Part shown: piece by piece, positions 1-64,000 of the stretch
Layout: the number at the start of each line of letters is the position of its first letter
How positions within the stretch are numbered: the stretch's first letter is position 1
DNA from: Chitinophaga arvensicola
GTDB lineage: Bacteria > Bacteroidota > Bacteroidia > Chitinophagales > Chitinophagaceae
NCBI RefSeq assembly: GCF_900110835.1
Contig: NZ_FOJG01000001.1
Location: 3,689,499 to 3,753,498 of the forward strand
Length of the DNA: 64,000 bases
Reading direction: 5' to 3'
Made by a program: the position numbers and the translations under genes
Notes under the pieces: model-generated
The model's database searches: none
What the model saw: only the letters and a program-made list of their open reading frames with translations
Told to the model about the DNA's origin: nothing

Positions 1-1035
1 CTGATAAAACCAGCTGATCTCATCAAAGCCCCATGGGTAAATGGTGGTGGTATCCGGTACACCGGGATGATTACTGATCCCGAAATTATCCAATTCCACG
101 AGATAAGGCATCGACTTCGCTTTCCAGCCACTGGGTGAAATTCCGCCTTCACTTCTCCCGAAAAGGGCATCGGTAAAACCCATTTGCAGCACACCCTGCT
201 GCGGATGTTCCGGCACCGATTTGATACGCAACGGGAATGAGTTAAAGTCCAGCAAACTTTTGCCATTCACCACCATCCCGCCGGAAGGCGTATGTGCATC
301 CAGTAATACCCAATGATGGCGGGTATGGTCTTTAGCATAGTGCCGCAATTTTACAAGAAATGCCGTCCATTCGGTAAGTGCCGGATCCTCCATCCCTATC
401 AGCGCAATCTGCCCCAGGTGTAAAGCTTCACAGCCCACTTCCATATAGGTGCCCGCCAGGAACATAAACCATAACTGTGTTTCGGTACGCGTAATATCCG
501 GTACACTGTTGCCTTTGCTCCAGTGATCAACCAGTTTACCTTTCAGGTTCAGCATGTCGTCGTAGCGGAAATGACGTTCTTCAGCGGGTAAGCCCAATGC
601 CTTGAATGTCCATGCCGGAATAGGAACGGTATTTACCTGCTGACTGATCTGTTCAAACAATGCCGCCTGGAAAATGACATCGGGGTCATTTTTATGCACT
701 TCGGCAACGAGGCGTTTGGCATTATCGAGGTAGTCTTTGTTGGCCATTACAGATTCTCCGCCCCAACGGTAAATGGCTCTTCCGATGAATTTGGCGCCAA
801 TATTCCGGATCAGCCGGATATCGTCTTCCTTGTTGGGATACGGCGCATCGGAGGCGTAAGGGTCTACCGCCAGGAATTCGGTCATGGTAACGGCGTGATC
901 CAGGTAGTTTTCCAGTAAGGGCCGGGAAATTCCTTTTTCGTTAAAGAAGGGGCGTTGTGCCCGGGCGGTCATTGCCCATAAACTAATGCCTGCAGCCAGC
1001 AGGGTTGCTGCCGGACGCTGAGTGAATACTGCCAT
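1..1035 (-). CDS. Secreted protein of unknown function (3' part outside window)
   Basis: An open frame runs on the minus strand from an ATG at 1035 to the window edge, giving the first 345 residues with no stop. The N-terminus has a hydrophobic segment ending in an ARAQ-like cleavage site near residue 27, so the product is probably exported to the periplasm. The rest is rich in Trp, His and acidic residues and could be a TIM-barrel hydrolase-like domain, but I see no diagnostic catalytic motif. It diverges from the GNAT gene at 1150. The frame is convincing because it is long and free of stops. The function is not recognised. Confidence 0.7.
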   Translation of the reverse strand, partial: MAVFTQRPAATLLAAGISLWAMTARAQRPFFNEKGISRPLLENYLDHAVTMTEFLAVDPYASDAPYPNKEDDIRLIRNIGAKFIGRAIYRWGGESVMANKDYLDNAKRLVAEVHKNDPDVIFQAALFEQISQQVNTVPIPAWTFKALGLPAEERHFRYDDMLNLKGKLVDHWSKGNSVPDITRTETQLWFMFLAGTYMEVGCEALHLGQIALIGMEDPALTEWTAFLVKLRHYAKDHTRHHWVLLDAHTPSGGMVVNGKSLLDFNSFPLRIKSVPEHPQQGVLQMGFTDALFGRSEGGISPSGWKAKSMPYLVELDNFGISNHPGVPDTTTIYPWGFDEISWFYQ

Positions 1036-1149
1036 GTCGTGGAATAAATTTGAAAACAAGATACTTTTTTTTACCTGCCGGCATAACATTTTTGGAGGAG
1101 TGGTTCAATTGTATATATATTGGGGACGTAAAACCACCACGCCAGCATT

Positions 1150-1698
1150 ATGAGAGCATTGTCGGATAAATTCCCGCTTTTGTCAACATCGCGTCTTCAC
1201 CTGATTGAAATTGAGCATGCCCATCAACCAGACCTGTTCTACCTGTTAACAGATAAGCGCGTGACCCGCTATTACCATGTGATGCCGTTGCAGGAAGTAG
1301 CGGATGTGCGGAAAGTAATTGATCTGCTGAAGCAACGGTTTCAAAGTAAACAGGGTATCCGCTGGGGTATTGCGCTGGATAACACAACAGAACTGATCGG
1401 CTTTATCGGTTTCAATAGCTTTGAGCCGGAAGATAGCGCGATGCTGGTGTTTGCGCTGGTACAGGAATACTGGGGGAAAGGGTATATGACCGAAGCGATT
1501 GAGGCGGTAGCCGCCTATGGTTTCTCCTCACTGGAACTGGCAAGTATCCGGGCAGATGTATTGCCCGGCAACGAGGCTTCGGAAAAAGTGCTGGTGAAAA
1601 CAGGTTTCCACCATGAGGGACTTATACCACAGGGCATGAAATGGGAGGGAAAAGAATACGATGTAAACCGCTATGTACGCGCTTCACAGCAGCTGTAA
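1150..1698 (+). CDS. GNAT family N-acetyltransferase (RimJ/RimL type)
   Basis: The 182-residue product has the layout of ribosomal-protein-type GNAT acetyltransferases, which move an acetyl group from acetyl-CoA to an amine. The N-terminus carries the LSTSRLHLIEI strand and a segment naming neighbouring loops. The acetyl-CoA binding motif A is seen as VQEYWGKGYMTEA near residues 109-121, and the C-terminal VLVKTGFHHEG segment is the usual motif B. No signal peptide is present, so it is cytoplasmic. The substrate is unknown; members modify protein N-termini, antibiotics or polyamines. It stands alone, diverging from the secreted protein and converging on the histone-like gene. Confidence 0.88.
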   Translation: MRALSDKFPLLSTSRLHLIEIEHAHQPDLFYLLTDKRVTRYYHVMPLQEVADVRKVIDLLKQRFQSKQGIRWGIALDNTTELIGFIGFNSFEPEDSAMLVFALVQEYWGKGYMTEAIEAVAAYGFSSLELASIRADVLPGNEASEKVLVKTGFHHEGLIPQGMKWEGKEYDVNRYVRASQQL

Positions 1699-1701
1699 GG
1701 G

Positions 1702-1765
1702 ATCTTTATTGTCCACCTGCCGGGACATAACGATACAGTTCCGGGTATAGCGGAACAATAAAGAT
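1702..1765. terminator. Long inverted repeat between convergent genes
   Basis: A perfect 11-base stem, ATCTTTATTGT at 1702-1712 with its complement at 1755-1765, encloses about 42 bases. It lies between the convergent GNAT gene (ends 1698) and the histone-like gene (ends 1792), so it probably works as a bidirectional terminator or mRNA 3' end. The loop is long for a simple intrinsic terminator. Confidence 0.45.
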
Positions 1766-1791
1766 ACTACAGGAAAATACGGAGAGCTGGG

Positions 1792-2133
1792 TTAGTCTTT
1801 CTTAGCAGCAGCTTTTTTGGGAGCAGTTTTCTTTGACGTTACTTTCTTGTCAGCAGCTTTTTTATCGGCGGCTTTGGGAGCTGTAGCTTTGGGAGAAGTG
1901 GCTTTTGGTGCGGCAGCTTTTTCGGCAGCAGCTTTCTTTTTAGGTTTGGCTGGTCCTTTGGGTCTGTCTGTTAACCCTGCTATCATCGCTTTAGCGGCTT
2001 TCTTTACATTGCGGTGAAACTTCTTTTCGCCGAGGAGTTCTTTTAAATCAGTCAATGCAGTCAATACTTCGGTCACTTTTAATCCGGCATTTTTTTTCAG
2101 ATGTTTGCCGGTTGGCTTATTGGAATCAGTCAT
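1792..2133 (-). CDS. Histone H1-like Lys/Ala-rich DNA-binding protein
   Basis: The 113-residue protein has a short folded-looking N-terminal half (residues 1-55, with LTALTDLKELLGEKK and FHRNVKKAAKAM helices). A low-complexity tail (about 57-113) follows, built from repeated KAxxPKA, KKAA and DKK units with almost only Lys, Ala, Pro and Thr. This is the composition of bacterial histone H1-like proteins such as chlamydial Hc1/Hc2, which bind and compact DNA. No cysteine, signal peptide or membrane segment is seen. The tail is encoded by imperfect short repeats, so its length may vary between strains. A role in nucleoid organisation is inferred from composition. Confidence 0.8.
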   Translation of the reverse strand: MTDSNKPTGKHLKKNAGLKVTEVLTALTDLKELLGEKKFHRNVKKAAKAMIAGLTDRPKGPAKPKKKAAAEKAAAPKATSPKATAPKAADKKAADKKVTSKKTAPKKAAAKKD

Positions 2134-2327
2134 GGAGAATTAATTTATTTACAAAAACAATTATATTCAAAATTAACAATTATATAATATTGCCAATGTT
2201 AAGTTTTATAAAACCATGATTGCTAAAGAATATTCGGTTTGCCGCTGGTAAGTCAGGTATAAATTCATTATATTGAGATAGGCTTCTTCCATGTGTCGGA
2301 GTTTGTTATTGTTTTAACCATAGGGGT

Positions 2328-3467
2328 ATGGGTTCAAGAGATGTCATTATTATAGGAGGAGGCTTGTCGGGCCTCACCAGCGCTATTCATTTATCGAAGG
2401 CTGGCTTGCATGTAACCGTAATTGAAAAAAGTAAGTACCCTTCGCACAAGGTATGCGGAGAGTATATATCCAACGAGGTACTACCTTATCTGCAATCACT
2501 GGGCGCCGATCCTGCGGTATTGCACCCTTCCCGGATCAACCGGTTAATTATTTCAGATCATTATGGCAAAACCCTGGAAACAATGCTTCCCCTGGGAGGT
2601 TTTGGGGTCAGCAGGTATACGTTCGACCAGTTTCTCATGCAGAAGGTGGTGGAAAACGGGGTGGAGTTAATTGAAGATACCGTTACCAATGTCGTCTTTG
2701 AAAACGACCGTTTCTTCATCGACACCAACAGCTACGGTGTGTTTTCTGCGCCGGTAGTATTGGGCGCCTATGGCAAAAGAGCCGCACTGGATGGAAAACT
2801 GGCCCGGGGATTCTTTAATGAGAAATCACCCTGGCTGGCCGTGAAATCACACTATCGCGGTAACTTCCCCGCAGATACAGTAGGGCTGCATAACTTCGAT
2901 GGCGGCTATTGCGGCGTATCAAAGGTAGAAGATGATATTCTCAACATCTGCTATCTCGTAAGTTATGAAAGCTTCAAAAGCTTTAAACAGATAGAAGCCC
3001 ACCGGGAGCAGGTGCTTTACCGTAATCAGCATCTGAAAGAGGTATTTGAAAACAGCACGCCGCTGTTTGATAAGCCTTTAACCATCAGCCAGGTGTCTTT
3101 TACCGAAAAAGAAAAAGTATTGCATCATATCCTGATGATCGGCGATACCGCCGGTCTTATTCACCCGCTCTGCGGCAATGGCATGGCCATGGCGATTCAG
3201 AGCGCGCAGATCGCGTCGGAAAAGGTGCTGGACTATTTTGCCGCGCCTACTAAAAACCGTTTGCTGATGGAGCAGGACTATACGAAATCCTGGAATAAAA
3301 TGTTCAGCAGCCGTATGCGTACCGGCCGTGTGTTGTCGCGCCTGTTCCGCAATGAAAAGCTGTCTGCTACCATGATGAAAGGACTGATCCTGTTTCCCGG
3401 CCTCTTGCCGGGCATCATCAGGCGCACCCATGGGAAACCGTTAAAAGCAGTACCGGAATGCGTATAA
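2328..3467 (+). CDS. FAD-dependent oxidoreductase of type III PKS operon
   Basis: First gene of the operon. The 379-residue flavoprotein starts with a Rossmann dinucleotide motif GGGLSG at residues 10-15, followed by the conserved Glu of FAD binding (VIEK). A later GDTAGLIHPLCGNGM stretch is the second FAD contact of the geranylgeranyl reductase/UbiH family. It may hydroxylate or reduce the polyketide product. The nearest described parallel I know is the flavoprotein hydroxylase SrsC beside a type III PKS and methyltransferase in Streptomyces griseus alkylquinone synthesis. Its end overlaps the methyltransferase start by 10 bases. Hydroxylation versus reduction cannot be decided from the sequence. 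Confidence 0.87.
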   Translation: MGSRDVIIIGGGLSGLTSAIHLSKAGLHVTVIEKSKYPSHKVCGEYISNEVLPYLQSLGADPAVLHPSRINRLIISDHYGKTLETMLPLGGFGVSRYTFDQFLMQKVVENGVELIEDTVTNVVFENDRFFIDTNSYGVFSAPVVLGAYGKRAALDGKLARGFFNEKSPWLAVKSHYRGNFPADTVGLHNFDGGYCGVSKVEDDILNICYLVSYESFKSFKQIEAHREQVLYRNQHLKEVFENSTPLFDKPLTISQVSFTEKEKVLHHILMIGDTAGLIHPLCGNGMAMAIQSAQIASEKVLDYFAAPTKNRLLMEQDYTKSWNKMFSSRMRTGRVLSRLFRNEKLSATMMKGLILFPGLLPGIIRRTHGKPLKAVPECV

Positions 3468-4168
3468 ATACCCGCTACCGGAGTATGGCCCCCGAAATTA
3501 TGGACGATTTCAATATGGAAGGGGAACTGCTGACAGCCACGCTCGACAAAATAGCACAGATCAATTTTTTACTGGGAGGCAACCGGATCACCCGGAAAGG
3601 CGTATCTGACCTCATCAGGGATATCCCTGTTACACAGGAAATCAATATCGTGGATATTGGCTGCGGCAACGGAGATATGCTCCGGCATCTGTCGGATGCC
3701 TTTGCTGCACAACGCAACCTGAAACTGATCGGCATTGATGCCAACCTGGCTACGGTAACGCATGCACGGAATTTATCAAAAGATTATCCGCATATTCAGT
3801 ATCATTGCCAGGACATTACCGAGCCCGCGTTCCGGGAGCAACGCTATGATATTATCTTATGCACGCTAACCCTGCATCATTTTAAAGAAGCAGAAATCCG
3901 GGAACTGATGTTACTGTTTTGTGAGCAGGCCCGCAAAGGAGTGGTGATCAACGATCTTCACCGGAGTATGCTGGCATACCGCCTGTTCCAGGCCATCTGC
4001 TTTGTATTCAACTTAAACAGGATGGTCCGGGAAGATGGGCTGGTATCCATTCTCCGGGGATTTAAAAGAAAAGAATTACAACATTTGTCGGCACAACTTC
4101 CTATTCATCAATATTCCCTCAAATGGAAATGGGCGTTCCGGTATCAATGGATAATCAATAAATTATGA
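3458..4168 (+). CDS. Class I SAM-dependent methyltransferase of type III PKS operon
   Basis: The 236-residue protein has SAM-binding motif I as VDIGCGNGD at residues 65-73 and an acidic residue closing the next strand (GIDAN). Motif IV/post-II (DIILCTLTLHHF) is also visible, with the Leu/His-His pattern common in UbiE/biotin-C-like methyltransferases. It probably methylates a phenol oxygen or ring carbon of the polyketide. The start overlaps the flavoprotein gene by 10 bases and the stop overlaps the PKS start in an ATGA, so translation is likely coupled. The other product-type methyltransferase in such clusters, SrsB, acts on resorcinol lipids; the substrate here is inferred. Confidence 0.87.
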   Translation: MRINTRYRSMAPEIMDDFNMEGELLTATLDKIAQINFLLGGNRITRKGVSDLIRDIPVTQEINIVDIGCGNGDMLRHLSDAFAAQRNLKLIGIDANLATVTHARNLSKDYPHIQYHCQDITEPAFREQRYDIILCTLTLHHFKEAEIRELMLLFCEQARKGVVINDLHRSMLAYRLFQAICFVFNLNRMVREDGLVSILRGFKRKELQHLSAQLPIHQYSLKWKWAFRYQWIINKL

Positions 4169-5217
4169 GCGTTAAAATTCAGACCGTCACAAAAGCACTA
4201 CCGCCTTATTCGAGAACAACCGACGAAATTATTCCCTTTTTATTACTATGGCTGCAAGGCCAGGAAGAGCGATTTATCCGGAAAGTGGTAAAGATATTTG
4301 AAGGCGCCGGCGTAGATAAACGTTATTCTATCATGGGACCGGAAGAAGTGTTTAACAACACCTCTTTTGAAGAGAAAAACAATCTCTATAAGAAAGAGAT
4401 GATCACCCTGGGCCGTACCTGCCTAGAGAGCGCGCTCAACAAAGCCGGCCTGAAAGGAACGGATATCGATTATATCATTACCGTGAGTTGTACGGGCATC
4501 ATGATTCCTTCCCTTGACGCTTACCTGATCAATGAACTGCAATTACGCCAGGATATTATTCGTTTACCCGTTACCGAAATGGGATGTGCTGCCGGTGTTT
4601 CCGGTATCATCTACGCCAAGAAAATGCTGGAAGCCAATCCGGGTAAAAGGGCCGCTGTAATAGCCGTGGAATCGCCCACCGCTACTTTTCAGCTGGATGA
4701 TTTTTCTATGCCCAATATTGTGAGCGCCGCCATATTCGGTGATGGTGCCGCCTGTGCTATTTTATCTTCCCATGAACAGGACAGCGGTCCTGAAATCATT
4801 GCAGAAGAAATGTATCACTTCTATGATGCGGAATACCTGATGGGATTCCATCTTTCCAATACCGGTCTGAAAATGGTGCTGGACATAGATGTGCCGGAGA
4901 AAATAGAATCGCATTTCGGTGATATCGTGCATCCTTTTCTCGCAAAAAATAACCTGACTATCGAAGACATTGACCACCTGATCTTTCACCCCGGTGGAAA
5001 GAAGATCATTAATTTGGTGGAAGAGCTCTTCCGCAGCATGGGGAAAAAATTAGACGATACAAAAGAAGTATTGCGCGCTTACGGCAACATGTCCAGCGCT
5101 ACGGTGTTATATGTACTGGAACGGTTTATGGAACAGTCGCTCCCCAAAGGAGATAAAGGATTGATGCTGAGTTTTGGTCCCGGCTTTTCTGCGCAAAGAA
5201 TATTATTACAATGGTAA
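4165..5217 (+). CDS. Type III polyketide synthase (chalcone synthase-like)
   Basis: The 350-residue enzyme has the complete type III PKS triad: Cys141 (in MGCAAG), His275 (in FHPGG) and Asn308 (in YGNMSSAT). Length is normal for the family. These homodimeric enzymes extend an acyl starter with malonyl-CoA without an ACP and cyclise the poly-beta-keto chain to resorcinols, pyrones or phloroglucinols. The neighbouring fatty-acid-like enzymes suggest a long acyl starter, as for alkylresorcinol or alkylpyrone synthases such as ArsB/ArsC of Azotobacter. The start is fixed by the ATGA overlap with the methyltransferase, and the SDR start lies inside the last codons (7-base overlap). Confidence 0.93.
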   Translation: MSVKIQTVTKALPPYSRTTDEIIPFLLLWLQGQEERFIRKVVKIFEGAGVDKRYSIMGPEEVFNNTSFEEKNNLYKKEMITLGRTCLESALNKAGLKGTDIDYIITVSCTGIMIPSLDAYLINELQLRQDIIRLPVTEMGCAAGVSGIIYAKKMLEANPGKRAAVIAVESPTATFQLDDFSMPNIVSAAIFGDGAACAILSSHEQDSGPEIIAEEMYHFYDAEYLMGFHLSNTGLKMVLDIDVPEKIESHFGDIVHPFLAKNNLTIEDIDHLIFHPGGKKIINLVEELFRSMGKKLDDTKEVLRAYGNMSSATVLYVLERFMEQSLPKGDKGLMLSFGPGFSAQRILLQW

Positions 5218-5987
5218 AAGAGTTTGCTCCTTACTGGGCATTGATTTTGGGTGGTAGTTCCGGACTGGGACTGGCGGCTGCACATAAACTGGCGGCGCAT
5301 GGCATGAACATCTGTATTGTACATCGCAATACCCGCGTAGAGCTGGCTGGTATACAACAGCAGTTCGACGAAATAAAAGCGAAAGGTGTGCAGTTGCTGA
5401 CCTTTAACACCGACATTCAACAACCGGAAAAACGCACCGAAGTGTTGGCTGCACTGAAAACCGCATTGGGTCCGGAAGGCCGTATCCGTTGCCTCCTGCA
5501 CAGCATCGCCCGGGGCAATCTGAAAGCCCTGTCCGATTTGCAGACAGATGATTTTACCAATACGATCGGCAATATGGCCGTGAGTTTATACGACTGGACA
5601 GCAGCAGCGCTGCAAAGGCAACTGTTTGCCGCAGATGCACGTATCCTTTCTTTTACCAGTGATGGTAGTTATAAGGCCATGCAGCATTACGCAGCGGTAT
5701 CAGCCGCGAAGGCTGCGCTGGAATCCATTACCCGGAGTATAGCGCTGGAATTTGCGCCGCAGGGCATCCGGGCCAATTGTATCCGGGCGGGTGTAACAGA
5801 TACGGCGTCGCTGCGTAAAATTCCGGGCAGTGAAGCTTTGCTGGCCTATAGCAGGGAACGGAATCCTTTTAAACGCATCACTACACCGGAAGATGTGGCC
5901 AATGTAGTGTATCTGCTGTGCAAAGATGAAGCCGCCTGGATCAATGGCGCCATTATACCGGTGGATGGAGGAACGCATATTCATTAG
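5211..5987 (+). CDS. SDR family enoyl-ACP reductase, FabL/FabI-like
   Basis: A 258-residue short-chain dehydrogenase. The cofactor site is GGSSGLG at residues 14-20. The catalytic pair is Tyr160 and Lys167, six residues apart (Y-x6-K), which is the spacing of enoyl-ACP reductases FabI/FabL, not the Y-x3-K of ketoreductases such as FabG. The LLHSIARG segment and the C-terminal IIPVDGG strand also fit FabL/FabI. It would reduce trans-2-enoyl-ACP with NAD(P)H in the dedicated chain-building set. It overlaps the PKS gene by 7 bases and is followed after 3 bases by the dehydratase. A ketoreductase role is less likely but not excluded. Confidence 0.82.
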   Translation: MVKEFAPYWALILGGSSGLGLAAAHKLAAHGMNICIVHRNTRVELAGIQQQFDEIKAKGVQLLTFNTDIQQPEKRTEVLAALKTALGPEGRIRCLLHSIARGNLKALSDLQTDDFTNTIGNMAVSLYDWTAAALQRQLFAADARILSFTSDGSYKAMQHYAAVSAAKAALESITRSIALEFAPQGIRANCIRAGVTDTASLRKIPGSEALLAYSRERNPFKRITTPEDVANVVYLLCKDEAAWINGAIIPVDGGTHIH

Positions 5988-5990
5988 CCC

Positions 5991-6437
5991 ATGACAAAAA
6001 ACGAAATTCTGCAGTTGTTGCCATATGCGCCTCCTTTTCTGTTTGTAGATACAATCGAAGAGATCGATGCGGAACAGGTAACCGGCACTTATACTTTCCG
6101 GCCAGATATGCCCTGTTACCAGGGTCATTTTAAAGGGCATCCCGTTACGCCGGGTGTGCTGCTTACTGAAGTAATGGCACAGGTAGGACTGGCTTGTCTG
6201 GGTATTTATTTATCGGGAGATGAGATAAAGGAACAGTTACCCGCTGTGGCCATGACGGCTTCCCAGGTTGATTTTTATTTGCCTGTTCTCCCCGGTGAAA
6301 CGGTAAAGGCGCAGGCTACCAAAATATATTTCCGTTTTAATAAATTAAAATGCCGCGTGGCATTGTACAATACAGCCGGCGAAATAGTTTGTGAAGGTAT
6401 TATTGAAGGCATGATCATCAAGCAAAAAAATGGGTAA
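5991..6437 (+). CDS. FabZ-type 3-hydroxyacyl-ACP dehydratase
   Basis: A 148-residue single hot-dog-fold protein. The family signature is intact: GHFKGHPVTPGV with catalytic His46 in GHF, and Glu60 in LLTEVMAQVG, fourteen residues later as in FabZ. It would dehydrate 3-hydroxyacyl-ACP to enoyl-ACP, feeding the adjacent reductase. Length is typical of FabZ (about 145-160). It follows the reductase by 3 bases and overlaps the ketosynthase by 8 bases, so it is made in the same transcript. Confidence 0.92.
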   Translation: MTKNEILQLLPYAPPFLFVDTIEEIDAEQVTGTYTFRPDMPCYQGHFKGHPVTPGVLLTEVMAQVGLACLGIYLSGDEIKEQLPAVAMTASQVDFYLPVLPGETVKAQATKIYFRFNKLKCRVALYNTAGEIVCEGIIEGMIIKQKNG

Positions 6438-7701
6438 CAGGGTCGTCATAACAGGATTGGGCGTAGTAGCGCCAAATGGAACAGGCATCGCCGCTTTCCG
6501 CGAAGCGATCCAAAAAGGTATATCCGGTATCCGTTATGAGGAACAGCTGGCAGCCTTAAAATTCTCCTGCCAGATTGCAGGCCGCCCCATTGTTCCGGAA
6601 GTATTGCAACAACAATATTTCGATGAACTTGAATTGAAACAACTGAGCAGTTCCGGCATTATCTACGGCGTTATTGCCGGTATGCAGGCCTGGGCAGATG
6701 CGGGATTGCCGTTAACGGATACGCCCGACTGGGACAGCGGTACCGTGTTTGGTGCTGGTTCCTCCGGCGTAGATAAATTCCGGGAAGCGGTGTATAAGGT
6801 AGATGAATTACAGGTGCGCCGGTTGGGCAGCACCGCCGTTACGCAGACTATGGCCAGTGGCATCAGTGCTTTTCTCGGGGGGAAACTTGCACTGGGCAAC
6901 CAGGTGACCACCAACTCTTCGGCCTGTACCACCGGTGCAGAAAGTGTGCTGATGGCTTATGAACGGATCAGAAGCGGCCAGGCCAAACGGATGCTGGCCG
7001 GTAGTACCGCCGACAGCGGCCCCTACATCTGGGGTGGCTTCGATGCCATGAAAGTAAGTACCTTCAAATATAACGAACGGCCGGAAGCGGCATCACGCCC
7101 CATGAGCGCCACCGCCAGCGGCATCGTTCCCGGCAGCGGCGCCGGCGCCCTGGTTCTCGAATCACTGGATAGTGCCCTGGAAAGAGGTGCTGCGATTTAC
7201 GCCGAAGTACTGGGCGGCCATATCAATTCCGGCGGTCAGCGCAACGGCGGCAGCATGACGGCTCCCAACCCGGATGCCGTACAACGTTGCATCAGCGCCG
7301 CTATCCGCAACGCGGGCATTGCGGCTGCGGATATTGATCTGATCAATGGTCACCTCACCGCTACCGGCAAGGACGCAGAAGAAATCGAAAACTGGTGTAT
7401 CGCCCTGCAACGTAAAGGAAATGACTTCCCGTATATCAATGCCCTCAAATCGATGGTGGGACATTGCCTGAGCGCCTCCGGCAGCATTGAACTGGTAGCA
7501 GTGGCGCTGCAATTGAAAGAAGGATTTATCTCACCCAATATCAACTGCGAAGACCTGCACCCGGATATTGCCGCGTTGGTAGCCAGAGAAAGAATTCCAC
7601 AGCAACTATTGTATAAAGACATAAATTTAGTGGCAAAAGCAAGCTTTGGATTTGGAGATGTAAACGCCTGTATTATACTGCAAAAATACCTGCAACCTTA
7701 A
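6430..7701 (+). CDS. Beta-ketoacyl-ACP synthase, FabF-like
   Basis: A 423-residue condensing enzyme with the FabF layout. The triad is Cys166 (NSSACTTG), His308 (NGHLTATG) and His345 (KSMVGHCLSASG), with the supporting Lys340. The usual HGTxT around the first His is here HLTAT, losing the Gly, and the second-His motif reads GHCLSASG. All catalytic residues remain, so it should be active but is diverged from housekeeping FabF. It would elongate the acyl chain with malonyl-ACP. It overlaps the dehydratase by 8 bases and precedes the ACP by 10. No malonyl transferase or second ketosynthase (chain-length factor) is present. Confidence 0.91.
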   Translation: MGNRVVITGLGVVAPNGTGIAAFREAIQKGISGIRYEEQLAALKFSCQIAGRPIVPEVLQQQYFDELELKQLSSSGIIYGVIAGMQAWADAGLPLTDTPDWDSGTVFGAGSSGVDKFREAVYKVDELQVRRLGSTAVTQTMASGISAFLGGKLALGNQVTTNSSACTTGAESVLMAYERIRSGQAKRMLAGSTADSGPYIWGGFDAMKVSTFKYNERPEAASRPMSATASGIVPGSGAGALVLESLDSALERGAAIYAEVLGGHINSGGQRNGGSMTAPNPDAVQRCISAAIRNAGIAAADIDLINGHLTATGKDAEEIENWCIALQRKGNDFPYINALKSMVGHCLSASGSIELVAVALQLKEGFISPNINCEDLHPDIAALVARERIPQQLLYKDINLVAKASFGFGDVNACIILQKYLQP

Positions 7702-7711
7702 ACGAAATAAC

Positions 7712-7966
7712 ATGGACAAAGAAACATTCATTGAGCAATTAAGAGAAATAGTAAGGCCCTATGCAAAAAACCAGGAAGCACTGGCCGGCATCAATGCCAA
7801 TACGGATTTTATCACGGATCTGAAAATCAACTCTGCTAACCTGGTAGATGTAGTACTCGACGTGGAAGAAAAATACGATATCGTGATCCAGAACGAAGAA
7901 ATGGAACGCATGCTCAATGTACAGGCGGCCATGGATATCGTGGAGGCAAAGCTGAAAGAGAAATGA
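7712..7966 (+). CDS. Acyl carrier protein
   Basis: An 84-residue acidic four-helix carrier protein. The pantetheine attachment serine is most likely Ser41 in KINSANLVDVVLDVEE; the usual DSL is here NSA, but the helix that follows is classic (LVDVVLDVEEKYDI). It would carry the growing acyl chain among the ketosynthase, dehydratase and reductase. The 3' end overlaps the phosphopantetheinyl transferase start in an ATGA, so carrier and activating enzyme are coupled. The altered context of Ser41 suggests a private ACP served by that transferase. Confidence 0.9.
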   Translation: MDKETFIEQLREIVRPYAKNQEALAGINANTDFITDLKINSANLVDVVLDVEEKYDIVIQNEEMERMLNVQAAMDIVEAKLKEK

Positions 7967-8505
7967 TCGGTAACGATATCATAGATCTTCCTGCTGCTGC
8001 AAAGGAAAGCCGTATCGATAGAAAAGGCTTCCTGGAAAAGCTGTTCCTGCCGGAAGAAATACAATCGATCCAATGTGCCGCCGACCCAATGGCGGCCACC
8101 TGGCTTTTGTGGAGTTGCAAAGAAGCAGCCTATAAAATTGATCATCGCTATACAAAAGAAAGAAAGTATAACCCGCAATACTTTGCCTGCACACTGTTAC
8201 AGCAGGAGGGGAGCATTGCGTCCGGAACGGTGACGTACGGCCGGCAGCGTTGTTACTTCCGCAGCCGCATTACGGAAAACTATATTCATACCTATGCGGC
8301 CATCACCCCCGCTTTACTGGATGAAATATCAGTAGCCATTTCATCCTCTCCTGATCTGCTGATACAACAATTACTCCCGCCCGACGAGTTTTTTTATAAA
8401 GATGAAGCTGGAATACCGTATATTCATCACCGTGACAATGATCAGCACACGCCCGTTTCCCTGAGTCATCATGGCCGGTATCTCGGACTGGTAAAAATGA
8501 CTTGA
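7963..8505 (+). CDS. 4'-phosphopantetheinyl transferase
   Basis: A 180-residue enzyme expected to transfer phosphopantetheine from CoA to the ACP encoded just upstream. The N-terminal IGNDIIDL holds the magnesium-binding Asp. The second motif is LWSCKEAAYKI (WxxKEAxxK), which supplies the catalytic Glu and Lys. The size lies between AcpS (about 125) and Sfp (about 225), as in the Bacteroidota group of this superfamily. It is the last gene of the eight-gene operon; the next gene starts 258 bases on with its own regulatory dyads. Confidence 0.88.
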   Translation: MIGNDIIDLPAAAKESRIDRKGFLEKLFLPEEIQSIQCAADPMAATWLLWSCKEAAYKIDHRYTKERKYNPQYFACTLLQQEGSIASGTVTYGRQRCYFRSRITENYIHTYAAITPALLDEISVAISSSPDLLIQQLLPPDEFFYKDEAGIPYIHHRDNDQHTPVSLSHHGRYLGLVKMT

Positions 8506-8663
8506 AAGGCTGTAATAAGAATTTCTCACAGCTAATTTATATCTCCCGAAAACCGCTTTTTCCTCTTCTTCAAGATAATTTGTAGGTATGTATATACATA
8601 ATGCTAAAATCCTACCATAATGTAGCAATATTGTATCATAACGGCGTTACTTTATGGCCGATA

Positions 8664-8711
8664 TTTACCGTGAATAACAACCAGATAGCTATAGTAATCA
8701 TTCACGGAAAA
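8664..8711. promoter_or_regulatory. Imperfect 12-base inverted repeat upstream of PSCyt operon
   Basis: TTTACCGTGAAT at 8664-8675 is mirrored by ATTCACGGAAAA at 8700-8711, matching at 11 of 12 positions with a 24-base spacer. It lies 52 bases before the operon start. A distal operator or a stem in the leader region are both possible. Confidence 0.35.
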
Positions 8712-8721
8712 ACACCGCGAT

Positions 8722-8745
8722 CAACTTTGTAATTGCACAGTGCAA
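8722..8745 (+). promoter_or_regulatory. Candidate promoter -7 element with overlapping operator
   Basis: CAACTTTG at 8722-8729 is one base from the Bacteroidota TAnnTTTG element. The perfect 13-base dyad TTGCAC-A-GTGCAA at 8733-8745 would sit over the transcription start, 19 bases before the ATG at 8764. This is the geometry of a repressor operator. No regulator gene for it is identified here. Confidence 0.4.
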
Positions 8746-8763
8746 CAATTAATTTAAGAAATT

Positions 8764-11082
8764 ATGTTCCAACGTTGTGTCAGACTAACCCTCTGCTCTC
8801 TTGCATTTTTATCAGCGTGCAACAGTGGAGGTGCACCCGATAAACAGCAGGAAAAACTACCTGAAATAGTAGATTACAATTTCGATATCCGGCCTATCTT
8901 ATCAGATAAGTGCTATGCCTGTCACGGTCCCGACGCCAATAAGCGGGAAGCCGGTCTGCGCCTCGATATCGCCGATAGTGCCTACAAAGCCCTGCGGGAA
9001 ACACCCGGCGTCCACGCATTGGTACCCGGCAATCCTATGGCCTCCGCAGTATACCAGCGTATCAGCACTACGGATACCGCCCAGCGCATGCCGCCGCCCT
9101 CATCGAATATGAGTCTCAGCGCATACGAAGTAAAACTCATTGAAAAATGGATTAAGCAGGGCGCTCAATATAAACCGCACTGGGCATTTGCAGTACCTGT
9201 AACACCTGCATTGCCAAAAGTAAATAACAGCAAATGGGCGCGCAATGAAATAGACCAATTCGTATTGGCCCGCATGGAGGAGCATGGTCTGGAACCCAAT
9301 CCCGCTGCAGACCAGGAACGATTGCTGAAACGTCTTTGCCTCGATCTCACCGGCTTGCCACCCTCTCCCGAAAGAATGGACCGCTTCGCAAAAGATACCA
9401 GCGAGCAGGGATATGAACGGATGGTAGATGAACTGTTGCAAGACAGCGCCTATGGTGAGAAAATGGCCGTTCACTGGATGGATGTAGCCCGCTATGCAGA
9501 TTCACACGGTTACCAGGACGATAACTACCGGACCATGTGGCCCTGGCGCGACTGGGTGATCCATGCATTCAATGAAAATCTGTCTTACAAAGACTTTATC
9601 ACCTGGCAACTTGCAGGAGACATGATGCCCGGTTCTACCCGCGAACAACTCCTGGCCTCGGGCTTCAACCGTAATCATAAAATTACAGAGGAAGGTGGTG
9701 TGATAGATGAAGAATACCGCATTGAATATGTAACAGACCGCACCAATACTTTTGGAAAAAGTTTGCTGGGTATCACCATCGAATGCGCCCACTGCCACGA
9801 TCATAAATATGATCCGTTTTCACAGAAAGAATATTATGAGCTCTTCGCCTTCTTTAACAATGTAAAGGAAGTAGGCCTGCAATCTGTAGTGGGTGGTCCT
9901 GAAACATACGCCAAAACACCTTACATGGAGATCACAAAAGAAGATCTCAAAGGGGTACTCAGCTTTATCAATAAACAGGACACCAATAAACTCATCGTTT
10001 CCGTAATGGGCGAAAAAGATACTACCCGGAAAACGTATATCCTTGGCCGTGGTAACTACGACAACCCTACGCTGGAAGTACAGCCGGAAACACCACATGC
10101 AGTGCTGCCTTTCGATGTGAAACAATACCCGGCCAATCGCCTCGGCCTCGCTGGCTGGCTGTTTGATAAAAAAAATCCACTCACCGCCAGGGTGTTTGTA
10201 AACCAGCAGTGGCAGGAGATCTTTGGCAGGGGTATCGTGAAAAGTGTGGGTGATTTCGGAATGCAGGGAGATCTGCCTACCAACCCGGAACTGCTCGACT
10301 GGCTCGCGGTCGACTTCATGCAACACGGCTGGAATATCAAACGTCTTATGAAGCAACTGGTAATGACATCCACCTATCGTCAGTCCGCCACTATTTCAAA
10401 GGAGAAGCTGAAAGCCGATCCTGAAAATATATACCTTTCCCGTGGTCCGCGTTTCCGCCTGCCTGCAGAAGGCGTGCGCGACCTGGTGCTAAAAAGCAGC
10501 GGACTCCTGGTACCTGTTATTGGTGGTCCCAGCGTTAAACCTTATCAACCTAAAGGGCTATGGGAAATGGCTACTTCCGGCAGGGGACTGCTCGCCACCT
10601 ACCGCCAGGATCATGGGGAAAGCCTGTACCGCAGAGGGTTGTATACCTTTATTAAACGCACGGTGCCGCCACCTTCTATGATGATCTTCGACGCCAGTAA
10701 CCGTGATCAGTGTGAAGTAAAACGTGCCAATACCAATACGCCGTTGCAGGCACTCATTATGCTCAATGACCCTACCGTACTGGAAGCCTCCAGGGTACTG
10801 GCTTCGCGGCTGATGCAGCAAAACAATAACGTGGAAAAGAATATCCGCCAGGCATTCCGCCAGATTGTTTGCCGCACCCCGCAGGCGTCGGAAGTCGCCA
10901 TGCTGCAGAAATATTATGAACAGCAACAACAGCACTATAAACAACAACCTGCCAGCGCCGTCAAACTGCTGGAACATGGCGAATATCCTATGGCGCAGCA
11001 GCTGGACAACGCCTCCTGGGCAGCCATGATGCAGGTAATCACCACTATTTATAACCTGGAAGAAACGCTTTCCAAAACGTAA
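8764..11082 (+). CDS. PSCyt1/DUF1549/DUF1553 c-type cytochrome lipoprotein
   Basis: A 772-residue planctomycete-type protein. Lipobox LSAC places the lipidated Cys at residue 19. A PSCyt1 haem domain follows with CYACH at 50-54 and the GPDANKREAGLRLD signature. Then come a DUF1549 domain (about 155-360) that contains a second CxxCH, CAHCH at 341-345, and a DUF1553 domain (about 460-750) with NRLGLAGWLFDKKNPLTAR and RRGLYTF segments. The enzymatic role of DUF1549/1553 is unresolved in what I know; the haem sites imply electron transfer at the membrane surface. It starts a four-gene operon, 11 bases before the DUF1501 gene. Confidence 0.9.
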   Translation: MFQRCVRLTLCSLAFLSACNSGGAPDKQQEKLPEIVDYNFDIRPILSDKCYACHGPDANKREAGLRLDIADSAYKALRETPGVHALVPGNPMASAVYQRISTTDTAQRMPPPSSNMSLSAYEVKLIEKWIKQGAQYKPHWAFAVPVTPALPKVNNSKWARNEIDQFVLARMEEHGLEPNPAADQERLLKRLCLDLTGLPPSPERMDRFAKDTSEQGYERMVDELLQDSAYGEKMAVHWMDVARYADSHGYQDDNYRTMWPWRDWVIHAFNENLSYKDFITWQLAGDMMPGSTREQLLASGFNRNHKITEEGGVIDEEYRIEYVTDRTNTFGKSLLGITIECAHCHDHKYDPFSQKEYYELFAFFNNVKEVGLQSVVGGPETYAKTPYMEITKEDLKGVLSFINKQDTNKLIVSVMGEKDTTRKTYILGRGNYDNPTLEVQPETPHAVLPFDVKQYPANRLGLAGWLFDKKNPLTARVFVNQQWQEIFGRGIVKSVGDFGMQGDLPTNPELLDWLAVDFMQHGWNIKRLMKQLVMTSTYRQSATISKEKLKADPENIYLSRGPRFRLPAEGVRDLVLKSSGLLVPVIGGPSVKPYQPKGLWEMATSGRGLLATYRQDHGESLYRRGLYTFIKRTVPPPSMMIFDASNRDQCEVKRANTNTPLQALIMLNDPTVLEASRVLASRLMQQNNNVEKNIRQAFRQIVCRTPQASEVAMLQKYYEQQQQHYKQQPASAVKLLEHGEYPMAQQLDNASWAAMMQVITTIYNLEETLSKT

Positions 11083-11093
11083 TAAACAGGACA

Positions 11094-12548
11094 ATGAAAA
11101 ACGAATTCATAGAACATCATCTGAATATGAACCGCCGGAAATTCCTGTCGCGGCTCAGTCTCGGCGTAGGCAGTCTGGCTCTTGGCTCGCTGCTTATCCC
11201 TGACATTTTTGGTAAAGGCGGTGCAGAGGAAGCGCCCTTTATTCCCGGTATCCCGCACTTTGCGCCGAAAGCCAAAAGAGTGATCTACCTGTTTCAGAAT
11301 GGTGCGCCTTCCCAACTGGAAAGTTTCGACTATAAACCTAAACTACGGGAAATGATGGGGCAGGAACTGCCGCCTTCTATCCGCATGGGGCAACGTCTTA
11401 CCGGCATGACTTCCGGGCAGACCTCCTTTCCGCTGGTGGGCTCCCACTTCGATTTTCAACAGTATGGCGAAGCCAGGGCCTGGATCAGTGACCTGTTTCC
11501 ACATACTGCCAAAATAGTGGACGATATCTGTATTGTACGATCCATGTTTACAGAAGCGATCAACCATGATCCGGCACTTACCTTTTTCCAGACGGGCGCC
11601 CAGCAGGGCAACCGTGCCAGCTTCGGCTCCTGGATGAGTTACGGCCTGGGCAGCGAAAATAAAAACCTGCCCGCCTTCTGCGTACTGCTTTCGAGAGGTA
11701 AAGGCAACGGCCAGGGCGTATATTCCAAACTATGGTCCAATGGCTTTTTAGATAGCATCCACCAGGGGGTGCAGTTCAGCAGCGGGGAAAGTCCTGTGTT
11801 GTATCTCAATAACCCGGAAGGTATTGATATGGCCAACCGCCGCCAGATGCTGGATCAGCTGGCAGCTTTGAATGATCAGTCGTACAAGGAATTTGGTGAT
11901 CCCGAAATCAACACCAAAATACAACAGTACGAAATGGCCTACCGTATGCAAACGGCGGTACCTGAACTGACGGATCTCTCCAAAGAATCAGATGATATCA
12001 TTAAACTCTATGGACCCGATTGCCTGGTGCCCGGCACGTTTGCGGCCAACTGTCTTTTGTCCAGGAAGCTGTCTGAGAGCGGCGTACGCTTCATCCAGCT
12101 GTATCACCAGGGCTGGGATCAGCATGGCAACCTGCCCAATGAAATGGCCGGACAGGCAAAGGATGTAGACCGTGCGTCGGCGGCACTCATCACCGATCTC
12201 AAACAACGCGGCTTACTCGATGAAACCCTGGTGATCTGGGGCGGTGAATTTGGCAGAACGAATTTCTGCCAGGGTAAGATGACGGCTGATAACTATGGCC
12301 GGGATCACCATCCCCGCTGCTTCTCCATCTGGATGGCCGGTGGCGGAGTAAAGCCAGGTATCGTTTACGGGGAAACAGATGAATTCGGATATAATATTGT
12401 AAAAGATCCGGTACACGTGCATGATTTTCATGCCACCATCTTACACCTCATGGGACTGGATCACGAGAAACTCACTTTTAAACACCAGGGTCGCCGTTAT
12501 AGGCTTACAGACGTTGCCGGAAAAGTAATACCGGGATTGATGGCCTGA
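11094..12548 (+). CDS. Tat-exported DUF1501 family protein
   Basis: A 484-residue member of the DUF1501 family, related to the alkaline phosphatase/sulfatase superfamily. The N-terminus has a twin-arginine signal, NRRKFLSR at residues 13-20, followed by a hydrophobic stretch, so it is probably exported folded. Family motifs include LFQNGAPSQLESFDYKP, INHDPA, and WGGEFGRT with a following GRDHHPRCFS, whose Asp/His residues are plausible metal ligands. The ATG at 11094 is preferred over the internal Met12 because such proteins usually carry a short charged leader before NRRKF. DUF1501 genes characteristically sit directly after DUF1549/1553 genes, as here. Confidence 0.9.
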   Translation: MKNEFIEHHLNMNRRKFLSRLSLGVGSLALGSLLIPDIFGKGGAEEAPFIPGIPHFAPKAKRVIYLFQNGAPSQLESFDYKPKLREMMGQELPPSIRMGQRLTGMTSGQTSFPLVGSHFDFQQYGEARAWISDLFPHTAKIVDDICIVRSMFTEAINHDPALTFFQTGAQQGNRASFGSWMSYGLGSENKNLPAFCVLLSRGKGNGQGVYSKLWSNGFLDSIHQGVQFSSGESPVLYLNNPEGIDMANRRQMLDQLAALNDQSYKEFGDPEINTKIQQYEMAYRMQTAVPELTDLSKESDDIIKLYGPDCLVPGTFAANCLLSRKLSESGVRFIQLYHQGWDQHGNLPNEMAGQAKDVDRASAALITDLKQRGLLDETLVIWGGEFGRTNFCQGKMTADNYGRDHHPRCFSIWMAGGGVKPGIVYGETDEFGYNIVKDPVHVHDFHATILHLMGLDHEKLTFKHQGRRYRLTDVAGKVIPGLMA

Positions 12549-12562
12549 TAAAACATACTATT

Positions 12563-13588
12563 ATGGAAAGAAGAAAATTCATACAAGCGTCGGCGTTAGT
12601 AACCGCCTCCTTTTATATTTCCCGCGACCTTTTTGCAAAACCCAAAGGTCCGGTGTATGGTCAGAATAATATGCGTTATGCCCTGGATACAAAGTGGGGA
12701 ACGCTGGACAGTAGCCGCTATCCGGTAAAAGACTGTCATGAAATGGTACAGGATAAAAAAGGACGGATCATCCTGCTCACCAATGAAACAAAAAATAATA
12801 TTCTCGTTTACAATACCTCCGGTAAACTGCTGGAAAACTGGGGCCACGAATTTCCCGGTGCGCATGGCCTCACGCTGACGAATGAAAACGGTACCGAATA
12901 CCTGTTTATCACGGATACAGAAAAACACCAGGTGTACAAAACCACGATGGATGGAAAGATCCTGATGACGATCGATTATCCGAAAGAAACCGGTGTATAC
13001 AAAGAACAGAAAGAATTTGTGCCTACGGAAACCACGGTAGCAGATAACGGCGATTTCTACATTGCAGATGGCTATGGGGCACAATACGTGATGCGCTATG
13101 ACCGTAGTGGAAAATTACTCGGATATTTTGGGGGCAGAGGGGTAGGAGATGAGCACCTGGACAATGCCCACGGCATCTGCGTAGACCATCGCAAAGGCAC
13201 GCCTACGCTTATTGTTACCGATAGAACGCGGAATTGCTTCAAACGCTTTAGTATGGATGGTCAGCTGCTGGAAGTGATTTCACTACCCGGCGCCTGCGTG
13301 TGCCGTGCGGTGATAAAAGGTGACCACCTGTATGCAGCGGTGTTACGCTCTCCCAACATGGACCTGAGTGGCAGCGGTTTTGTGACTATCCTGGATAAGG
13401 ATAATAAAGTAGTATCCAATATTGGCGGTACTGCACCGGTGTACACCAATGGCCAGTTGCAACCGATGCAGCAGGCCGAAAAAATATTTGTACATCCGCA
13501 CGATGTGTGCGTGGACAGGGATGAAAACATATACGTGGCGCAGTGGGCAGCGGGGAAAGTGTACCCTTATAAACTCAGGAGGGTATAA
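12563..13588 (+). CDS. Tat-exported NHL-repeat beta-propeller protein
   Basis: A 341-residue protein with an ERRKFIQAS Tat-like signal at the N-terminus. It then has repeated blades typical of six-bladed NHL propellers: GRIILLTN, HGLTLTN, ADNGDFYIADGYGAQYVMRYDRSG, HGICVDH and HPHDVCVDRDENIYVAQW. Related proteins include peptidylglycine lyase-like and other 6-bladed sugar- or lactone-handling enzymes; no catalytic residues can be assigned with confidence. The final A of its stop codon is the first base of the next gene's ATG. It is probably periplasmic and a partner of the DUF1501 and cytochrome proteins. Confidence 0.85.
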   Translation: MERRKFIQASALVTASFYISRDLFAKPKGPVYGQNNMRYALDTKWGTLDSSRYPVKDCHEMVQDKKGRIILLTNETKNNILVYNTSGKLLENWGHEFPGAHGLTLTNENGTEYLFITDTEKHQVYKTTMDGKILMTIDYPKETGVYKEQKEFVPTETTVADNGDFYIADGYGAQYVMRYDRSGKLLGYFGGRGVGDEHLDNAHGICVDHRKGTPTLIVTDRTRNCFKRFSMDGQLLEVISLPGACVCRAVIKGDHLYAAVLRSPNMDLSGSGFVTILDKDNKVVSNIGGTAPVYTNGQLQPMQQAEKIFVHPHDVCVDRDENIYVAQWAAGKVYPYKLRRV

Positions 13589-15762
13589 TGACCGTGAAAC
13601 AGCAAGCCGGGTGGCAAAGTACAAGCAGCAGCGTGTTATTTGCCGGCAATATTTTTATTCTCTTTTTACTGATCTTTAGCAGCCGGATAGTATTACCGCC
13701 CTGGCTGCAGGTATTGGGACGCATGCATCCTTTGCTGCTGCACTTTCCCATTGTATTGATTCTCATAGCGGGCATATTGACGTTTATACGTTTACGTGAG
13801 CCTGCCGCTGAAATATGGAAGCAGCAACTGGCCAGTGTGTTATTACTGGCCGGTGCGCTGAGTGCAGTCGTTACCGTTATCATGGGTTTATTCCTGTCTG
13901 GCGAAGAAGGCTATACCGGCAGCGGCACGCTGCAATGGCACAAATGGAGCGGGGTGATCATGTGCTGGCTTGCTTCCGGTTTATACTGGCTGAGCAACTC
14001 TGCCATGCAACGGCCACTGTTGCAAAAAAGTGGTCTGCTTGTTACCATGGTACTGCTCATTATTACCGGGCACTTAGGTGCAGATATCACGCATGGTGAA
14101 AACTTTGTGCTGGCCCCGGTAACACCCGCTTCTAAAAAAGCAGGGGTTCCTTTTGACCAGGCGCTGGTATACGATCATCTTGTAAAACCTATACTGGAAG
14201 AGAAGTGTATGAACTGCCACAACGCCGGCAAAGCAAAAGGGGAACTCGCCATGGACCTGCCGCAGCAATTGCTGAAAGGAGGGAAGAGTGGTAAGCTGTT
14301 TGTGGCGGGTCAGCCGGATGTGAGCCTGTTAATAGAAAGATTACACCTTCCGCTGGATGCAAAAAAACATATGCCACCAGCTGGCAAGCCACAGCTCACA
14401 CCGGAGGAGACCAACCTCTTGTACTACTGGATCAAAGGCGGCGCCGACTTCAAAACGAAAGTAGCTGCGCTGCCGGCAAGGGATAGTCTGCGGTTACTTG
14501 CTACTGCCTTATTGCAACCGGCACCGGCTGCAGCGCCTGTGTACAACTTCGCTGCCGCTGATGAAAAGCTGGTGCAAAAACTCAACAACAACTATCGCGT
14601 GATTTACCCGGTGGCCCTCAATGCGGCGCCGTTAGTGGTGAATTGTTATAACAAGGACCAGTTCAACGCTAAAACCATAGAAGAACTGCTTCCACTGAAA
14701 AAGCAGATCATCGAAATGCACCTGCAGAAAATGCCGGTACAGGATGCTGATCTGAACACCATTGCACAATTCACAGAACTCCGGGTGCTGAATCTCAGCT
14801 TTACTAACTTAAAAGGACAAACGCTTTCTGCCCTGGCAAAACTGCTGCACCTGGAAAGTCTTTCTTTATCCGGTACATCCGTAACGGCGAAAGATTTACA
14901 AGTGCTGAAAACAGCGCCTTCCCTGAAGGAATTATATCTCTGGAATACCGCACTTTCCGCAACGGAACTGGATCAGTTACCTGCTTCTTTTAAACAGGTG
15001 GCTATCATCAAGGGATATACGGATGACGGTAAGCAGTTGTTGAAACTTAATCAGCCGCTCCTGTTAAATGCCGCGATGGTGTTTAGTAAAGACATGCAAC
15101 TGCAATTGAAGCATCCGATAAAGGGCGTGGAAATCCGTTATACTACAGATGGATCGGCTCCGGATAGTTTGCAGTCGCCCGTGTTCAAAGACAGCCTGGC
15201 ATTAAATGAAAGCACTACTATCCGCGCTATTGCCTCTAAAAAGGGTTGGTATGCCAGCGATCCGGTACAATTCAATTTTTATAAATCGGTGTACCGGCCC
15301 GACAGTGTAGTACTGATCACACAACCCGACGGTACCTATGCCGGTAACGGCGCCAAAACCTTATGCGATGGCCAGAAAGGAGGCCTTGACCAAGGGAATG
15401 GCAAATGGCTGGGGTATGTAAAAGAACCGATGACAGCCCTGTTGCTGTTTAAGCAACCGGTTCCGCTGCAATCAGTATCGGTAGGCATCTTAAGAAATAT
15501 CAACGGATATATTTTCCCGCCTGCGCAACTGGAGATCTGGGGTGGTGTAGATGCACAGCATCTGAAACTGCTGAAGCGTGTGGTGCCTGCCCCGGGAAAA
15601 AAAGAAGATCCGGCTGCGTCCATGGAGGTAGCAGGTACTTTCCCGGTTACTCCGGTATCCTGCATAAAGCTGGTACTATCGCCGGTAGAGAAGCTACCGT
15701 TGTGGCATCCGGGTAAAGGAGGCAGGGGATGGGTATTCGCTGATGAGGTGTTATTGAATTAG
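13588..15762 (+). CDS. Membrane c-type cytochrome with LRR and chitobiase-like domains
   Basis: A 724-residue multidomain protein. About four or five membrane segments fill residues 15-175; one carries RMHPLLLHFPIV, typical of DUF2231-like modules. A PSCyt1-type haem domain follows with CMNCH at 207-211 and the KGELAMDL signature. Next are leucine-rich repeats (about 395-470: LRVLNLSFTNL, LESLSLSGTSV, LKELYLWNTAL). A chitobiase/FN3-like strand unit comes after (IRYTTDGSAPDS, about 512-570), and finally a discoidin-like beta domain. It may pass electrons from the periplasmic partners into the inner membrane. It is the last gene of the operon. The combination of domains is seen directly; the electron path is inferred. 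Confidence 0.85.
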   Translation: MTVKQQAGWQSTSSSVLFAGNIFILFLLIFSSRIVLPPWLQVLGRMHPLLLHFPIVLILIAGILTFIRLREPAAEIWKQQLASVLLLAGALSAVVTVIMGLFLSGEEGYTGSGTLQWHKWSGVIMCWLASGLYWLSNSAMQRPLLQKSGLLVTMVLLIITGHLGADITHGENFVLAPVTPASKKAGVPFDQALVYDHLVKPILEEKCMNCHNAGKAKGELAMDLPQQLLKGGKSGKLFVAGQPDVSLLIERLHLPLDAKKHMPPAGKPQLTPEETNLLYYWIKGGADFKTKVAALPARDSLRLLATALLQPAPAAAPVYNFAAADEKLVQKLNNNYRVIYPVALNAAPLVVNCYNKDQFNAKTIEELLPLKKQIIEMHLQKMPVQDADLNTIAQFTELRVLNLSFTNLKGQTLSALAKLLHLESLSLSGTSVTAKDLQVLKTAPSLKELYLWNTALSATELDQLPASFKQVAIIKGYTDDGKQLLKLNQPLLLNAAMVFSKDMQLQLKHPIKGVEIRYTTDGSAPDSLQSPVFKDSLALNESTTIRAIASKKGWYASDPVQFNFYKSVYRPDSVVLITQPDGTYAGNGAKTLCDGQKGGLDQGNGKWLGYVKEPMTALLLFKQPVPLQSVSVGILRNINGYIFPPAQLEIWGGVDAQHLKLLKRVVPAPGKKEDPAASMEVAGTFPVTPVSCIKLVLSPVEKLPLWHPGKGGRGWVFADEVLLN

Positions 15763-15811
15763 CTGTTAAAATTCGCCTTACCTTTAACGGGTCACCGTAG
15801 CGAATAAACAG

Positions 15812-17221
15812 ATGAAACGATATAAATACGAAGAAATAGCAGGGGATATAGAAAAGAAAATCGCCGGAGGCCAGTATTTACCTGGCCACCGGCTGCCTTC
15901 CGTGAGAACGCTGAAGGAAAAATACCAGACAAGCCTGAGTACCATTCAGAGTGCTTATGACGATTTATTGCTGAGAGGTCTGGTAGAGAGTATGCCCCGT
16001 TCCGGTTACTATGTGAGCACAAAGGTGCAGCCCACGGGCAAGCCTGCCACTACGATGATTGCGCGTGATCTGGTATTCCGGAACAACCTGGCGGTGATCA
16101 CCTCGGAAAACCGCCAGCGCAGTGCGCTATCAGAATTCAATGTAGCCGCTCCCGGTGATCTGCTGCTCCCGCAGCAGTTACTCCTCAAAACCATGCAGCA
16201 GGTGATCCGTGAAAAGGGCGCCTCCCTGCTCAAATACTATCCTGCCAATGGACTGGCCGCTTTGCGGGAAAATATCACGCGGCGGGCCGCACATCACAAT
16301 ACCCATTTACGATCCGGTGAACTGCTCATTACAGATGGCGCCTTGCAGGCCGTATACATCGCCTTGTCGGCTGTATGTGCTCCCGGCGATGTGATTGCCG
16401 TTGAAAGTCCCTGCATTTTTTCTGTATTGGAAGTGATCCGCGTATTGCGGCTGAAAGTGGTGGAAATACCGGTATTGCCGCAAACCGGGTTTGACATCGC
16501 GGCTTTACAGGAAGCCTGCCACATACACGATTTCAAAGCGATTGTGGTGACGCCTAATTTCCATAATCCTACCGGTACACTGATGACAGATGAGCAGAAG
16601 CGTTTGTTGCTGCAGGTAGCGCAGGCAAATAATATTCCGCTGATTGAAAATGATATTTACGGAGAGTTGTATTTCCACGGACAACGCCCGTCCACCATCC
16701 GTACTTTCGATGAAAGCGGCCTGGTAATGACCTGTTCTTCCTTTGCAAAATCACTGGCGCCGGGTATCCGCCTGGGCTGGTTGTCGGCGGGAAGGTTTTT
16801 CCGCCAGGCGGAGCAGATCCGCTTTGCCATTGGCAGCAGTGTTTCACCAGTATACCAGGAAACCATGGATCGCATCCTGGAAGGCAGCGCTTATGAAAAG
16901 CATCTCCGGATATTCCGGCAACAACTGGCGGCGCAATGTAACCAGAGCAGGAAGCTGATCCGGGAAAGCTTCCCGGAGGGCACCAGGATGGGCAATCCGG
17001 CCGGTGGTTATCATCTCTGGGTACAACTGCCCGACACACTGGATATGAGCGCTTTTTACCGCTATTGTGAGGAAATAGGCGTGAGATTTACACCGGGGTC
17101 GGCATTTTCTTTTGCCAGCACCTATGATCATTGCCTCCGCCTGGTATTCGCAGACAAGTATACACCCGCCAAAATAGCGGCCATACGCAAGGCCGGCCGC
17201 TTTGCCGTGGAGCATAGCTAA
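15812..17221 (+). CDS. MocR-type GntR regulator with aminotransferase-like domain
   Basis: A 469-residue PdxR/MocR-family transcription factor. Residues 1-75 form the GntR winged helix (YEEIAGDIEKKI, GHRLPSVRTLKE, YDDLLLRGLVES). Residues about 105-465 form a fold-type I aminotransferase domain with the PLP lysine at Lys313 in SSFAKSLAPG, and the NFHNPTG and ENDIYGEL motifs. Members sense PLP or amino compounds and usually regulate an adjacent gene. The downstream same-strand gene at 17312 is the most likely neighbour target. No operator was identified. A dyad GTTAAA/TTTAAC lies at about 15765-15788. Confidence 0.92.
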   Translation: MKRYKYEEIAGDIEKKIAGGQYLPGHRLPSVRTLKEKYQTSLSTIQSAYDDLLLRGLVESMPRSGYYVSTKVQPTGKPATTMIARDLVFRNNLAVITSENRQRSALSEFNVAAPGDLLLPQQLLLKTMQQVIREKGASLLKYYPANGLAALRENITRRAAHHNTHLRSGELLITDGALQAVYIALSAVCAPGDVIAVESPCIFSVLEVIRVLRLKVVEIPVLPQTGFDIAALQEACHIHDFKAIVVTPNFHNPTGTLMTDEQKRLLLQVAQANNIPLIENDIYGELYFHGQRPSTIRTFDESGLVMTCSSFAKSLAPGIRLGWLSAGRFFRQAEQIRFAIGSSVSPVYQETMDRILEGSAYEKHLRIFRQQLAAQCNQSRKLIRESFPEGTRMGNPAGGYHLWVQLPDTLDMSAFYRYCEEIGVRFTPGSAFSFASTYDHCLRLVFADKYTPAKIAAIRKAGRFAVEHS

Positions 17222-17311
17222 ACACTGTACCGCTTATATTTTCGTTTGCTGTATCCCGCTGCCACAAAGGGGTAAGGTACTTTCGTAGCTCATTATTTCA
17301 AACGACAGGAC

Positions 17312-17761
17312 ATGAGTACTACTATTATCACAAAGTTTGCGGTGGCATCAGATAAAATGATTGATGAGCTATTATATCTCACCTGCACCTGGGAACAGGA
17401 ACATCCCGGGATAGCTATGGAAGGCCAATACTCCAGGAAAGTACTGGTGGATAGTATGAACAATTTCTCCAGTCAATGGCTGATCGTTTACGTAGGTGCA
17501 GATCCTGCCGGTTTTGCTTACCTGACAGACGCCGGCGCCCGTCCCGGATTCCTGGAAGGGAAACGGGTGGTACACCTCGCGGCTTTTGTTATACTAAAAG
17601 CTTATAGCGATACCGGCGCAGCGGCGTCCCTGCTGGAGAAGTGCCAGACAATCTACAAAGGCCGTGAAGCGATGTGGACCGAGCTTCCGGGCGACTATGC
17701 TTATCTTGAAACAAACGGTTTCTCCCGCAAAGACGAGTATCTTGTAAAAGAGGGATGGTAA
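17312..17761 (+). CDS. GNAT-like protein of unknown substrate
   Basis: A 149-residue cytoplasmic protein. The strand-helix pattern (WLIVYVGADPAGFAYLTDAG, VVHLAAFVILKAYSDTGAAASLLEKCQ, YAYLETNGFSRKDEYLV) follows the GNAT fold: a beta-bulge, a helix after the central strand and a C-terminal xNGF motif. The acetyl-CoA pyrophosphate loop is degenerate (KAYSDTGAA in place of Q/RxxGxG/A). It lies 90 bases after the MocR gene in the same direction. An acetyltransferase role is likely but not certain. Confidence 0.6.
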   Translation: MSTTIITKFAVASDKMIDELLYLTCTWEQEHPGIAMEGQYSRKVLVDSMNNFSSQWLIVYVGADPAGFAYLTDAGARPGFLEGKRVVHLAAFVILKAYSDTGAAASLLEKCQTIYKGREAMWTELPGDYAYLETNGFSRKDEYLVKEGW

Positions 17762-17832
17762 AGGAATACGTGAAATAATGAACGGGAAATATTATCTTAA
17801 TGCCCGCATTATTCTACGCATAAACTTTACGC

Positions 17833-19257
17833 ATGAGGTTCAGTTATCTTATTTGGTTATCTATACTCCTTTACTATATTCCGGCATCTGCCGATGGACA
17901 GCAGAAAGTGAAAGTTGCTTGTATTGGCGCCAGTATCTGCGCGGGCGCCAGGTTGCCACATCTTGAAACGCAATCCTATCCCGCTCAGCTGGGACAGCTG
18001 CTGGGCCCTGGTTACGAAGTCACCAATTATGGCGTGAGCAGTACCACGATGTTGAAGAAAGGCGATTTTCCTTACTGGAAAACGCCACAGTATAAAGCCG
18101 CGTTGGCCAGTCAGCCTGATATTGTACTGATTGATCTGGGTGGCAACGACAGTAAACTGATTAACCGCGTGCACCTGGATGAATACGCATCCGATTACCA
18201 GGAGATGATACGGGCTTTTCAATCTTTGCCGTCGCATCCACGTATCCTGTTGTTGCAACCGATCGTTTCTTTTGTAAAAGATACTACGCAGATATGGGAC
18301 CCGGTGATCACGCAACAGATCCTGCCTAAAGTCCGGCAGGTAGCGTACAACGAACATCTCGAACTGGTAAACCTGAACGCCCTGCTGATAGGTAAGCCCG
18401 GCCTGATGCCGGATGGTATTCATCCGGAACTGGAAGGCACCACCCTGATGGCTAAAACATTGTTTGAAGTTTTGCACCCGGTAAGGGATACTACTTTTGA
18501 TATTATCTCAAAATTAACGGGCGATAAAAAGATCAGTTCTTTTTATGGTTACCGTTGCGCCGATTTTACATTCAACGGTCGTGAGGCAAAGGTAGTAGCG
18601 CCTGTGTTTACGGCTGCGGGACATCCCTGGATCTGGCGTGCCCGCTTCTGGGGACATGAGCCGCAAACCGACATTGCCCTGCTGGAAAGAGGCTATCATG
18701 TGGTGTACTGTGATGCGTCAGAATTATTCGGTAATAAGGAAGCCATACAATTGTGGAATGGTTACTATACGCTGCTTCGCAAAGCAGGTCTAGCGAAAAA
18801 GGCAGTGATGGAAGGTATGAGCAGGGGCGGGGTGTATGTGTACAACTGGGCGGCCGTTAATCCCGATAAGGTAGCAGCGGTATACGTTGATAATCCGGTG
18901 CTGGATCTTTGCAGCTGGCCGGGTAGTCAGGCGAAGGAAAAGTCCGGTAACCACGCTGAATGGGATGCTTTCAAAAAAGATTACGGTTTCACTTCCGACA
19001 GCGCCGCACTGGCCTTTAAAGGAAGTCCGCTTTATAAGGTAAAAGATATTGTAAAAGGAAAGTACCCGATGCTGCATGTGTTGGCCGATGCTGATGCCGT
19101 AGTGCCTCCGGCGGAGAATACCCTCCCTTTTGAAGAAAAGGTCAAAGCATTAAAGGGGGATATAACGGTGATGCATAAACCGGGTTTTGGACATCATCCG
19201 CATAGTTTTCCGGATCCCACTCCCATTGTGGATTTCATTCTGAAAGCGGTAAAATAA
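17833..19257 (+). CDS. Fusion of SGNH hydrolase and alpha/beta hydrolase
   Basis: A 474-residue exported protein with a signal peptide to about residue 20 and two esterase folds in one chain. Residues 25-215 are an SGNH/GDSL lipase domain: IGASICAG carries the nucleophile Ser34 (Asp of GDS replaced by Ala), GGNDS is block III, and DGIHPE supplies the Asp-His pair. Residues about 230-470 are an alpha/beta hydrolase with nucleophile elbow GMSRGG, an acid-strand Asp (LADADAVVPP) and a catalytic His (GFGHHPHS). It likely removes acyl groups from plant polysaccharides in the periplasm. It starts 71 bases after the GNAT-like gene and ends at a strong terminator. Confidence 0.86.
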   Translation: MRFSYLIWLSILLYYIPASADGQQKVKVACIGASICAGARLPHLETQSYPAQLGQLLGPGYEVTNYGVSSTTMLKKGDFPYWKTPQYKAALASQPDIVLIDLGGNDSKLINRVHLDEYASDYQEMIRAFQSLPSHPRILLLQPIVSFVKDTTQIWDPVITQQILPKVRQVAYNEHLELVNLNALLIGKPGLMPDGIHPELEGTTLMAKTLFEVLHPVRDTTFDIISKLTGDKKISSFYGYRCADFTFNGREAKVVAPVFTAAGHPWIWRARFWGHEPQTDIALLERGYHVVYCDASELFGNKEAIQLWNGYYTLLRKAGLAKKAVMEGMSRGGVYVYNWAAVNPDKVAAVYVDNPVLDLCSWPGSQAKEKSGNHAEWDAFKKDYGFTSDSAALAFKGSPLYKVKDIVKGKYPMLHVLADADAVVPPAENTLPFEEKVKALKGDITVMHKPGFGHHPHSFPDPTPIVDFILKAVK

Positions 19258-19289
19258 AAGAGGGGGTTCATCACCCCCTCTTTTTTGTT
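19258..19289. terminator. Bidirectional intrinsic terminator
   Basis: A perfect 9-base stem, AAGAGGGGG at 19258-19266 and CCCCCTCTT at 19274-19282, with a 7-base loop. T-rich sequence follows on the plus strand and A-rich sequence precedes it, so it can end both the hydrolase gene and the convergent gene at 19290. Confidence 0.9.
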
Positions 19290-19862
19290 TTAATTTTTTA
19301 CCAGCCATTCCAGCTTATACATGCCCCGGAACCGGTCGTACGTGAGTAACTCCGCGTCCCGTTTAAACAATGCATCCATCTGGTCTGCCAGGGTAGCGTG
19401 TTCCGGAAACGCCTGTTTTACGTTCCAGGCAGTCAGGGTTTGCAGCTTACCATTGTTGGCAGAGAAGAAAAACTTATACTTATCTTCCGGTCCTTCTTTT
19501 GGAGAAGTAGGTATTTTTCGTTTATACAGCAATAATTGCGGGTTTTTATTCAGTACCTGGTAACTATTATTGCCTTCTACCCTATATACGTCACCGTTAG
19601 CCAGCTGATAACCAAATATTTCATTTTTGTTGATATGAATATCCTGGCCATTGTGTTCCAATGTCACGTAACTCTTAGGCGCGAGTGTATGCAAATGGAG
19701 CCTGGGCGCCTTGCTGCTGTTATCTTTTGTGTAACTCAGCTGGTTAGCCAGGTAATCATCCATCGTACGATAAATGCCGGTGATCTTTTTTTGCGCGTCT
19801 GCTGCTAAATTGATGGTCATCAATAAGCAGATCATGTAAAAAATTCTGCTACAGTTTTGCAT
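19290..19862 (-). CDS. Secreted hypothetical protein
   Basis: A 190-residue protein with a signal peptide (hydrophobic segment to about residue 20, ending AADAQ). The mature part is beta-rich and basic, including GIYRTMDDYLANQLSY, an IFGYQLANGDVYRV strand and a LLLYKRK strand. No family is recognised; similar small exported proteins are common in Bacteroidota and lack assigned functions. It is a single gene with a TAATTTTG promoter element 38-45 bases upstream of its ATG and a shared terminator downstream. Confidence 0.75.
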   Translation of the reverse strand: MQNCSRIFYMICLLMTINLAADAQKKITGIYRTMDDYLANQLSYTKDNSSKAPRLHLHTLAPKSYVTLEHNGQDIHINKNEIFGYQLANGDVYRVEGNNSYQVLNKNPQLLLYKRKIPTSPKEGPEDKYKFFFSANNGKLQTLTAWNVKQAFPEHATLADQMDALFKRDAELLTYDRFRGMYKLEWLVKN

Positions 19863-19899
19863 ATGTCGAGGTATTTGTTTCGGTGTTATTATAAGATAG

Positions 19900-19907
19900 C
19901 AAAATTA
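19900..19907 (-). promoter_or_regulatory. Promoter -7 element (TAnnTTTG) for gene at 19862
   Basis: Read on the minus strand this is TAATTTTG, an exact match to the Bacteroidota -7 consensus, placed 38-45 bases before the ATG at 19862. No good -33 TTTG is visible at the right distance. Confidence 0.5.
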
Positions 19908-20120
19908 ACCGATAATTAATCAACCCGACATGATAATCGTCAGTTTTTATCTGCGGAAAAATGATATTGGTCAGGCTGTAATGGTCTACTGTGTTGACTA
20001 AGACGGGAATTTTATCATTACTTTAACTTGGAGAAGTTGTCATGAATAGTCATGAAGTAAGTTGTTATTCCACATGAATTGCTGCATCTTCGTTGAGTTT
20101 AGCTAATTAAAAATCCTTGT

Positions 20121-21305
20121 ATGTCCCTCGAATCAATACAACAAGCATTACTCGATCGCTGGTTAACTGCGTATGATGAGATAGACCAGTTGCCGTATTA
20201 TAAAGCGCAGGCGGTAAAAATGATGTATGGAGATGCTTATCTCTATCAACTGCAACAATATCAATCCCGGAATTTTCAGCCTGACAGGCCACTGTCAGAT
20301 CTCCCATCAGAGCGCCTGTCAGGAGTTTATGGACTTGATGTCAGCGGAAAGCCTTGTTATACCTCCATTCAGACGGATTGGGAGGGCTTTTATCTGTATG
20401 GAGACACGTATGTGGAATACCTGGAATTTTATATTCCGTTGGGAATCCTCTACCGGTTGGAGCGATTGCAGCTGGATCAGGGAAAGAAAATCAGCTATCA
20501 GTCCTTTTCATTAAACGGTATGGGGCGGGAGTCGCCGTACGCGGGCAAAGCCAAAGAGTACATCCTGACAGAAGAGCTGAAAAGAAAGGATTTTATCAGT
20601 ACAGTGGCACTTTATGAATATAAAAAAGGCAAAATAAAATGGGCGGATTGCCTGTATAATATGCCTGGAATTGGTAAGTATACTTCCAGGGAAAAATACG
20701 GCTATAACGATTCCGGAGAACTGGATGAAATTGTGTCGGCAGATAAGGAAGGGCATAGTCAATATACTTATGTAAAGCCACCAGCCGATATGCCATTGGA
20801 TGAATTGTCGGAACAGGTGTCGCAATTGCTGGCAGCAGATGTATTGGCCGCAATTGTGAAAAGTGCGCCAAAGGAACCATTGATGATATTGGAACTCAAT
20901 TACCAGGACGTTGGCAATTATTTTCCGTTGTTGCAGCTGGTTTCTGAGGCCTACTGGAGCAAGCATGCTGTAAAGTACGGGGAGGAGGGACTTTTCGACG
21001 CGGTGGTATTATCAGGCGATAATCCGCTGACGGAAATTTCTTTTACTACTTCTGAAAGAATTATAAATGCGTTCATTGGAGAAATCACCAAAAGTGGGGA
21101 CTATGATGCTGCGCGTAGAATGATGTACAAAGCCGCCTGGCATTTAACCACGGGCCGCCTGAATAAACAGGTCGCCGTATCTGATCAGTTTATTGCCTAT
21201 GCGGTGGATTGGTCTATGTGCCCGGAAGATGTGGGTGAAATATTGACCGCCTGTGGCATGCCGGCGGCACAACTCAATGACTGGAAAAAAAGAGGCATCC
21301 TGTAA
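20121..21305 (+). CDS. Hypothetical protein, no recognised family
   Basis: A 394-residue protein with no signal peptide, membrane segment or cysteine motif. The N-terminal part (1-210) is rich in Tyr and charged residues with KAKEYILTEELKRK and EKYGYNDSGELDEIVSA, resembling beta-hairpin repeats of Bacteroidota proteins of unknown function. The C-terminal part (215-394) is helical and includes EISFTTSERIINAFIGEI and DWSMCPEDVGEILTACG, which recalls immunity- or SMI1-like folds without a clear match. It is single, 258 bases from the upstream gene, and shares a hairpin with the convergent kinase gene. Function unknown. Confidence 0.65.
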   Translation: MSLESIQQALLDRWLTAYDEIDQLPYYKAQAVKMMYGDAYLYQLQQYQSRNFQPDRPLSDLPSERLSGVYGLDVSGKPCYTSIQTDWEGFYLYGDTYVEYLEFYIPLGILYRLERLQLDQGKKISYQSFSLNGMGRESPYAGKAKEYILTEELKRKDFISTVALYEYKKGKIKWADCLYNMPGIGKYTSREKYGYNDSGELDEIVSADKEGHSQYTYVKPPADMPLDELSEQVSQLLAADVLAAIVKSAPKEPLMILELNYQDVGNYFPLLQLVSEAYWSKHAVKYGEEGLFDAVVLSGDNPLTEISFTTSERIINAFIGEITKSGDYDAARRMMYKAAWHLTTGRLNKQVAVSDQFIAYAVDWSMCPEDVGEILTACGMPAAQLNDWKKRGIL

Positions 21306-21331
21306 TTCTCACATCTCCCGAAGGGACAATA

Positions 21332-21364
21332 TATACTTACCTGTTCAGGAAACAGGTAAGTATA
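21332..21364. terminator. Hairpin overlapping the end of the kinase gene
   Basis: A perfect 14-base stem, TATACTTACCTGTT at 21332-21345 with its complement at 21351-21364, has a 5-base loop. It includes the last codons and stop (21345-21347) of the minus-strand kinase and follows the plus-strand gene ending at 21305. It is probably a shared terminator, although no long U tract follows on either strand. Confidence 0.6.
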
Positions 21365-24300
21365 CATAAAACGTAGTTCCTTCACCCGGCGCTGATTCCG
21401 GGTAAATATTTCCGCCATGATTCAGCGCTACTTTCCGGCAAATGGTGAGACCGATACCCGTACCAGGATATTGTGCTGCTTTTACCAGTCGCTTGAAAAT
21501 AGTAAATACCTGGTCGGCATATTTCTGATCAAAGCCAATACCGTTATCATGGAAGCCCAGTTCATAATACTGCTTGCCTGCGTTCAGTTCCGGGAGTGTC
21601 TGTTGTTTTTCGGGAGACAGGAGCGCAGTGCTTACGCGTATCACCGGATCTTTATCGGAAAATTTCAGCGCATTGCTGAGTAAATTATGAAACAGTTGAT
21701 TGATCTGTATGGGAATCGCTTTTAGCTGTGGCAGCTGTGATATTTCTATCTGTGCATTTTTGTCGCGGATCACAATCTCAAGATCGCTTAATACCTGCTG
21801 CATAACGTCGTTCAGATCGGTGGTCACAAAGGGATCATCGCTTTTATTCAGCCGGGTATAATTCAGGAGATCTTTGATGAGGCCCGACATCCTGGAGGCA
21901 GAAAGGATCATTTTTTCCAGGTAATCGCGCACGGGCTGTTGTGCTGCATCAGCGCTCATAGCGATATTGCCGAAGGTCTGGATTTTACGCAGGGGTTCCT
22001 GCAGATCATGGCTTGATATGAATACGAAATCTTCCAGTTCCTGGTTGGTCCGTTTCAATTCTTCGTTGGCAATTTTCAATTCGCCGGTACGGTCCTGCAC
22101 ATGTTGTTCCAGTTTGTCGGCGTAGCTCCTGGCGGCTTCCCGGGCGGCCACAAAAGGTGTGATATCGTTGGTGATACACATGATGCCGGAAAGGTCGCCG
22201 TTTTCCTCATAGAGTGGTTCAAAAGTAATTCTGACAATGATCGTTTCTGGTTGCTGGAAACGGTTGATCGTCAGGGAAAGTTCACCGGTAACAAACCGTT
22301 TGCCGGTCATGTACACTTTCTCGATCATATCTTCCAGGCCTTGTGCTTTCAGTTCCGGTAAGGCTTCGAGTAAAGGTTGTTGCATCACTTCGGCGGCTGT
22401 TCTGCCCCAGTATTGCAGCTGTATTTCGTTGGCCACTTCAATATTCATGAAAGGGCCTTTCAGCAGGCAGATGGCTACGGGTGCCTGTTCAAATAAATTT
22501 TTCAGCTGTTGTTCTGCATGGTTGCGCGACCGGAGTATCTTGATATGCGCTTTCACTTTGGTCAGCAATTCCCTGGCGGAAAAAGGTTTCACGAGGTAAT
22601 CATCTGCACCTGCTTCCAGTCCGTCGATGCGGGCTTCCCCACCGGCGCGCGCCGAAAGAAAGATCAGTGGAATGCGCGTGGTAGCAGGATTGCTTCTTAC
22701 CCTTTCCAGCAGTGCTTTTCCATTCATCACGGGCATCATGATATCGCTGAGGATCAGATCCGGTTTATGATGCTCCAGTTGTTGCAGCGCATCCAGGCCA
22801 TTCTTTGCCACGGTTACATGGAAATTATTTTCGAGTAGCCGTGACAGGTAGCTGCGCATATCTGCGTTATCATCCACTATGAGTACGTGTGCGCGCTCCG
22901 CATTTCCTGCGTTGTCGCTGATCTCCCAGTGCGCCATTTCAGGCATATAGTTACCTTCATGGGCAGTGGAGGTGTCGTTATCGAGCAGGCTATATGCTTC
23001 TTTCAGGAAAGCGCCTTTCAGGATAGTCGTATCCGTTAGTTTCCCGGTTTCTGTAATTTGTTCTGCCGGGAGATGTGATTTGCCGAAAGGTAAGGTGATG
23101 GTAAAGGTGGTGCCTTCTCCTTCCTTACTCGCAACGCTGATGGTACCGGCGTGTAGCCGTACCAGTTCGCTCACGAGTGATAACCCGATACCTGATCCTT
23201 CGTGTGTACGGCCAATACTGTTTTCTACGCGGTGAAAGCGCTCAAACATATGCGGCAGTTCTTTTTCCGGGATGCCCACGCCGGTATCTGTTACGTGCAA
23301 TACAGCATGGGTGGCTGTTTCCCGGAGTTGTACGCTGATGCTTCCTTTCAGTGTGAATTTAAACGCGTTGGAGAGGAGGTTAAGTACGATCTTCTCCCAT
23401 ATTTCTATATCTACATATACGGGCTGCGTGGTTGTACAGCTCACGAGGAGTTGCATGCCTGCTTTTTCTATGATCGACTGGAAGCTGCTGGCCAGATCGG
23501 TGGTGAGCCTGGCCAGGTCTACAGGCTGGTAGGCTGCTTTCAGCCGGTCGGCTTCCACGCGGCTGAAATCCAGCAGGTTGTTCACCAGTTTCAGCAGGCG
23601 GTGGGCATTGCGGTAAGTGGCGTCCAGGTTGGTTTTATAGCGGTTGTCCTGTAGCAGTGGTTGTTGCAGCAGCTCTTCCAGTGGTCCCATCATCAGTGTG
23701 AGGGGAGTTCTGAATTCGTGGCTTACGTTACTGAAAAAGGCGGTTTTGGCTTTATCTATGGCAGCCAGTGCTTCTGCGCGTTGCTGTTCCTGTTCATACG
23801 CATGTACGTTGGAAAAGGCGGTGCTGAAAGCGTTGCCCAGTAATTCGTAGAAGTTGAGATAGGGTTCATCCAGTGCGCGTCTGGCGCTGACGCCAGCTAC
23901 GATGAAGCCCCAGGGTAGTGGCTGCCCGGAGATGAGTACCGGCAGCAGCACTGCATTCTCGGGTATCTCCGGGTAGGGCCCTGCGGCCACCCCGCCAAAC
24001 CGTTGTGGAAGGTCGGTAACAACGTGGTACTGCATGGTTTGCAGCGCCTGGTTAAAAGGCCAGGAGCTATCGTCCTGCAATGATACTGTTTCCGGTGTGA
24101 GCGCGGTATCATCTGTAATACCGGCGCTGGCGGTGAGCCGGGCATTGTCGCCATCCAGCTGGTACAGCAGGAGGAAGGGTATATCCAGTTGAAAGTCGGC
24201 CGCCCTTTCCAATGTGGCGGCGCATATTTCTTTTACCGTTTTTGCTTTTCCTATTTGTGCAGATACGTCCCTGATCACTTGTGTGCGGCGGGCGGACAAC

Positions 24301-24767
24301 ATTTTATCGGTTGTTTCGGTGATAGGGTGAAAGATGCCGCCTACTTCGCCGGCCTCATTTCGTATAGGCGCAAACGAGAAGGTCATAAAGGCTTCTTCCA
24401 GGTAGCCGTTGCGGTCCAGGAACATGCGTTGATCCTTGATATAGGTACCTTCTCCTTCCTGGCCACGGGTAAAGGCATCGCCTACTACAGGCAGGGCCGT
24501 TTCCCAGCAGATCCGGAAATTCTGCCCCATAGAGGCAGGGTGTTTATCTCCGCAGATCGGGCGGTAGCTGTCGTTGTAAATCTGTATGGTTTCCGGTCCC
24601 CAGGCTATTAAAATAGGAAAAGTGGACGACAGGCAAAGGCTCACGGTCGTCTTCAAACTCTGTGGCCATGATGAGATGGGGCCCAAAGGGGTAGTTGACC
24701 AATCCATGCGCTGGATCAGTTTACTCATTTCTCCTCCACCCGATAAAAATTGTTCCGTATGCTGCAT
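21345..24767 (-). CDS. Hybrid histidine kinase with two kinase modules and one receiver
   Basis: A 1140-residue sensor with no membrane segment. Order: PAS-like domain (about 25-155), GAF-like domain (160-325), HisKA with phosphorylated His350 (FFSNVSHEFRTPL), HATPase (450-562, N-box LLSNAFKF, G-box DTGVGIP and GSGIGLS), and a receiver with Asp675 (LILSDIMMPVMNG) and Lys727. These are followed by a PAS domain (750-875), a coiled coil (880-915), a second HisKA with His920 (FISSHDLQEPLRK), and a second HATPase to the end (DNGIGFD, GTGIGL). The layout is seen in bacteriophytochrome-like cytoplasmic kinases. The final output partner is not encoded here. It diverges from the GH130 gene by 37 bases. 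Confidence 0.92.
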   Translation of the reverse strand: MQHTEQFLSGGGEMSKLIQRMDWSTTPLGPISSWPQSLKTTVSLCLSSTFPILIAWGPETIQIYNDSYRPICGDKHPASMGQNFRICWETALPVVGDAFTRGQEGEGTYIKDQRMFLDRNGYLEEAFMTFSFAPIRNEAGEVGGIFHPITETTDKMLSARRTQVIRDVSAQIGKAKTVKEICAATLERAADFQLDIPFLLLYQLDGDNARLTASAGITDDTALTPETVSLQDDSSWPFNQALQTMQYHVVTDLPQRFGGVAAGPYPEIPENAVLLPVLISGQPLPWGFIVAGVSARRALDEPYLNFYELLGNAFSTAFSNVHAYEQEQQRAEALAAIDKAKTAFFSNVSHEFRTPLTLMMGPLEELLQQPLLQDNRYKTNLDATYRNAHRLLKLVNNLLDFSRVEADRLKAAYQPVDLARLTTDLASSFQSIIEKAGMQLLVSCTTTQPVYVDIEIWEKIVLNLLSNAFKFTLKGSISVQLRETATHAVLHVTDTGVGIPEKELPHMFERFHRVENSIGRTHEGSGIGLSLVSELVRLHAGTISVASKEGEGTTFTITLPFGKSHLPAEQITETGKLTDTTILKGAFLKEAYSLLDNDTSTAHEGNYMPEMAHWEISDNAGNAERAHVLIVDDNADMRSYLSRLLENNFHVTVAKNGLDALQQLEHHKPDLILSDIMMPVMNGKALLERVRSNPATTRIPLIFLSARAGGEARIDGLEAGADDYLVKPFSARELLTKVKAHIKILRSRNHAEQQLKNLFEQAPVAICLLKGPFMNIEVANEIQLQYWGRTAAEVMQQPLLEALPELKAQGLEDMIEKVYMTGKRFVTGELSLTINRFQQPETIIVRITFEPLYEENGDLSGIMCITNDITPFVAAREAARSYADKLEQHVQDRTGELKIANEELKRTNQELEDFVFISSHDLQEPLRKIQTFGNIAMSADAAQQPVRDYLEKMILSASRMSGLIKDLLNYTRLNKSDDPFVTTDLNDVMQQVLSDLEIVIRDKNAQIEISQLPQLKAIPIQINQLFHNLLSNALKFSDKDPVIRVSTALLSPEKQQTLPELNAGKQYYELGFHDNGIGFDQKYADQVFTIFKRLVKAAQYPGTGIGLTICRKVALNHGGNIYPESAPGEGTTFYVYLPVS

Positions 24768-24799
24768 AAGCGCTTATTAACAGGGCAGTTGTCCTTTTG

Positions 24800-24831
24800 T
24801 TTGAATGAATCCAAAGCGGATACTATCTTTA
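24800..24831 (+). promoter_or_regulatory. Candidate promoter TTTG-N20-TATCTTTA overlapping GH130 start
   Basis: TTTG at 24800-24803 and TATCTTTA at 24824-24831, 20 bases apart, fit the Bacteroidota -33/-7 pattern with one mismatch. Transcription would begin near 24838, after the ATG at 24805, which favours the in-frame GTG at 24865 as the true start. Confidence 0.4.
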
Positions 24832-26034
24832 CCCTTCTTCTTCGCCCAATTTAAACAAACCACTGTGAAAAGCAAATTACTGTTTCTGCTCGCAGCTACA
24901 ATAGGTCTTCTGCAGCAGCCTCTTCTGGCGCAAACCAACCATCTGCCTGATTGGGCTTTAGGCGGTTTTGTACGGCCTGCGGGCTTAAATCCGGTGATCG
25001 GTACGGATACTACCACCCATTTTTATGATTCGCTGTTGAACCGCCTGGTATACTGGGAGTCGAACGACACCTTTAACCCGGCAGCAGTGGTAAAGAACGG
25101 AAAGATTGTGGTGTTGTACCGCGCAGAAGATAAGTCGGGAATACAGATTGGTATGCGGACTTCCCGCATCGGGTACGCCACCAGTAAAAATGGCACTACT
25201 TTCCGCCGGAAGCAGGCGCCGGTGTTATATCCCCGCAAAGATGACCAGCAAACCTACGAATGGCCCGGCGGTTGTGAAGATCCCCGTGTAGCCGTTACCG
25301 TAGATGGTACCTACGTGGTGTTCTATACGCAATGGAACCGGCAGGTACCCCGCCTGGGAGTTGCTACCAGCAAAGATCTGGTGCATTGGACCAAACACGG
25401 CCCCATTTTCAGGAAAGCCGAGGGTGGTAAATTTGTGGATGCCCCGCATAAATCAGCTTCCATTGTTACCCGCCTGGAAAAGGGAAAACAGGTGATCGCA
25501 AAAGTGAATGGTAAATACTGGATGTATTGGGGAGAAGCTGGTGTATTTGCCGCAACTTCCGATAACCTGGTCGACTGGCAACCGGTTACCAACGATCATG
25601 GAGCGCTCAAAGCCCTTATAAGGCCCAGGAAGGGTTATTTCGACAGTGGTTTAACGGAGTGCGGCCCGCCGGCCATTATCACGGATAAGGGCATCCTGTT
25701 GCTGTATAACGGCAAAAATCAGCCGGGGGAGGAAGGAGATCAGCGGTTCACGGCCAATACCTACAGCGCCGGACAGGTATTGTTTGATAAACAGGATCCG
25801 GAAAAGGCCATCGCCCGACTGGATGTACCTTTTCTACGGCCGATGGAAGCATTTGAGAAAAGCGGGCAGTATACGGCGGGTACCGTTTTTATTGAAGGAC
25901 TGGTTTATTTTAAACACAAATGGTTTTTATACTACGGCTGCGCCGACAGCAGGGTAGGCGTGGCGGTTTTTGATCCGAAGCATCCTGCACCCGGAGATCC
26001 TTTACCTGCGGCGCCCGGAACCATCGGTGAATAG
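24805..26034 (+). CDS. GH130-type glycoside hydrolase/phosphorylase, exported
   Basis: A 409-residue five-bladed beta-propeller enzyme matching GH130: FNPAAVV, LYRAEDKSG, GGCEDPRVAV, the DAPHKSASIV segment and the C-terminal YYGCADSRVGVAVF. GH130 enzymes cleave or phosphorolyse beta-mannosides. A signal peptide (KSKLLFLLAATIGLL, ending LLAQ) points to the periplasm and so to hydrolysis, since phosphorylases are normally cytoplasmic. The ATG at 24805 gives a long n-region; the in-frame GTG at 24865 gives a clean signal peptide and fits a promoter that overlaps the ATG. It converges on GH92, which often accompanies GH130 in mannan or N-glycan loci. A related five-blade family is possible. Confidence 0.75.
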   Translation: MNPKRILSLPFFFAQFKQTTVKSKLLFLLAATIGLLQQPLLAQTNHLPDWALGGFVRPAGLNPVIGTDTTTHFYDSLLNRLVYWESNDTFNPAAVVKNGKIVVLYRAEDKSGIQIGMRTSRIGYATSKNGTTFRRKQAPVLYPRKDDQQTYEWPGGCEDPRVAVTVDGTYVVFYTQWNRQVPRLGVATSKDLVHWTKHGPIFRKAEGGKFVDAPHKSASIVTRLEKGKQVIAKVNGKYWMYWGEAGVFAATSDNLVDWQPVTNDHGALKALIRPRKGYFDSGLTECGPPAIITDKGILLLYNGKNQPGEEGDQRFTANTYSAGQVLFDKQDPEKAIARLDVPFLRPMEAFEKSGQYTAGTVFIEGLVYFKHKWFLYYGCADSRVGVAVFDPKHPAPGDPLPAAPGTIGE

Positions 26035-26042
26035 TCCCCGCC

Positions 26043-26086
26043 ACCCGCTGCAAATGCCGTCCTTAAATAACACTGTTGCAGCGGGT
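26043..26086. terminator. Inverted repeat between convergent GH130 and GH92 genes
   Basis: A perfect 11-base stem, ACCCGCTGCAA at 26043-26053 and its complement at 26076-26086, has a 22-base loop. It sits between the stops at 26034 and 26106, so it is the likely 3' boundary for both transcripts. T-rich tracts are weak. Confidence 0.6.
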
Positions 26087-26105
26087 CTTTCCGTACGGGA
26101 CCTAT

Positions 26106-28349
26106 TTATTGTTCGCTATTCCCGGTATAAATATCGAATACGCCGCCTTTCATCAGATCACTATGCTGCAGCAATAAGCCAGGATATTTTTTTCCATCTT
26201 TCAGGATCTGCGAAATAGACAGCGGATAGCCATTGTCGTTATGTACGCGGATAGTGGTGGTGGTACCATGTCCTGTGTGAATGATAATATTGCTGAAAGC
26301 GGGAACGGTGAGCGCATACTCCGGTGCTACCGGGTTTACGGGATAAAATCCCATCGCAGCAAATACATACCAGGCGCTGATCTGCCCGGCGTCGTCGTTG
26401 CCACACAAGCCTCCCGGCCCGGTGCTGTATTCTGTGGTACGGATTTCATTTACATACGCCGCTGTTTTTTGCCCGGCACCTGCATAATTGTAGAGAAAAG
26501 GAATTTGTTGGCCCGGTTCATTGCCATGCCAGTATTGCTGTTTCATAAAAAGACTATCCAGTGCCCGTTCAAATGATGGCTTACCGCCATACAATTTTAT
26601 CATACCAGGGATGTCGTGTGGGATGTAGAATCCATACTGGCGCGGCGTACCTTCGGTGATAAAGGATTCTTTTTTATCGGGGTCCGGGGCTTCATACCAT
26701 TTGCCGGAAGCATAACGGCCATTGACGAAGCCCCGCTGCGGATCAAACACATTCGCATAGTTACCCGCCCTTTTCTTTAGCGCGTTGTAATCGCTGGTTT
26801 TATGCAGAGCTTTCGCAATGGTGGACAATGCGTAATCGTCGTATGCATACTCCAGGGTACGGGACACCTGCTCGCGGCGATGGAATGCGTATGGCACCTC
26901 ATCTTCCAGGGGTACATAGCCGTATTTCAGGTAAGAAGATAACGCCCTGCGGCCTTTGCCTTCTTTGTAATCCGCTAATGCGGCGGTGTCAAAGGCGTTC
27001 TGACGCATAAGCCGGTATGCCTCCTGAATATCGTAGTTCCGGATGCCTTTGTTCCAGGCAGAGGCGATGAACGGAATGGCATGGTCTCCGACCATGGCGG
27101 CGGTATAATTGTTCCAGCAGGGGAAGATCGGCAACCAGCCGCCCTGCTGGCCTTTGAGGATCAGTGAGCGCACAAAATCATTGATCAGCGTAGTTTCCAG
27201 TATTTCATACAGTGGCAGTTGTGCGCGGTAGATATCCCACATGGAAAAATCATCGTAGTAATTGCCGGATTCGAGTTGCTTTACCTGGTAAGATTGCGCA
27301 AATGCCGGATAGGTACCCGTTACATCATTGAACAAGCGCGGGTGCTGCATGGAATGATACAGCGCGGTATAAAATACCTGTTTGTTTTTTTCGGTAGATC
27401 CCTCTACGGTGATTTTACCCAGGGCTTCGTTCCATAAGTCGCGGTTTTTACTGGCCAGGGCCGTAAAATCCCAGTTGGGAATTTCGGCGGCGAGATTTTC
27501 CCGTGCAGCAGCAATACTGGTAAAAGAAGTACCTGCGCGTACGCGGATCACACTTCCTTTGTGTACCTTTAATTTCACTGCCACACCGATGTTTGCCTGG
27601 TCTTTAAGACTATCGGCGATGAATACACGTTCTTCCTGGAATACCTGTGCATCAGCAAATTCCTCTTCAAACTGCACCACAAAGTAGCCGCTGAAACCGG
27701 CGGGTTGTCCCTGTCCCTGGTAGATCCGGAACGCAGGGTTGTAGCCGGATATTTCCTTTCGCTGCCGGTCGATGTATACTGCTCCTTTCCCCCTGTCGCT
27801 GTTGGGCCGGATCAGCAGATAGCCGTCGCTGTTATTGTCAAAGCTGAATTGCATCATGCTGCAACGTGCGGTGGCGGTGAGTTCAGATTTAATGGCGTAC
27901 TTGTTCAATTGCACACGGTAGTAAGCAGGTGTGGCTACTTCCGTTTTATCAGAAAACGTGTCTGCGTACTCGTCAGGTGCTGTTTTTAGTGCTCCTGCAA
28001 CCGGCATAATGGTAAAGCTGCCATAATCCTGTGTACAGGAGCCATTCAGCCAATGGGTACCCCGGAATCCGCTAAACAGTGAGTCGGTATAATAATAGGG
28101 CGCTACGCATTTCTGTTCGGTGAGCCGCGTTTGCGGGGTCCATTGCGTCATTCCGAAGGGGGTACCCACTGCGGGAATGGTGTTTGCCAGCTGTTCGGTG
28201 CCGGCGCCATGAGCCATGGCGGCAGCAGTAGTGCTTTTAGACGTACCGGTGAGCGGGTCCACATAAGTAATCAGCTGGTTGGTTTGTGCAGAAGCACTCC
28301 CCAAACCAGCTGATAACCATAACGTATAAACGATTTTTCTGATCATCAA
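26106..28349 (-). CDS. GH92 family alpha-mannosidase
   Basis: A 747-residue exported enzyme, with a signal peptide ending near GSASAQ. Family marks are the N-terminal VDPLTGT and GFRGTHWLNGS and the C-terminal YWHGNEPGQQIPFLYNYAG and GNDDAGQISAWYVFAAMGFYP. GH92 enzymes are calcium-dependent inverting exo-alpha-mannosidases. The general-acid Glu lies in ITEGTPRQYGF, where most family members have EGNxWQY; the Glu is kept but the neighbours differ, so linkage preference may be unusual. The start overlaps the SusD stop in an ATGA, tying it to susCD. Confidence 0.9.
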   Translation of the reverse strand: MMIRKIVYTLWLSAGLGSASAQTNQLITYVDPLTGTSKSTTAAAMAHGAGTEQLANTIPAVGTPFGMTQWTPQTRLTEQKCVAPYYYTDSLFSGFRGTHWLNGSCTQDYGSFTIMPVAGALKTAPDEYADTFSDKTEVATPAYYRVQLNKYAIKSELTATARCSMMQFSFDNNSDGYLLIRPNSDRGKGAVYIDRQRKEISGYNPAFRIYQGQGQPAGFSGYFVVQFEEEFADAQVFQEERVFIADSLKDQANIGVAVKLKVHKGSVIRVRAGTSFTSIAAARENLAAEIPNWDFTALASKNRDLWNEALGKITVEGSTEKNKQVFYTALYHSMQHPRLFNDVTGTYPAFAQSYQVKQLESGNYYDDFSMWDIYRAQLPLYEILETTLINDFVRSLILKGQQGGWLPIFPCWNNYTAAMVGDHAIPFIASAWNKGIRNYDIQEAYRLMRQNAFDTAALADYKEGKGRRALSSYLKYGYVPLEDEVPYAFHRREQVSRTLEYAYDDYALSTIAKALHKTSDYNALKKRAGNYANVFDPQRGFVNGRYASGKWYEAPDPDKKESFITEGTPRQYGFYIPHDIPGMIKLYGGKPSFERALDSLFMKQQYWHGNEPGQQIPFLYNYAGAGQKTAAYVNEIRTTEYSTGPGGLCGNDDAGQISAWYVFAAMGFYPVNPVAPEYALTVPAFSNIIIHTGHGTTTTIRVHNDNGYPLSISQILKDGKKYPGLLLQHSDLMKGGVFDIYTGNSEQ

Positions 28350-29797
28350 TATCCTTTGTTTTGTTTAATCTTATCCCGGTTAATGTCTATCTGGCTTTGC
28401 GGCACCGGTATCACCATGTTATCGGCCGTAAGATCGGCTACTAAACGGATCTGTGCTTTTTTGCCGTTTAATACCGCTATCGCCCTGTTGGTGCGTACCA
28501 GGTCGTACCAGCGATGCCCTTCAAAGGCGAATTCCACACGGCGTTCGTTCTCAATCGCCAGGCGGAAAGCTCCCTGATCCGGCAGGTCGGTGGATGTTTT
28601 ATCGCCCAGTCCTGCTCTCCTGCGGATGGTATTCAGCCAGGTGAATGCATCTCCGCCGGCCTGGTAACCAACTTCATTGAGTGCTTCCGCGTACATCAGC
28701 ACTACGTCTGCATAGCGGATTACGGGAAAGTTGTTGCCGTTATCATTCTTGGTAGCCGGTACATCAAAGTACTTCTTTACAAAGTAATAATTTACGGTGG
28801 CGCCGCTGGCATTTTTGTAAGAAGTGGCCATAGACAATCCTTTACGCAAGTCGCCTGCTTCATAGGCATTTTCCATGTCTGGTGTAGGCTGGTTGTTACC
28901 ATCGCCGCCAAACATGATCACTGCGTTGCCGGAGTTCTCCGGCGCAAAAGAGTTGGGCAATGGATTGCCTTCTTTCACGCCACCGGATTTGTATTGTACG
29001 TCAAAAACAGATTCCTTGTTATTTTTCTTGCTCACATCAAATACATCGGCATATTTGTCGAGGATGCCATAGGTGCCCGCGTTGATTACTTCTTTCAGTT
29101 TGGCAGCTGCATCGGGAAATTTGCGCTGTGTGAGCAACACTTTACCCAGCAGGGCTTTAGCAGCGCCGCTGGTGGCCCTGCCAATGTCTGCACCGGTGTA
29201 AGTGGCCGGCAGCGATGTTTCTGCTGTTTTCAGATCATTTTCAATCTGCGTGTATACGTTGGCGGCAGGATCGCGGGTATACTCATATGCCTGGTTGGCA
29301 TTGGTCAGTTCTTTTATCACCAAAGGTACATCCCCGAAAGAACGTACGAGGTTGAAGTATACGAGCGCCCGCAGGAACAGCGCTTCACCGGTGAAACGTT
29401 TTTTCAGGGAATCGCTCATCGCAATGGGGCCTATCCTGTCGAGGATGGCATTGCTGCGGGAAATAGCTTTGTAGCTGTCGTTCCAGCGGGCGGCTACAAA
29501 GGGATTGGTTGTTTTGATATAGAAGCGGTCAAATTCGTCCTGGTCGGTGACGGAGCCGGATGGTACCGGGAAGTTGTTGTCCGATGGTATATCGCCGTAT
29601 ACATAGGCATTACCGAATACACCGCCGGATTGCAGGGAACCATAGTTGGCGTTGAGTGCATTTTTGAAGTCGTCGGCTGTTTTATAAAAGTTTTCGGCAG
29701 TGGCCGTGGAAGGAGGGACCTGTTCGAGGAAACTCTTTCTGCAGGCGGTAAAAGCAACAGTAGTTGCCAGTAAAATGTATATATATTTTGTGCGCAT
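28346..29797 (-). CDS. SusD/RagB-type outer-membrane glycan-binding lipoprotein
   Basis: A 483-residue surface lipoprotein with lipobox FTAC and Cys19. The SusD N-terminus is clear (FLEQVPPSTATAENFYKT, ALNANYGSLQ), then the tetratricopeptide core (FLRALVYFNLVRSFGDVPLV, AAKALLGKVLLTQ) and the C-terminal signature FPVIRYADVVLMYAEALNE with ENERRVEFAFEGHRWYDLVR. It captures oligosaccharides over the SusC channel. It sits 21 bases after susC and overlaps GH92 by 4 bases, so the three are one transcript. Confidence 0.95.
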   Translation of the reverse strand: MRTKYIYILLATTVAFTACRKSFLEQVPPSTATAENFYKTADDFKNALNANYGSLQSGGVFGNAYVYGDIPSDNNFPVPSGSVTDQDEFDRFYIKTTNPFVAARWNDSYKAISRSNAILDRIGPIAMSDSLKKRFTGEALFLRALVYFNLVRSFGDVPLVIKELTNANQAYEYTRDPAANVYTQIENDLKTAETSLPATYTGADIGRATSGAAKALLGKVLLTQRKFPDAAAKLKEVINAGTYGILDKYADVFDVSKKNNKESVFDVQYKSGGVKEGNPLPNSFAPENSGNAVIMFGGDGNNQPTPDMENAYEAGDLRKGLSMATSYKNASGATVNYYFVKKYFDVPATKNDNGNNFPVIRYADVVLMYAEALNEVGYQAGGDAFTWLNTIRRRAGLGDKTSTDLPDQGAFRLAIENERRVEFAFEGHRWYDLVRTNRAIAVLNGKKAQIRLVADLTADNMVIPVPQSQIDINRDKIKQNKGY

Positions 29798-29818
29798 GTT
29801 CTTTCAGTTTTTACAAGA

Positions 29819-32800
29819 TCAGAATCCGATATTTACACCTACTACAAATGTTCTGGCAAGCGGATAGCGGCCATAGTCCACCCCGCTGGTGAGTGCGCCT
29901 TCGTAGTTACTTACTTCCGGGTTATAGTTCAGGTAGTTGGTAAAGGTGTAGAGATTTTGTGCAGACAGGTAAATCCTGGCCTGTTGCAAACGGATATGTT
30001 GCAGCATTTTTTCCGGTAGCTGGTAACCCAGGCTGATGTTCTGGATCCGCAGATAAGAAGCATCTTCTACCCAACGGTCGGAAATAGCGTTGTTATTACC
30101 GGTGGTGCGTTGGTTGGCGCGGGGAATAATACCGTTGCCAGGTTTCGCTTCCGACTGCCAGCGGTTCATTACAGTAGTGAGCTGGTTAGCGCTGCCTTCC
30201 ACGTTTTCAAAGAAGCGTCGGCTGAGGTTCAGGATCTGTCCTCCCTGCTGGCCTTGTATCGCTACCATCAGGTCGAAATTTTTATAACGGAAAGTGTTGG
30301 TGAGGCCATAGATAAAATCAGGCTGACTATTGCCAATAATCGTACGGTCATCTGCGGTGATCTTACCATCTTTGTTCACATCTTCAAACTTCACGTCGCC
30401 AGGTCTGGAAGTGGCGTCGTGTGGAAATTTATCCAGGTCGGCCTGGTTCTGGAAGATGCCAATCTGTTTGTAGCCATAGATGTTACCGATAGGTTTGCCG
30501 ATCACGGTGATGTTGGTTTCATTCACGCCGGAGTTACTGCGGATCGGATCTCCCGTAGGGCCTAATGCCAGTACGGTATTACGGTTAAAGGAGATCGAGG
30601 CATTGGTATTCCAGGTAAAGGCGCCGGTGAGGTTGCGGGTAGCAAGAGAAAACTCCCATCCTTTGTTTTCGATGGCGCCGATGTTTTTAACGGCGGTGCT
30701 GAAACCTGTAATAGTAGGCACATTTACGGCCAGTAACAGGTCGTTGGTATTTCTTTTATAGTAATCGATACCGATGGCAATTCTTTCGTGAAATAACCCG
30801 ATGTCTATACCGGCATCAAACTGTTTACTCTTTTCCCATCCCAGTTCAGGATTTCCCATGGTAGCTGCCGCCAAACCATTGACCAGCGTGTTGTTGAAGC
30901 TGTAGTTGTCGGCGTCGAGGGTAGCGAGGTAGGGGTAGTCGGAAGTAAACTGGTTATTCCCTGCCAGGCCATAGCTCACACGCAGTTTGGCGTTGGATAC
31001 GGTGGGGATGTTTTTCATGAACGGTTCTTCCGTGATCACCCATCCTACCGAACCTGCGGGGAATACGCCCCACCTGTTCTGGCTGCCGAAGATGGAAGAA
31101 CCATCGGCGCGCAGGGATACATTGGCGATGTATTTTTCTTTATAGTTATAGGTAGCGCGGCCGAAGTAAGACGTAGAGCTATTAGCCGTTCTGAAAGAGT
31201 TGACAGTGCTGGGTAGACCTGCGGCATTCAGCGTAGGTACTACATCGTTAGCATAGGAGGTACCGATCGCCTGGCTCCTCTGGAACTGATATTTGTAGGC
31301 TTCCATGCCTAACAGCAGGTCGAGGTGATGTGCGCCGGAATTTTTGGTATAGTTCAGTGTCTGGTTGAACAGCCAGCTGGTGGTCATATCGGAGTAGGCT
31401 TCGCCTACTGCCTGTGTAGGTGGCAGGATCTGGTTCAGTGGCAGACGGGAAGTTTTGTAAGCGTTTCTTCTACCGGAGCCTACATTGAAATTGCCCGTAG
31501 CCCGATATGTGAAATCTTTCAGGAACTGATAGGATGCATATACGTTGGTGAGCAGGTTGGTGGTGATCAGTTCACTCGGATTTTCGGTGATATTCGCCAC
31601 CGGGTTGGTAATGCCGGGCCAGCCATAAGGTACGGCCAATGCGGTTTGAGAGGTATAGGCGCTGTGGTCGGCATTCCAGATGGGCGTCATTGGTACGGCA
31701 GATAAAGCGGCGTTGATGATCCCATTGCTGGCCCAGTGCCCGTCACTGTTTACTTCCTGCTGAATTTTGTATACCGGGTTAATATTGGCGCCCAGTTTAA
31801 AACGATCAGTTATGTTAAGGTCTACATTGGCACGCACAGAATAGCGGTCCAGGGTAGATTTATCGATGATGCCATCCTGTTTGAGATAGCCACCGGTAAC
31901 GAGATATTGTGCTTTATCGGTGCCACCGCTGGCGGTTACCTGGTAGTTATTGATCATGCCTTTGCGGAAAATCATATCCTGGTAATCGTACGTAGGCATG
32001 GCAGCTACTTTTGCCGGATCGTCAAAGTTGAACCAGTCGAACAGGTCACCGCGCGGATAACGGTAACGTAAATACGAAGAAGGACGGGCGCTGTTTGGAT
32101 CGTTGATACTGGCGCCGGGTACGTTATCGAGATAGGCGTTGTTGGAGGCTTCTTTGGAGAATTCCGCAAACTGCTGGGAGTTTAATACATCTATTTTTTT
32201 TGAGAGTTCCTGGAAACCCGTGTATACGTCGGCGTTAAATTTCGTAGCGCCGGTTTTACCGCGTTTGGTGGTTACAATCAGTACACCGTTGGAGCCTTTG
32301 GAGCCGTAGATAGCGGTGGAAGAGGCGTCTTTCAGTACATCGATACTTTGTACATCATTGCTGCTAAGGTTACTGAATACGCTGGCATCCACGATGTTGC
32401 CATCTACTACAATGAGGGGATTGGTACCTGCGCTGATGGAGCCGAAGCCGCGCACTTTGATGGCGGGTGTAGCACCGGGAGCGCCGCCGGTTTGTTGTAC
32501 AATCACGCCGGGGATTTTTCCCTGCATGCCGGTGGCCACGTTAGACAGTGGCATGTCGCGCATTTCTGCCATGGGTACGGAGGAAATGGCGGCGGTTACA
32601 TTTCTTTTCTTCTGGGTGCCATATCCTATTACTACTACATTATTCAGGGAGCGGGTTTCTTCCTTCATTACTACATTCCTGGAGCTGCCGCTTCCGGCGG
32701 CAACTTCTACGGCGGTATAGCCGATCATGCTGAAGATGATCACGCTTTTTTCGTCCGGTACCCGGATGGAGTAGTGACCGTTTACATCGGTAATGGCACC

Positions 32801-33295
32801 GCCGCCACCATTCTTAATGGTGATGGTTACATTGGGAAGTCCGTTACCTTTTTCATCCGTCACTTTTCCGCTGATGGTAACCGGGGGAAGAAGGGTGATA
32901 ATAACAGTAGGCTTAGACTTTTCCGTGATCACGATGGTGTTGGCATTCAGCGACCAGGAAAGAGAGGTGTGTTGCAGGAGCAGGTTCAGTGTTTGTAGTA
33001 CGGACCTGCGTTCTGCCGGCAGCGTCAGGGGTTCATAGTCAGCCAGCTGAGCTTCCACATAAGCGAATTTGAAATGGCTTTGCTGCTGGATCTGTTTAAA
33101 CCCTTCTTTGAGGGGCTGGTGTTTCAGGCCGACCATAACGTCTACCTCTTCCAGCCGCTGCGCTTTGCCAGGAGCCGCAATCAGCATATTGATGCCCAGG
33201 AGAAAAGCAGAGGCGAGTAAGCAACTTAGTTTCATATAATACGCAAACGTTCGCTTTGGGAAAAGGCGTAGCCTTCCCCTGATAAGAAATTTCAT
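29819..33295 (-). CDS. SusC/RagA-type TonB-dependent transporter with STN domain
   Basis: A 1158-residue outer-membrane transporter. After a signal segment ending near PGKAQ come an STN domain (about 52-130, a signalling domain found with FecR/ECF partners), a carboxypeptidase-regulatory-like domain (about 140-215), the TonB box/plug start VVVIGYGTQKKRNVTAAISSV (about 222-245), the plug with IDVLKDASSTAIYGSKGSNGV, and a 22-strand barrel ending in aromatic GVNIGF. It imports oligosaccharides captured by SusD. The STN domain, with the upstream fecR and sigma genes, indicates transenvelope induction by substrate. Confidence 0.95.
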   Translation of the reverse strand: MKFLIRGRLRLFPKRTFAYYMKLSCLLASAFLLGINMLIAAPGKAQRLEEVDVMVGLKHQPLKEGFKQIQQQSHFKFAYVEAQLADYEPLTLPAERRSVLQTLNLLLQHTSLSWSLNANTIVITEKSKPTVIITLLPPVTISGKVTDEKGNGLPNVTITIKNGGGGAITDVNGHYSIRVPDEKSVIIFSMIGYTAVEVAAGSGSSRNVVMKEETRSLNNVVVIGYGTQKKRNVTAAISSVPMAEMRDMPLSNVATGMQGKIPGVIVQQTGGAPGATPAIKVRGFGSISAGTNPLIVVDGNIVDASVFSNLSSNDVQSIDVLKDASSTAIYGSKGSNGVLIVTTKRGKTGATKFNADVYTGFQELSKKIDVLNSQQFAEFSKEASNNAYLDNVPGASINDPNSARPSSYLRYRYPRGDLFDWFNFDDPAKVAAMPTYDYQDMIFRKGMINNYQVTASGGTDKAQYLVTGGYLKQDGIIDKSTLDRYSVRANVDLNITDRFKLGANINPVYKIQQEVNSDGHWASNGIINAALSAVPMTPIWNADHSAYTSQTALAVPYGWPGITNPVANITENPSELITTNLLTNVYASYQFLKDFTYRATGNFNVGSGRRNAYKTSRLPLNQILPPTQAVGEAYSDMTTSWLFNQTLNYTKNSGAHHLDLLLGMEAYKYQFQRSQAIGTSYANDVVPTLNAAGLPSTVNSFRTANSSTSYFGRATYNYKEKYIANVSLRADGSSIFGSQNRWGVFPAGSVGWVITEEPFMKNIPTVSNAKLRVSYGLAGNNQFTSDYPYLATLDADNYSFNNTLVNGLAAATMGNPELGWEKSKQFDAGIDIGLFHERIAIGIDYYKRNTNDLLLAVNVPTITGFSTAVKNIGAIENKGWEFSLATRNLTGAFTWNTNASISFNRNTVLALGPTGDPIRSNSGVNETNITVIGKPIGNIYGYKQIGIFQNQADLDKFPHDATSRPGDVKFEDVNKDGKITADDRTIIGNSQPDFIYGLTNTFRYKNFDLMVAIQGQQGGQILNLSRRFFENVEGSANQLTTVMNRWQSEAKPGNGIIPRANQRTTGNNNAISDRWVEDASYLRIQNISLGYQLPEKMLQHIRLQQARIYLSAQNLYTFTNYLNYNPEVSNYEGALTSGVDYGRYPLARTFVVGVNIGF

Positions 33296-33312
33296 ACCTT
33301 TGGGTAGTTTTT

Positions 33313-33332
33313 AAATGTTTACCAAATGTTTA
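33313..33332 (-). promoter_or_regulatory. Direct repeat upstream of susC
   Basis: AAATGTTTA occurs at 33313-33321 and again at 33324-33332, exactly 11 bases apart, about 20 bases before the susC start on the minus strand. One helical turn of spacing suggests paired protein contacts or part of the ECF promoter. Confidence 0.35.
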
Positions 33333-33340
33333 AGACAACC

Positions 33341-33369
33341 GGCTATACTAACTCGTCCTTAGTATAGCC
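33341..33369 (-). terminator. Hairpin between fecR and susC
   Basis: A perfect 10-base stem, GGCTATACTA at 33341-33350 and TAGTATAGCC at 33360-33369, with a 9-base loop directly after the fecR stop (33374). On the minus strand the following sequence is only mildly U-rich, so partial termination is likely, letting susC be controlled separately. Confidence 0.6.
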
Positions 33370-33373
33370 TTTT

Positions 33374-34384
33374 TTAAAATCGTTTATCCAGCCATATTGT
33401 ACTGTCGGCTCCTTTTTGCCATTGTGCGTTTGTTAGCTTACAGATCACGTCCAGTGCCTGTTTCATTGGATCGTTGATAAAATTTCCGGTGAATTTTTTG
33501 GTGCGCAGGGACTCATCCCTGATTTGAATGTTGACGCCATAGTATTGGTTGATAAGTGGAATAGCTGTTTCAAGGGTAACGTCTTCAAAAACCGGTTCAT
33601 CATTTTTCCATACCAGCACTTCTTTCATATTGGCTTTTGTACGTAAAGGCGCTATAGCGGCCTTGTCGATGATCAGTTGATCACCGGCCTGCAGTTCGGC
33701 CAGTACCGTTTTATTATCCTGTTGCACCTGCACTTTACCGGTGCTCACGGTCACAGATATGGGGGCGGTACCGCCGGTGGCTTTGATATTGAATGAGGTG
33801 CCCAGTACGCGCGTCACGATGCTGCCCGTGCGTACCAGGAATGGCTTGCTTTTATCGGGTACCACTTCAAAGAAAGCTTCTCCCTTAAGTGATACTTCCC
33901 GGTTTTTACCCTGAAAAGTAGCGGGGTAGTCTAATTCGCTGTTTTCGTTCAACGTTACGATACTGCCATCCGGTAGTTTGATCACTTTATTGGTATTCTG
34001 CTGAGTAGCGGGAAGTTGCACATGTAGGGTAGGAGCAGGTTTGGATGCCGGCATCAGCCACCAGGCGGTTAATAGTGCCAGTAATACGGAAGCAGCGATA
34101 GCGATTTTCTTAAACCCGCCTGGACGTTTTACGGTCATCACCTGTACCATATCGATATCGCTTTCCCCGATTTTTTGCTGTAAACGGGTGTAAAGCTGGT
34201 CCCAGGCAGGTTCGCGTGTTTGGTCGGGCATACGTTCCCAGAGCGCCGCCAGTTCCTGTGATACAAGGTCATTTTCCGAAAGTTCCGACATCAGTGTCCA
34301 GAACTCTTCCAGCTCCTGCGGCGTGCAATCGCTGGCCAGGTATTTTTCCAGTAAAAGTTTTAGTCGTAACGGATTCGAGGACAT
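33374..34384 (-). CDS. FecR-type anti-sigma factor
   Basis: A 336-residue inner-membrane protein. Residues 1-85 are the cytosolic anti-sigma part, with LEKYLASDCTPQELEEFWTLM. A membrane helix lies at about 91-111, followed by the periplasmic FecR domain (LPDGSIVTLNENSELDYPATF, REVSLKGEAFFEV, VLGTSFNIKA). The C-terminal DUF4974/STN-like part (FEDVTLETAIPLINQYYGVNI) contacts the transporter's STN domain. It holds the ECF sigma factor until substrate occupies SusC. It lies 49 bases downstream of the sigma gene. Confidence 0.94.
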   Translation of the reverse strand: MSSNPLRLKLLLEKYLASDCTPQELEEFWTLMSELSENDLVSQELAALWERMPDQTREPAWDQLYTRLQQKIGESDIDMVQVMTVKRPGGFKKIAIAASVLLALLTAWWLMPASKPAPTLHVQLPATQQNTNKVIKLPDGSIVTLNENSELDYPATFQGKNREVSLKGEAFFEVVPDKSKPFLVRTGSIVTRVLGTSFNIKATGGTAPISVTVSTGKVQVQQDNKTVLAELQAGDQLIIDKAAIAPLRTKANMKEVLVWKNDEPVFEDVTLETAIPLINQYYGVNIQIRDESLRTKKFTGNFINDPMKQALDVICKLTNAQWQKGADSTIWLDKRF

Positions 34385-34433
34385 ACACCAGTTATATACC
34401 TCTATGACGACAAAAAAGAAGGGGTAGTACTAA

Positions 34434-35030
34434 TCAGTCTGAAAATAAATCTGAGAATACCACCAGGTACACAATAGCCTGGGGAGTAATATGGTGGTTA
34501 AGCAGGTATTGTTTAATGATTTTCAGGCTGTCTGTAATAGTATTTTTAACGGTATTACGGGATAAATTGAGTTCTGTGGCGATTTCTTCATGCGTCATGC
34601 CTTTTTCCCGGCTTAGGGTAATCATGAGTCGTCGTTGGGGAGATAGTTGTTTATACGCATTATTAAGGATCTCGCGGCACTCGTTGTTGAGCAGACTGTA
34701 ATCGGCGCTCTGTTCCTGATGTGCTTCCATATGCTCGCTCACCAGTTTCTGGAGGCGGGCGTTTTTGGCGGCCAGTTTGAAGAAGTCCATGGCTTTGTTA
34801 TAGGCCACCTTGTACAGGAAAGCATCCATGTTCTGGATATGAATGATGAGATCTCTGCCGGTCCATAGTTTCAGGAATACATCTATGACAATTTCCTCCG
34901 CCACCTCTCTTGATTTGGTAACGGTGATCACATACTGGTAGAGCTTTTTTCTATGACGTTCAAATAACTGTTTAAACGCGGCTTCATCCCCTGCAGCAAT
35001 GCTGCTCAGCAATTCAGTTTCATTATACAT
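34434..35030 (-). CDS. ECF RNA polymerase sigma factor
   Basis: A 198-residue sigma-70 family protein of ECF type with region 2 (FKQLFERHRKKLYQYVITVTKSREVAEEIV, AFLYKVAYNKAMDFFK) and region 4 (LSPQRRLMITLSREKGMTHEEIATELNLSRNTVKNTI), the latter a helix-turn-helix. It directs transcription of the downstream Sus locus once released from FecR. A TATATTTG -7 element lies 39-46 bases upstream. The C-terminal extension after region 4 is short and hydrophobic, as often in Bacteroidota. Confidence 0.94.
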   Translation of the reverse strand: MYNETELLSSIAAGDEAAFKQLFERHRKKLYQYVITVTKSREVAEEIVIDVFLKLWTGRDLIIHIQNMDAFLYKVAYNKAMDFFKLAAKNARLQKLVSEHMEAHQEQSADYSLLNNECREILNNAYKQLSPQRRLMITLSREKGMTHEEIATELNLSRNTVKNTITDSLKIIKQYLLNHHITPQAIVYLVVFSDLFSD

Positions 35031-35068
35031 GGAATCTTCTCTTAGTTGATATCAGGAACGTGGTCTGA

Positions 35069-35076
35069 CAAATATA
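35069..35076 (-). promoter_or_regulatory. Promoter -7 element for ECF sigma gene
   Basis: TATATTTG on the minus strand, an exact TAnnTTTG, lies 39-46 bases upstream of the sigma factor ATG at 35030. No clear -33 element is visible. Confidence 0.5.
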
Positions 35077-35200
35077 TTTTTTTTCCGGAGATTTTTTTAA
35101 AATATATCGGCAGATGCAGAATGCTCTATTGCCATATCAATAAAATTGATGGCCGGATGCTGGCTGTTCTGCTAAATTTACAACTCTGAAGAAACATCAT

Positions 35201-35779
35201 ATGAGATTACCCATTCAAATACTGGCCATTTGTGGCAGCACGCGGCAGTCGTCTTCCAATCATCACCTGATTCAGGCCATCCGTAACCTGTCGGCTGGCA
35301 GATTTGCGGTAACGCAACTGGATAGCCTCACGGACATACCTCATTTTAACCCGGACCTGGATCTGACAGCCGACAGCGCCCCTGCTGCGGTGCAGGCGTT
35401 CCGCGCGCAACTGGCCGCCGCAGATGCGGTGCTGATCTGCACGCCGGAATATGCGATCGGTGTGCCTGGTACATTAAAAAATGCGATCGACTGGACCGTT
35501 TCTTCTATGCATTTCTCCGGGAAGCCGGTGGCTTTGGTAACGGCGGGTACATCCGGGCATAAGGCGCATCAGTCGCTGTTGGGTACTTTATTGATCATTG
35601 AGTCGAAAATTGCACCTGCCGCACAATTGGTAGTATCGTCGGTGAAAACGAAAGTAAATGATCAGGGTGTGATAACGGATGCGGCAACGGAGATGCAGGT
35701 ACGAAAACTGGTAGATGCCCTGGAAGCGGTGGTGCTTGGAAAGGAAGAGGAATTGCTACCGGCGCCATCGTTATTTTGA
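35201..35779 (+). CDS. NADPH-dependent FMN reductase
   Basis: A 192-residue flavodoxin-fold protein of the FMN reductase/ArsH-like group. The phosphate-binding loop is CGSTRQSSSNHHL at the first strand, and TPEYAIGVPGTLKNAIDW is the diagnostic FMN-contacting segment. It would reduce FMN or quinones with NAD(P)H in the cytosol. Single gene, ended by a strong terminator. Confidence 0.9.
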   Translation: MRLPIQILAICGSTRQSSSNHHLIQAIRNLSAGRFAVTQLDSLTDIPHFNPDLDLTADSAPAAVQAFRAQLAAADAVLICTPEYAIGVPGTLKNAIDWTVSSMHFSGKPVALVTAGTSGHKAHQSLLGTLLIIESKIAPAAQLVVSSVKTKVNDQGVITDAATEMQVRKLVDALEAVVLGKEEELLPAPSLF

Positions 35780-35794
35780 ATAAACTTAATAAGG

Positions 35795-35837
35795 CAAGGG
35801 TGTTTCATTTTTTAGATGAAACACCCTTGTTGTTTTT
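35795..35837 (+). terminator. Intrinsic terminator after FMN reductase gene
   Basis: A perfect 14-base stem, CAAGGGTGTTTCAT at 35795-35808 and its complement at 35816-35829, has a 7-base loop and is followed by TTGTTTTTA. It ends the FMN reductase transcript and may also serve the convergent gene at 35867. Confidence 0.92.
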
Positions 35838-35866
35838 ATGTTGATTATCCGTTTACGAAAAGACGT

Positions 35867-37273
35867 TTAATGCCAGAACCTACTATTGCTGTTATGCCGT
35901 CTGAATTTTTTGATGGCAGCAATATTTTCCATGAGTAGTTTGTTCCGGGTTGCAGTGGGTTGCGCTGCTTCAAATGCGGGGATCGATTTAAATGCCATTA
36001 CCATGTCGTAGTCCATGCCTACCTGGCCGGGGCTGAAAGGCACATCGCCGTAGTTATCGCGGAACCAGAGTTTCCACCTCGGGCCACCTGGTGTGAACAC
36101 GAAGAAGGAATCAGAGTTGGGCACCGGTGCGGGTAGCAGGAAGGCTTTCAGTGTATCCTGTGCAGGTGAGTGGCAGCTCATACAGGACGATAATGCCAGG
36201 TTGGTGTATTTCTTTTTGGTATCGAGGTCGTAGGCTACCTGGGTAACGGCGCCGTCGTTTGGTCCGCTTAAACGGCCGCCCCAGCCCAGCGTTTCTTTGC
36301 TATAGGCCGGTGCATCTGGATTAATCACTGTTTCGTTCAGTTTAGGATAGGGAGGTGCGATCGGGCTGTTGATATCCGGATCATTTCCCCACATGGCGCC
36401 CAATGGTACCATCTTTTCCCAGGTGGAGCCACTGGCATCTTTTTTATAAACGAAAGTAGAATACACCCACCCTGTTTTCGGAGAGGTTTTACTATCCTTT
36501 ACAATCACGTCCATCTGGAAGAAGCTGACTTTGCGCAGCTGGTATCCCAGTCGCGGATCTGCCAGTGTAGGAATGGTATCAAACACATGGAAGGTTTGCG
36601 CATTTTCCATGACGGACCATTGTGGGTAGTTGATGTTGGAGAATGCCAGTTTTACGATCACGCTGCCTTCTTTAAACTGAGCGGCGTTGTTCATCAGGTT
36701 TACTTTCTGACCGGTTTCGCCCCAGATCTGTCCTACGGTATAGGCAGCAGTGGAATCATACAGCGTCAATACATAACCGGCCTCGTCTTCTTTCAGGGTG
36801 GTAAACATGTTGGCCGGGTTACCATTGCCTAAATAAGTGCCCAGGATAGATTCCCTTTGAGATCCAAGCCATGGCTCATGAAACCAGCCATTCTTTGCAG
36901 CCGACCAGGTGGCGTTGCTGGTGAAAAAGGGGAGCAGGTGCGGTGCTACATAGCTTTTCAGGGAGTCCATGTAAGCAAATACATTGGACGCCGAAATGGG
37001 TTGTCCCTTTAGCGCCCTTTGCCAGGAAGGATCTACCACCGGTTTGGCGGTAGAGGGGTAATCATGGCTCAGCACAAAAAGCGAATCGGGATACTGTTGT
37101 GCAGATGGTACGGAGTCCCGATGATTTTGGAAGGCTCCCGCCTGCCAGGCAGAAGAGTCTTGTTCAGAAGTGGTGCCAGGATCTTTTTTTGGATGGTCGG
37201 TGCAGTTGTATGCCAATACAACAATGACAAACAGGGTCAGTAAAGCACCCGTGATACCGGATTTCTTTTGCAT
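35867..37273 (-). CDS. Putative exported c-type cytochrome-like protein
   Basis: A 468-residue protein with one N-terminal hydrophobic segment (about 8-22), ending before Cys24 in a non-classic lipobox, so it is exported and either anchored or lipidated. A single haem-binding motif, CMSCH at 364-368, lies in the last quarter. The rest has no recognised domain but many Trp and Pro, with repeated WGETGQ and WGNDPD turns. It may be an outer-surface or periplasmic haem protein. Its position beside a sialate esterase gives no pathway. The ATG at 37273 gives the hydrophobic leader. Confidence 0.7.
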   Translation of the reverse strand: MQKKSGITGALLTLFVIVVLAYNCTDHPKKDPGTTSEQDSSAWQAGAFQNHRDSVPSAQQYPDSLFVLSHDYPSTAKPVVDPSWQRALKGQPISASNVFAYMDSLKSYVAPHLLPFFTSNATWSAAKNGWFHEPWLGSQRESILGTYLGNGNPANMFTTLKEDEAGYVLTLYDSTAAYTVGQIWGETGQKVNLMNNAAQFKEGSVIVKLAFSNINYPQWSVMENAQTFHVFDTIPTLADPRLGYQLRKVSFFQMDVIVKDSKTSPKTGWVYSTFVYKKDASGSTWEKMVPLGAMWGNDPDINSPIAPPYPKLNETVINPDAPAYSKETLGWGGRLSGPNDGAVTQVAYDLDTKKKYTNLALSSCMSCHSPAQDTLKAFLLPAPVPNSDSFFVFTPGGPRWKLWFRDNYGDVPFSPGQVGMDYDMVMAFKSIPAFEAAQPTATRNKLLMENIAAIKKFRRHNSNSRFWH

Positions 37274-37411
37274 GGTGTGTTGCGTTTAGGGTTTTGACGA
37301 TTTGCTTAGTGGAATAAGAAAAATGTTATTTTGAGTAATATAAATATATAGGAAAAAAATAAATCTTGAATAAAAGTGATTGGTTTTTTTCTGTTATGGC
37401 TGAGGTAGGTG

Positions 37412-37453
37412 TATAAAACAGGAAAGCCGTTCCTGTTTTGCAGGAACGGCTTT
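37412..37453 (-). terminator. Intrinsic terminator of sialate esterase gene
   Basis: A perfect 13-base stem at 37423-37435 and 37441-37453 (AAAGCCGTTCCTG and complement) has a 5-base loop. On the minus strand it is followed by CCTGTTTTATAC, just after the stop at 37471. Confidence 0.88.
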
Positions 37454-37470
37454 CTTTATAGCATTAGTTG

Positions 37471-39429
37471 TTATCGTACGCTGTACTTCACGGCTTCGGT
37501 TACACTTTTCCAGTTATCGGTGCGGAAGGGAGATGCCGGGAAACCTTCTTTATTAAAGAGGTTATCTTCCAGGTTATCATCTGCCCAGCCATAACGCACG
37601 GCTACTGGTGTTTTTACTTCATCGGTATATACCACTACCTTATCGCCTTCTACAAAAGCTTTGGCATAGTGGAACTGCTGATCGGCGCCTGCCACTTCAA
37701 ATCCCCGGATATAACCGTATCTGTCTTTTACTTCCAGACCGCTACCCACGCTGGTAAAGCTAAGGGTTACTTTATTGCCGTTTACCTGCATACCCTGGTA
37801 TACAGGACCGCTGTAAACGTTATTTTGTCCGTAGGTCTGGTGGAGGGCTGCTGCTGCCAGTCTTTTACCTACATCCTGTTTATTTCTCGGGTGAATATCC
37901 TTTGATTCACCGATGTCGGTGATCACGGCCATACCGGTATTGGGTACATTCAGGGAAAGCGTTTGTGCTTCTCTGAGTTCCGCCCATTTGCTGCCATTTT
38001 TGCTGGTGCCGTTGTTGGAATTAAAGCTGGCCAGTTGTACAAAATAGAAAGGGAACTCGCCCTGGTTCCACAAACGGCGCCAGTCGTTGATCAGCAACGG
38101 AAACGCTTTGCGGTACTGGTAAGCACGATCGGCATTGCTTTCACCCTGGTACCAGATGGCGCCTTTAATAGCAAAAGGGATCACCGGGTGGATCATGGCG
38201 TTGTACAAGAGGGAAGGGTAGCTGTTAGGCCCTACGCTGGTAGCCGGATTCAGGGCAGTAGCAATGCGGAAGGTCCAGTTGCCGGCCAGTGATTGTTTAC
38301 GGCTGTTGATTTTCAGGAAAACATCATCTGCTTCTCCGTAGAAACCGCCGCCGCCGGCATTGTCTTCAATTCGTACCGCAATAACGTTATCGCCTGCCTT
38401 TAATACGCCGGCGGGGATTTTATAGAGGCGGAAAGCATTGTAGGCGGCTGTGTTGCCTACTTGTGTGCCGTTGATATAAGTAACGTCGTTGTCGTCGATA
38501 GTGCCCAGGCTTAATTCCGCAGGTTTACCCGCATCGTCTTCCGCCACCGTGAAGTGTTTACGGAACCATACCACGCCGTCGAAGTTGGGGAGTTTTTGCT
38601 GCTCCCAGAGACCAGGTACTTTCATTTGCTGCCAGGCCTGATCGTTGGTGTTTACGGCCGACCAGGTATTAGCAGTGGCTTCATCCGGCAAGCTTCCTTG
38701 TATAGATTGAATAAGTTGTTGCTGTTTGGTTTTGGCCACGAGTGCAAAGGAATCCATGTTCAGCACCGGTGTTTCTTTCATCAGGTCGCGGAAATCGTCG
38801 CTGCCGGCCAGTCCTTCGCGGCTGATCCAGGTTTCCACGATTGTGCCGCCCCAGGAGGTATGTATTAACCCGATAGGTACATGCAGTTGTTCGTTGAGCG
38901 CCTTTGCAAAGAAGTAACCTACCGCTGTGAAGCTGCCCGTATTTTCTGGATCAGCAGCCAGCCACTCGCTTTTCTTTACATCCGTTTTAGGTGTTACCGC
39001 CATATCTTTTGGCAGGTAAAAATGCCGGATCTGCGGATTGGCGGATTGTGCTTTTTCTTTGTCGGCGTTCAGTACATCATTCACATGAAATTCCATGTTG
39101 GATTGCCCGCTGCAGATCCATACATCGCCCATCAGCACATCTTTCAGGGTAACATTGTTTTTGCCATTTACGGATAAGGTATACGGGCCTCCGGCTTTTT
39201 CCGGTTGCAGCAATACTTTCCATTGTCCGTTTTTGTCTGCTTTTACGGTAGTGACCTGTTGATTGAACCGGATCGTAATTTTTTCATTCTTATCTGCCCA
39301 GCCCCATACCGGAATGGGTTTGTCGCGCTGCAGTACCATGTTATCTCCGAAAACGTTGGGTAAACGAACGTCGGCGAAGCTGAAGGAACTTATCATGGTT
39401 GCCGCCAGCAATAAAACTGTTTTTTTCAT
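37471..39429 (-). CDS. Sialate O-acetylesterase (SASA family)
   Basis: A 652-residue exported esterase with a signal peptide to about residue 19. The SGNH nucleophile is in WICSGQSNMEF, with the supporting HTSWGGTIVETW block and the DIGESKDIHPRNK segment carrying the catalytic Asp/His. A beta-sandwich insert (about 270-380: VWFRKHF, VIAVRIEDNAGGGG) is usual for the family. It removes acetyl groups from sialic acids or from plant xylan-type sugars. It is a single gene with its own terminator, close to but outside the Sus operon. Confidence 0.92.
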   Translation of the reverse strand: MKKTVLLLAATMISSFSFADVRLPNVFGDNMVLQRDKPIPVWGWADKNEKITIRFNQQVTTVKADKNGQWKVLLQPEKAGGPYTLSVNGKNNVTLKDVLMGDVWICSGQSNMEFHVNDVLNADKEKAQSANPQIRHFYLPKDMAVTPKTDVKKSEWLAADPENTGSFTAVGYFFAKALNEQLHVPIGLIHTSWGGTIVETWISREGLAGSDDFRDLMKETPVLNMDSFALVAKTKQQQLIQSIQGSLPDEATANTWSAVNTNDQAWQQMKVPGLWEQQKLPNFDGVVWFRKHFTVAEDDAGKPAELSLGTIDDNDVTYINGTQVGNTAAYNAFRLYKIPAGVLKAGDNVIAVRIEDNAGGGGFYGEADDVFLKINSRKQSLAGNWTFRIATALNPATSVGPNSYPSLLYNAMIHPVIPFAIKGAIWYQGESNADRAYQYRKAFPLLINDWRRLWNQGEFPFYFVQLASFNSNNGTSKNGSKWAELREAQTLSLNVPNTGMAVITDIGESKDIHPRNKQDVGKRLAAAALHQTYGQNNVYSGPVYQGMQVNGNKVTLSFTSVGSGLEVKDRYGYIRGFEVAGADQQFHYAKAFVEGDKVVVYTDEVKTPVAVRYGWADDNLEDNLFNKEGFPASPFRTDNWKSVTEAVKYSVR

Positions 39430-39627
39430 AATTGTGGTAATTGTTCGTAGCGTATGTTGAATCGATGCGTGTGTATAAATGTAATAAAGACAACTATCAA
39501 TTTATAATTTTTGAGGACCGGCGGCGGATAATAGCTTGAAATGTGATGCCGGCAGGGAAGTAATGCGGTCTTAAAATTATGTACATCTTATCCCTAATCA
39601 TGTAACAATTCCCCTCCGGGCAGGGAG

Positions 39628-39635
39628 TAGCTTTG
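39628..39635 (+). promoter_or_regulatory. Promoter -7 element for copA
   Basis: TAGCTTTG matches TAnnTTTG exactly and lies 18-25 bases before the copA ATG at 39653, leaving a short leader. No metal-responsive operator is recognised next to it. Confidence 0.5.
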
Positions 39636-39652
39636 CATAAAATCAGTCGAAT

Positions 39653-41905
39653 ATGTCAGTAGCTATACCAGTGCAGGGCTCTCCTGCACACTCAAAGAAC
39701 CAGATCAAAGAAACCTTTCCCGTATTGGAAATGACTTGCGCCGCCTGTGCGGTGAGCGTGGAGTCTACTCTGAAAGCAGTGCCGGGTGTGGCTGATGCCG
39801 GTGTTAACTTTGCCAATCAAAGCGCCTGGGTGCAGTATGATCCGGCCAGGGTAAGCCCCGAACTCCTTCAAAGCAGCATCCGTAGCGTAGGTTACGACCT
39901 GCTCATCAATAAAGATAACCAGGAAGAAGAACAGGCCGCTGCACAGCAGCACCATTACCAGCAGGTAAAACAGCGGACCATCTGGTCGGCCGTATTGTCG
40001 TTGCCGGTAGTGGTGATCGGGATGTTTTTTATGGATATGCCTTACGGCAATTATATCATGATGGCCTTTGCTACACCGGTGGTGTTTTTCTTTGGCCGTC
40101 ATTTCTTCGTGAATGCCTGGAAACAGGCCCGTCATGGTAAAGCCAACATGGATACACTGGTAGCGCTGAGTACCGGTATTGCCTGGTTGTTCAGTACCTT
40201 TAATACCTTCTATCCTGAATTCTGGCACCAGCGTGGATTACACGCCCATGTGTACTTCGAAGCCGCTGCAGTGGTAATTGCCTTTATCTCGCTAGGGAAA
40301 TTACTGGAAGAAAAAGCAAAGTCAAATACCTCTTCTGCTATTAAGAAACTCATTGGCCTGCAACCAAAAACGGTGCTGCTGGTTGAAGCAGGGGGACAAG
40401 CCCGCGAGATCCCCATTTCCCAGGTAAAAGTAAATGACCTGCTGATGGTAAAACCCGGCGAAAAAATACCGGTAGACGGTAAGGTGGCCAATGGCACTTC
40501 TTATGTAGATGAAAGCATGATCAGTGGGGAGCCAGTGGCGGTGGCCAAGAAGGAAGGCGACGCTGTATTTGCCGGAACCATTAACCAGAAAGGAAGTTTT
40601 CAGTTCCATGCAGAAAAAGTAGGCGCAGATACCCTGCTGGCACAAATCATTAAAATGGTACAGGAAGCACAGGGTAGTAAAGCCCCCGTGCAGAAACTGG
40701 TCGATAAAATTGCGGGTATCTTTGTACCGGTGGTTATTGGTATTGCCATTGTCACTTTCATCGCCTGGATGGTGTTGGGCCAGGAGAACGCGTTTACACA
40801 TGCACTGCTCACTTCTGTTACGGTGCTGGTGATTGCTTGTCCCTGTGCACTCGGACTGGCCACACCCACCGCTATCATGGTTGGTGTAGGCAAGGGCGCG
40901 GAAAACAACATCCTGATCAGGGATGCGGAAAGCCTGGAACTGGCACATAAAGTAAATGCGCTGATCCTCGATAAAACCGGTACCATCACAGAAGGGAAGC
41001 CTGTAGTGACCGATATCAGCTGGTATGCCACAGATGACGAAGCCGCCGGTGTATTGTATGCATTGGAGCAATCGTCTGAACATCCGCTGGCAGAAGCCGT
41101 GGTATCCCATCTCCGGGAAAAAAAGATAGTTCCGGTTACCTTACAGCAGTTCGAAAGCATTACGGGGCAGGGAATTAAAGGCCGGTATAACAACCAGGAC
41201 TGGTTTGTTGGTAACAGCCAGCTGATGGCCTCAAAACAGGTGGCCATCCGGCCCGATATTGCGGCCCAGGCAAGCGCTTTACAGGCGGGTGCCAACACGG
41301 TCATCTATTTTGCCAAAGGTAAAACCCTGCTGGCCGTAGTAGCCATTGCAGACAAGATCAAAGCGACTTCCCGCAAAGCTATTGAAACCTTACAACGCCA
41401 GGGCATTGAAGTATACATGCTCACCGGTGATAATGCCCACACCGCCGCTGCTGTAGCCCAACAAACCGGTATTAAACACTACAAGGCAGAAGTCAGGCCA
41501 TCAGATAAAGCAGATTTTGTAAAGAAACTGCAACAGGCCGGAAAAGTAGTGGCCATGGCCGGCGATGGGATCAATGACTCCCAGGCATTGGCGCAGGCAG
41601 ACGTAAGCATCGCCATGGGCAAGGGTTCAGACATTGCCATGGATGTGGCCAAGATGACTTTGATCACTTCCGATCTGAACAGCATTCCCAGGGCGCTGAA
41701 ATTATCCGGAAAAACTGTCCGTACCATTAAACAAAATCTCTTCTGGGCGTTTATATATAATGTGATCGGTATTCCGGTTGCAGCAGGCGTATTGTTCCCG
41801 GTAAATGGCTTCCTGCTGGATCCTATGATTGCCGGTGCTGCTATGGCACTGAGTTCTGTGAGTGTGGTAAGCAATAGCTTACGACTGAAAGCCGCCAGAC
41901 TATAA
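39653..41905 (+). CDS. copA: Copper-exporting P1B-1 type ATPase
   Basis: A 750-residue inner-membrane pump. The N-terminal HMA domain has the Cu(I) site CAAC at residues 29-32. The transmembrane ion-binding motif is Cys396-Pro397-Cys398 (VIACPCALGLATP), the phosphorylated residue is Asp440 (DKTGT), and the SEHP loop, TGDN and GDGINDS hinge motifs are present. This is the CPC-type Cu(I) (or Ag(I)) exporter. About eight membrane helices are seen. It heads the metal-resistance island and is followed 93 bases later by a free HMA chaperone. Confidence 0.96.
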   Translation: MSVAIPVQGSPAHSKNQIKETFPVLEMTCAACAVSVESTLKAVPGVADAGVNFANQSAWVQYDPARVSPELLQSSIRSVGYDLLINKDNQEEEQAAAQQHHYQQVKQRTIWSAVLSLPVVVIGMFFMDMPYGNYIMMAFATPVVFFFGRHFFVNAWKQARHGKANMDTLVALSTGIAWLFSTFNTFYPEFWHQRGLHAHVYFEAAAVVIAFISLGKLLEEKAKSNTSSAIKKLIGLQPKTVLLVEAGGQAREIPISQVKVNDLLMVKPGEKIPVDGKVANGTSYVDESMISGEPVAVAKKEGDAVFAGTINQKGSFQFHAEKVGADTLLAQIIKMVQEAQGSKAPVQKLVDKIAGIFVPVVIGIAIVTFIAWMVLGQENAFTHALLTSVTVLVIACPCALGLATPTAIMVGVGKGAENNILIRDAESLELAHKVNALILDKTGTITEGKPVVTDISWYATDDEAAGVLYALEQSSEHPLAEAVVSHLREKKIVPVTLQQFESITGQGIKGRYNNQDWFVGNSQLMASKQVAIRPDIAAQASALQAGANTVIYFAKGKTLLAVVAIADKIKATSRKAIETLQRQGIEVYMLTGDNAHTAAAVAQQTGIKHYKAEVRPSDKADFVKKLQQAGKVVAMAGDGINDSQALAQADVSIAMGKGSDIAMDVAKMTLITSDLNSIPRALKLSGKTVRTIKQNLFWAFIYNVIGIPVAAGVLFPVNGFLLDPMIAGAAMALSSVSVVSNSLRLKAARL

Positions 41906-41998
41906 TTATATAAAAGGTTGCATGAATTGTATAACAGTACAGCCCTGTCAGCCCCGTAATTTTACATCATCATCAACAACAGAAAAAAGAATCAATAT

Positions 41999-42211
41999 AT
42001 GAGCACAACACAGTTTAAAACAAACATCAAATGTTCCGGCTGTATCGCTACGGTAACGCCTGTATTAAATGAACTGGTAGGATCTGATAACTGGAAAGTA
42101 GACCTGGCCAGCGCTGATAAAGTACTGACCGTTACAAAAGAACACCTGGATAAAAGTGAAATCAGGAATGCCATAGAAAAAGCCGGTTATAAGGCGGAAG
42201 CTTTGTCATAA
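41999..42211 (+). CDS. HMA-domain copper chaperone
   Basis: A 70-residue single HMA domain with the metal site CSGC near residues 12-15 (IKCSGCIATV) and the VDLASADKVLTV strand. Such CopZ-like proteins pass Cu(I) to the CopA pump in the cytosol. The binding loop has Ser-Gly where MxCxxC has variable residues, and the leading Met is replaced. It lies directly after copA, with 46 bases before the DUF3347 gene. Confidence 0.9.
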   Translation: MSTTQFKTNIKCSGCIATVTPVLNELVGSDNWKVDLASADKVLTVTKEHLDKSEIRNAIEKAGYKAEALS

Positions 42212-42257
42212 ACACTGATGGCAGGAACGATATTCTGAATTTATAAAAACAAGCAAG

Positions 42258-42758
42258 ATGAAAAAGATATTACTGACAGGTATTGTATTGGTAGCAGTAT
42301 TCCTGCAGGCAGGAATGGCACAGGATAAGACCGTTTCCCCACAGCTGTCTCCGTTGCTTTCATTGTATTACAATATCAAAGATGCATTGGTAACAGGTAA
42401 CGCGGGTACGGTGGCTGCCAAAGCAGATACGTTTGTACAAACCGCTGCACAAACAGATATGTCGTCCCTGCCACCCGCTGTTCATAATGCTTACATGCCG
42501 CTGGCTTCTAAGTTGACCGCTGATGCCAAAGCAATGTCTGACGCAAAAGATATCAGCAAACAACGCGAATTATTTAAAACATTTTCTGATAATTTTTACC
42601 AGCTGGCCAAAGCCGTTCCGCTTTCCGCACAGCCGGTATACCAGGAGTACTGCCCCATGAAAAAGGCCTACTGGTTAAGCAGCAGCAATGCTATCAAAAA
42701 TCCTTACTATGGCAGTCAGATGCTGACCTGCGGAAAAGTAAGCGATACCATTCAGTAG
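42258..42758 (+). CDS. DUF3347 periplasmic protein
   Basis: A 166-residue exported protein with a signal peptide ending GMAQ (about residue 21). Helical DUF3347 signatures are seen: LLSLYYNIKDALVTG at the start and the C-terminal YQEYCPMKKAYWLSS and NPYYGSQMLTCGKV. Free DUF3347 proteins and DUF3347 tails of CusB-like efflux proteins occur beside copper genes, and the CPM and MLTC segments offer Cys/Met copper ligands. A periplasmic metal-binding role is inferred. It precedes the multicopper oxidase by 18 bases. Confidence 0.88.
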   Translation: MKKILLTGIVLVAVFLQAGMAQDKTVSPQLSPLLSLYYNIKDALVTGNAGTVAAKADTFVQTAAQTDMSSLPPAVHNAYMPLASKLTADAKAMSDAKDISKQRELFKTFSDNFYQLAKAVPLSAQPVYQEYCPMKKAYWLSSSNAIKNPYYGSQMLTCGKVSDTIQ

Positions 42759-42776
42759 TTTTTTTCAAAGATCCAT

Positions 42777-44981
42777 ATGAAAGCAGTATTACTGTATATC
42801 ACATTCATGAGCCTGTGCAGCATAGCGGCTGCACAGGCTTCTTCGCCTAAGGTAGTCCGCTACGATCTGTACGTAGGCGATACCATGGTTAATTACTCCG
42901 GTAAAATGCGCCACGCACTTGCCATCAACGGTACCATTCCCGGGCCTACCCTGCATTTCACAGAAGGAGATACTGCAGAGATTTATGTACACAACACCCT
43001 GAAAGAAGAAACTTCCATCCACTGGCATGGACTGATCCTCCCCAATCAGTACGACGGTGTATCTTATCTTACTACCCGACCCATTAAGGGCGGACAAACA
43101 CACCTGTTCCGCTTTCCCATTGTGCAGCATGGTACGTACTGGTATCATAGTCATACGATGTTCCAGGAACAAAGCGGCATGTATGGCGCTATTGTTTTCC
43201 ACGAACGGAAGCCCACTATCGGTAAAGAATATACGTTATTGCTAAGTGACTGGACCGATATGCATCCGCATACGGTAAACCGGTATCTGCACAATGCGAA
43301 CGACTGGTTTGCCATAAAAAAAGGCTCGGTGCAGAGCTATGGAGAAGCGATCAAACATCAGCATTTCAAAACCAAAGTAACCAATGAATGGAAGCGCCTG
43401 AATGCCATGGATGTCAGCGATGTGTATTACGAGCGCTTCCTCAGCAATGGTAAAGAAGTGGATACACAGCCCCAATTCAGGGCCGGTGATAAAGTGCGGC
43501 TGCGTATTATTAATGGCAGCGCTTCCACTTATTTCTGGTTGAACTATGCAGGAGGAAAACTCACCGTAGTAGCCAATGATGGCGCAGATGTGGAGCCGGT
43601 GGAAGTAGACCGTTTACTCGTTGGCGTATCTGAAACCTATGATGTGATAGTAACCATCCCGGAAGATATGCAATATGAATTCCTGGCCACTGCGGAAGAC
43701 CGTACCAGGTCTACCTCGCTATGGTTGGGGCAGGGCATGAAGATGCCTGCCAAACCTTTACCCCGCCTGAAATATTTTGAAGGGATGAAGATGATGAATG
43801 GCATGATAAAAATGAACGGCGACCTGGATACCAGCAGCGGCATGCAGATGAGTAACCAGGTAATGGATATGAATACCGTTATGTATCCGGAAATTACCGG
43901 CGGGGAAGAAACGCCGGCGAAGCCCATGGATCACAGTATGCATGGCATGCAGATGGATAGTGCCTCCGGTGACATTGTAACGCTGAACTATGGCATGCTG
44001 AAAGCGCCTGAGAAAACCACCCTGCCCGCTGGTCCGGTGAAGTTGTTGCAATTTGAACTAACCGGAAACATGAACCGTTATGTGTGGAGTATCAATAACA
44101 AAACGGTGTCTGAATCAGATAAGATTTTAATCAAAAAGGGAGAGACTGTAAGGATCGTATTGTTCAATAATACGATGATGCGGCATCCCATGCACCTGCA
44201 CGGGCATTTCTTTCGTTTGCTGAATGGACAGGGCGAATATTCGCCGTTGAAAACCGTGCTGGATATTATGCCGATGGAAGTAGATACTATTGAATTTGCG
44301 GCGACGGAACCAGGGGGCGACTGGTTCTTCCACTGTCATATTTTGTATCATATGATGAGTGGCATGGGGCGTGTATTCAGCTATGAAAATTCACCGCCTA
44401 ACCCCGAGGTGCCTGATCCGGCTATGGGGTACAAAATGGTGCAGATGGACGACCGGAAACTGCATCCGATGGCGCGTGTAGGATTGGAAAGCACCGGAAG
44501 CGACGGAGAAATTACTGTGGCAAACACCCGTTACCGTTTGTCTACCGAATGGCGGGTAGGTCTGAACGACCGGCATGGATACGAAAGTGAGAGCCATTTC
44601 GGGCGCTATCTCGGCAAAATGCAATGGCTGTTTCCCTATATCGGTTGGGATGTGCGTTACCGTAAGATGGATGAACCGGAGAAGAATCTTTTTGGACAGA
44701 AGAATACAAAGGATTTCCGGCAGGTGTTTCACGTAGGTCTGGAATATACATTGCCTATGCTGATTGTGGCCGATGCGTCGGTAGATACGGATGGAAAGGT
44801 GCGTGTGCAGCTGATGCGCGATGATGTACCGGTAACACGGCGTTTACGTTTCAGTTTTATGGTGAACACAGACAAGGAATATATGGCAGGGTTCCGCTAC
44901 ATTGTAACGAAGAACTTTGCTTTCTCCACACATTACGACAGCGATATGGGACTTGGTGCAGGGATTACTTTAAGCTATTAA
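42777..44981 (+). CDS. Multicopper oxidase with beta-rich CopB-like C-terminal extension
   Basis: A 734-residue exported protein. Residues about 20-545 form a three-domain multicopper oxidase of CopA resistance type, with copper ligands in HWHG, YWYHSHTMF, HPMHLHGHFF and FFHCHILYHM. A Met/His-rich stretch (about 325-395, including MDHSMHGMQM) probably binds extra copper and favours Cu(I) oxidation. Residues about 560-734 are not part of an oxidase. They alternate aromatic strands (RVGLNDRHGYESESHFGRYLG, FPYIGWDVRYR, FHVGLEYTLP, GFRYIVTKNFAF) and end in LSY, resembling the CopB outer-membrane domain. The fusion appears genuine, as the frame is continuous. Confidence 0.9.
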   Translation: MKAVLLYITFMSLCSIAAAQASSPKVVRYDLYVGDTMVNYSGKMRHALAINGTIPGPTLHFTEGDTAEIYVHNTLKEETSIHWHGLILPNQYDGVSYLTTRPIKGGQTHLFRFPIVQHGTYWYHSHTMFQEQSGMYGAIVFHERKPTIGKEYTLLLSDWTDMHPHTVNRYLHNANDWFAIKKGSVQSYGEAIKHQHFKTKVTNEWKRLNAMDVSDVYYERFLSNGKEVDTQPQFRAGDKVRLRIINGSASTYFWLNYAGGKLTVVANDGADVEPVEVDRLLVGVSETYDVIVTIPEDMQYEFLATAEDRTRSTSLWLGQGMKMPAKPLPRLKYFEGMKMMNGMIKMNGDLDTSSGMQMSNQVMDMNTVMYPEITGGEETPAKPMDHSMHGMQMDSASGDIVTLNYGMLKAPEKTTLPAGPVKLLQFELTGNMNRYVWSINNKTVSESDKILIKKGETVRIVLFNNTMMRHPMHLHGHFFRLLNGQGEYSPLKTVLDIMPMEVDTIEFAATEPGGDWFFHCHILYHMMSGMGRVFSYENSPPNPEVPDPAMGYKMVQMDDRKLHPMARVGLESTGSDGEITVANTRYRLSTEWRVGLNDRHGYESESHFGRYLGKMQWLFPYIGWDVRYRKMDEPEKNLFGQKNTKDFRQVFHVGLEYTLPMLIVADASVDTDGKVRVQLMRDDVPVTRRLRFSFMVNTDKEYMAGFRYIVTKNFAFSTHYDSDMGLGAGITLSY

Positions 44982-44993
44982 AATCTACCGGGT

Positions 44994-47021
44994 ATGGAAC
45001 ATCAGCATGACCACTCCAATATGAAAATGGATCACGCCGGCAGCGGCGAAAGTCACGCACACGGCGGGCATCACGATCATCACGCTATGATGATTGCCGA
45101 TTTCAGGAAACGTTTTTATATCGTGCTGGTGCTGACGGTGCCGGTAATGTTATTATCGGAAATGATCCAGCATTGGTTGCGGATCGATATTCATTTTCCG
45201 GGAGATAAATATGTACTGCTGGCGTTATCTTCTGTGGTGTTTGTTTACGGAGGATGGCCTTTTCTCAAAGGCTGGTGGGATGAGATGAAGCAATGGCAAC
45301 CAGGGATGATGACGCTGATCGGTTTTGCCATTACGGTGGCTTATGTATACAGTGTAGCCACAGTACTGGGTTTGTCCGGTATGGATTTTTTCTGGGAGTT
45401 GACCACGTTGATACTGATCATGCTCCTGGGGCATTGGATTGAGATGAAATCGGTGATGGGGGCTTCGCGGGAGTTGGAACTGCTGGTGCAACTGATGCCC
45501 GACGACGCGCACCTGGTACATGGCGATCATGTGATGGACGTGAAAACAGCATCGTTGAAAGCGGGCGATGTGATCCTCATCAAGCCGGGAGAGAAAGTAG
45601 CCGCAGATGGTACCGTGCTGGAGGGCACTACTTCGCTGAATGAGAGTATGCTTACCGGCGAATCGAAGCCGGTGCAGAAGCAGGCGGGTGATAAAGTGAT
45701 TGCCGGTGCTATCAATGGTAACGGTGCTATTAAAGTAACGGTAACGCATGGAGTAGCGGACTCCTATCTTTCCCAGGTAGTGAAGCTGGTGCAGGATGCG
45801 CAGCAATCGCGCTCCAAAACGCAGTTGCTGGCGGATAAGGCGGCCCGTTGGCTTACGCTGATCGCTATTTTATCGGGGATCGCTACTTTTTTATACTGGT
45901 GGATGAGCGGGCGGGAGTTGTCATTTGCGATAGAGCGGATGGTGACGGTGATTGTGATCTGTTGTCCGCATGCACTGGGACTGGCAGTACCGCTGGTGAT
46001 AGCTAAATCCACGGCTTTGTCGGCCCGCAATGGTTTACTGATCAAGAATCGCACGGATTTCGAAAATGCACGTAAAATTACCACGATTGTTTTTGATAAA
46101 ACGGGCACCTTAACGGTGGGCCGGTTTGAAGTGGTACGTTTTGATAGTTTACAGCAGGGCATTTCCAAAGAGGATTTGCTGGGTATGGCCGCATCGCTGG
46201 AAGGAAGCTCGGAGCATCCTATTGCAACAGGTATTACCGGCAAAGCGAAAACGCTGGGTATAACATTGCCGGCGGCAACCAATGTAACGGCTATTACCGG
46301 TAAAGGAATTACGGGTAATATTTCCGGGAGAGATGTGAAAGTAGTGAGTCCTGGTTATGTGGCGGAACAGTTCCCCGGAGCCGCGCCTACGGCCATTCAG
46401 CCTGGTGAAACATTGGTGTATGTGCTGGTGGATAACCAGGTGGCGGGCTTTATTGCGTTGGCCGATGAGATCAGGCCGGAATCGGCAGGAGCAATCGCCA
46501 CGCTGCGCGAGCAACAGATCAAAACGGTATTGCTGACCGGTGATAATAAAATCGTGGCGGAGAGTGTGAGTAAAACGCTGGGAATGGATCGCTTTATAGC
46601 CGAGGTACTGCCACATGAAAAACTGGATAAGATTAAAGAATTGCAGCAGCAGGGTGAGTTTGTGGCCATGACCGGCGACGGAATCAATGATGCGCCGGCG
46701 TTGGCACAGGCGGATGTAGGTATTGCTATCGGCAGCGGTAGTGATGTAGCGGCAGAAACAGCGGGAATTGTGCTGGTAAATAGTAATCCACAGGATGTGG
46801 TCAACCTGATTTTATTTGGTAAAGCTACGTGGCGGAAAATGATCCAGAATTTAGCCTGGGCAACGGGGTATAATATCGTGGCGCTTCCACTTGCGGCAGG
46901 CGTGTTGTATAAAGAGGGAATTCTGCTGAGCCCTGCTGCAGGAGCGGTATTGATGACCGTGAGCACAGTAGTGGTAGCAATAAATGCCAGTATGTTAAAA
47001 GTGAACCGTTCCGGGAAATAA
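44994..47021 (+). CDS. CPH-type copper/silver P-type ATPase (CopB class)
   Basis: A 675-residue pump without an HMA domain. Instead the N-terminus is His/Met-rich (residues 1-35, with HGGHHDHHAMM). The membrane motif is Cys324-Pro325-His326 (ICCPHALGL), the mark of P1B-3 ATPases that transport Cu(II), Cu(I) or Ag(I). Phosphorylated Asp368 lies in DKTGT; SEHP, TGDN and GDGINDAP are intact. It lies 12 bases after the oxidase gene and likely exports periplasm-facing or divalent copper, complementing the CPC pump. Confidence 0.94.
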   Translation: MEHQHDHSNMKMDHAGSGESHAHGGHHDHHAMMIADFRKRFYIVLVLTVPVMLLSEMIQHWLRIDIHFPGDKYVLLALSSVVFVYGGWPFLKGWWDEMKQWQPGMMTLIGFAITVAYVYSVATVLGLSGMDFFWELTTLILIMLLGHWIEMKSVMGASRELELLVQLMPDDAHLVHGDHVMDVKTASLKAGDVILIKPGEKVAADGTVLEGTTSLNESMLTGESKPVQKQAGDKVIAGAINGNGAIKVTVTHGVADSYLSQVVKLVQDAQQSRSKTQLLADKAARWLTLIAILSGIATFLYWWMSGRELSFAIERMVTVIVICCPHALGLAVPLVIAKSTALSARNGLLIKNRTDFENARKITTIVFDKTGTLTVGRFEVVRFDSLQQGISKEDLLGMAASLEGSSEHPIATGITGKAKTLGITLPAATNVTAITGKGITGNISGRDVKVVSPGYVAEQFPGAAPTAIQPGETLVYVLVDNQVAGFIALADEIRPESAGAIATLREQQIKTVLLTGDNKIVAESVSKTLGMDRFIAEVLPHEKLDKIKELQQQGEFVAMTGDGINDAPALAQADVGIAIGSGSDVAAETAGIVLVNSNPQDVVNLILFGKATWRKMIQNLAWATGYNIVALPLAAGVLYKEGILLSPAAGAVLMTVSTVVVAINASMLKVNRSGK

Positions 47022-47029
47022 ATTATGTG

Positions 47030-47037
47030 TAAATTTG
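47030..47037 (+). promoter_or_regulatory. Promoter -7 element upstream of kinase
   Basis: TAAATTTG is an exact TAnnTTTG match 9 bases after the ATPase stop, so the downstream kinase can be transcribed independently. Transcription would begin near 47044. Confidence 0.5.
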
Positions 47038-47115
47038 TGTAGGACGTAGGAAGTGTTTTACAACTGTTTATTACTTTGTCAGCTATCCCGCGAATGCCTC
47101 TCAAAATATAGCCAT

Positions 47116-48813
47116 ATGAACATCCGACAATTTTTTCACCAGGTTGTGAATACCGGGACTCTCCGCCAGGAAGCTTCGCTGGCGAAAGTGACCCGGATGG
47201 TTAATACTTTTTCCGTAGTTACCATCTCCCTTTGTCTCATATTCGGTGGATTGATCTACCTGGGTACCGGTAAAGCAGATCTCCTGATTCCTGCCTGGAT
47301 AGAAGCGGCCGTGTTTCTGGGGGTGTTTATGTTAAATGCTTTGAATAAGCCCGTTTTAGCCAGTATTTCTTTTATAGCCATCAACAATATAGCGATTGTC
47401 TATTTCAGTGCTGTAATGGGCATGGTAGCAGAAGTACACTTGTTATTCCTGTTCCTGCTGGGAGCATCACTGATGATTTTCCGTTCGCGCGCCCTGGTGA
47501 TTGCCAGTATCGTGGTAGCTGTGGTATCCGTAACGGCCTGTGAAATCAATTACTACTACCGCCTTATCACACCCATGTCTATGCCGCTGTCGCAGCAGTT
47601 TATCATCCGCTGGATTACGCTTCCGGCGATCCTCCTGCTGGATGTGGCTACTATCTTCCTATATGTCAGAAAACTCAGGACGCTGAATATCCGGTTGACG
47701 AAAGCCACCGATGAGAAAACCATTTTTGTGCGGGAAACCAGTCATGAGATCCGCAATCCGCTGAATGCTATTTACGGCATCAGCCAGGATCTGATGATGA
47801 AAGTGCATAAGGAGGAGCGTTACAGTGAGATCCGTCCGGAAATTGAGCACCTGTATTCCGCTACGCATAATGTATTACAGATTATCAATAACGTGCTGGC
47901 CATTTCTAAAATAGAAGACGGAGCGGCACATACGTTGCATCCCGAAGTGTTCAATATCCGGGAGCTGATTACAGACAAGGTGATTGTGTACCAGTATATC
48001 GCTGATCTGCGGGGAGTAAAAATCCGGGCAGATATCCCTGAAAATATGCCGGAACATATCCTGGCAGATAAAGGCAAGCTGACGCAGATACTAAATAACC
48101 TGTTGTTTAATGCGATCAAGTTTACCCGGAGCAACAGTATGGTAACAGTGCTCGTATCGCGGGAGAGTGATCTGTGGCAGTTTGTGGTGAAAGACCAGGG
48201 CAATGGTATGCCGGAGGCCGACTTACTGACCTTGTTTACCCCGTTTAAATCCGGGAAAAGTGAGTTTGAGGGCTCAGGACTCGGGCTGCCGATTACGAAG
48301 AAGTATGTGGACATGATGAATGGTCGCATTACAGTGAACAGTACATCTGGAAAAGGCACGTCGTTTATTGTGCGTTTGCCGCTGGTAGTGAGCGAAGCGG
48401 CTATACCGGCTACGGGTACCGGCTGGATGGAGCTGACTATGCACAAAGGCATGAAAAGCCTGGTGATAGATGATAATGAGATGAGCCAGCTGGTGTTATC
48501 CAATTTTCTGCGTCGTCTTGGATTTACCACCGTAACGGCGGGTAATGGAGCAGAAGGGATTCACAAAGCAATGGATGAAAAACCGGATATTATTTTCATA
48601 GATAGTTATATGCCGGGACTTAGCGGGAAAGACACCCTTCAGCAGCTCCGTGCTATTCCTGATTTACAAAACATACCGGTGATCGCCGTTTCGGGCGATG
48701 CGTTCCAGGAGTCCATCGATGATATGCTGGGCGCGGGCGCCAGTGAATACATTTCCAAGCCTATTGATCTTAAACTGCTGAACAGTGCTTTGAATAAGGT
48801 ACTGGTGCAGTAA
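47116..48813 (+). CDS. Hybrid sensor histidine kinase
   Basis: The frame opens at 47053, but the ATG at 47116 (MNIRQFF) is preferred because it gives a usual N-terminus before the first helix and leaves a leader after the TAAATTTG element; the product is then 565 residues. Five or six membrane helices occupy about 30-190. HisKA follows with the FVRETSHEIRNPLN H-box, then a HATPase (LLFNAIKF, DQGNGMP, GSGLGLPIT) and a C-terminal receiver with Asp in IIFIDSYMPG. The position after the copper genes suggests, but does not prove, metal sensing. No cognate output regulator is present. Confidence 0.9.
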   Translation: MNIRQFFHQVVNTGTLRQEASLAKVTRMVNTFSVVTISLCLIFGGLIYLGTGKADLLIPAWIEAAVFLGVFMLNALNKPVLASISFIAINNIAIVYFSAVMGMVAEVHLLFLFLLGASLMIFRSRALVIASIVVAVVSVTACEINYYYRLITPMSMPLSQQFIIRWITLPAILLLDVATIFLYVRKLRTLNIRLTKATDEKTIFVRETSHEIRNPLNAIYGISQDLMMKVHKEERYSEIRPEIEHLYSATHNVLQIINNVLAISKIEDGAAHTLHPEVFNIRELITDKVIVYQYIADLRGVKIRADIPENMPEHILADKGKLTQILNNLLFNAIKFTRSNSMVTVLVSRESDLWQFVVKDQGNGMPEADLLTLFTPFKSGKSEFEGSGLGLPITKKYVDMMNGRITVNSTSGKGTSFIVRLPLVVSEAAIPATGTGWMELTMHKGMKSLVIDDNEMSQLVLSNFLRRLGFTTVTAGNGAEGIHKAMDEKPDIIFIDSYMPGLSGKDTLQQLRAIPDLQNIPVIAVSGDAFQESIDDMLGAGASEYISKPIDLKLLNSALNKVLVQ

Positions 48814-49791
48814 CTACGCATACACGTACTGGTAGCGGGTAGTATCCTGTGTGCTCCAGTCGATGTTTCCTTTCATCATTTGACCGAGTGTGAGCACATA
48901 TTGCTCCAGCACAGGTTTTACGGCTGCTGCGCATACGGCAGACAGTACATCGGCGGTGTTATTAAACAGCGCTACTTCCGAGTTATGGATCTTCACGGCC
49001 TGTTCCACAGCCTGATCCAGGGTAAGTTGCTGATGATGTTTCAGCAGCATAACGAGATTCAGTTCATCTCCCCCTTCATATTCTTTCGGGAAAGAGTAGA
49101 GATCATTTGCCCAGCAGATGGTACGGCTGCAATAAAGTCCCATGTTTTTTACCTGTGGATTGGAACGCAGATCTGCCGGCAGGCGGATAGCACCCATCAG
49201 GGTAGCGAGATCCAGGAAGAAGTTGGCGCCACCGATCTGTGGCCGGAAACGCATGTAATCTTTCAGGGAAGTGTTGTGCGCTTTGTCCACGTGTTTCATA
49301 CGCCAGAGATTGGCGGTAAAAGCTTCTTTAAGGCTGCGGGCGAAGCGGGCCTGCCAGGGGCGCTGACTGATCTGCCGCATGCGTTGCCAGATGTCGCTCA
49401 TCGCTGCCAGGAGCGGGCCGCCTGTTTCCAGGGAGAAGGTTTTGCCGGTTTCCAGGATCTGCATCATGTGATGCGCCATGCGTTCAAAACCGGTGTTGAA
49501 AGCATTGGGAGCGAGCGCGTCGAGGTGGTCATCCCAGAGGAAAAGCAGCGTGTTGAAATCGCTGGCAATGCAGAGGGAAAAGAGGGAGGCCTCCGGGAAC
49601 ATCCGGGCCACCATCCAGGTGAATTTCTGTTCGTGGTACGCTTCCCAGGCAGTATCGGAAGTAGCCAGCCGGAAAGTGTGTACCCAGGCGGTGGTGTGGG
49701 CATCTGCTTCGTTTACCAGGGGATGCAGACGCTGAGGAAAAGGACAATAAAGGTCCGGGCAGGTGGTTGTTGCTTGCATGACAAATTGCAT
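48814..49791 (-). CDS. Class I terpene synthase
   Basis: A 325-residue bacterial terpene cyclase. The aspartate-rich motif DDHLD (Asp87, Asp88, Asp91) and the NSE-type motif NDLYSFPKE (Asn229, Ser233, Glu237) are intact, and the CSRTICW segment precedes the latter as in sesquiterpene cyclases. It should ionise farnesyl or geranyl diphosphate and cyclise it. The single domain and length exclude two-domain geosmin synthases. No tailoring enzyme (P450, methyltransferase) or prenyl transferase lies nearby. The minus-strand TAAATTTG at 49844-49851 is a plausible promoter. It converges on the kinase with no gap. Confidence 0.92.
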   Translation of the reverse strand: MQFVMQATTTCPDLYCPFPQRLHPLVNEADAHTTAWVHTFRLATSDTAWEAYHEQKFTWMVARMFPEASLFSLCIASDFNTLLFLWDDHLDALAPNAFNTGFERMAHHMMQILETGKTFSLETGGPLLAAMSDIWQRMRQISQRPWQARFARSLKEAFTANLWRMKHVDKAHNTSLKDYMRFRPQIGGANFFLDLATLMGAIRLPADLRSNPQVKNMGLYCSRTICWANDLYSFPKEYEGGDELNLVMLLKHHQQLTLDQAVEQAVKIHNSEVALFNNTADVLSAVCAAAVKPVLEQYVLTLGQMMKGNIDWSTQDTTRYQYVYA

Positions 49792-49843
49792 TTAAAAGTG
49801 AATAGATAAAAGTTGACGGGTAATGGTCGATTTCGATTGTTTA

Positions 49844-49851
49844 CAAATTTA
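49844..49851 (-). promoter_or_regulatory. Promoter -7 element for terpene synthase
   Basis: On the minus strand this reads TAAATTTG, an exact TAnnTTTG, 53-60 bases before the ATG at 49791. No clear -33 TTTG is seen. Confidence 0.45.
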
Positions 49852-49965
49852 TTAATGTGGGCGTTGGTCCGGAAAAGAATTTCGTGGGAGAAGTGGTGAT
49901 CATGAATGTCGGGAATGCCCCTGAATATTTCGCAAATACCCACCCTGAGTGATACATTAATGGGC

Positions 49966-49973
49966 TATTTTTG
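49966..49973 (+). promoter_or_regulatory. Promoter -7 element for VOC protein gene
   Basis: TATTTTTG matches TAnnTTTG and lies about 107-114 bases before the ATG at 50080, implying a leader of about 100 bases. Apart from these two elements, I see nothing else in the 288-base gap from 49792 to 50079. Confidence 0.4.
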
Positions 49974-50079
49974 ACAGGAAAGCATCCGGGTACTCAAAAG
50001 TTGCCCTGTCCGGATTGTTCCAGGTATAAGTGATACCGCGTCTATAAAAGAAAACTATTCATCAGAAAACCTTCAGCGT

Positions 50080-50466
50080 ATGAACACAAAAAAGATTTGG
50101 GCCAATTTCAGTGTCCAGGATTTAGACCGAACAACTGCCTTCTACAAGAAACTTGGATTTAAGCACAACGGCGCTTCGAATCAGCTGACCAGCTTCTTCT
50201 TTGGCGAGCAGCAATTTATTATTCATTTCTTTCTGAGAGAGATCCTTAAGCCTGCTATCAAAGGCGAGATCATTGAAACAAAAACAGGGAATGAAATTAT
50301 ATTCACCCTTTCTGCTGATACCAGGGAAGAAGTGGATAGCTGGGAAAAAGAGGTGCGGGAAGCAGGGGGAACAATTGTTTCAAAACCGGAAGCGTTTGGA
50401 GAGGGGTATTATGGTTTTGTGTTTGCTGACCCTGATGGTCATAAGTTCAACGTATTCCAGATGTAG
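50080..50466 (+). CDS. VOC (glyoxalase/bleomycin resistance) family protein
   Basis: A 128-residue protein with two beta-alpha-beta-beta-beta modules: ANFSVQDLDRTTAFYKKLGFKHN in the first, and ETKTGNEIIFTL and FADPDGHKFNVFQM in the second. Substrates range from toxic aldehydes to antibiotics and cannot be read from sequence. No metal triad is evident. A strong hairpin follows the stop. Confidence 0.88.
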   Translation: MNTKKIWANFSVQDLDRTTAFYKKLGFKHNGASNQLTSFFFGEQQFIIHFFLREILKPAIKGEIIETKTGNEIIFTLSADTREEVDSWEKEVREAGGTIVSKPEAFGEGYYGFVFADPDGHKFNVFQM

Positions 50467-50482
50467 TAGCGTATGCTGCAAT

Positions 50483-50520
50483 AAATAGCCGTCTTCATCA
50501 GCTGATGGAGACGGCTATTT
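50483..50520. terminator. Long hairpin terminator
   Basis: A 12-base perfect stem (AAATAGCCGTCT at 50483-50494, complement at 50509-50520) encloses the 12-base palindrome CATCAGCTGATG. It lies 17 bases after the VOC stop and also faces the end of the permease remnant. Confidence 0.85.
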
Positions 50521-50533
50521 GCTATGGTAAAGG

Positions 50534-50895
50534 TTACTCCGATCTTAAGCTTTTTACGGGATTTCTCAGGGCCGCCTGTATGGATTTATAACCGACGGTG
50601 AGCAGGGCAATGACCAGGGAAACTCCAAGTGCCAACAGGAAGATGCCTGCCCCCAGGTGGATGCGGTAGGTGAAAGTGCCCAGCCAGCGGGTCATCAGGT
50701 AGCCGGCCATGGGGGGATTTGTGTCAGTAAATTCCGTAAGATGCTTAACGTGGCCGGATTGTGACCCTTTACGGGTAACATAACGATGGCATCTTTCCGG
50801 AAACCCATGTCAGATTCCATCGTATACCGCATTTGATTGGCGATCATGATGGTGCTGATAATGAGCGGATAGCGTACGCGATGCCACTTAGATGT
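50534..50895 (-). pseudogene. Decayed ABC transporter permease (MacB/FtsX type)
   Basis: Read on the minus strand, one frame encodes LIISTIMIANQM then MGFRKDAIVMLPVKGHNPA and LSILRNLL, the start of the extracytoplasmic MacB-like domain after a membrane helix. The frame then shifts and resumes with a final membrane helix, FTYRIHLGAGIFLLALG, and the classic C-terminal tail AALRNPVKSLRSE before a TAA at 50534. A full-length member has several hundred residues between these parts and a long N-terminal half. Both are missing, so this is a deletion remnant that cannot make a working permease. No complete copy lies in this window. Confidence 0.82.
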
Positions 50896-50980
50896 GGCTT
50901 CTATTTTCAGTGATTTTTAATTTATGGATAATTAATATGTGTTAGTGTTTTGTACAGTAATCCGTTCGCTTTTACAATGT

Positions 50981-51466
50981 TCAGAGGGTAGCAGCAATAC
51001 GCTGGATCGTTTCTTTTAAAGCGGCAACGGAAGTGGTGCTGGTTACCTTATTCACCTTCATTCGGATGATCTTATCTTTTTTTCTGACCATGATGAGATC
51101 GAAGTTTTTCGCATCGCTCTGGTAGAAGGCTTCGTCGCCGGTATTGGATAGGAGTTGAATGTTTCCGTTGCGACGGTTGTCGTCCAGGATATTCGTGTAG
51201 GTTTTTTGTGCAGCAGCTACGGAGCTGTATTCCTCATAGTTGTAAAATACATTACCGGTGTTGCCGGATACCGGATCTGATTCTACCGCTGTGAAAGCGG
51301 AGCGGTATTTCATGGCATTGCGTTCCTGGTCAGCAGATTTCTGCGTGAGCAGTACGGATTGGCCGAGGATCTTTGCTGCATCGGCAGGGGTGAGGTAATA
51401 GCTGGGAATGGTATCTGCTGATGAAGCCAGCGGGAGAATGAGCAAAAGAAAGAACAGTTTTTTCAT
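50981..51466 (-). CDS. Small exported hypothetical protein
   Basis: The open frame begins at 51553, but the ATG at 51466 gives a 161-residue product with a clean signal peptide (MKKLFFLLLILPLASSADT), so this start is chosen. The mature part has LTPADAAKILGQSVLL, VFYNYEEYSSVAAAQKTYTNIL and an IMVRKKDKIIRMKV strand pair. These give an alpha/beta look typical of small periplasmic proteins that bind peptides or ions, but no family is recognised. It follows a 56-residue lipoprotein gene by 70 bases on the same strand. Confidence 0.75.
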   Translation of the reverse strand: MKKLFFLLLILPLASSADTIPSYYLTPADAAKILGQSVLLTQKSADQERNAMKYRSAFTAVESDPVSGNTGNVFYNYEEYSSVAAAQKTYTNILDDNRRNGNIQLLSNTGDEAFYQSDAKNFDLIMVRKKDKIIRMKVNKVTSTTSVAALKETIQRIAATL

Positions 51467-51536
51467 GACGGTATCATTTAAGGTTTGGAATAATACGCGT
51501 TGGAAGGTAGTGGAAAGGTACGAAAAAGAGTTGGGG

Positions 51537-51707
51537 TTACGAGAGAGAATCATGGCCGGATGGCAGTTTATTTATACTGTCTTTTTCTCTAACCTCCTTT
51601 ACTCTCCGATTCCATGTTTCTATCTGTTTTTTTAGTCTCTTTTCTTTGGTGTAACAGGAAGTTAGCAGCAGTAAGAAAAAAAGAAGAATGGGACGATTGG
51701 ATTTCAT
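51537..51707 (-). CDS. Small lipoprotein
   Basis: A 56-codon frame starting at 51707 and ending with TAA at 51537. The N-terminus is a lipoprotein signal: basic residues, the hydrophobic run LLFFLLLL and lipobox LTSC with Cys18. The mature 39 residues are strongly charged (TKEKRLKKQIETW, RRVKEVREKD), predicting one amphipathic helix. It begins 70 bases before the next gene on the same strand, suggesting an operon. It is short, so confidence is moderate, but the lipobox is convincing. Confidence 0.6.
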   Translation of the reverse strand: MKSNRPILLFFLLLLTSCYTKEKRLKKQIETWNRRVKEVREKDSINKLPSGHDSLS

Positions 51708-51717
51708 AAGTTAATAA

Positions 51718-51840
51718 GAAAAGGTGCCTGTGCGTTTTTTATCTTAAACACATATTGATAACCGAAAATTGTATTTGTGTCTCTTGAATGAATGTTCATC
51801 ATCCCGGAACTGATTTTCATTTACGAACAAGCACCTTTTC
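51718..51840. repeat. 123-base segment bounded by 14-base inverted repeats
   Basis: GAAAAGGTGCCTGT at 51718-51731 is mirrored by ACAAGCACCTTTTC at 51827-51840 (13 of 14 match). The AT-rich middle has no gene. No target-site duplication flanks it. It could be a stranded small mobile repeat, an mRNA 3' structure or chance. Confidence 0.35.
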
Positions 51841-51848
51841 CCCTTTTG

Positions 51849-52958
51849 TTAAAATGTCTGCTGTAGTCCATCGAAGATTTTCCCCGCTGCAACACCCAGT
51901 CCTTCCTGTGCAGTAGGATCAGCTTCATTGCTCAGTAGTACAATGCCCAGGTTAAGGTCGGGATATATCACACAGTAGCTGCTGAAGCCAAAGGTGCCTC
52001 CACTTTGCCAGATCCTTCTGGCGCCTTTGTCCGTTTTATTCATCTGCCAGTTGAGGCCTACAGCAAAGCTGGAAAAATCGCCCCATGCCGGTTGATGGGT
52101 AAGTAACACCGCGCGGTTGTTTTCATCCAGGTGAAGGCGGATATATTGCAGCATATCAGGAACAGAAGAGTATACACCACCGGCCGCCAGTGTAAATGAC
52201 GGAATATAAGGCATTACAGCGCCTTTCTGGTTATAGCCTTTCGCCAGCACTTTTGAATTGCCGGGCGTTTCAGTGGCAGTGTATTTCATGTGCTGGGGAC
52301 GTGTAATATATTTTCTCACCAGTTGACTGTAGGAAATGCCGTATATGCGTTCCAGTATGATACCCATCAACTGTGCCCCTGCATTCGAATACTTAAACCT
52401 GGTGCCGGGTATAGTATCCGGTTGCACCTGGTGCAGATCGTTCAGAAATTCAGCAGTGCCGTAGTTTTCCTGGCTTTTAATAACAACGGAAGGAATGGAA
52501 TCGGGCGGTAGCTGGAACAAATCCTTGCGTTCAGGTAGCATAAACGGAAGCCCGGATACGTGCGAGATCAGGTGTTTCATTTGAATAGCATGTCCTTTGT
52601 ATTGCAGATTGGGATAATCGCCATTCAGGTAGAACCGGATGTCATCCTCCAGCTTAACTCTTTTTTCAATCACAGCTTTGGCCAGTAAATAGCCGGTAAA
52701 GGTTTTGGTAATCGAACCAATTTCATATTGTGTGTTGAGTTCGGGCAAGGTCTTACTGCTGTAGCGATACGTATACTGCTGGCCGTTTGCCCAAACACCT
52801 GCTTCTACATTTACTCTCGCAGGGTGCTGCATAAAACCGGATAAGGCAGTTTGTACCAGGCTATCCATTTTCGTTTTTAACGGATTATCGGAGGTAACCT
52901 GCGCCTGCGTGGAAAGACCGGATATAATTAAAAGGACAGCGGGGATAAATTGTTTCAT
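51849..52958 (-). CDS. Serine hydrolase of the class C beta-lactamase fold
   Basis: A 369-residue exported protein with a signal peptide ending STQAQ. The catalytic SxxK is Ser82-Ile-Thr-Lys85 (GSITKTFTGY), the second motif is Tyr190-Ser-Asn192, and the third is an SGG turn (IWQSGGTFGFSS). This fold includes penicillin-binding proteins, DD-peptidases and esterases as well as AmpC. Sequence alone does not assign beta-lactam hydrolysis, and an esterase or peptidase role is at least as likely. It is a single gene. Confidence 0.9.
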   Translation of the reverse strand: MKQFIPAVLLIISGLSTQAQVTSDNPLKTKMDSLVQTALSGFMQHPARVNVEAGVWANGQQYTYRYSSKTLPELNTQYEIGSITKTFTGYLLAKAVIEKRVKLEDDIRFYLNGDYPNLQYKGHAIQMKHLISHVSGLPFMLPERKDLFQLPPDSIPSVVIKSQENYGTAEFLNDLHQVQPDTIPGTRFKYSNAGAQLMGIILERIYGISYSQLVRKYITRPQHMKYTATETPGNSKVLAKGYNQKGAVMPYIPSFTLAAGGVYSSVPDMLQYIRLHLDENNRAVLLTHQPAWGDFSSFAVGLNWQMNKTDKGARRIWQSGGTFGFSSYCVIYPDLNLGIVLLSNEADPTAQEGLGVAAGKIFDGLQQTF

Positions 52959-53050
52959 AGTTGCTTTTCGAACTACTATGAAAAGACGATGCCATTTAGA
53001 ATGTTACAGATAATTATCACATTAGGTATGGTGAAAAATGAATAATTGTA

Positions 53051-53605
53051 TCAAAAATGAACATTCATTGTGCGGAGTCGCACTATTACTTCGTGGGTAC
53101 GTTCACGTATGGTCTTATCCCCGCGTAGCTCCAATACCGGAGCTGTTTGCTTTTGCATCCATTGTTCATGTGCATTCAATGTGCGGGTAGCGATACCGGT
53201 ATCATGATCGTAGTCTGCCGCCCATGCAAGGAATTCCTGGTGCTGTTTTTTTCTGTCGGGATTTAGGGAGATGCGATCGCCATAACGTTCCTGTTCACGC
53301 TTAAGTAGCCGTGCCATCCGGACTTCCGGGGGAAGCCAGAGAAAAACGATCAGGTCAAAAGACGGAAATACCGTATCGCCCCAGTTGATGATGGAGCCAC
53401 CTACCATCCAATCAGGTTGTTTATCCAGATCGGCGCGGATAAGTGCATTCCTTTGGGCGGCATTTCGCCTGATAGTGAAAGGGGGATCGGTTGATTCCCA
53501 GAAATAAGCATCGCTATCGAAATATGGAATGTTTAATTGTGCTGCCAAAGCATTGCCTAAAGTAGTGACGCCGCTTCCGGAAGCGCCGAACAGGTGCAGT
53601 TTCAT
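53051..53605 (-). CDS. Small P-loop nucleoside kinase-like protein
   Basis: A 184-residue cytoplasmic protein with a P-loop variant GASGSGVTT at residues 7-15 in place of GxxGxGKS. It continues with FDSDAYFW, WMVGGSIINW and LIVFLWLPPEVRMARLLKREQERYG, the layout of adenylate-kinase-like FlaR/topology modulation proteins. The P-loop Lys is Val here, which may weaken phosphate binding. It follows the amidohydrolase by 23 bases on the same strand and is probably cotranscribed. The substrate is unknown. Confidence 0.82.
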   Translation of the reverse strand: MKLHLFGASGSGVTTLGNALAAQLNIPYFDSDAYFWESTDPPFTIRRNAAQRNALIRADLDKQPDWMVGGSIINWGDTVFPSFDLIVFLWLPPEVRMARLLKREQERYGDRISLNPDRKKQHQEFLAWAADYDHDTGIATRTLNAHEQWMQKQTAPVLELRGDKTIRERTHEVIVRLRTMNVHF

Positions 53606-53628
53606 GTTCGCAAAATTGCAGAAAAATA

Positions 53629-54963
53629 CTAACGGGACAAGGGGCCCGTACTGATTTTTTCTCCTGCTTTATACACCGCAGCTATTTTCCGGGTGTTCTT
53701 GATGTCTTTTGATGGATCAGCATCGAGTAGCAGCAGGTCTGCGGTTTTTCCTTTTTCAATGGTGCCATAATGAGCGTTTATCTTTAAAGCGGTAGCAGCA
53801 TTTTTGGTGGCTACGGTAATAGCTTGTAACGGTGTTAATCCGGCTTGTACCAGCAGCTCCATTTCCAGGTGTTCCGAGAAGCCCTGGGTGCGGATAGGCT
53901 GTGCACCGGAATCGGTGCCGAGTGCCACCAGGATACCCGCGTCTGAAATGCGTTTAACATTTTTCATCGCCGTCTCAAAAGCTTTGATGTTGCGTTGCAG
54001 CGCCGGTGAATTTTTTATTTTTTCCTGGTAAGCCGGTGCCGTGATCATGTCATATACGCCCGGTTCCAGCGAGGCTTTAAAAAAAGGATCATTGATCCAT
54101 TCCGGCTTACGGGAATAGATATACGCATATTCATCCAGTGAAAGTGTGGGAATGTATACGATGCCCTTTGCTTTCATCTGTTGCAGTAAGTCGTTGTCAA
54201 TTTCCTGATCGCGGATACTATGGGCGATGATATCAAGCCCATTGTCTACCAGGCTTTTTGCATCTGCCAGGTAAAACAGATGCGATGCCACGCGGATATG
54301 ATGGGAGTGTGCGCGGGCAATGAGGGCCTTGTAAATATCACTGTCCATTTTTGGTGTAGAGCCGCCAAAATCATCTACCCACATTTTTATTACCGTAGGA
54401 TGAATGAGTGCTACACTGTCCAGTTCGGTAGTCGCCTGCGCCACGGTGGAAGGATGATACACATACTTCATCGGGGGACCGCCATGCGCCGATGAAAATC
54501 CATATCCGGCAGAAAAGAGACGGGCGCCGGGCAACAAACCATTCACCGAAGAATCGCGCAGACCGGAGGCAAACAGCATCGGCTGATCCGACCCCATGAC
54601 CAGAATGTTGGTAATGCCGTAATCACCATATTTTTTTAATTGTGATAATATATTTTCACGGGTGTATGGTTCTTCTTTACTGTCACTGCCTTTTATCATA
54701 CCGATGTGTACATGACTGCTCGTGAGCGCGGGCATCACTGTTTTTCCTGCTCCGTTGATCACTGTGGCACCGTCTGCTTTTAAACCACGACCGATCTCCG
54801 CTATTGTAGATCCTTTGATAAGAATATCGGTATTAGGCACTGGTTTACCACCATTACCATCAATGAGGGTTACGTTTTTCAGCAGGATTGTTTTGACAAC
54901 CGGGGCCGGAGAAAGGGCCGCCAATAACAGTACAGCAGGGAGTAGTAACAGGTAATTTTTCAT
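53629..54963 (-). CDS. Exported amidohydrolase (imidazolonepropionase-like)
   Basis: A 444-residue TIM-barrel metal hydrolase with a signal peptide (to about residue 20). The metal-binding HxH is His84-Val-His86 (TSSHVHIG); further ligands are in VASHLFY and IIAHSIRD, and the Asp is in GTDSGAQP. The TVATKNAATAL and GKTADLLLLDADP segments near the end complete the family. Relatives split peptides, triazines or cyclic amides; the substrate is unassigned. Periplasmic location is typical of the Bacteroidota group. Confidence 0.9.
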   Translation of the reverse strand: MKNYLLLLPAVLLLAALSPAPVVKTILLKNVTLIDGNGGKPVPNTDILIKGSTIAEIGRGLKADGATVINGAGKTVMPALTSSHVHIGMIKGSDSKEEPYTRENILSQLKKYGDYGITNILVMGSDQPMLFASGLRDSSVNGLLPGARLFSAGYGFSSAHGGPPMKYVYHPSTVAQATTELDSVALIHPTVIKMWVDDFGGSTPKMDSDIYKALIARAHSHHIRVASHLFYLADAKSLVDNGLDIIAHSIRDQEIDNDLLQQMKAKGIVYIPTLSLDEYAYIYSRKPEWINDPFFKASLEPGVYDMITAPAYQEKIKNSPALQRNIKAFETAMKNVKRISDAGILVALGTDSGAQPIRTQGFSEHLEMELLVQAGLTPLQAITVATKNAATALKINAHYGTIEKGKTADLLLLDADPSKDIKNTRKIAAVYKAGEKISTGPLSR

Positions 54964-55056
54964 AGCAGTAATTTAAGCATTAATGTGTAAACGGAATAGA
55001 GAAACGGTTCACAAATTGTAAGCCGTTTTCCGAAATAACACAACAGGGAGCAGTGG

Positions 55057-55596
55057 TCAACCACAGTAAACTAATACATAGGTACCGTCTGCACTGGCAT
55101 GACGGAAGAAGTTTTGTAGGTTTTCAAGATCATTTCCTAAGTCTGTCAGATTATAAGCAACATGCAAGTCTTCACTATCATTCCATACACCAGGATATAC
55201 ACCTTGTTCATTAAGCTCGCTGGCATCGTAATTTTCAATAAGATCTGTTTCATTAACAGTCGCCAATAAATTATTGATTCTATATACTTCGTCCGGTGAT
55301 AGATAACTTACATAGTCTGTAATGTTCTCCAGCGCATCAAAATCGATGTTTTCAAAATCAATATCATCACTGTCTGCCGCTCCGATTACAGTGGCTGGAG
55401 AGAAAATATCTATTTTTTCATTCATCTCTTTCCTGGAGAAAATTTTGTTTAACAAGTATTCCGTGCCCATAAAGCTTCCCTGGAATACGACAGATGCGTT
55501 ACTCAATTCGGTAGGATTTATTCCTTTCCCATTTTTCTCTTCTATTAACCTGAATTTTTCAGGAGTAGTTTTATAAAGTGTGGCCGACTGGCTCAT
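55057..55596 (-). CDS. DUF1877 family protein
   Basis: A 179-residue acidic protein with no signal peptide. The DUF1877 pattern is visible: an early SATLYKTTPEKF segment, GTEYLLNKIF, VSYLSPDEVYRINNLL, EQGVYPGVW and the closing DGTYVLVYCG. Function of the family is unknown. Single gene, on the same strand as the esterase downstream in coordinates but with 44 bases between them. Confidence 0.8.
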   Translation of the reverse strand: MSQSATLYKTTPEKFRLIEEKNGKGINPTELSNASVVFQGSFMGTEYLLNKIFSRKEMNEKIDIFSPATVIGAADSDDIDFENIDFDALENITDYVSYLSPDEVYRINNLLATVNETDLIENYDASELNEQGVYPGVWNDSEDLHVAYNLTDLGNDLENLQNFFRHASADGTYVLVYCG

Positions 55597-55640
55597 AGTT
55601 AGATATTTATATTAGGTAAGGTGAAATTAAACAAATTCTA

Positions 55641-57167
55641 TTACCGCTTACTATACTGCATCTCCAGCGGCATTGGGAAATCATCTCTCCCGGGCAGCTT
55701 CAGGTAAATATCCGGCAAGGGGCCACTATCTTTTTGATGAAAGTAAACTACGCGGTAAGGATAAAATCCTTTCTCCAGTGGTAACACGTAATTCTCTCCA
55801 TCACCTGGTTCAAAATGAGCGCCCAGGATTTGCCGGCCAGCTAAATACACTTTCGTTTTTTCATTACCGGGACCCATCTCAAAAATATAATAGCCCGGGG
55901 CGGTGATTTCAATAAATCCTTCCTTTACGAGGTAAAAGAAAGGCTGTTTTGAAAGCTGGTTGATGTCAAATGTTTCATCTGCGATGCCGGTTTTTGTAGG
56001 CAATAGTTTTTTCAAGTCTGGTTCGCCTTCATAGCAGGCGTAATGGAGGCCGCCGGACTGCACTCCTGCCGGTTTCGGGCTGGCTGGAATCACGTTGCCC
56101 GTTTTCAGATAGGCGGTTGCCTCCCGGTTGTATACAGTTCTTTTGCCGATTGATTTCACATGGATGGTCGCATCAGAGCGGAGTGCAACCGGTGTTTCTT
56201 CACCTTTAAGTGTCGGGGAAGATTGGTCTGGTATACTGCCATCTGTGGTGTAATGAATATACCGGTCCGGATTCAGATTGTAGCTGAATAAAGTAAAGGG
56301 TTGATCTTTTAATACAATGCCGTTGGTGGGTTTGATATATATTTTCCTGGAGGTATTGTAACCGCCGGTAGAGGCGTAGAAGCCACCATAGGAAAATTTC
56401 AGTCCTTCCCAGAAGCCTTTGAAATTAGTGGAGTAATGGGTTTCGTTGGTAAAGGGAATGCAGGTCCAGTCCAATGCTGCCGGCGCTTTGGCCCGGAGAA
56501 TACTATCCATACCTGAAATACCCATGTAATCAAACGCGATGCCTTTGCGACCGGCGATGAAGAGGGTGTTATTGGCGTAAGAGAAGGTGTTGATCTTTTT
56601 ATCCGCCAGTTTATTCAGGTATTGATGATCCCACCATAAACTGGGATCGATGGCGATATAGGAAGTAAAGAGATCCGGGTCTGTCAGAAAAACATACATC
56701 ACAAAAAGTCCGCCCAGTGATCCGCCATACAACGTGTGACCGCTTGCGCCGGCTTTGTATTGCTGTTGCATATGGGGCATCAGTTCCTTTTTAATAAATT
56801 GCAGGAATTGATCTGCACCGCCGGAAACGCCACCGGTAGCGGTGGGGGTAAAATCCCTGTCTCTCATGTCCGCGCCGTTTTTCCGGGTGTTGGTGATGCC
56901 CACCAGGATGGTATTTTTCGGAATAAATCCTTCGCCATGAAGGAAGCCCCATTCCATGCGTTGAAATTCTGCGACGTCGTCGAGGCAGTAGATGATTTCG
57001 TATTGATTGAAGGTGTCTTTTGGAAGGATAATATTCAGCGCTCTTTTTTCCTGCAGTACCGCAGAGTAGAGGGTGTCGTGCAGGATGTTGGGCGCCTGTG
57101 CTTTTGCTTCACAGGCAAAGAACGTAGTGACGGTGATGATGAATATTAAGCGTATCGGGGCTTTCAT
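55641..57167 (-). CDS. Exported esterase with chitobiase-like and PA14-like domains
   Basis: A 508-residue protein with a signal peptide ending EAKAQ. Residues about 25-265 are an esterase D-like alpha/beta hydrolase: nucleophile in GGSLGG, preceded by a RDFTPTATGG insert, and AIDPSLWWDH after it. Residues about 290-365 form a chitobiase-type strand unit (YIHYTTDGSIPDQSS), and about 390-500 a PA14-like beta module (YIFEMGPGNEKTKVYLAG). The same chitobiase motif occurs in the 13588 cytochrome. It could remove acyl groups from carbohydrate or siderophore substrates. Single gene. Confidence 0.86.
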   Translation of the reverse strand: MKAPIRLIFIITVTTFFACEAKAQAPNILHDTLYSAVLQEKRALNIILPKDTFNQYEIIYCLDDVAEFQRMEWGFLHGEGFIPKNTILVGITNTRKNGADMRDRDFTPTATGGVSGGADQFLQFIKKELMPHMQQQYKAGASGHTLYGGSLGGLFVMYVFLTDPDLFTSYIAIDPSLWWDHQYLNKLADKKINTFSYANNTLFIAGRKGIAFDYMGISGMDSILRAKAPAALDWTCIPFTNETHYSTNFKGFWEGLKFSYGGFYASTGGYNTSRKIYIKPTNGIVLKDQPFTLFSYNLNPDRYIHYTTDGSIPDQSSPTLKGEETPVALRSDATIHVKSIGKRTVYNREATAYLKTGNVIPASPKPAGVQSGGLHYACYEGEPDLKKLLPTKTGIADETFDINQLSKQPFFYLVKEGFIEITAPGYYIFEMGPGNEKTKVYLAGRQILGAHFEPGDGENYVLPLEKGFYPYRVVYFHQKDSGPLPDIYLKLPGRDDFPMPLEMQYSKR

Positions 57168-57269
57168 CGTGTTGTAATTAGGTAGCTTAAGATAAGCAAT
57201 TGTTGGCTACCTGGCAAACGTTGATGTGGCGTTGATAATTTGGTTTTTTATCTGCAATAAATAAGGGGG

Positions 57270-57294
57270 CGCCGGAAGCATACTGCTCCCGGCG
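57270..57294 (-). terminator. Terminator of HtrA-like gene
   Basis: An 11-base stem (CGCCGGGAGCA with TGCTTCCGGCG, one G-T pair, read on the minus strand) with a 3-base loop at 57270-57294. It is followed on the minus strand by CCCCTTATTTATTG and lies 26 bases after the stop at 57320. Confidence 0.82.
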
Positions 57295-57319
57295 TCCTCC
57301 TCTTTTTTAGTGACCACAT

Positions 57320-58315
57320 TTAATGCGTTATCTCTCCGGGAATTACTTCCACTGATTGCTTATGTCCCCCTCTTAAAATATCTACAGGAATTCTTCGTCC
57401 TATCTGCTTGTCTGAGAGCAACAGGTGAAGGTCATCTACGGATGCTACGGGTTTACCATCAAATGCAATGATGATATCGCCGATATGCAGTTCGCTGTTG
57501 TAGTAATTTCCATCGGGTACCGTTTCAAACACGTATACGCCGGTGTGGGTAGTGAGTTTGTTGGCGGCAATCATTCTGCTGCTGAGGTTTACCGGTTGAG
57601 CGGCAATACCCAGTTGTGCGCGTCTGATTTTTCCGTGAAGGATCAGTTGCCCAGCAATCTGTGCGGCCAGGTTGGAGGAGATGGCAAAGCAAAGTCCTTG
57701 TGCGGAGGCGATTACGGCGGTATTTACGCCGATTACCTGGCCTAAGGAGTTCACGAGCGGTCCTCCGCTGTTACCGGGATTCAGTGCGGCATCGGTCTGG
57801 ATCACATTATCTATCAGCCGGCCGTTGCTGGCCCGGAGTGTGCGTCCCAGTGCGCTCACTACACCGGCGGTCACGGTATATTGCAGTCCCATCGGATTCC
57901 CGATGGCAATGGCAATCTGTCCTACCTGGAGTGTGGCGGAATCGGCGAGAGGCATGGCCTTCAGACCGGATTCATCGATCTTCAGGACGGCGATATCGGT
58001 AGAGGGATCGGCGCCTTTGATTTCTGCGTTGACCCTTCTGCCGTCTACGAAAGAGACTTTGATGCTTTCCGCATTTTCTACCACGTGGTTGTTGGTGATA
58101 ATGAAGCCATCGGAAGAGATGATGAAGCCGGAACCGGTACCCGCCTGCGTGCGTTTGTCGCGCGATCGCTGATCGGTAACCTTCTTCTGTACTTCTATAT
58201 GTACTACCGATTCGGCTACAGTACCCACTACGCCGGTAACGGTCTGGGAATAGGCATCTAATAAACTCTTATCGTTCGACGCCTGGTGCGTAAGAAATGA
58301 AATTGAGTTATCCAT
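57320..58315 (-). CDS. HtrA/DegP-like serine protease without signal peptide
   Basis: A 331-residue S1C protease with the full triad: His77 (NNHVVENA), Asp107 (DPSTDIAVLK) and Ser183 (NPGNSGGPL). One PDZ domain follows (about 235-325: GVYVFETVPDGNYY, LHIGDIIIAFDGKPV). HtrA enzymes usually have an export signal or membrane anchor and often two PDZ domains. Here the N-terminus (MDNSISFLTHQASNDK) is hydrophilic, so the enzyme should be cytosolic unless the start is wrong. No upstream in-frame extension was found. A TAAATTTG element lies 15-22 bases upstream. Confidence 0.9.
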   Translation of the reverse strand: MDNSISFLTHQASNDKSLLDAYSQTVTGVVGTVAESVVHIEVQKKVTDQRSRDKRTQAGTGSGFIISSDGFIITNNHVVENAESIKVSFVDGRRVNAEIKGADPSTDIAVLKIDESGLKAMPLADSATLQVGQIAIAIGNPMGLQYTVTAGVVSALGRTLRASNGRLIDNVIQTDAALNPGNSGGPLVNSLGQVIGVNTAVIASAQGLCFAISSNLAAQIAGQLILHGKIRRAQLGIAAQPVNLSSRMIAANKLTTHTGVYVFETVPDGNYYNSELHIGDIIIAFDGKPVASVDDLHLLLSDKQIGRRIPVDILRGGHKQSVEVIPGEITH

Positions 58316-58329
58316 AATCTCAACCGGCT

Positions 58330-58337
58330 CAAATTTA
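58330..58337 (-). promoter_or_regulatory. Promoter -7 element for HtrA-like gene
   Basis: TAAATTTG on the minus strand exactly matches TAnnTTTG and lies 15-22 bases before the ATG at 58315, leaving a very short leader and so supporting this start. Confidence 0.5.
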
Positions 58338-58468
58338 TTTCCAGTTTAGATGGAATGCCGTTTTGGCATCGGAACACCACGGTTTATGCCATCTTTGCTT
58401 TGGGAGAGTTGAAAATTATAATTATTTAGCTATTTTGACGGGGAATGTTTTTCGTCTAATAAGGAACT

Positions 58469-59041
58469 ATGCCGGCAATTGATTTACAGGAGCTGTGGGA
58501 TGAGGTATACATGACGGACGATCAGCAGTCGTTCCGGAAGCTGTTTAATCTCCTTTACGGCCGTTTGGTGCGTTTTGCAACGGATCTGGCGATCAGCCCG
58601 GAGGCGGCAGAAGAAATTGTGTCGGATGTATTTGTACAACTCTGGAAAAACCGCACGGAAGGCGAACCTATTCTATACCTGAAAACATATTTATACACGG
58701 CGGTGCGCAACCGTTGCTACAATTATCACCGTGATCATGAGAAGCACCAGTGGCTCGAACTGGAAGCCGAAGATGGTATGGCAGCCAATGAGATACATCC
58801 GCAGCTGGAATGGAAAGAAATGCAACAGTGGCTCGATGGTGCTGTTGCCAGTCTCTCTCCCCAGGGACGCACCATTTTCCGCCTGGTGCGCGAAGAAGGA
58901 TTTAAATACAAGGAAGTAGCAGCTATCCTCCAGATCTCTCCACGTACCGTAGAAACCCAGCTGGTACGCGCTACCAGCCGCCTCCGCGAGGCCTTGCGGC
59001 AATACGGCAAAGGCTTTGACTCCCAATTACCGGTCCGGTAA
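58469..59041 (+). CDS. ECF RNA polymerase sigma factor (second Sus locus)
   Basis: A 190-residue ECF sigma factor with region 2 (FRKLFNLLYGRLVRFA, AAEEIVSDVFVQLWKNR) and region 4 (LSPQGRTIFRLVREEGFKYKEVAAILQISPRTVETQLVRA). It is the regulatory head of a locus with FecR, SusC and SusD downstream on the same strand. It should be released by the FecR beside it when the transporter binds its substrate. The sequence is clearly distinct from the sigma factor at 34434, so the two are separate systems. Confidence 0.94.
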   Translation: MPAIDLQELWDEVYMTDDQQSFRKLFNLLYGRLVRFATDLAISPEAAEEIVSDVFVQLWKNRTEGEPILYLKTYLYTAVRNRCYNYHRDHEKHQWLELEAEDGMAANEIHPQLEWKEMQQWLDGAVASLSPQGRTIFRLVREEGFKYKEVAAILQISPRTVETQLVRATSRLREALRQYGKGFDSQLPVR

Positions 59042-59119
59042 AAAATATTTTCCCGTTCTGTAGGTAATCGTTTCCTTTTCCGTGTCTCTTGACACAGGGA
59101 ATATTTAAACAGCACCTAC

Positions 59120-60151
59120 ATGCAGCATCATCGCTTTGATGAATTGATTACGGCAAAACTAAGCGGCACGCTGGACCACAGTGGTGAACAGGAATTGGCG
59201 GCTTTACTGGAACAGCACCCGGAGTGGGGGGCTGAACTATCTGTGCTGGAACAATACTGGCAGCAGGCGCCGGAAGTGGAGGAGCCTTCTTTTGCTGTTT
59301 TCCGGGAGATGATGGACAAAGCGGAGGCCACGCCGGCAGCGATCGTAAAACCCATGCACTGGTGGAAACCGGCAGCCGCTGCTGTGGTAGCGGGATTACT
59401 TTGTATGGCCGGTTTCCACCTGTGGAAGCCCCGCACCCAGCCCGATTCCAATATCCAACTCGTGCAAACCGGCAAGGCAGAACGGCGACAGTTCGTGCTG
59501 AGCGACGGCAGTAAGGTACACCTGAACGCCTCCAGCCAGCTAAAGTGTCACCTGGATCCCAACAGCCGGGAAATATGGCTGGAAGGGGAAGCCTATTTCG
59601 AAGTGGCGAAAGATGTGCACCGACCTTTTATCGTTCATGCCGCCGCTTTGAATATCCACGCACTCGGCACGGCGTTTAACGTGAAAGCCTATCCGCAGGA
59701 TGAGCAGTACGAAACTACCTTGCTGGAAGGCGCCGTAGAAGTGTACCTCAATAAAAAGCCGGAACAGAAAGTACGGCTACGTCCGTACGAAAAACTGTTG
59801 GTCGGCAGCCATACGGCGCTGGCATCTCCGGAAGAGAAATTAGTGATAAAGCCGGTACTGTCCAAAGGCGCACTGGCAAAGGCATTAGCTTTACCGGTCA
59901 TTGACAGCACCCTCCGGGAAACTGCCTGGATAAGTAACCGGCTGCAGTTCGACTCCCTCTCTTTTGAGCAACTGGCACGGGAACTGGAACGCTGGTACGG
60001 CGTACAGATCGAATTCAGGAATGAAGGAGTGAAAAAGTATATTTTCAGCGGCTCCTTTGCTTCAGAAACCGTTATCCAGGCGCTACAGGCATTACAATTA
60101 ACAGAAGATTTCCACTATAAATATCAAGGCACGCAGATCATCATATATTAG
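59120..60151 (+). CDS. FecR-type anti-sigma factor (second Sus locus)
   Basis: A 343-residue inner-membrane anti-sigma factor. The cytosolic part (1-80) has FDELITAKLSGTLD; a membrane helix occupies about 82-102. The periplasmic FecR domain has LSDGSKVHLNASSQLKC, REIWLEGEAYFEV and LGTAFNVKAYP. The C-terminal region (LARELERWYGVQIEF, FSGSFASETVIQALQALQ) matches the STN-contacting part. It lies 78 bases after the sigma gene. Confidence 0.93.
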   Translation: MQHHRFDELITAKLSGTLDHSGEQELAALLEQHPEWGAELSVLEQYWQQAPEVEEPSFAVFREMMDKAEATPAAIVKPMHWWKPAAAAVVAGLLCMAGFHLWKPRTQPDSNIQLVQTGKAERRQFVLSDGSKVHLNASSQLKCHLDPNSREIWLEGEAYFEVAKDVHRPFIVHAAALNIHALGTAFNVKAYPQDEQYETTLLEGAVEVYLNKKPEQKVRLRPYEKLLVGSHTALASPEEKLVIKPVLSKGALAKALALPVIDSTLRETAWISNRLQFDSLSFEQLARELERWYGVQIEFRNEGVKKYIFSGSFASETVIQALQALQLTEDFHYKYQGTQIIIY

Positions 60152-60216
60152 GCACGTTACCTTTAAAAATCGGATATGAAAAACTAAGTACCAGTACACA
60201 GTTCAATGAAAAAAAG

Positions 60217-60245
60217 CACAGGAAATGCTACTAACATTCCCTGTG
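60217..60245 (+). terminator. Hairpin between fecR and susC (second Sus locus)
   Basis: An 11-base stem with one mismatch, CACAGGAAATG at 60217-60227 and CATTCCCTGTG at 60235-60245, with a 7-base loop. It lies 66 bases after the fecR stop and is not followed by a U tract, so it is a structural element or weak attenuator. Confidence 0.5.
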
Positions 60246-60326
60246 TGAAGGCTAATCAGCAACGCGCCAGCCCCTTTGGAACGGATGGCAGGGCCTTGCT
60301 ATTGTATCACCTATCATCACAAATTT

Positions 60327-63300
60327 ATGGAAAAAGTCAACCAATCGGATGCATGCCGGCGAAGAACGGCTATGCTTAAGCATTTGATCATTATGAAGCT
60401 ATCATTCTTTATTGTCCTGCTCTCCTGTATGCAGGTAGCTGCCACCGGTTATTCCCAGAAACGGATCAGCATCAGCGTAAAGGATACGGAAATTAAAAAA
60501 GTACTGGACCGTATTGCCGGCCAGTCAGACGTCCGTTTCCTGTACAGCAACCGAAAAGTAGACCTGCAGCAGCGCATCAGCATCAATGCCGCAGAAGAGC
60601 CACTGGCACAGGTGCTCGACAAAGTACTGTCAGGCAGCGGCTTTGCCTGGAAAGAACTGGAAGGCCACCTGGTAGTGATTATCCCGGAAAATACCGCCTG
60701 GGAAAATATCCGCGTAAAAGGACATATCTCCGGCGCCGATGATAACGCGTCTCTTCCCGGCGTAACGGTGCAGGTAAAAGGAACGGCTATCGGTACGCTT
60801 ACCGATGAGAAAGGAAACTTTACTATCGATGCCCCGGCCGGTGGCACCCTGTTATTCCGTTATGTAGGCTATGAACCCCTGGAACTGGCTGTGAAAGCCA
60901 ATATGGAAGTACAACTCAAAAAATCTTCCAGCGCCCTCACGGAAGTGGTGGTTATCGGTTATGGCGTCACACAGAAAAAAGACCTTACCGGCTCTATCGT
61001 CAGTGTAACCCCCAAGGAATTCAATAAAGGTATTATCAGCAACCCCGTACAGGTGCTCCAGGGTAAAGTAGCCGGCCTGGTGATCAGCAAACCGGGTGGT
61101 AATCCCAACGGTAAAACCAGCATCAGCCTGAGAGGCGCATCCTCCCTGTCTGCCAGCAGCCAGCCGCTGTTTGTAGTGGACGGTATTCCCGGCATCGATA
61201 TCAATGCCGTACCTCCCGATGATATTGTGTCTATTGATGTGCTGAAAGATGCCTCCGCGTCGGCTATCTACGGTTCCCGGGGCGCCAACGGCGTTATCAT
61301 CGTTACTACCCGTCGCGGTAAGGAAGGCCTGGTACAGGTGTCTTACAGCGGGTATGTGGGTATGGAAAAAATGTCCAATACCTACGATGTACTCAACGCT
61401 TCCGACTATCGCAAATACCTGAAGGATAACAATATCGACGCATCAGCATTCGACCTCGGTGCTTCCACCGACTGGCAGAAAGCCATTACCCGCACAGGGA
61501 TCAGCCACAGTCATAACCTGTCGATGAGCGGCGGAAAGGACAATACCCGTTACAGCGCGTCTGTAAACTATCTCAACAATGAAGGAGTGGTGATCAACTC
61601 CGGCCTGGAAAGAATGATAGGCCGTATCACGCTGGATCAGGGCGTATTCGATAACCGCCTGCGGCTTGGATTATCGATGAACTATGTAGGCGAAAAAAAC
61701 AAATACATCGGCACAGATCCCGATGGCAACGGTGATAACCGCATCTGGGAACAGGCTATTTCCTATAATCCTACTGCACCCATTTATAATGCCGATGGCA
61801 GCTGGTTCGAAAAACTGGATATCAACGATAACTATAACCCGGTAGCACTGGCCCACCAGATCAAACACCAGCGGGCCATGAATAAGTTCATCGGTTCTGC
61901 CAAAGCCACCTATGATATCAGCAAACACCTGACCTACGACCTGTTACTCGGACTGGAGCGCGCTTCCAGCGATCGTGGGTTGTATTACTCCAAGAAATCA
62001 CCGGTCGTGGAAGGGGCAGGCAGCAATGGTACCGCCACCCGCGCCTCGCAAACCTGGGATAACAAAACACTCGAAACCTATTTTACCTATAACCAGCAAT
62101 GGGGGAAGAATGTGCTGAAAGCAACCGCCGGTTATTCTTATCAGAACTTCTTTAACAACAGCATGACCGCCGGTAACACCCAGTTTGTATCTGATATTTT
62201 CAGCTACAATAATCTCGGTGCAGGTCAGGGTGATCAGCCGGCCGTTGGCTCCGGTGCGGAAGAAAACTCGCTGGTATCTTTTATTGGCCGTGTATTTTAC
62301 AGTTATAACGATAAATACCTGCTCACCGGTACGGTGCGCCGCGATGGATCTACCCGTTTCGGGAAAGATAAGAAGTGGGGTACTTTCCCTTCTGCCTCCC
62401 TGGCATGGCGTATTACGCAGGAACCTTTCCTCCAGAACAGCAGCTGGCTGCAGGACCTGAAATTTCGTGTAGGCTACGGCGTTACCGGTAACCAGGAAAT
62501 ACAGAATTACAAATCACCATTAACGTATAGCCCTGGTGGTAAGGTGCTGGATAATGGCCGCTGGGTGACGTCCTACCAGATCGGGCAGAATGAAAACCCG
62601 AACCTCCGCTGGGAGTCTGCCGCACAATTTAACGCCGGCTTCGACTTTACCATGTTTAAAGGGAGATTGAGCGGAACGCTGGAATACTATGATAAGCGCA
62701 CCAAAGACCTGCTCTTTAATTACAACGTGCCTTCACCGCCTTACCTGTTTCCCTCTATGCTGGCTAACGTAGGTAAAATCAGCAACAAAGGGGTGGAATT
62801 GTCGCTGAGCGCCGGTATCATTGAACACAAAGATTTCAGCTGGAATGCGTCTTTCAATATCTCCCGCAACTACAACGAAATCCTCTCCATCGCCAACGAC
62901 CAGTTTAAGAGCGATGCCATCTATGATGGTACAGTAGGCGCCCGTGGACTCACCGCCGTACAGATCGTAAAAGTAGTACCGGGGTATTCTATCGGCACCT
63001 TCTACATTCCTCACTATACCGGTGTGGATGCCAATGGCAACCAGCAGTTTGAAGATATCGACGGCAGCGGCAGTTTCGATTTCCGCAGCGACAGCCGCGT
63101 AGCGGGCAACGGCTTACCGAAATACCAGGCAGGACTGGCCAATACCTTCCGCTACAAAAACTTCGATCTGAACTTTTTATTGCGCAGCCTTTTCGGCTAC
63201 CAGATTTTCAACGCCACCGACCTGGTGCTGAGCGACCGTTTTAGCCGCCTGCCGGGCCGTAATGCCATGGCCAAGTATGCCGACAGCAATATCAAAGGTA

Positions 63301-63566
63301 CCTACGTATCCGACCGGTTTATAGAAAACGGCGCTTTCCTGCGCCTGGATAACTTCTCCCTGGGCTATAGCATTCCAGCCGCCAACAGTAAGTTGTTTGC
63401 CAATCCAAGGGTATATATCTCCGGACAAAACCTGTTCGTAATTACCAAATACTCCGGTCTGGATCCTGAATTGCCTATCGACGGACTGGCACCAGGTATT
63501 GATAACCGGAACGTATATCCGAAAACACGCTCTTTTGCTGTAGGCTTTACGGTGAACTTTAAATAA
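60327..63566 (+). CDS. SusC/RagA-type TonB-dependent transporter with STN domain (second locus)
   Basis: The frame opens at 60276; the ATG at 60327 (MEKVNQSDA) gives 1079 residues and the leader commonly seen before the signal peptide KLSFFIVLLSCMQ. An STN domain follows (ISVKDTEIKKVLDRIAG), then a carboxypeptidase-regulatory-like domain (SLPGVTVQVKGTAIGTLTDE), the plug start VVVIGYGVTQKKDLTGSIVSV and IDVLKDASASAIYGSRGANGV, and a barrel ending GFTVNFK. The STN domain matches control by the upstream FecR and sigma factor. The substrate is unknown; glycan-degrading genes may lie beyond the window. Confidence 0.94.
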   Translation: MEKVNQSDACRRRTAMLKHLIIMKLSFFIVLLSCMQVAATGYSQKRISISVKDTEIKKVLDRIAGQSDVRFLYSNRKVDLQQRISINAAEEPLAQVLDKVLSGSGFAWKELEGHLVVIIPENTAWENIRVKGHISGADDNASLPGVTVQVKGTAIGTLTDEKGNFTIDAPAGGTLLFRYVGYEPLELAVKANMEVQLKKSSSALTEVVVIGYGVTQKKDLTGSIVSVTPKEFNKGIISNPVQVLQGKVAGLVISKPGGNPNGKTSISLRGASSLSASSQPLFVVDGIPGIDINAVPPDDIVSIDVLKDASASAIYGSRGANGVIIVTTRRGKEGLVQVSYSGYVGMEKMSNTYDVLNASDYRKYLKDNNIDASAFDLGASTDWQKAITRTGISHSHNLSMSGGKDNTRYSASVNYLNNEGVVINSGLERMIGRITLDQGVFDNRLRLGLSMNYVGEKNKYIGTDPDGNGDNRIWEQAISYNPTAPIYNADGSWFEKLDINDNYNPVALAHQIKHQRAMNKFIGSAKATYDISKHLTYDLLLGLERASSDRGLYYSKKSPVVEGAGSNGTATRASQTWDNKTLETYFTYNQQWGKNVLKATAGYSYQNFFNNSMTAGNTQFVSDIFSYNNLGAGQGDQPAVGSGAEENSLVSFIGRVFYSYNDKYLLTGTVRRDGSTRFGKDKKWGTFPSASLAWRITQEPFLQNSSWLQDLKFRVGYGVTGNQEIQNYKSPLTYSPGGKVLDNGRWVTSYQIGQNENPNLRWESAAQFNAGFDFTMFKGRLSGTLEYYDKRTKDLLFNYNVPSPPYLFPSMLANVGKISNKGVELSLSAGIIEHKDFSWNASFNISRNYNEILSIANDQFKSDAIYDGTVGARGLTAVQIVKVVPGYSIGTFYIPHYTGVDANGNQQFEDIDGSGSFDFRSDSRVAGNGLPKYQAGLANTFRYKNFDLNFLLRSLFGYQIFNATDLVLSDRFSRLPGRNAMAKYADSNIKGTYVSDRFIENGAFLRLDNFSLGYSIPAANSKLFANPRVYISGQNLFVITKYSGLDPELPIDGLAPGIDNRNVYPKTRSFAVGFTVNFK

Positions 63567-63577
63567 AAACCATCGAC

Positions 63578-64000
63578 ATGAAATCAACATTCCTGAAATA
63601 TACATTGCTGACCGGGATGATCTGTTCCCTTTTCAGCTGCACTAAACTCGACGAAACTTTCTACGACCGTGGAACAGACGATAACTTCCTTAAAACAGAA
63701 GACGAGCTGAACGCCTTTGCCAACGGTGCTTACGCCAAAATGCGAGGTTACCGCGACAGCTACTGGAAAATGAATGAAGTAACCACCGATGAAACTACGG
63801 TGCCCTCCCGGGGAGCCGACTGGAATGAAGGCGGTTTATGGCGCGTATTGATCAGTCATGAGTTCCCGATCACGCATCAGTACATCAATGATATGTGGAA
63901 CTTTATTTACCGCGATGGCGTGAATCCTGTGAATGCCATCCTGCAAAAGCTGGAAGGCTCTTCGGTAGTACTGCCTACCAAAGACCAGATCATTGCGCAA
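63578..64000 (+). CDS. SusD/RagB-type lipoprotein (3' part outside window)
   Basis: The first 141 residues of a SusD homologue, starting 11 bases after susC. The signal peptide ends at lipobox SLFSC, Cys21. The mature start TKLDETFYDRGTDDNFLKTEDELNAFANGAY is the typical SusD N-terminus with the first tetratricopeptide helix. It runs off the window with no stop. It should pair with the transporter upstream. Confidence 0.93.
   Translation, partial: MKSTFLKYTLLTGMICSLFSCTKLDETFYDRGTDDNFLKTEDELNAFANGAYAKMRGYRDSYWKMNEVTTDETTVPSRGADWNEGGLWRVLISHEFPITHQYINDMWNFIYRDGVNPVNAILQKLEGSSVVLPTKDQIIAQ

Follow-up and report, generated by a model that had tools for sequence, protein, structure and literature searches.

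Operons in which a type III polyketide synthase (PKS) is grouped with a methyltransferase and an oxidoreductase are described, in the available text of PMC10896814, for Planctomycetota and for the producers of hierridin. The products of the planctomycete and cyanobacterial hidABC operons are given as long-chain 5-alkylresorcinols that are methylated and, in the case of hierridin B, also hydroxylated (PMC10896814, PMC8086630), and the planctomycete triads or their variants lead to pentadecyl- and heptadecylresorcinols (PMC10896814). In Azotobacter vinelandii the ars locus places a dedicated fatty-acid synthase (FAS) beside type III PKSs and the acyl group passes directly from the acyl carrier protein (ACP) domain of the synthase (PMC6274091, PMC3098273), ArsB and ArsC being supplied by the ACP of ArsA; GCS and SCO7671 are said in the same source to use hexanoyl-ACP (PMC6274091). 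CylI, which is fed through type I PKSs, accepts a chain whose synthesis starts on a free-standing ACP (PMC8086630). Finally, an alkyl-substituted aromatic ring is also made by the DarA/DarB systems of dialkylresorcinol and flexirubin clusters; in flexirubin a polyene acid forms an ester with the dialkylresorcinol (PMC3992019).

The window analysed here is a stretch of 64,000 nucleotides from Chitinophaga arvensicola, and its positions 2328-8505 hold an operon that ties these three literatures together (Azotobacter phenolic lipids, hierridin-like triads and flexirubin-type dialkylresorcinols). We suggest that it is probably an uncharacterised phenolic-lipid operon, of alkylresorcinol or alkylpyrone type, whose acyl chains come from a type II feeder of its own. 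No described product was found for it in the open-access literature, as an earlier sequence-only reading of the locus had anticipated.

Like the Planctomycetota and cyanobacterial triads (PMC10896814, PMC8086630), the operon contains one PKS, one methyltransferase and one oxidoreductase; the likeness is one of gene content, whereas the order flavoprotein-methyltransferase-PKS differs from theirs. Moreover, as far as the available text of these sources goes, the three-gene operons are without ACP, ketosynthase (KS), dehydratase, enoyl reductase and phosphopantetheinyl transferase (PPTase) genes. With ars the operon shares a dedicated fatty-acid synthase beside the type III PKS, but in ars there are two PKSs and the ACP is a domain of the FAS itself (called type I in the title of the cited report), whereas here small separate proteins accompany one PKS, a methyltransferase and a flavoprotein. 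An ars-type locus with a dedicated multidomain FAS was therefore rejected, the KS, dehydratase, reductase and ACP being separate small ORFs. The DarA/DarB clusters resemble the operon in its proposed product, but their ring former is DarB instead of a type III PKS. The sequence-only reading had chosen Azotobacter Ars and Streptomyces Srs as parallels: Ars remains apt for direct transfer from acyl-ACP (PMC6274091), but the nearest operon logic in the available literature is that of the Planctomycetota/hierridin triad (PMC10896814).

Organisation of the operon

The eight ORFs lie on one strand in the order given in Table 1, with neighbours that overlap (by 10, 4, 7, 8 and 4 bp) or almost touch (gaps of 3 and 10 bp), in agreement with the sequence-only reading. 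Pfam and NCBIfam profile searches back a role for each of them, the ACP being the weakest case. The flavoprotein scored 104.2 bits against TIGR02032, below the cut-off of 158.8, and is a probable ring hydroxylase or oxidase. The methyltransferase reached 122.9 bits against NF004851, also below the cut-off (243), and probably carries out O- or C-methylation of the ring.

Table 1. Genes of the operon, with positions in the window and the supporting profile matches
Product	Position	Strand	Profile evidence
FAD-dependent oxidoreductase, geranylgeranyl-reductase/UbiH-like superfamily	2328..3467	+	Pfam Lycopene_cycl and FAD_binding_3, above cut-off
Class I SAM methyltransferase, PRK06202/UbiG-like	3458..4168	+	Methyltransf_25, 58.5 bits
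Type III PKS, Cys141/His275/Asn308	4165..5217	+	Chal_sti_synt_N/C, above cut-off
FabL-type SDR, probable enoyl-ACP reductase, Y160-x6-K167	5211..5987	+	NF005975 FabL, top model
FabZ-like 3-hydroxyacyl-ACP dehydratase, His46/Glu60	5991..6437	+	PF07977, 54 bits, above cut-off
FabF-like elongating ketosynthase, Cys166/His308/Lys340/His345	6430..7701	+	ketoacyl-synt N and C domains, above cut-off
Acyl carrier protein, Ser41 attachment site	7712..7966	+	NCBIfam ACP models, below cut-off
4'-phosphopantetheinyl transferase	7963..8505	+	PF01648, 36.2 bits, above cut-off

The type III polyketide synthase

The PKS clearly belongs to the type III (chalcone/stilbene synthase) superfamily, with Chal_sti_synt scores of 74.6 (N) and 75.5 (C) bits against cut-offs of 27. 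Its catalytic Cys, His and Asn, which the sequence-only reading had described as intact, are indeed present and are kept in 89/89 orthologs.

Pks11 of M. tuberculosis, an alkylpyrone synthase that uses acyl-CoA, is the nearest solved structure both by sequence and by model. Comparison of the PKS model (pLDDT 84.6) gave Z scores of 39.8 for Pks11, just about 3-5 above many plant enzymes, and 38.4 for the cyanobacterial CylI, which is near by model but only fourth by sequence and whose structure was solved with acyl substrate and resorcinol product. Identity to these two enzymes is approximately 25-31%. Pks11 is about 30% identical, and this low value, its small lead in Z score and its use of acyl-CoA weigh against the reading proposed here.

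Among solved relatives THNS is the next distinct one after Pks11, and the top NCBIfam model is DpgA (NF042429, 3,5-dihydroxyphenylacetyl-CoA synthase). Both would suit a short-chain or malonyl-primed PKS (DpgA- or THNS-like), with a cassette that reduces a polyketide and not a fatty acid. We find this very improbable: the DpgA score of 177.9 bits falls far below the required 425, so that membership was rejected, no DpgB-, DpgC- or DpgD-like protein was called by Pfam or NCBIfam among the eight genes, and the nearest structures in the model comparison are the alkyl-chain enzymes Pks11 and CylI. DarB membership was likewise rejected (24.8 bits against the NF053539 cut-off of 550); the host carries a separate DarB that scores 616 bits with this model.

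The acyl cassette

The reductase gene encodes a relative of FabL and not an equivalog, judging by its score of 167.8 bits against NF005975 (cut-off 328). Y-x6-K is the catalytic motif of FabL/FabI-type enzymes, while ketoreductases carry Y-x3-K. Y160 and K167, together with Val163 at the position of the ketoreductase Tyr, are found in 33/33 orthologs; moreover FabL 3oic, with which the motif aligns, is the top PDB match (phmmer at 1e-15, no match being returned at 1e-30). Enoyl reductase, as the sequence-only reading had called it, is therefore a fair reading of this protein. A ketoreductase, which was considered because the operon has none, is disfavoured by the same motif and top match.

The other catalytic positions are equally constant: the dehydratase His46/Glu60 in 89/89 loci, the KS residues of Table 1 in 88/88 orthologs, the ACP Ser41 in 88/88 and the PPTase Asp5/Lys53/Glu54/Lys58 in 84/84. 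The ACP itself scored 18.0 bits with PF00550 (cut-off 20.8) and up to 38 bits with NCBIfam ACP models, all below their cut-offs.

Neither a ketoreductase, a malonyl transferase nor a KSIII was found by Pfam and NCBIfam among the eight genes. The operon thus does not encode a complete type II fatty-acid synthase, and "partial" was the right word for it in the sequence-only reading.

Housekeeping fatty-acid genes that came to lie beside the PKS by accident were also considered. This origin was rejected because identity between the operon KS and the seven further KS matches of the host is low (26-34%) and its clade is separate from the five host paralogs placed in the tree, two of which (both from L158) are very long-branched, so that false joins are possible there.

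Conservation and distribution

The sequence-only reading had proposed a search for the arrangement across Bacteroidota. PKS orthologs (at least 64% identity) occur in 33/395 genomes and KS orthologs (at least 61%) in the same 33, the two genome lists being matched by eye, and in 33/33 the two genes lie on the same strand, 451-1533 bp apart. Copies of the set are spread over four families, Chitinophagaceae, Flavobacteriaceae, Sphingobacteriaceae and Spirosomataceae. Chance clustering of the eight genes was ruled out by this recurrence in four families and by the PKS-KS co-occurrence. At least 543 PKS relatives of any closeness exist in named genomes, and the 80 of these that were retained were all 73-93% identical. 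The arrangement is not special to the C. arvensicola genome; it is common to many Bacteroidota, and the union of acyl supply and ring decoration around one type III PKS, which the sequence-only reading had pointed out, is conserved in the related loci.

Across 89 related loci the methyltransferase, PKS and dehydratase are present in all 89, the KS and ACP in 88, the flavoprotein (FAD) gene in 87 and the PPTase in 84. In two Dyadobacter loci the cassette is divergent and the FAD gene is missing, the PPTase is missing from three Aequorivita loci and from locus L139, the FAD, methyltransferase and KS genes of a Lacinutrix copy are each read in pieces, and one KS ortholog has an in-frame stop.

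The reductase is the variable member, being present in 33 and absent from 56 of the 89 loci. It is retained in 13/13 named Chitinophaga loci and is an optional part, since it is absent from 39/40 named Flavobacterium and 8/8 Pedobacter loci; at least four changes in its presence fall on a 58-row PKS tree. Such a pattern would fit a KS, dehydratase and ACP of aryl-polyene kind that feed the PKS a polyunsaturated chain, from which the reductase removes some double bonds only, and an Aequorivita cluster was indeed flagged by antiSMASH as "T3pks-arylpolyene", with data not shown there (PMC6139392). Nevertheless we regard a polyene as unlikely. The operon encodes no ketoreductase, whereas the flexirubin polyene cluster has the candidates FlxB and FlxV (PMC3992019); the low identity of the KS extends to a host KS of a polyene-like cluster, so named by gene content only; and all the named Chitinophaga loci keep the reductase.

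No ninth fixed gene was found beside the operon among the flanking families of 86 loci. With a threshold of at least five loci from at least two bacterial families, the eight genes and antisense ORFs being set aside, the only recurrent extra family was a cNMP-binding regulator-like protein (17/86 loci). Its gene lies at a median of 3.9 kb upstream of the PKS start and in 14/17 cases on the PKS strand, but the positions are scattered from -7.3 to +10.5 kb. A few others also cross bacterial families and recur in two to four loci each, and within single genera some families persist as long-range neighbours.

Triads without the cassette and cassettes beside Dar genes

Adjacent PKS-methyltransferase-FAD triads were found in 14/17 short and 8/8 longer Chitinophagaceae stretches (L015-L031 and L043-L050). 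The three genes are homologous to those of the operon, but they stand in the order PKS-MT-FAD and their PKSs are 29-35% identical to the operon PKS. No cassette gene was seen in the stretches examined (17 short, 8 longer). The same family thus has many related triads that lack the cassette, and chemistry of this kind does not need a feeder, a point against the reading with a dedicated one.

We also observed, as a new finding of the present analysis, that in eight other genomes a homologous reductase-dehydratase-KS cassette adjoins the genes of a dialkylresorcinol system (DarB/DarH). The acyl cassette therefore looks like a portable feeder. It could also be argued that the cassette makes a separate chain, attached to the PKS product afterwards by esterification or as a further alkyl arm, since the Dar-linked copy may serve a flexirubin-like product (PMC3992019). 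This is improbable in our opinion, as the flanking families include no constant gene for an acyltransferase or ligase, and the Ars and CylI precedents, as their sources present them, are of starter supply.

Proposed pathway

In the phenolic-lipid pathway that we favour, the PPTase would presumably arm the ACP of its own operon, on which the FabF-like KS and the FabZ-like dehydratase, with the FabL-like reductase where present, would elongate the chain. FabG for ketoreduction, FabD for malonyl transfer and FabH for initiation would be borrowed from the cell. The acyl group would then reach Cys141 of the PKS, probably directly from the ACP, and the PKS would extend this starter with malonyl-CoA and cyclise it. 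The methyltransferase and the GGR-type flavoprotein would then methylate and hydroxylate or oxidise the ring. The side chain may be unsaturated, given that the reductase is missing from 56/89 copies.

A further-reaching proposal, which we put forward tentatively and at slightly less than even odds, is that one feeder module (reductase-dehydratase-KS-ACP-PPTase) has been plugged into two unrelated ring formers, the type III PKS and the DarA/DarB system, and that the PKS depends on its own acyl-ACP, in place of acyl-CoA, to make an undescribed methylated and oxidised phenolic lipid. The operon would then be the type II-FAS-fed counterpart of the type I-FAS-fed Azotobacter pathway, in approximately 8% of the sampled Bacteroidota (33/395). 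If its own ACP is the sole acyl donor that the PKS accepts, the operon would offer small separate proteins for studies of ACP-to-type III PKS transfer.

Related clusters and plasmid sequences

Type III PKS clusters make up about 9-11% of the biosynthetic clusters of Flavobacteriaceae in two surveys, whose available text leaves their products unassigned (PMC7440613, PMC10734526). Part of this class is probably the operon type described here. The "T3pks-arylpolyene" cluster of Aequorivita may be of the same type; a type III PKS of Zobellia galactanivorans is 69% identical to an Aequorivita one (PMC6139392).

Searches of a plasmid collection with the PKS, KS and FAD proteins gave no close relative of the operon: the best match listed for the PKS was 35% identical (among 225 records), the top identity for the KS was 34% (in the best 10 of 992 records) and the best for the FAD protein was 38% (among 29 records). 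The triad was not seen in the annotations of four plasmid records examined, whose gene tables are incomplete; a further record, from Novosphingobium, is unannotated. One Sphingobium plasmid record has its match to the FAD protein directly downstream of a chalcone synthase gene.

Gene content of the operon

The sequence-only reading had described eight overlapping or nearly touching genes, and this description holds: they are co-directional, with overlaps of 4-10 bp and gaps of 3 and 10 bp. In this 8.3 Mb genome, Pfam and NCBIfam profiles assign them to a GGR/UbiH-like flavoprotein (FAD), a class I methyltransferase (MT), a type III PKS, a FabL-like SDR, a FabZ-like dehydratase (DH), a FabF-like KS, an ACP and a PPTase. 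Since several of these proteins score under the curated NCBIfam cut-offs (PKS against the DpgA model, 177.9 bits, cut-off 425; SDR against FabL, 167.8, cut-off 328; KS against FabF, 262.6, cut-off 493.75), they are relatives of the named enzymes rather than equivalogs. By profile, the ACP is the least secure assignment among the operon genes; its phosphopantetheine serine is conserved in 88 of 88 orthologs.

A short gene encoding a Lys/Ala-rich protein, histone H1-like by eye and with no Pfam match, adjoins the upstream end of the operon. Two genes found downstream carry planctomycete-cytochrome/DUF1549/DUF1553 and DUF1501 domains, and for both, homologs (79-98%) lie 3' of the operon in Chitinophaga, at five loci of which two represent one genome.

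Coordinates of the operon and of other features discussed in the text
Feature	Sequence	Position	Strand
Lys/Ala-rich protein gene	window	1792-2133	-
Eight-gene operon	window	2328-8505	
Two downstream domain-bearing genes	window	8764-12548	
cNMP-binding protein gene	L035	4370-4969	
Cluster with tandem KS genes	L192	7902-11931	
DH-KS-ACP set and accompanying genes	L135	7825-12189	
DH-KS-ACP set and accompanying genes	L136	8597-13746	

Distribution and gene order

By tblastn (E <= 1e-3), at least 543 relatives of the PKS, of any closeness, were confirmed in named genomes. The best 80 of these show 73-93% identity, the closest being that of C. polysaccharea CSUR P9684 (93%), and they come from Chitinophaga, Flavobacterium, Pedobacter, Dyadobacter, Aequorivita, Gelidibacter, Lacinutrix, Psychroserpens and other genera. 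Together with five loci from the search of the family Chitinophagaceae and four from the phylum search they make up a set of 89 loci, in which L032/L061 and L033/L059 are pairs with identical PKSs on equally long contigs, each almost certainly a single genome. PKS, MT and DH are present in all 89, KS and ACP in 88, FAD in 87, PPTase in 84 and the reductase in 33.

The search for the same gene order across Bacteroidota, proposed in the sequence-only reading, found FAD-MT-PKS-(reductase)-DH-KS-ACP-PPTase to be kept, with few exceptions. L074, near a contig end, is devoid of KS, ACP and PPTase, and the last gene is also absent from three Aequorivita loci and from L139. In two Dyadobacter loci (L123, L127) MT-PKS lies on one strand and reductase-DH-KS-ACP-PPTase diverges from it on the other, with no FAD gene found within the 21 kb examined. 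In L100 (Lacinutrix neustonica) FAD, MT and KS are each broken into several ORF pieces, this copy being either decayed or mis-sequenced; a small insert-like ORF pair lies 5' of its ACP gene. In the family search, no PKS match reached E <= 1e-20 in G106, a genome of the host's own genus.

Of 395 evenly drawn Bacteroidota genomes, 33 contained the PKS (E <= 1e-100, 64-100% identity) and 38 the KS (E <= 1e-110). Comparison of the lists by eye placed both genes in the same 33 genomes, on a shared contig and strand and spaced by 451-1533 bp; one of these KSs (G275) contains an in-frame stop. The five KSs outside the 33 are 50-54% identical, and the four examined (L133-L136, all but G237) sit in other clusters.

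The FabL-like gene occurs in every examined locus of Chitinophaga, the taxon g2, Dyadobacter, Aequorivita, Gelidibacter, Lacinutrix and Psychroserpens, in one of 40 named Flavobacterium loci and in none of eight from Pedobacter. On a 58-row PKS tree its presence requires at least four changes (a rapid tree method, with 20 of the 53 internal branches shown as open). This patchiness across lineages suggests that the operon set leans on the fatty-acid enzymes of the cell, or that side-chain saturation varies by lineage.

When ORFs of at least 70 aa were grouped in 86 loci, the eight largest groups were the eight operon genes, and the next (23, 23, 23, 20 and 19 loci) were confined to Flavobacterium or unclassified Flavobacteriaceae. 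A protein resembling cNMP-binding regulators, perhaps Crp-like, was found in 17 of the 86 loci and in three bacterial families, at scattered positions up to 10.5 kb from the operon, its Pfam match coming from one member. The other groups crossing bacterial families were antisense ORFs overlying the operon genes, and seven small groups that each cover two to four loci. In these 86 loci the operon thus has no fixed ninth gene; some copies may be accompanied by a regulator.

The sequence-only reading named no described product for this arrangement, and neither operon nor product was found in the open-access literature searched. Surveys count type III PKS clusters of Flavobacteriaceae (PMC10734526, PMC7440613) and an Aequorivita 'T3pks-arylpolyene' cluster is mentioned, data not shown (PMC6139392); the three Aequorivita loci studied here bear the operon, lacking its PPTase. 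Precedents exist for each half of the operon; their combination, how widely it has spread and the shared feeder cassette seem not to have been described in the literature searched.

PKS model and proposed mechanism

An AlphaFold2 model of the PKS, built with 30 orthologs (pLDDT 84.6, pTM 0.87, with residues 137-139, shortly before the catalytic Cys, below pLDDT 50), best matched Pks11 (Z 39.8, 331 residues, rmsd 2.4), followed by CylI (Z 38.4). As their lead over many plant enzymes is small, about 3-5 Z, these matches hint at alkyl chemistry and are no proof of it.

We propose that an acyl chain would be built on the ACP of the operon, the cell supplying FabG-, FabD- and FabH-type steps, and would then pass to Cys141 of the PKS, which would extend it with malonyl units and cyclise it; the resorcinol or pyrone ring would finally be methylated by MT and flavin-oxidised by FAD. 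There are precedents: ArsB and ArsC of Azotobacter take acyl groups off the ACP of ArsA, and hexanoyl-ACP is accepted by GCS and SCO7671 (PMC6274091).

PKSs without the cassette

A PKS match at E <= 1e-20 was obtained in 97 of 195 family genomes, six being of the operon type (71-100%) and the others 28-39% identical. Among 17 short loci with PKSs of 29-35% (L015-L031), MT and FAD homologs adjoin the PKS in 14. In two others the stretch is shortened and shows MT without FAD, and L017 has neither; L051, a longer stretch covering the L017 location, likewise shows the PKS alone. Eight longer stretches (L043-L050) contain the PKS-MT-FAD triad, and no cassette genes were found in these eight. The triad being frequent in the family without the cassette, we regard it as the common ground and the cassette as an addition. 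The triad also occurs in Planctomycetota and Cyanobacteria (PMC10896814, PMC8086630).

Six further long Chitinophagaceae stretches (L037-L042, PKS 34-39%) have a lone PKS with none of the other operon genes nearby; for the one tested, L038, the closest solved relative was also Pks11. On a plasmid recorded as Stenotrophomonas rhizophila (L143, CP031730.1), FosB and rsgA occur together with a PKS-isoprenylcysteine methyltransferase pair, all Bacillales-like in appearance, and the record may be misassigned.

The cassette in other clusters

Among the 195 family genomes, 21 gave a KS match (E <= 1e-100); six of these have the PKS operon and 15 lack it. In seven of the latter (L133, L186-L191) a reductase-DH-KS cassette diverges from adjoining DarB, DarH and two ABC genes, with ACP in all except L189 and PPTase in four (L133, L186, L188, L191). 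Three other loci with the cassette (L185, L193, L195) are cut by contig ends before dialkylresorcinol (DAR) neighbours could show, and five (L192, L194, L196-L198) have KS neighbours other than DAR genes. The full cassette-DAR arrangement also exists outside the family in G289 (L134), giving eight DAR-side loci in all. In these eight and the three truncated loci the cassette mostly comes with ACP and PPTase. NCBIfam cut-offs (DarB 550, DarH 300) are exceeded in L134 (634.8 and 453.7 bits) and by the L133 DarB (614.7); in the other six, DarB (64-74%) and DarH were identified by BLAST against L134. From its position, the cassette is inferred to feed DarB. The host has a DarB cluster of its own (DarB 616 bits), and no cassette of the operon kind was found in the 32 kb examined there.

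A 44-row tree separates 39 KSs from five host paralogs (100/100). The 18 operon KSs form a single clade (100/99), while eight DAR-cassette and three truncated KSs form a second (98/100), to which L194 and L196 stand closest (95/97); this wider group joins the operon clade weakly (84/63).

In L192, L197 and L198 two operon-like KS genes stand in tandem with a FabZ-like gene, and in L192 an enoyl-ACP-reductase-like SDR (PF13561) adjoins them. In L135 and L136, which belong to f24, a distant family within Bacteroidota, a DH-KS-ACP set is accompanied by a glycosyltransferase-like protein and by a conserved protein of 378-416 aa with no NCBIfam match.
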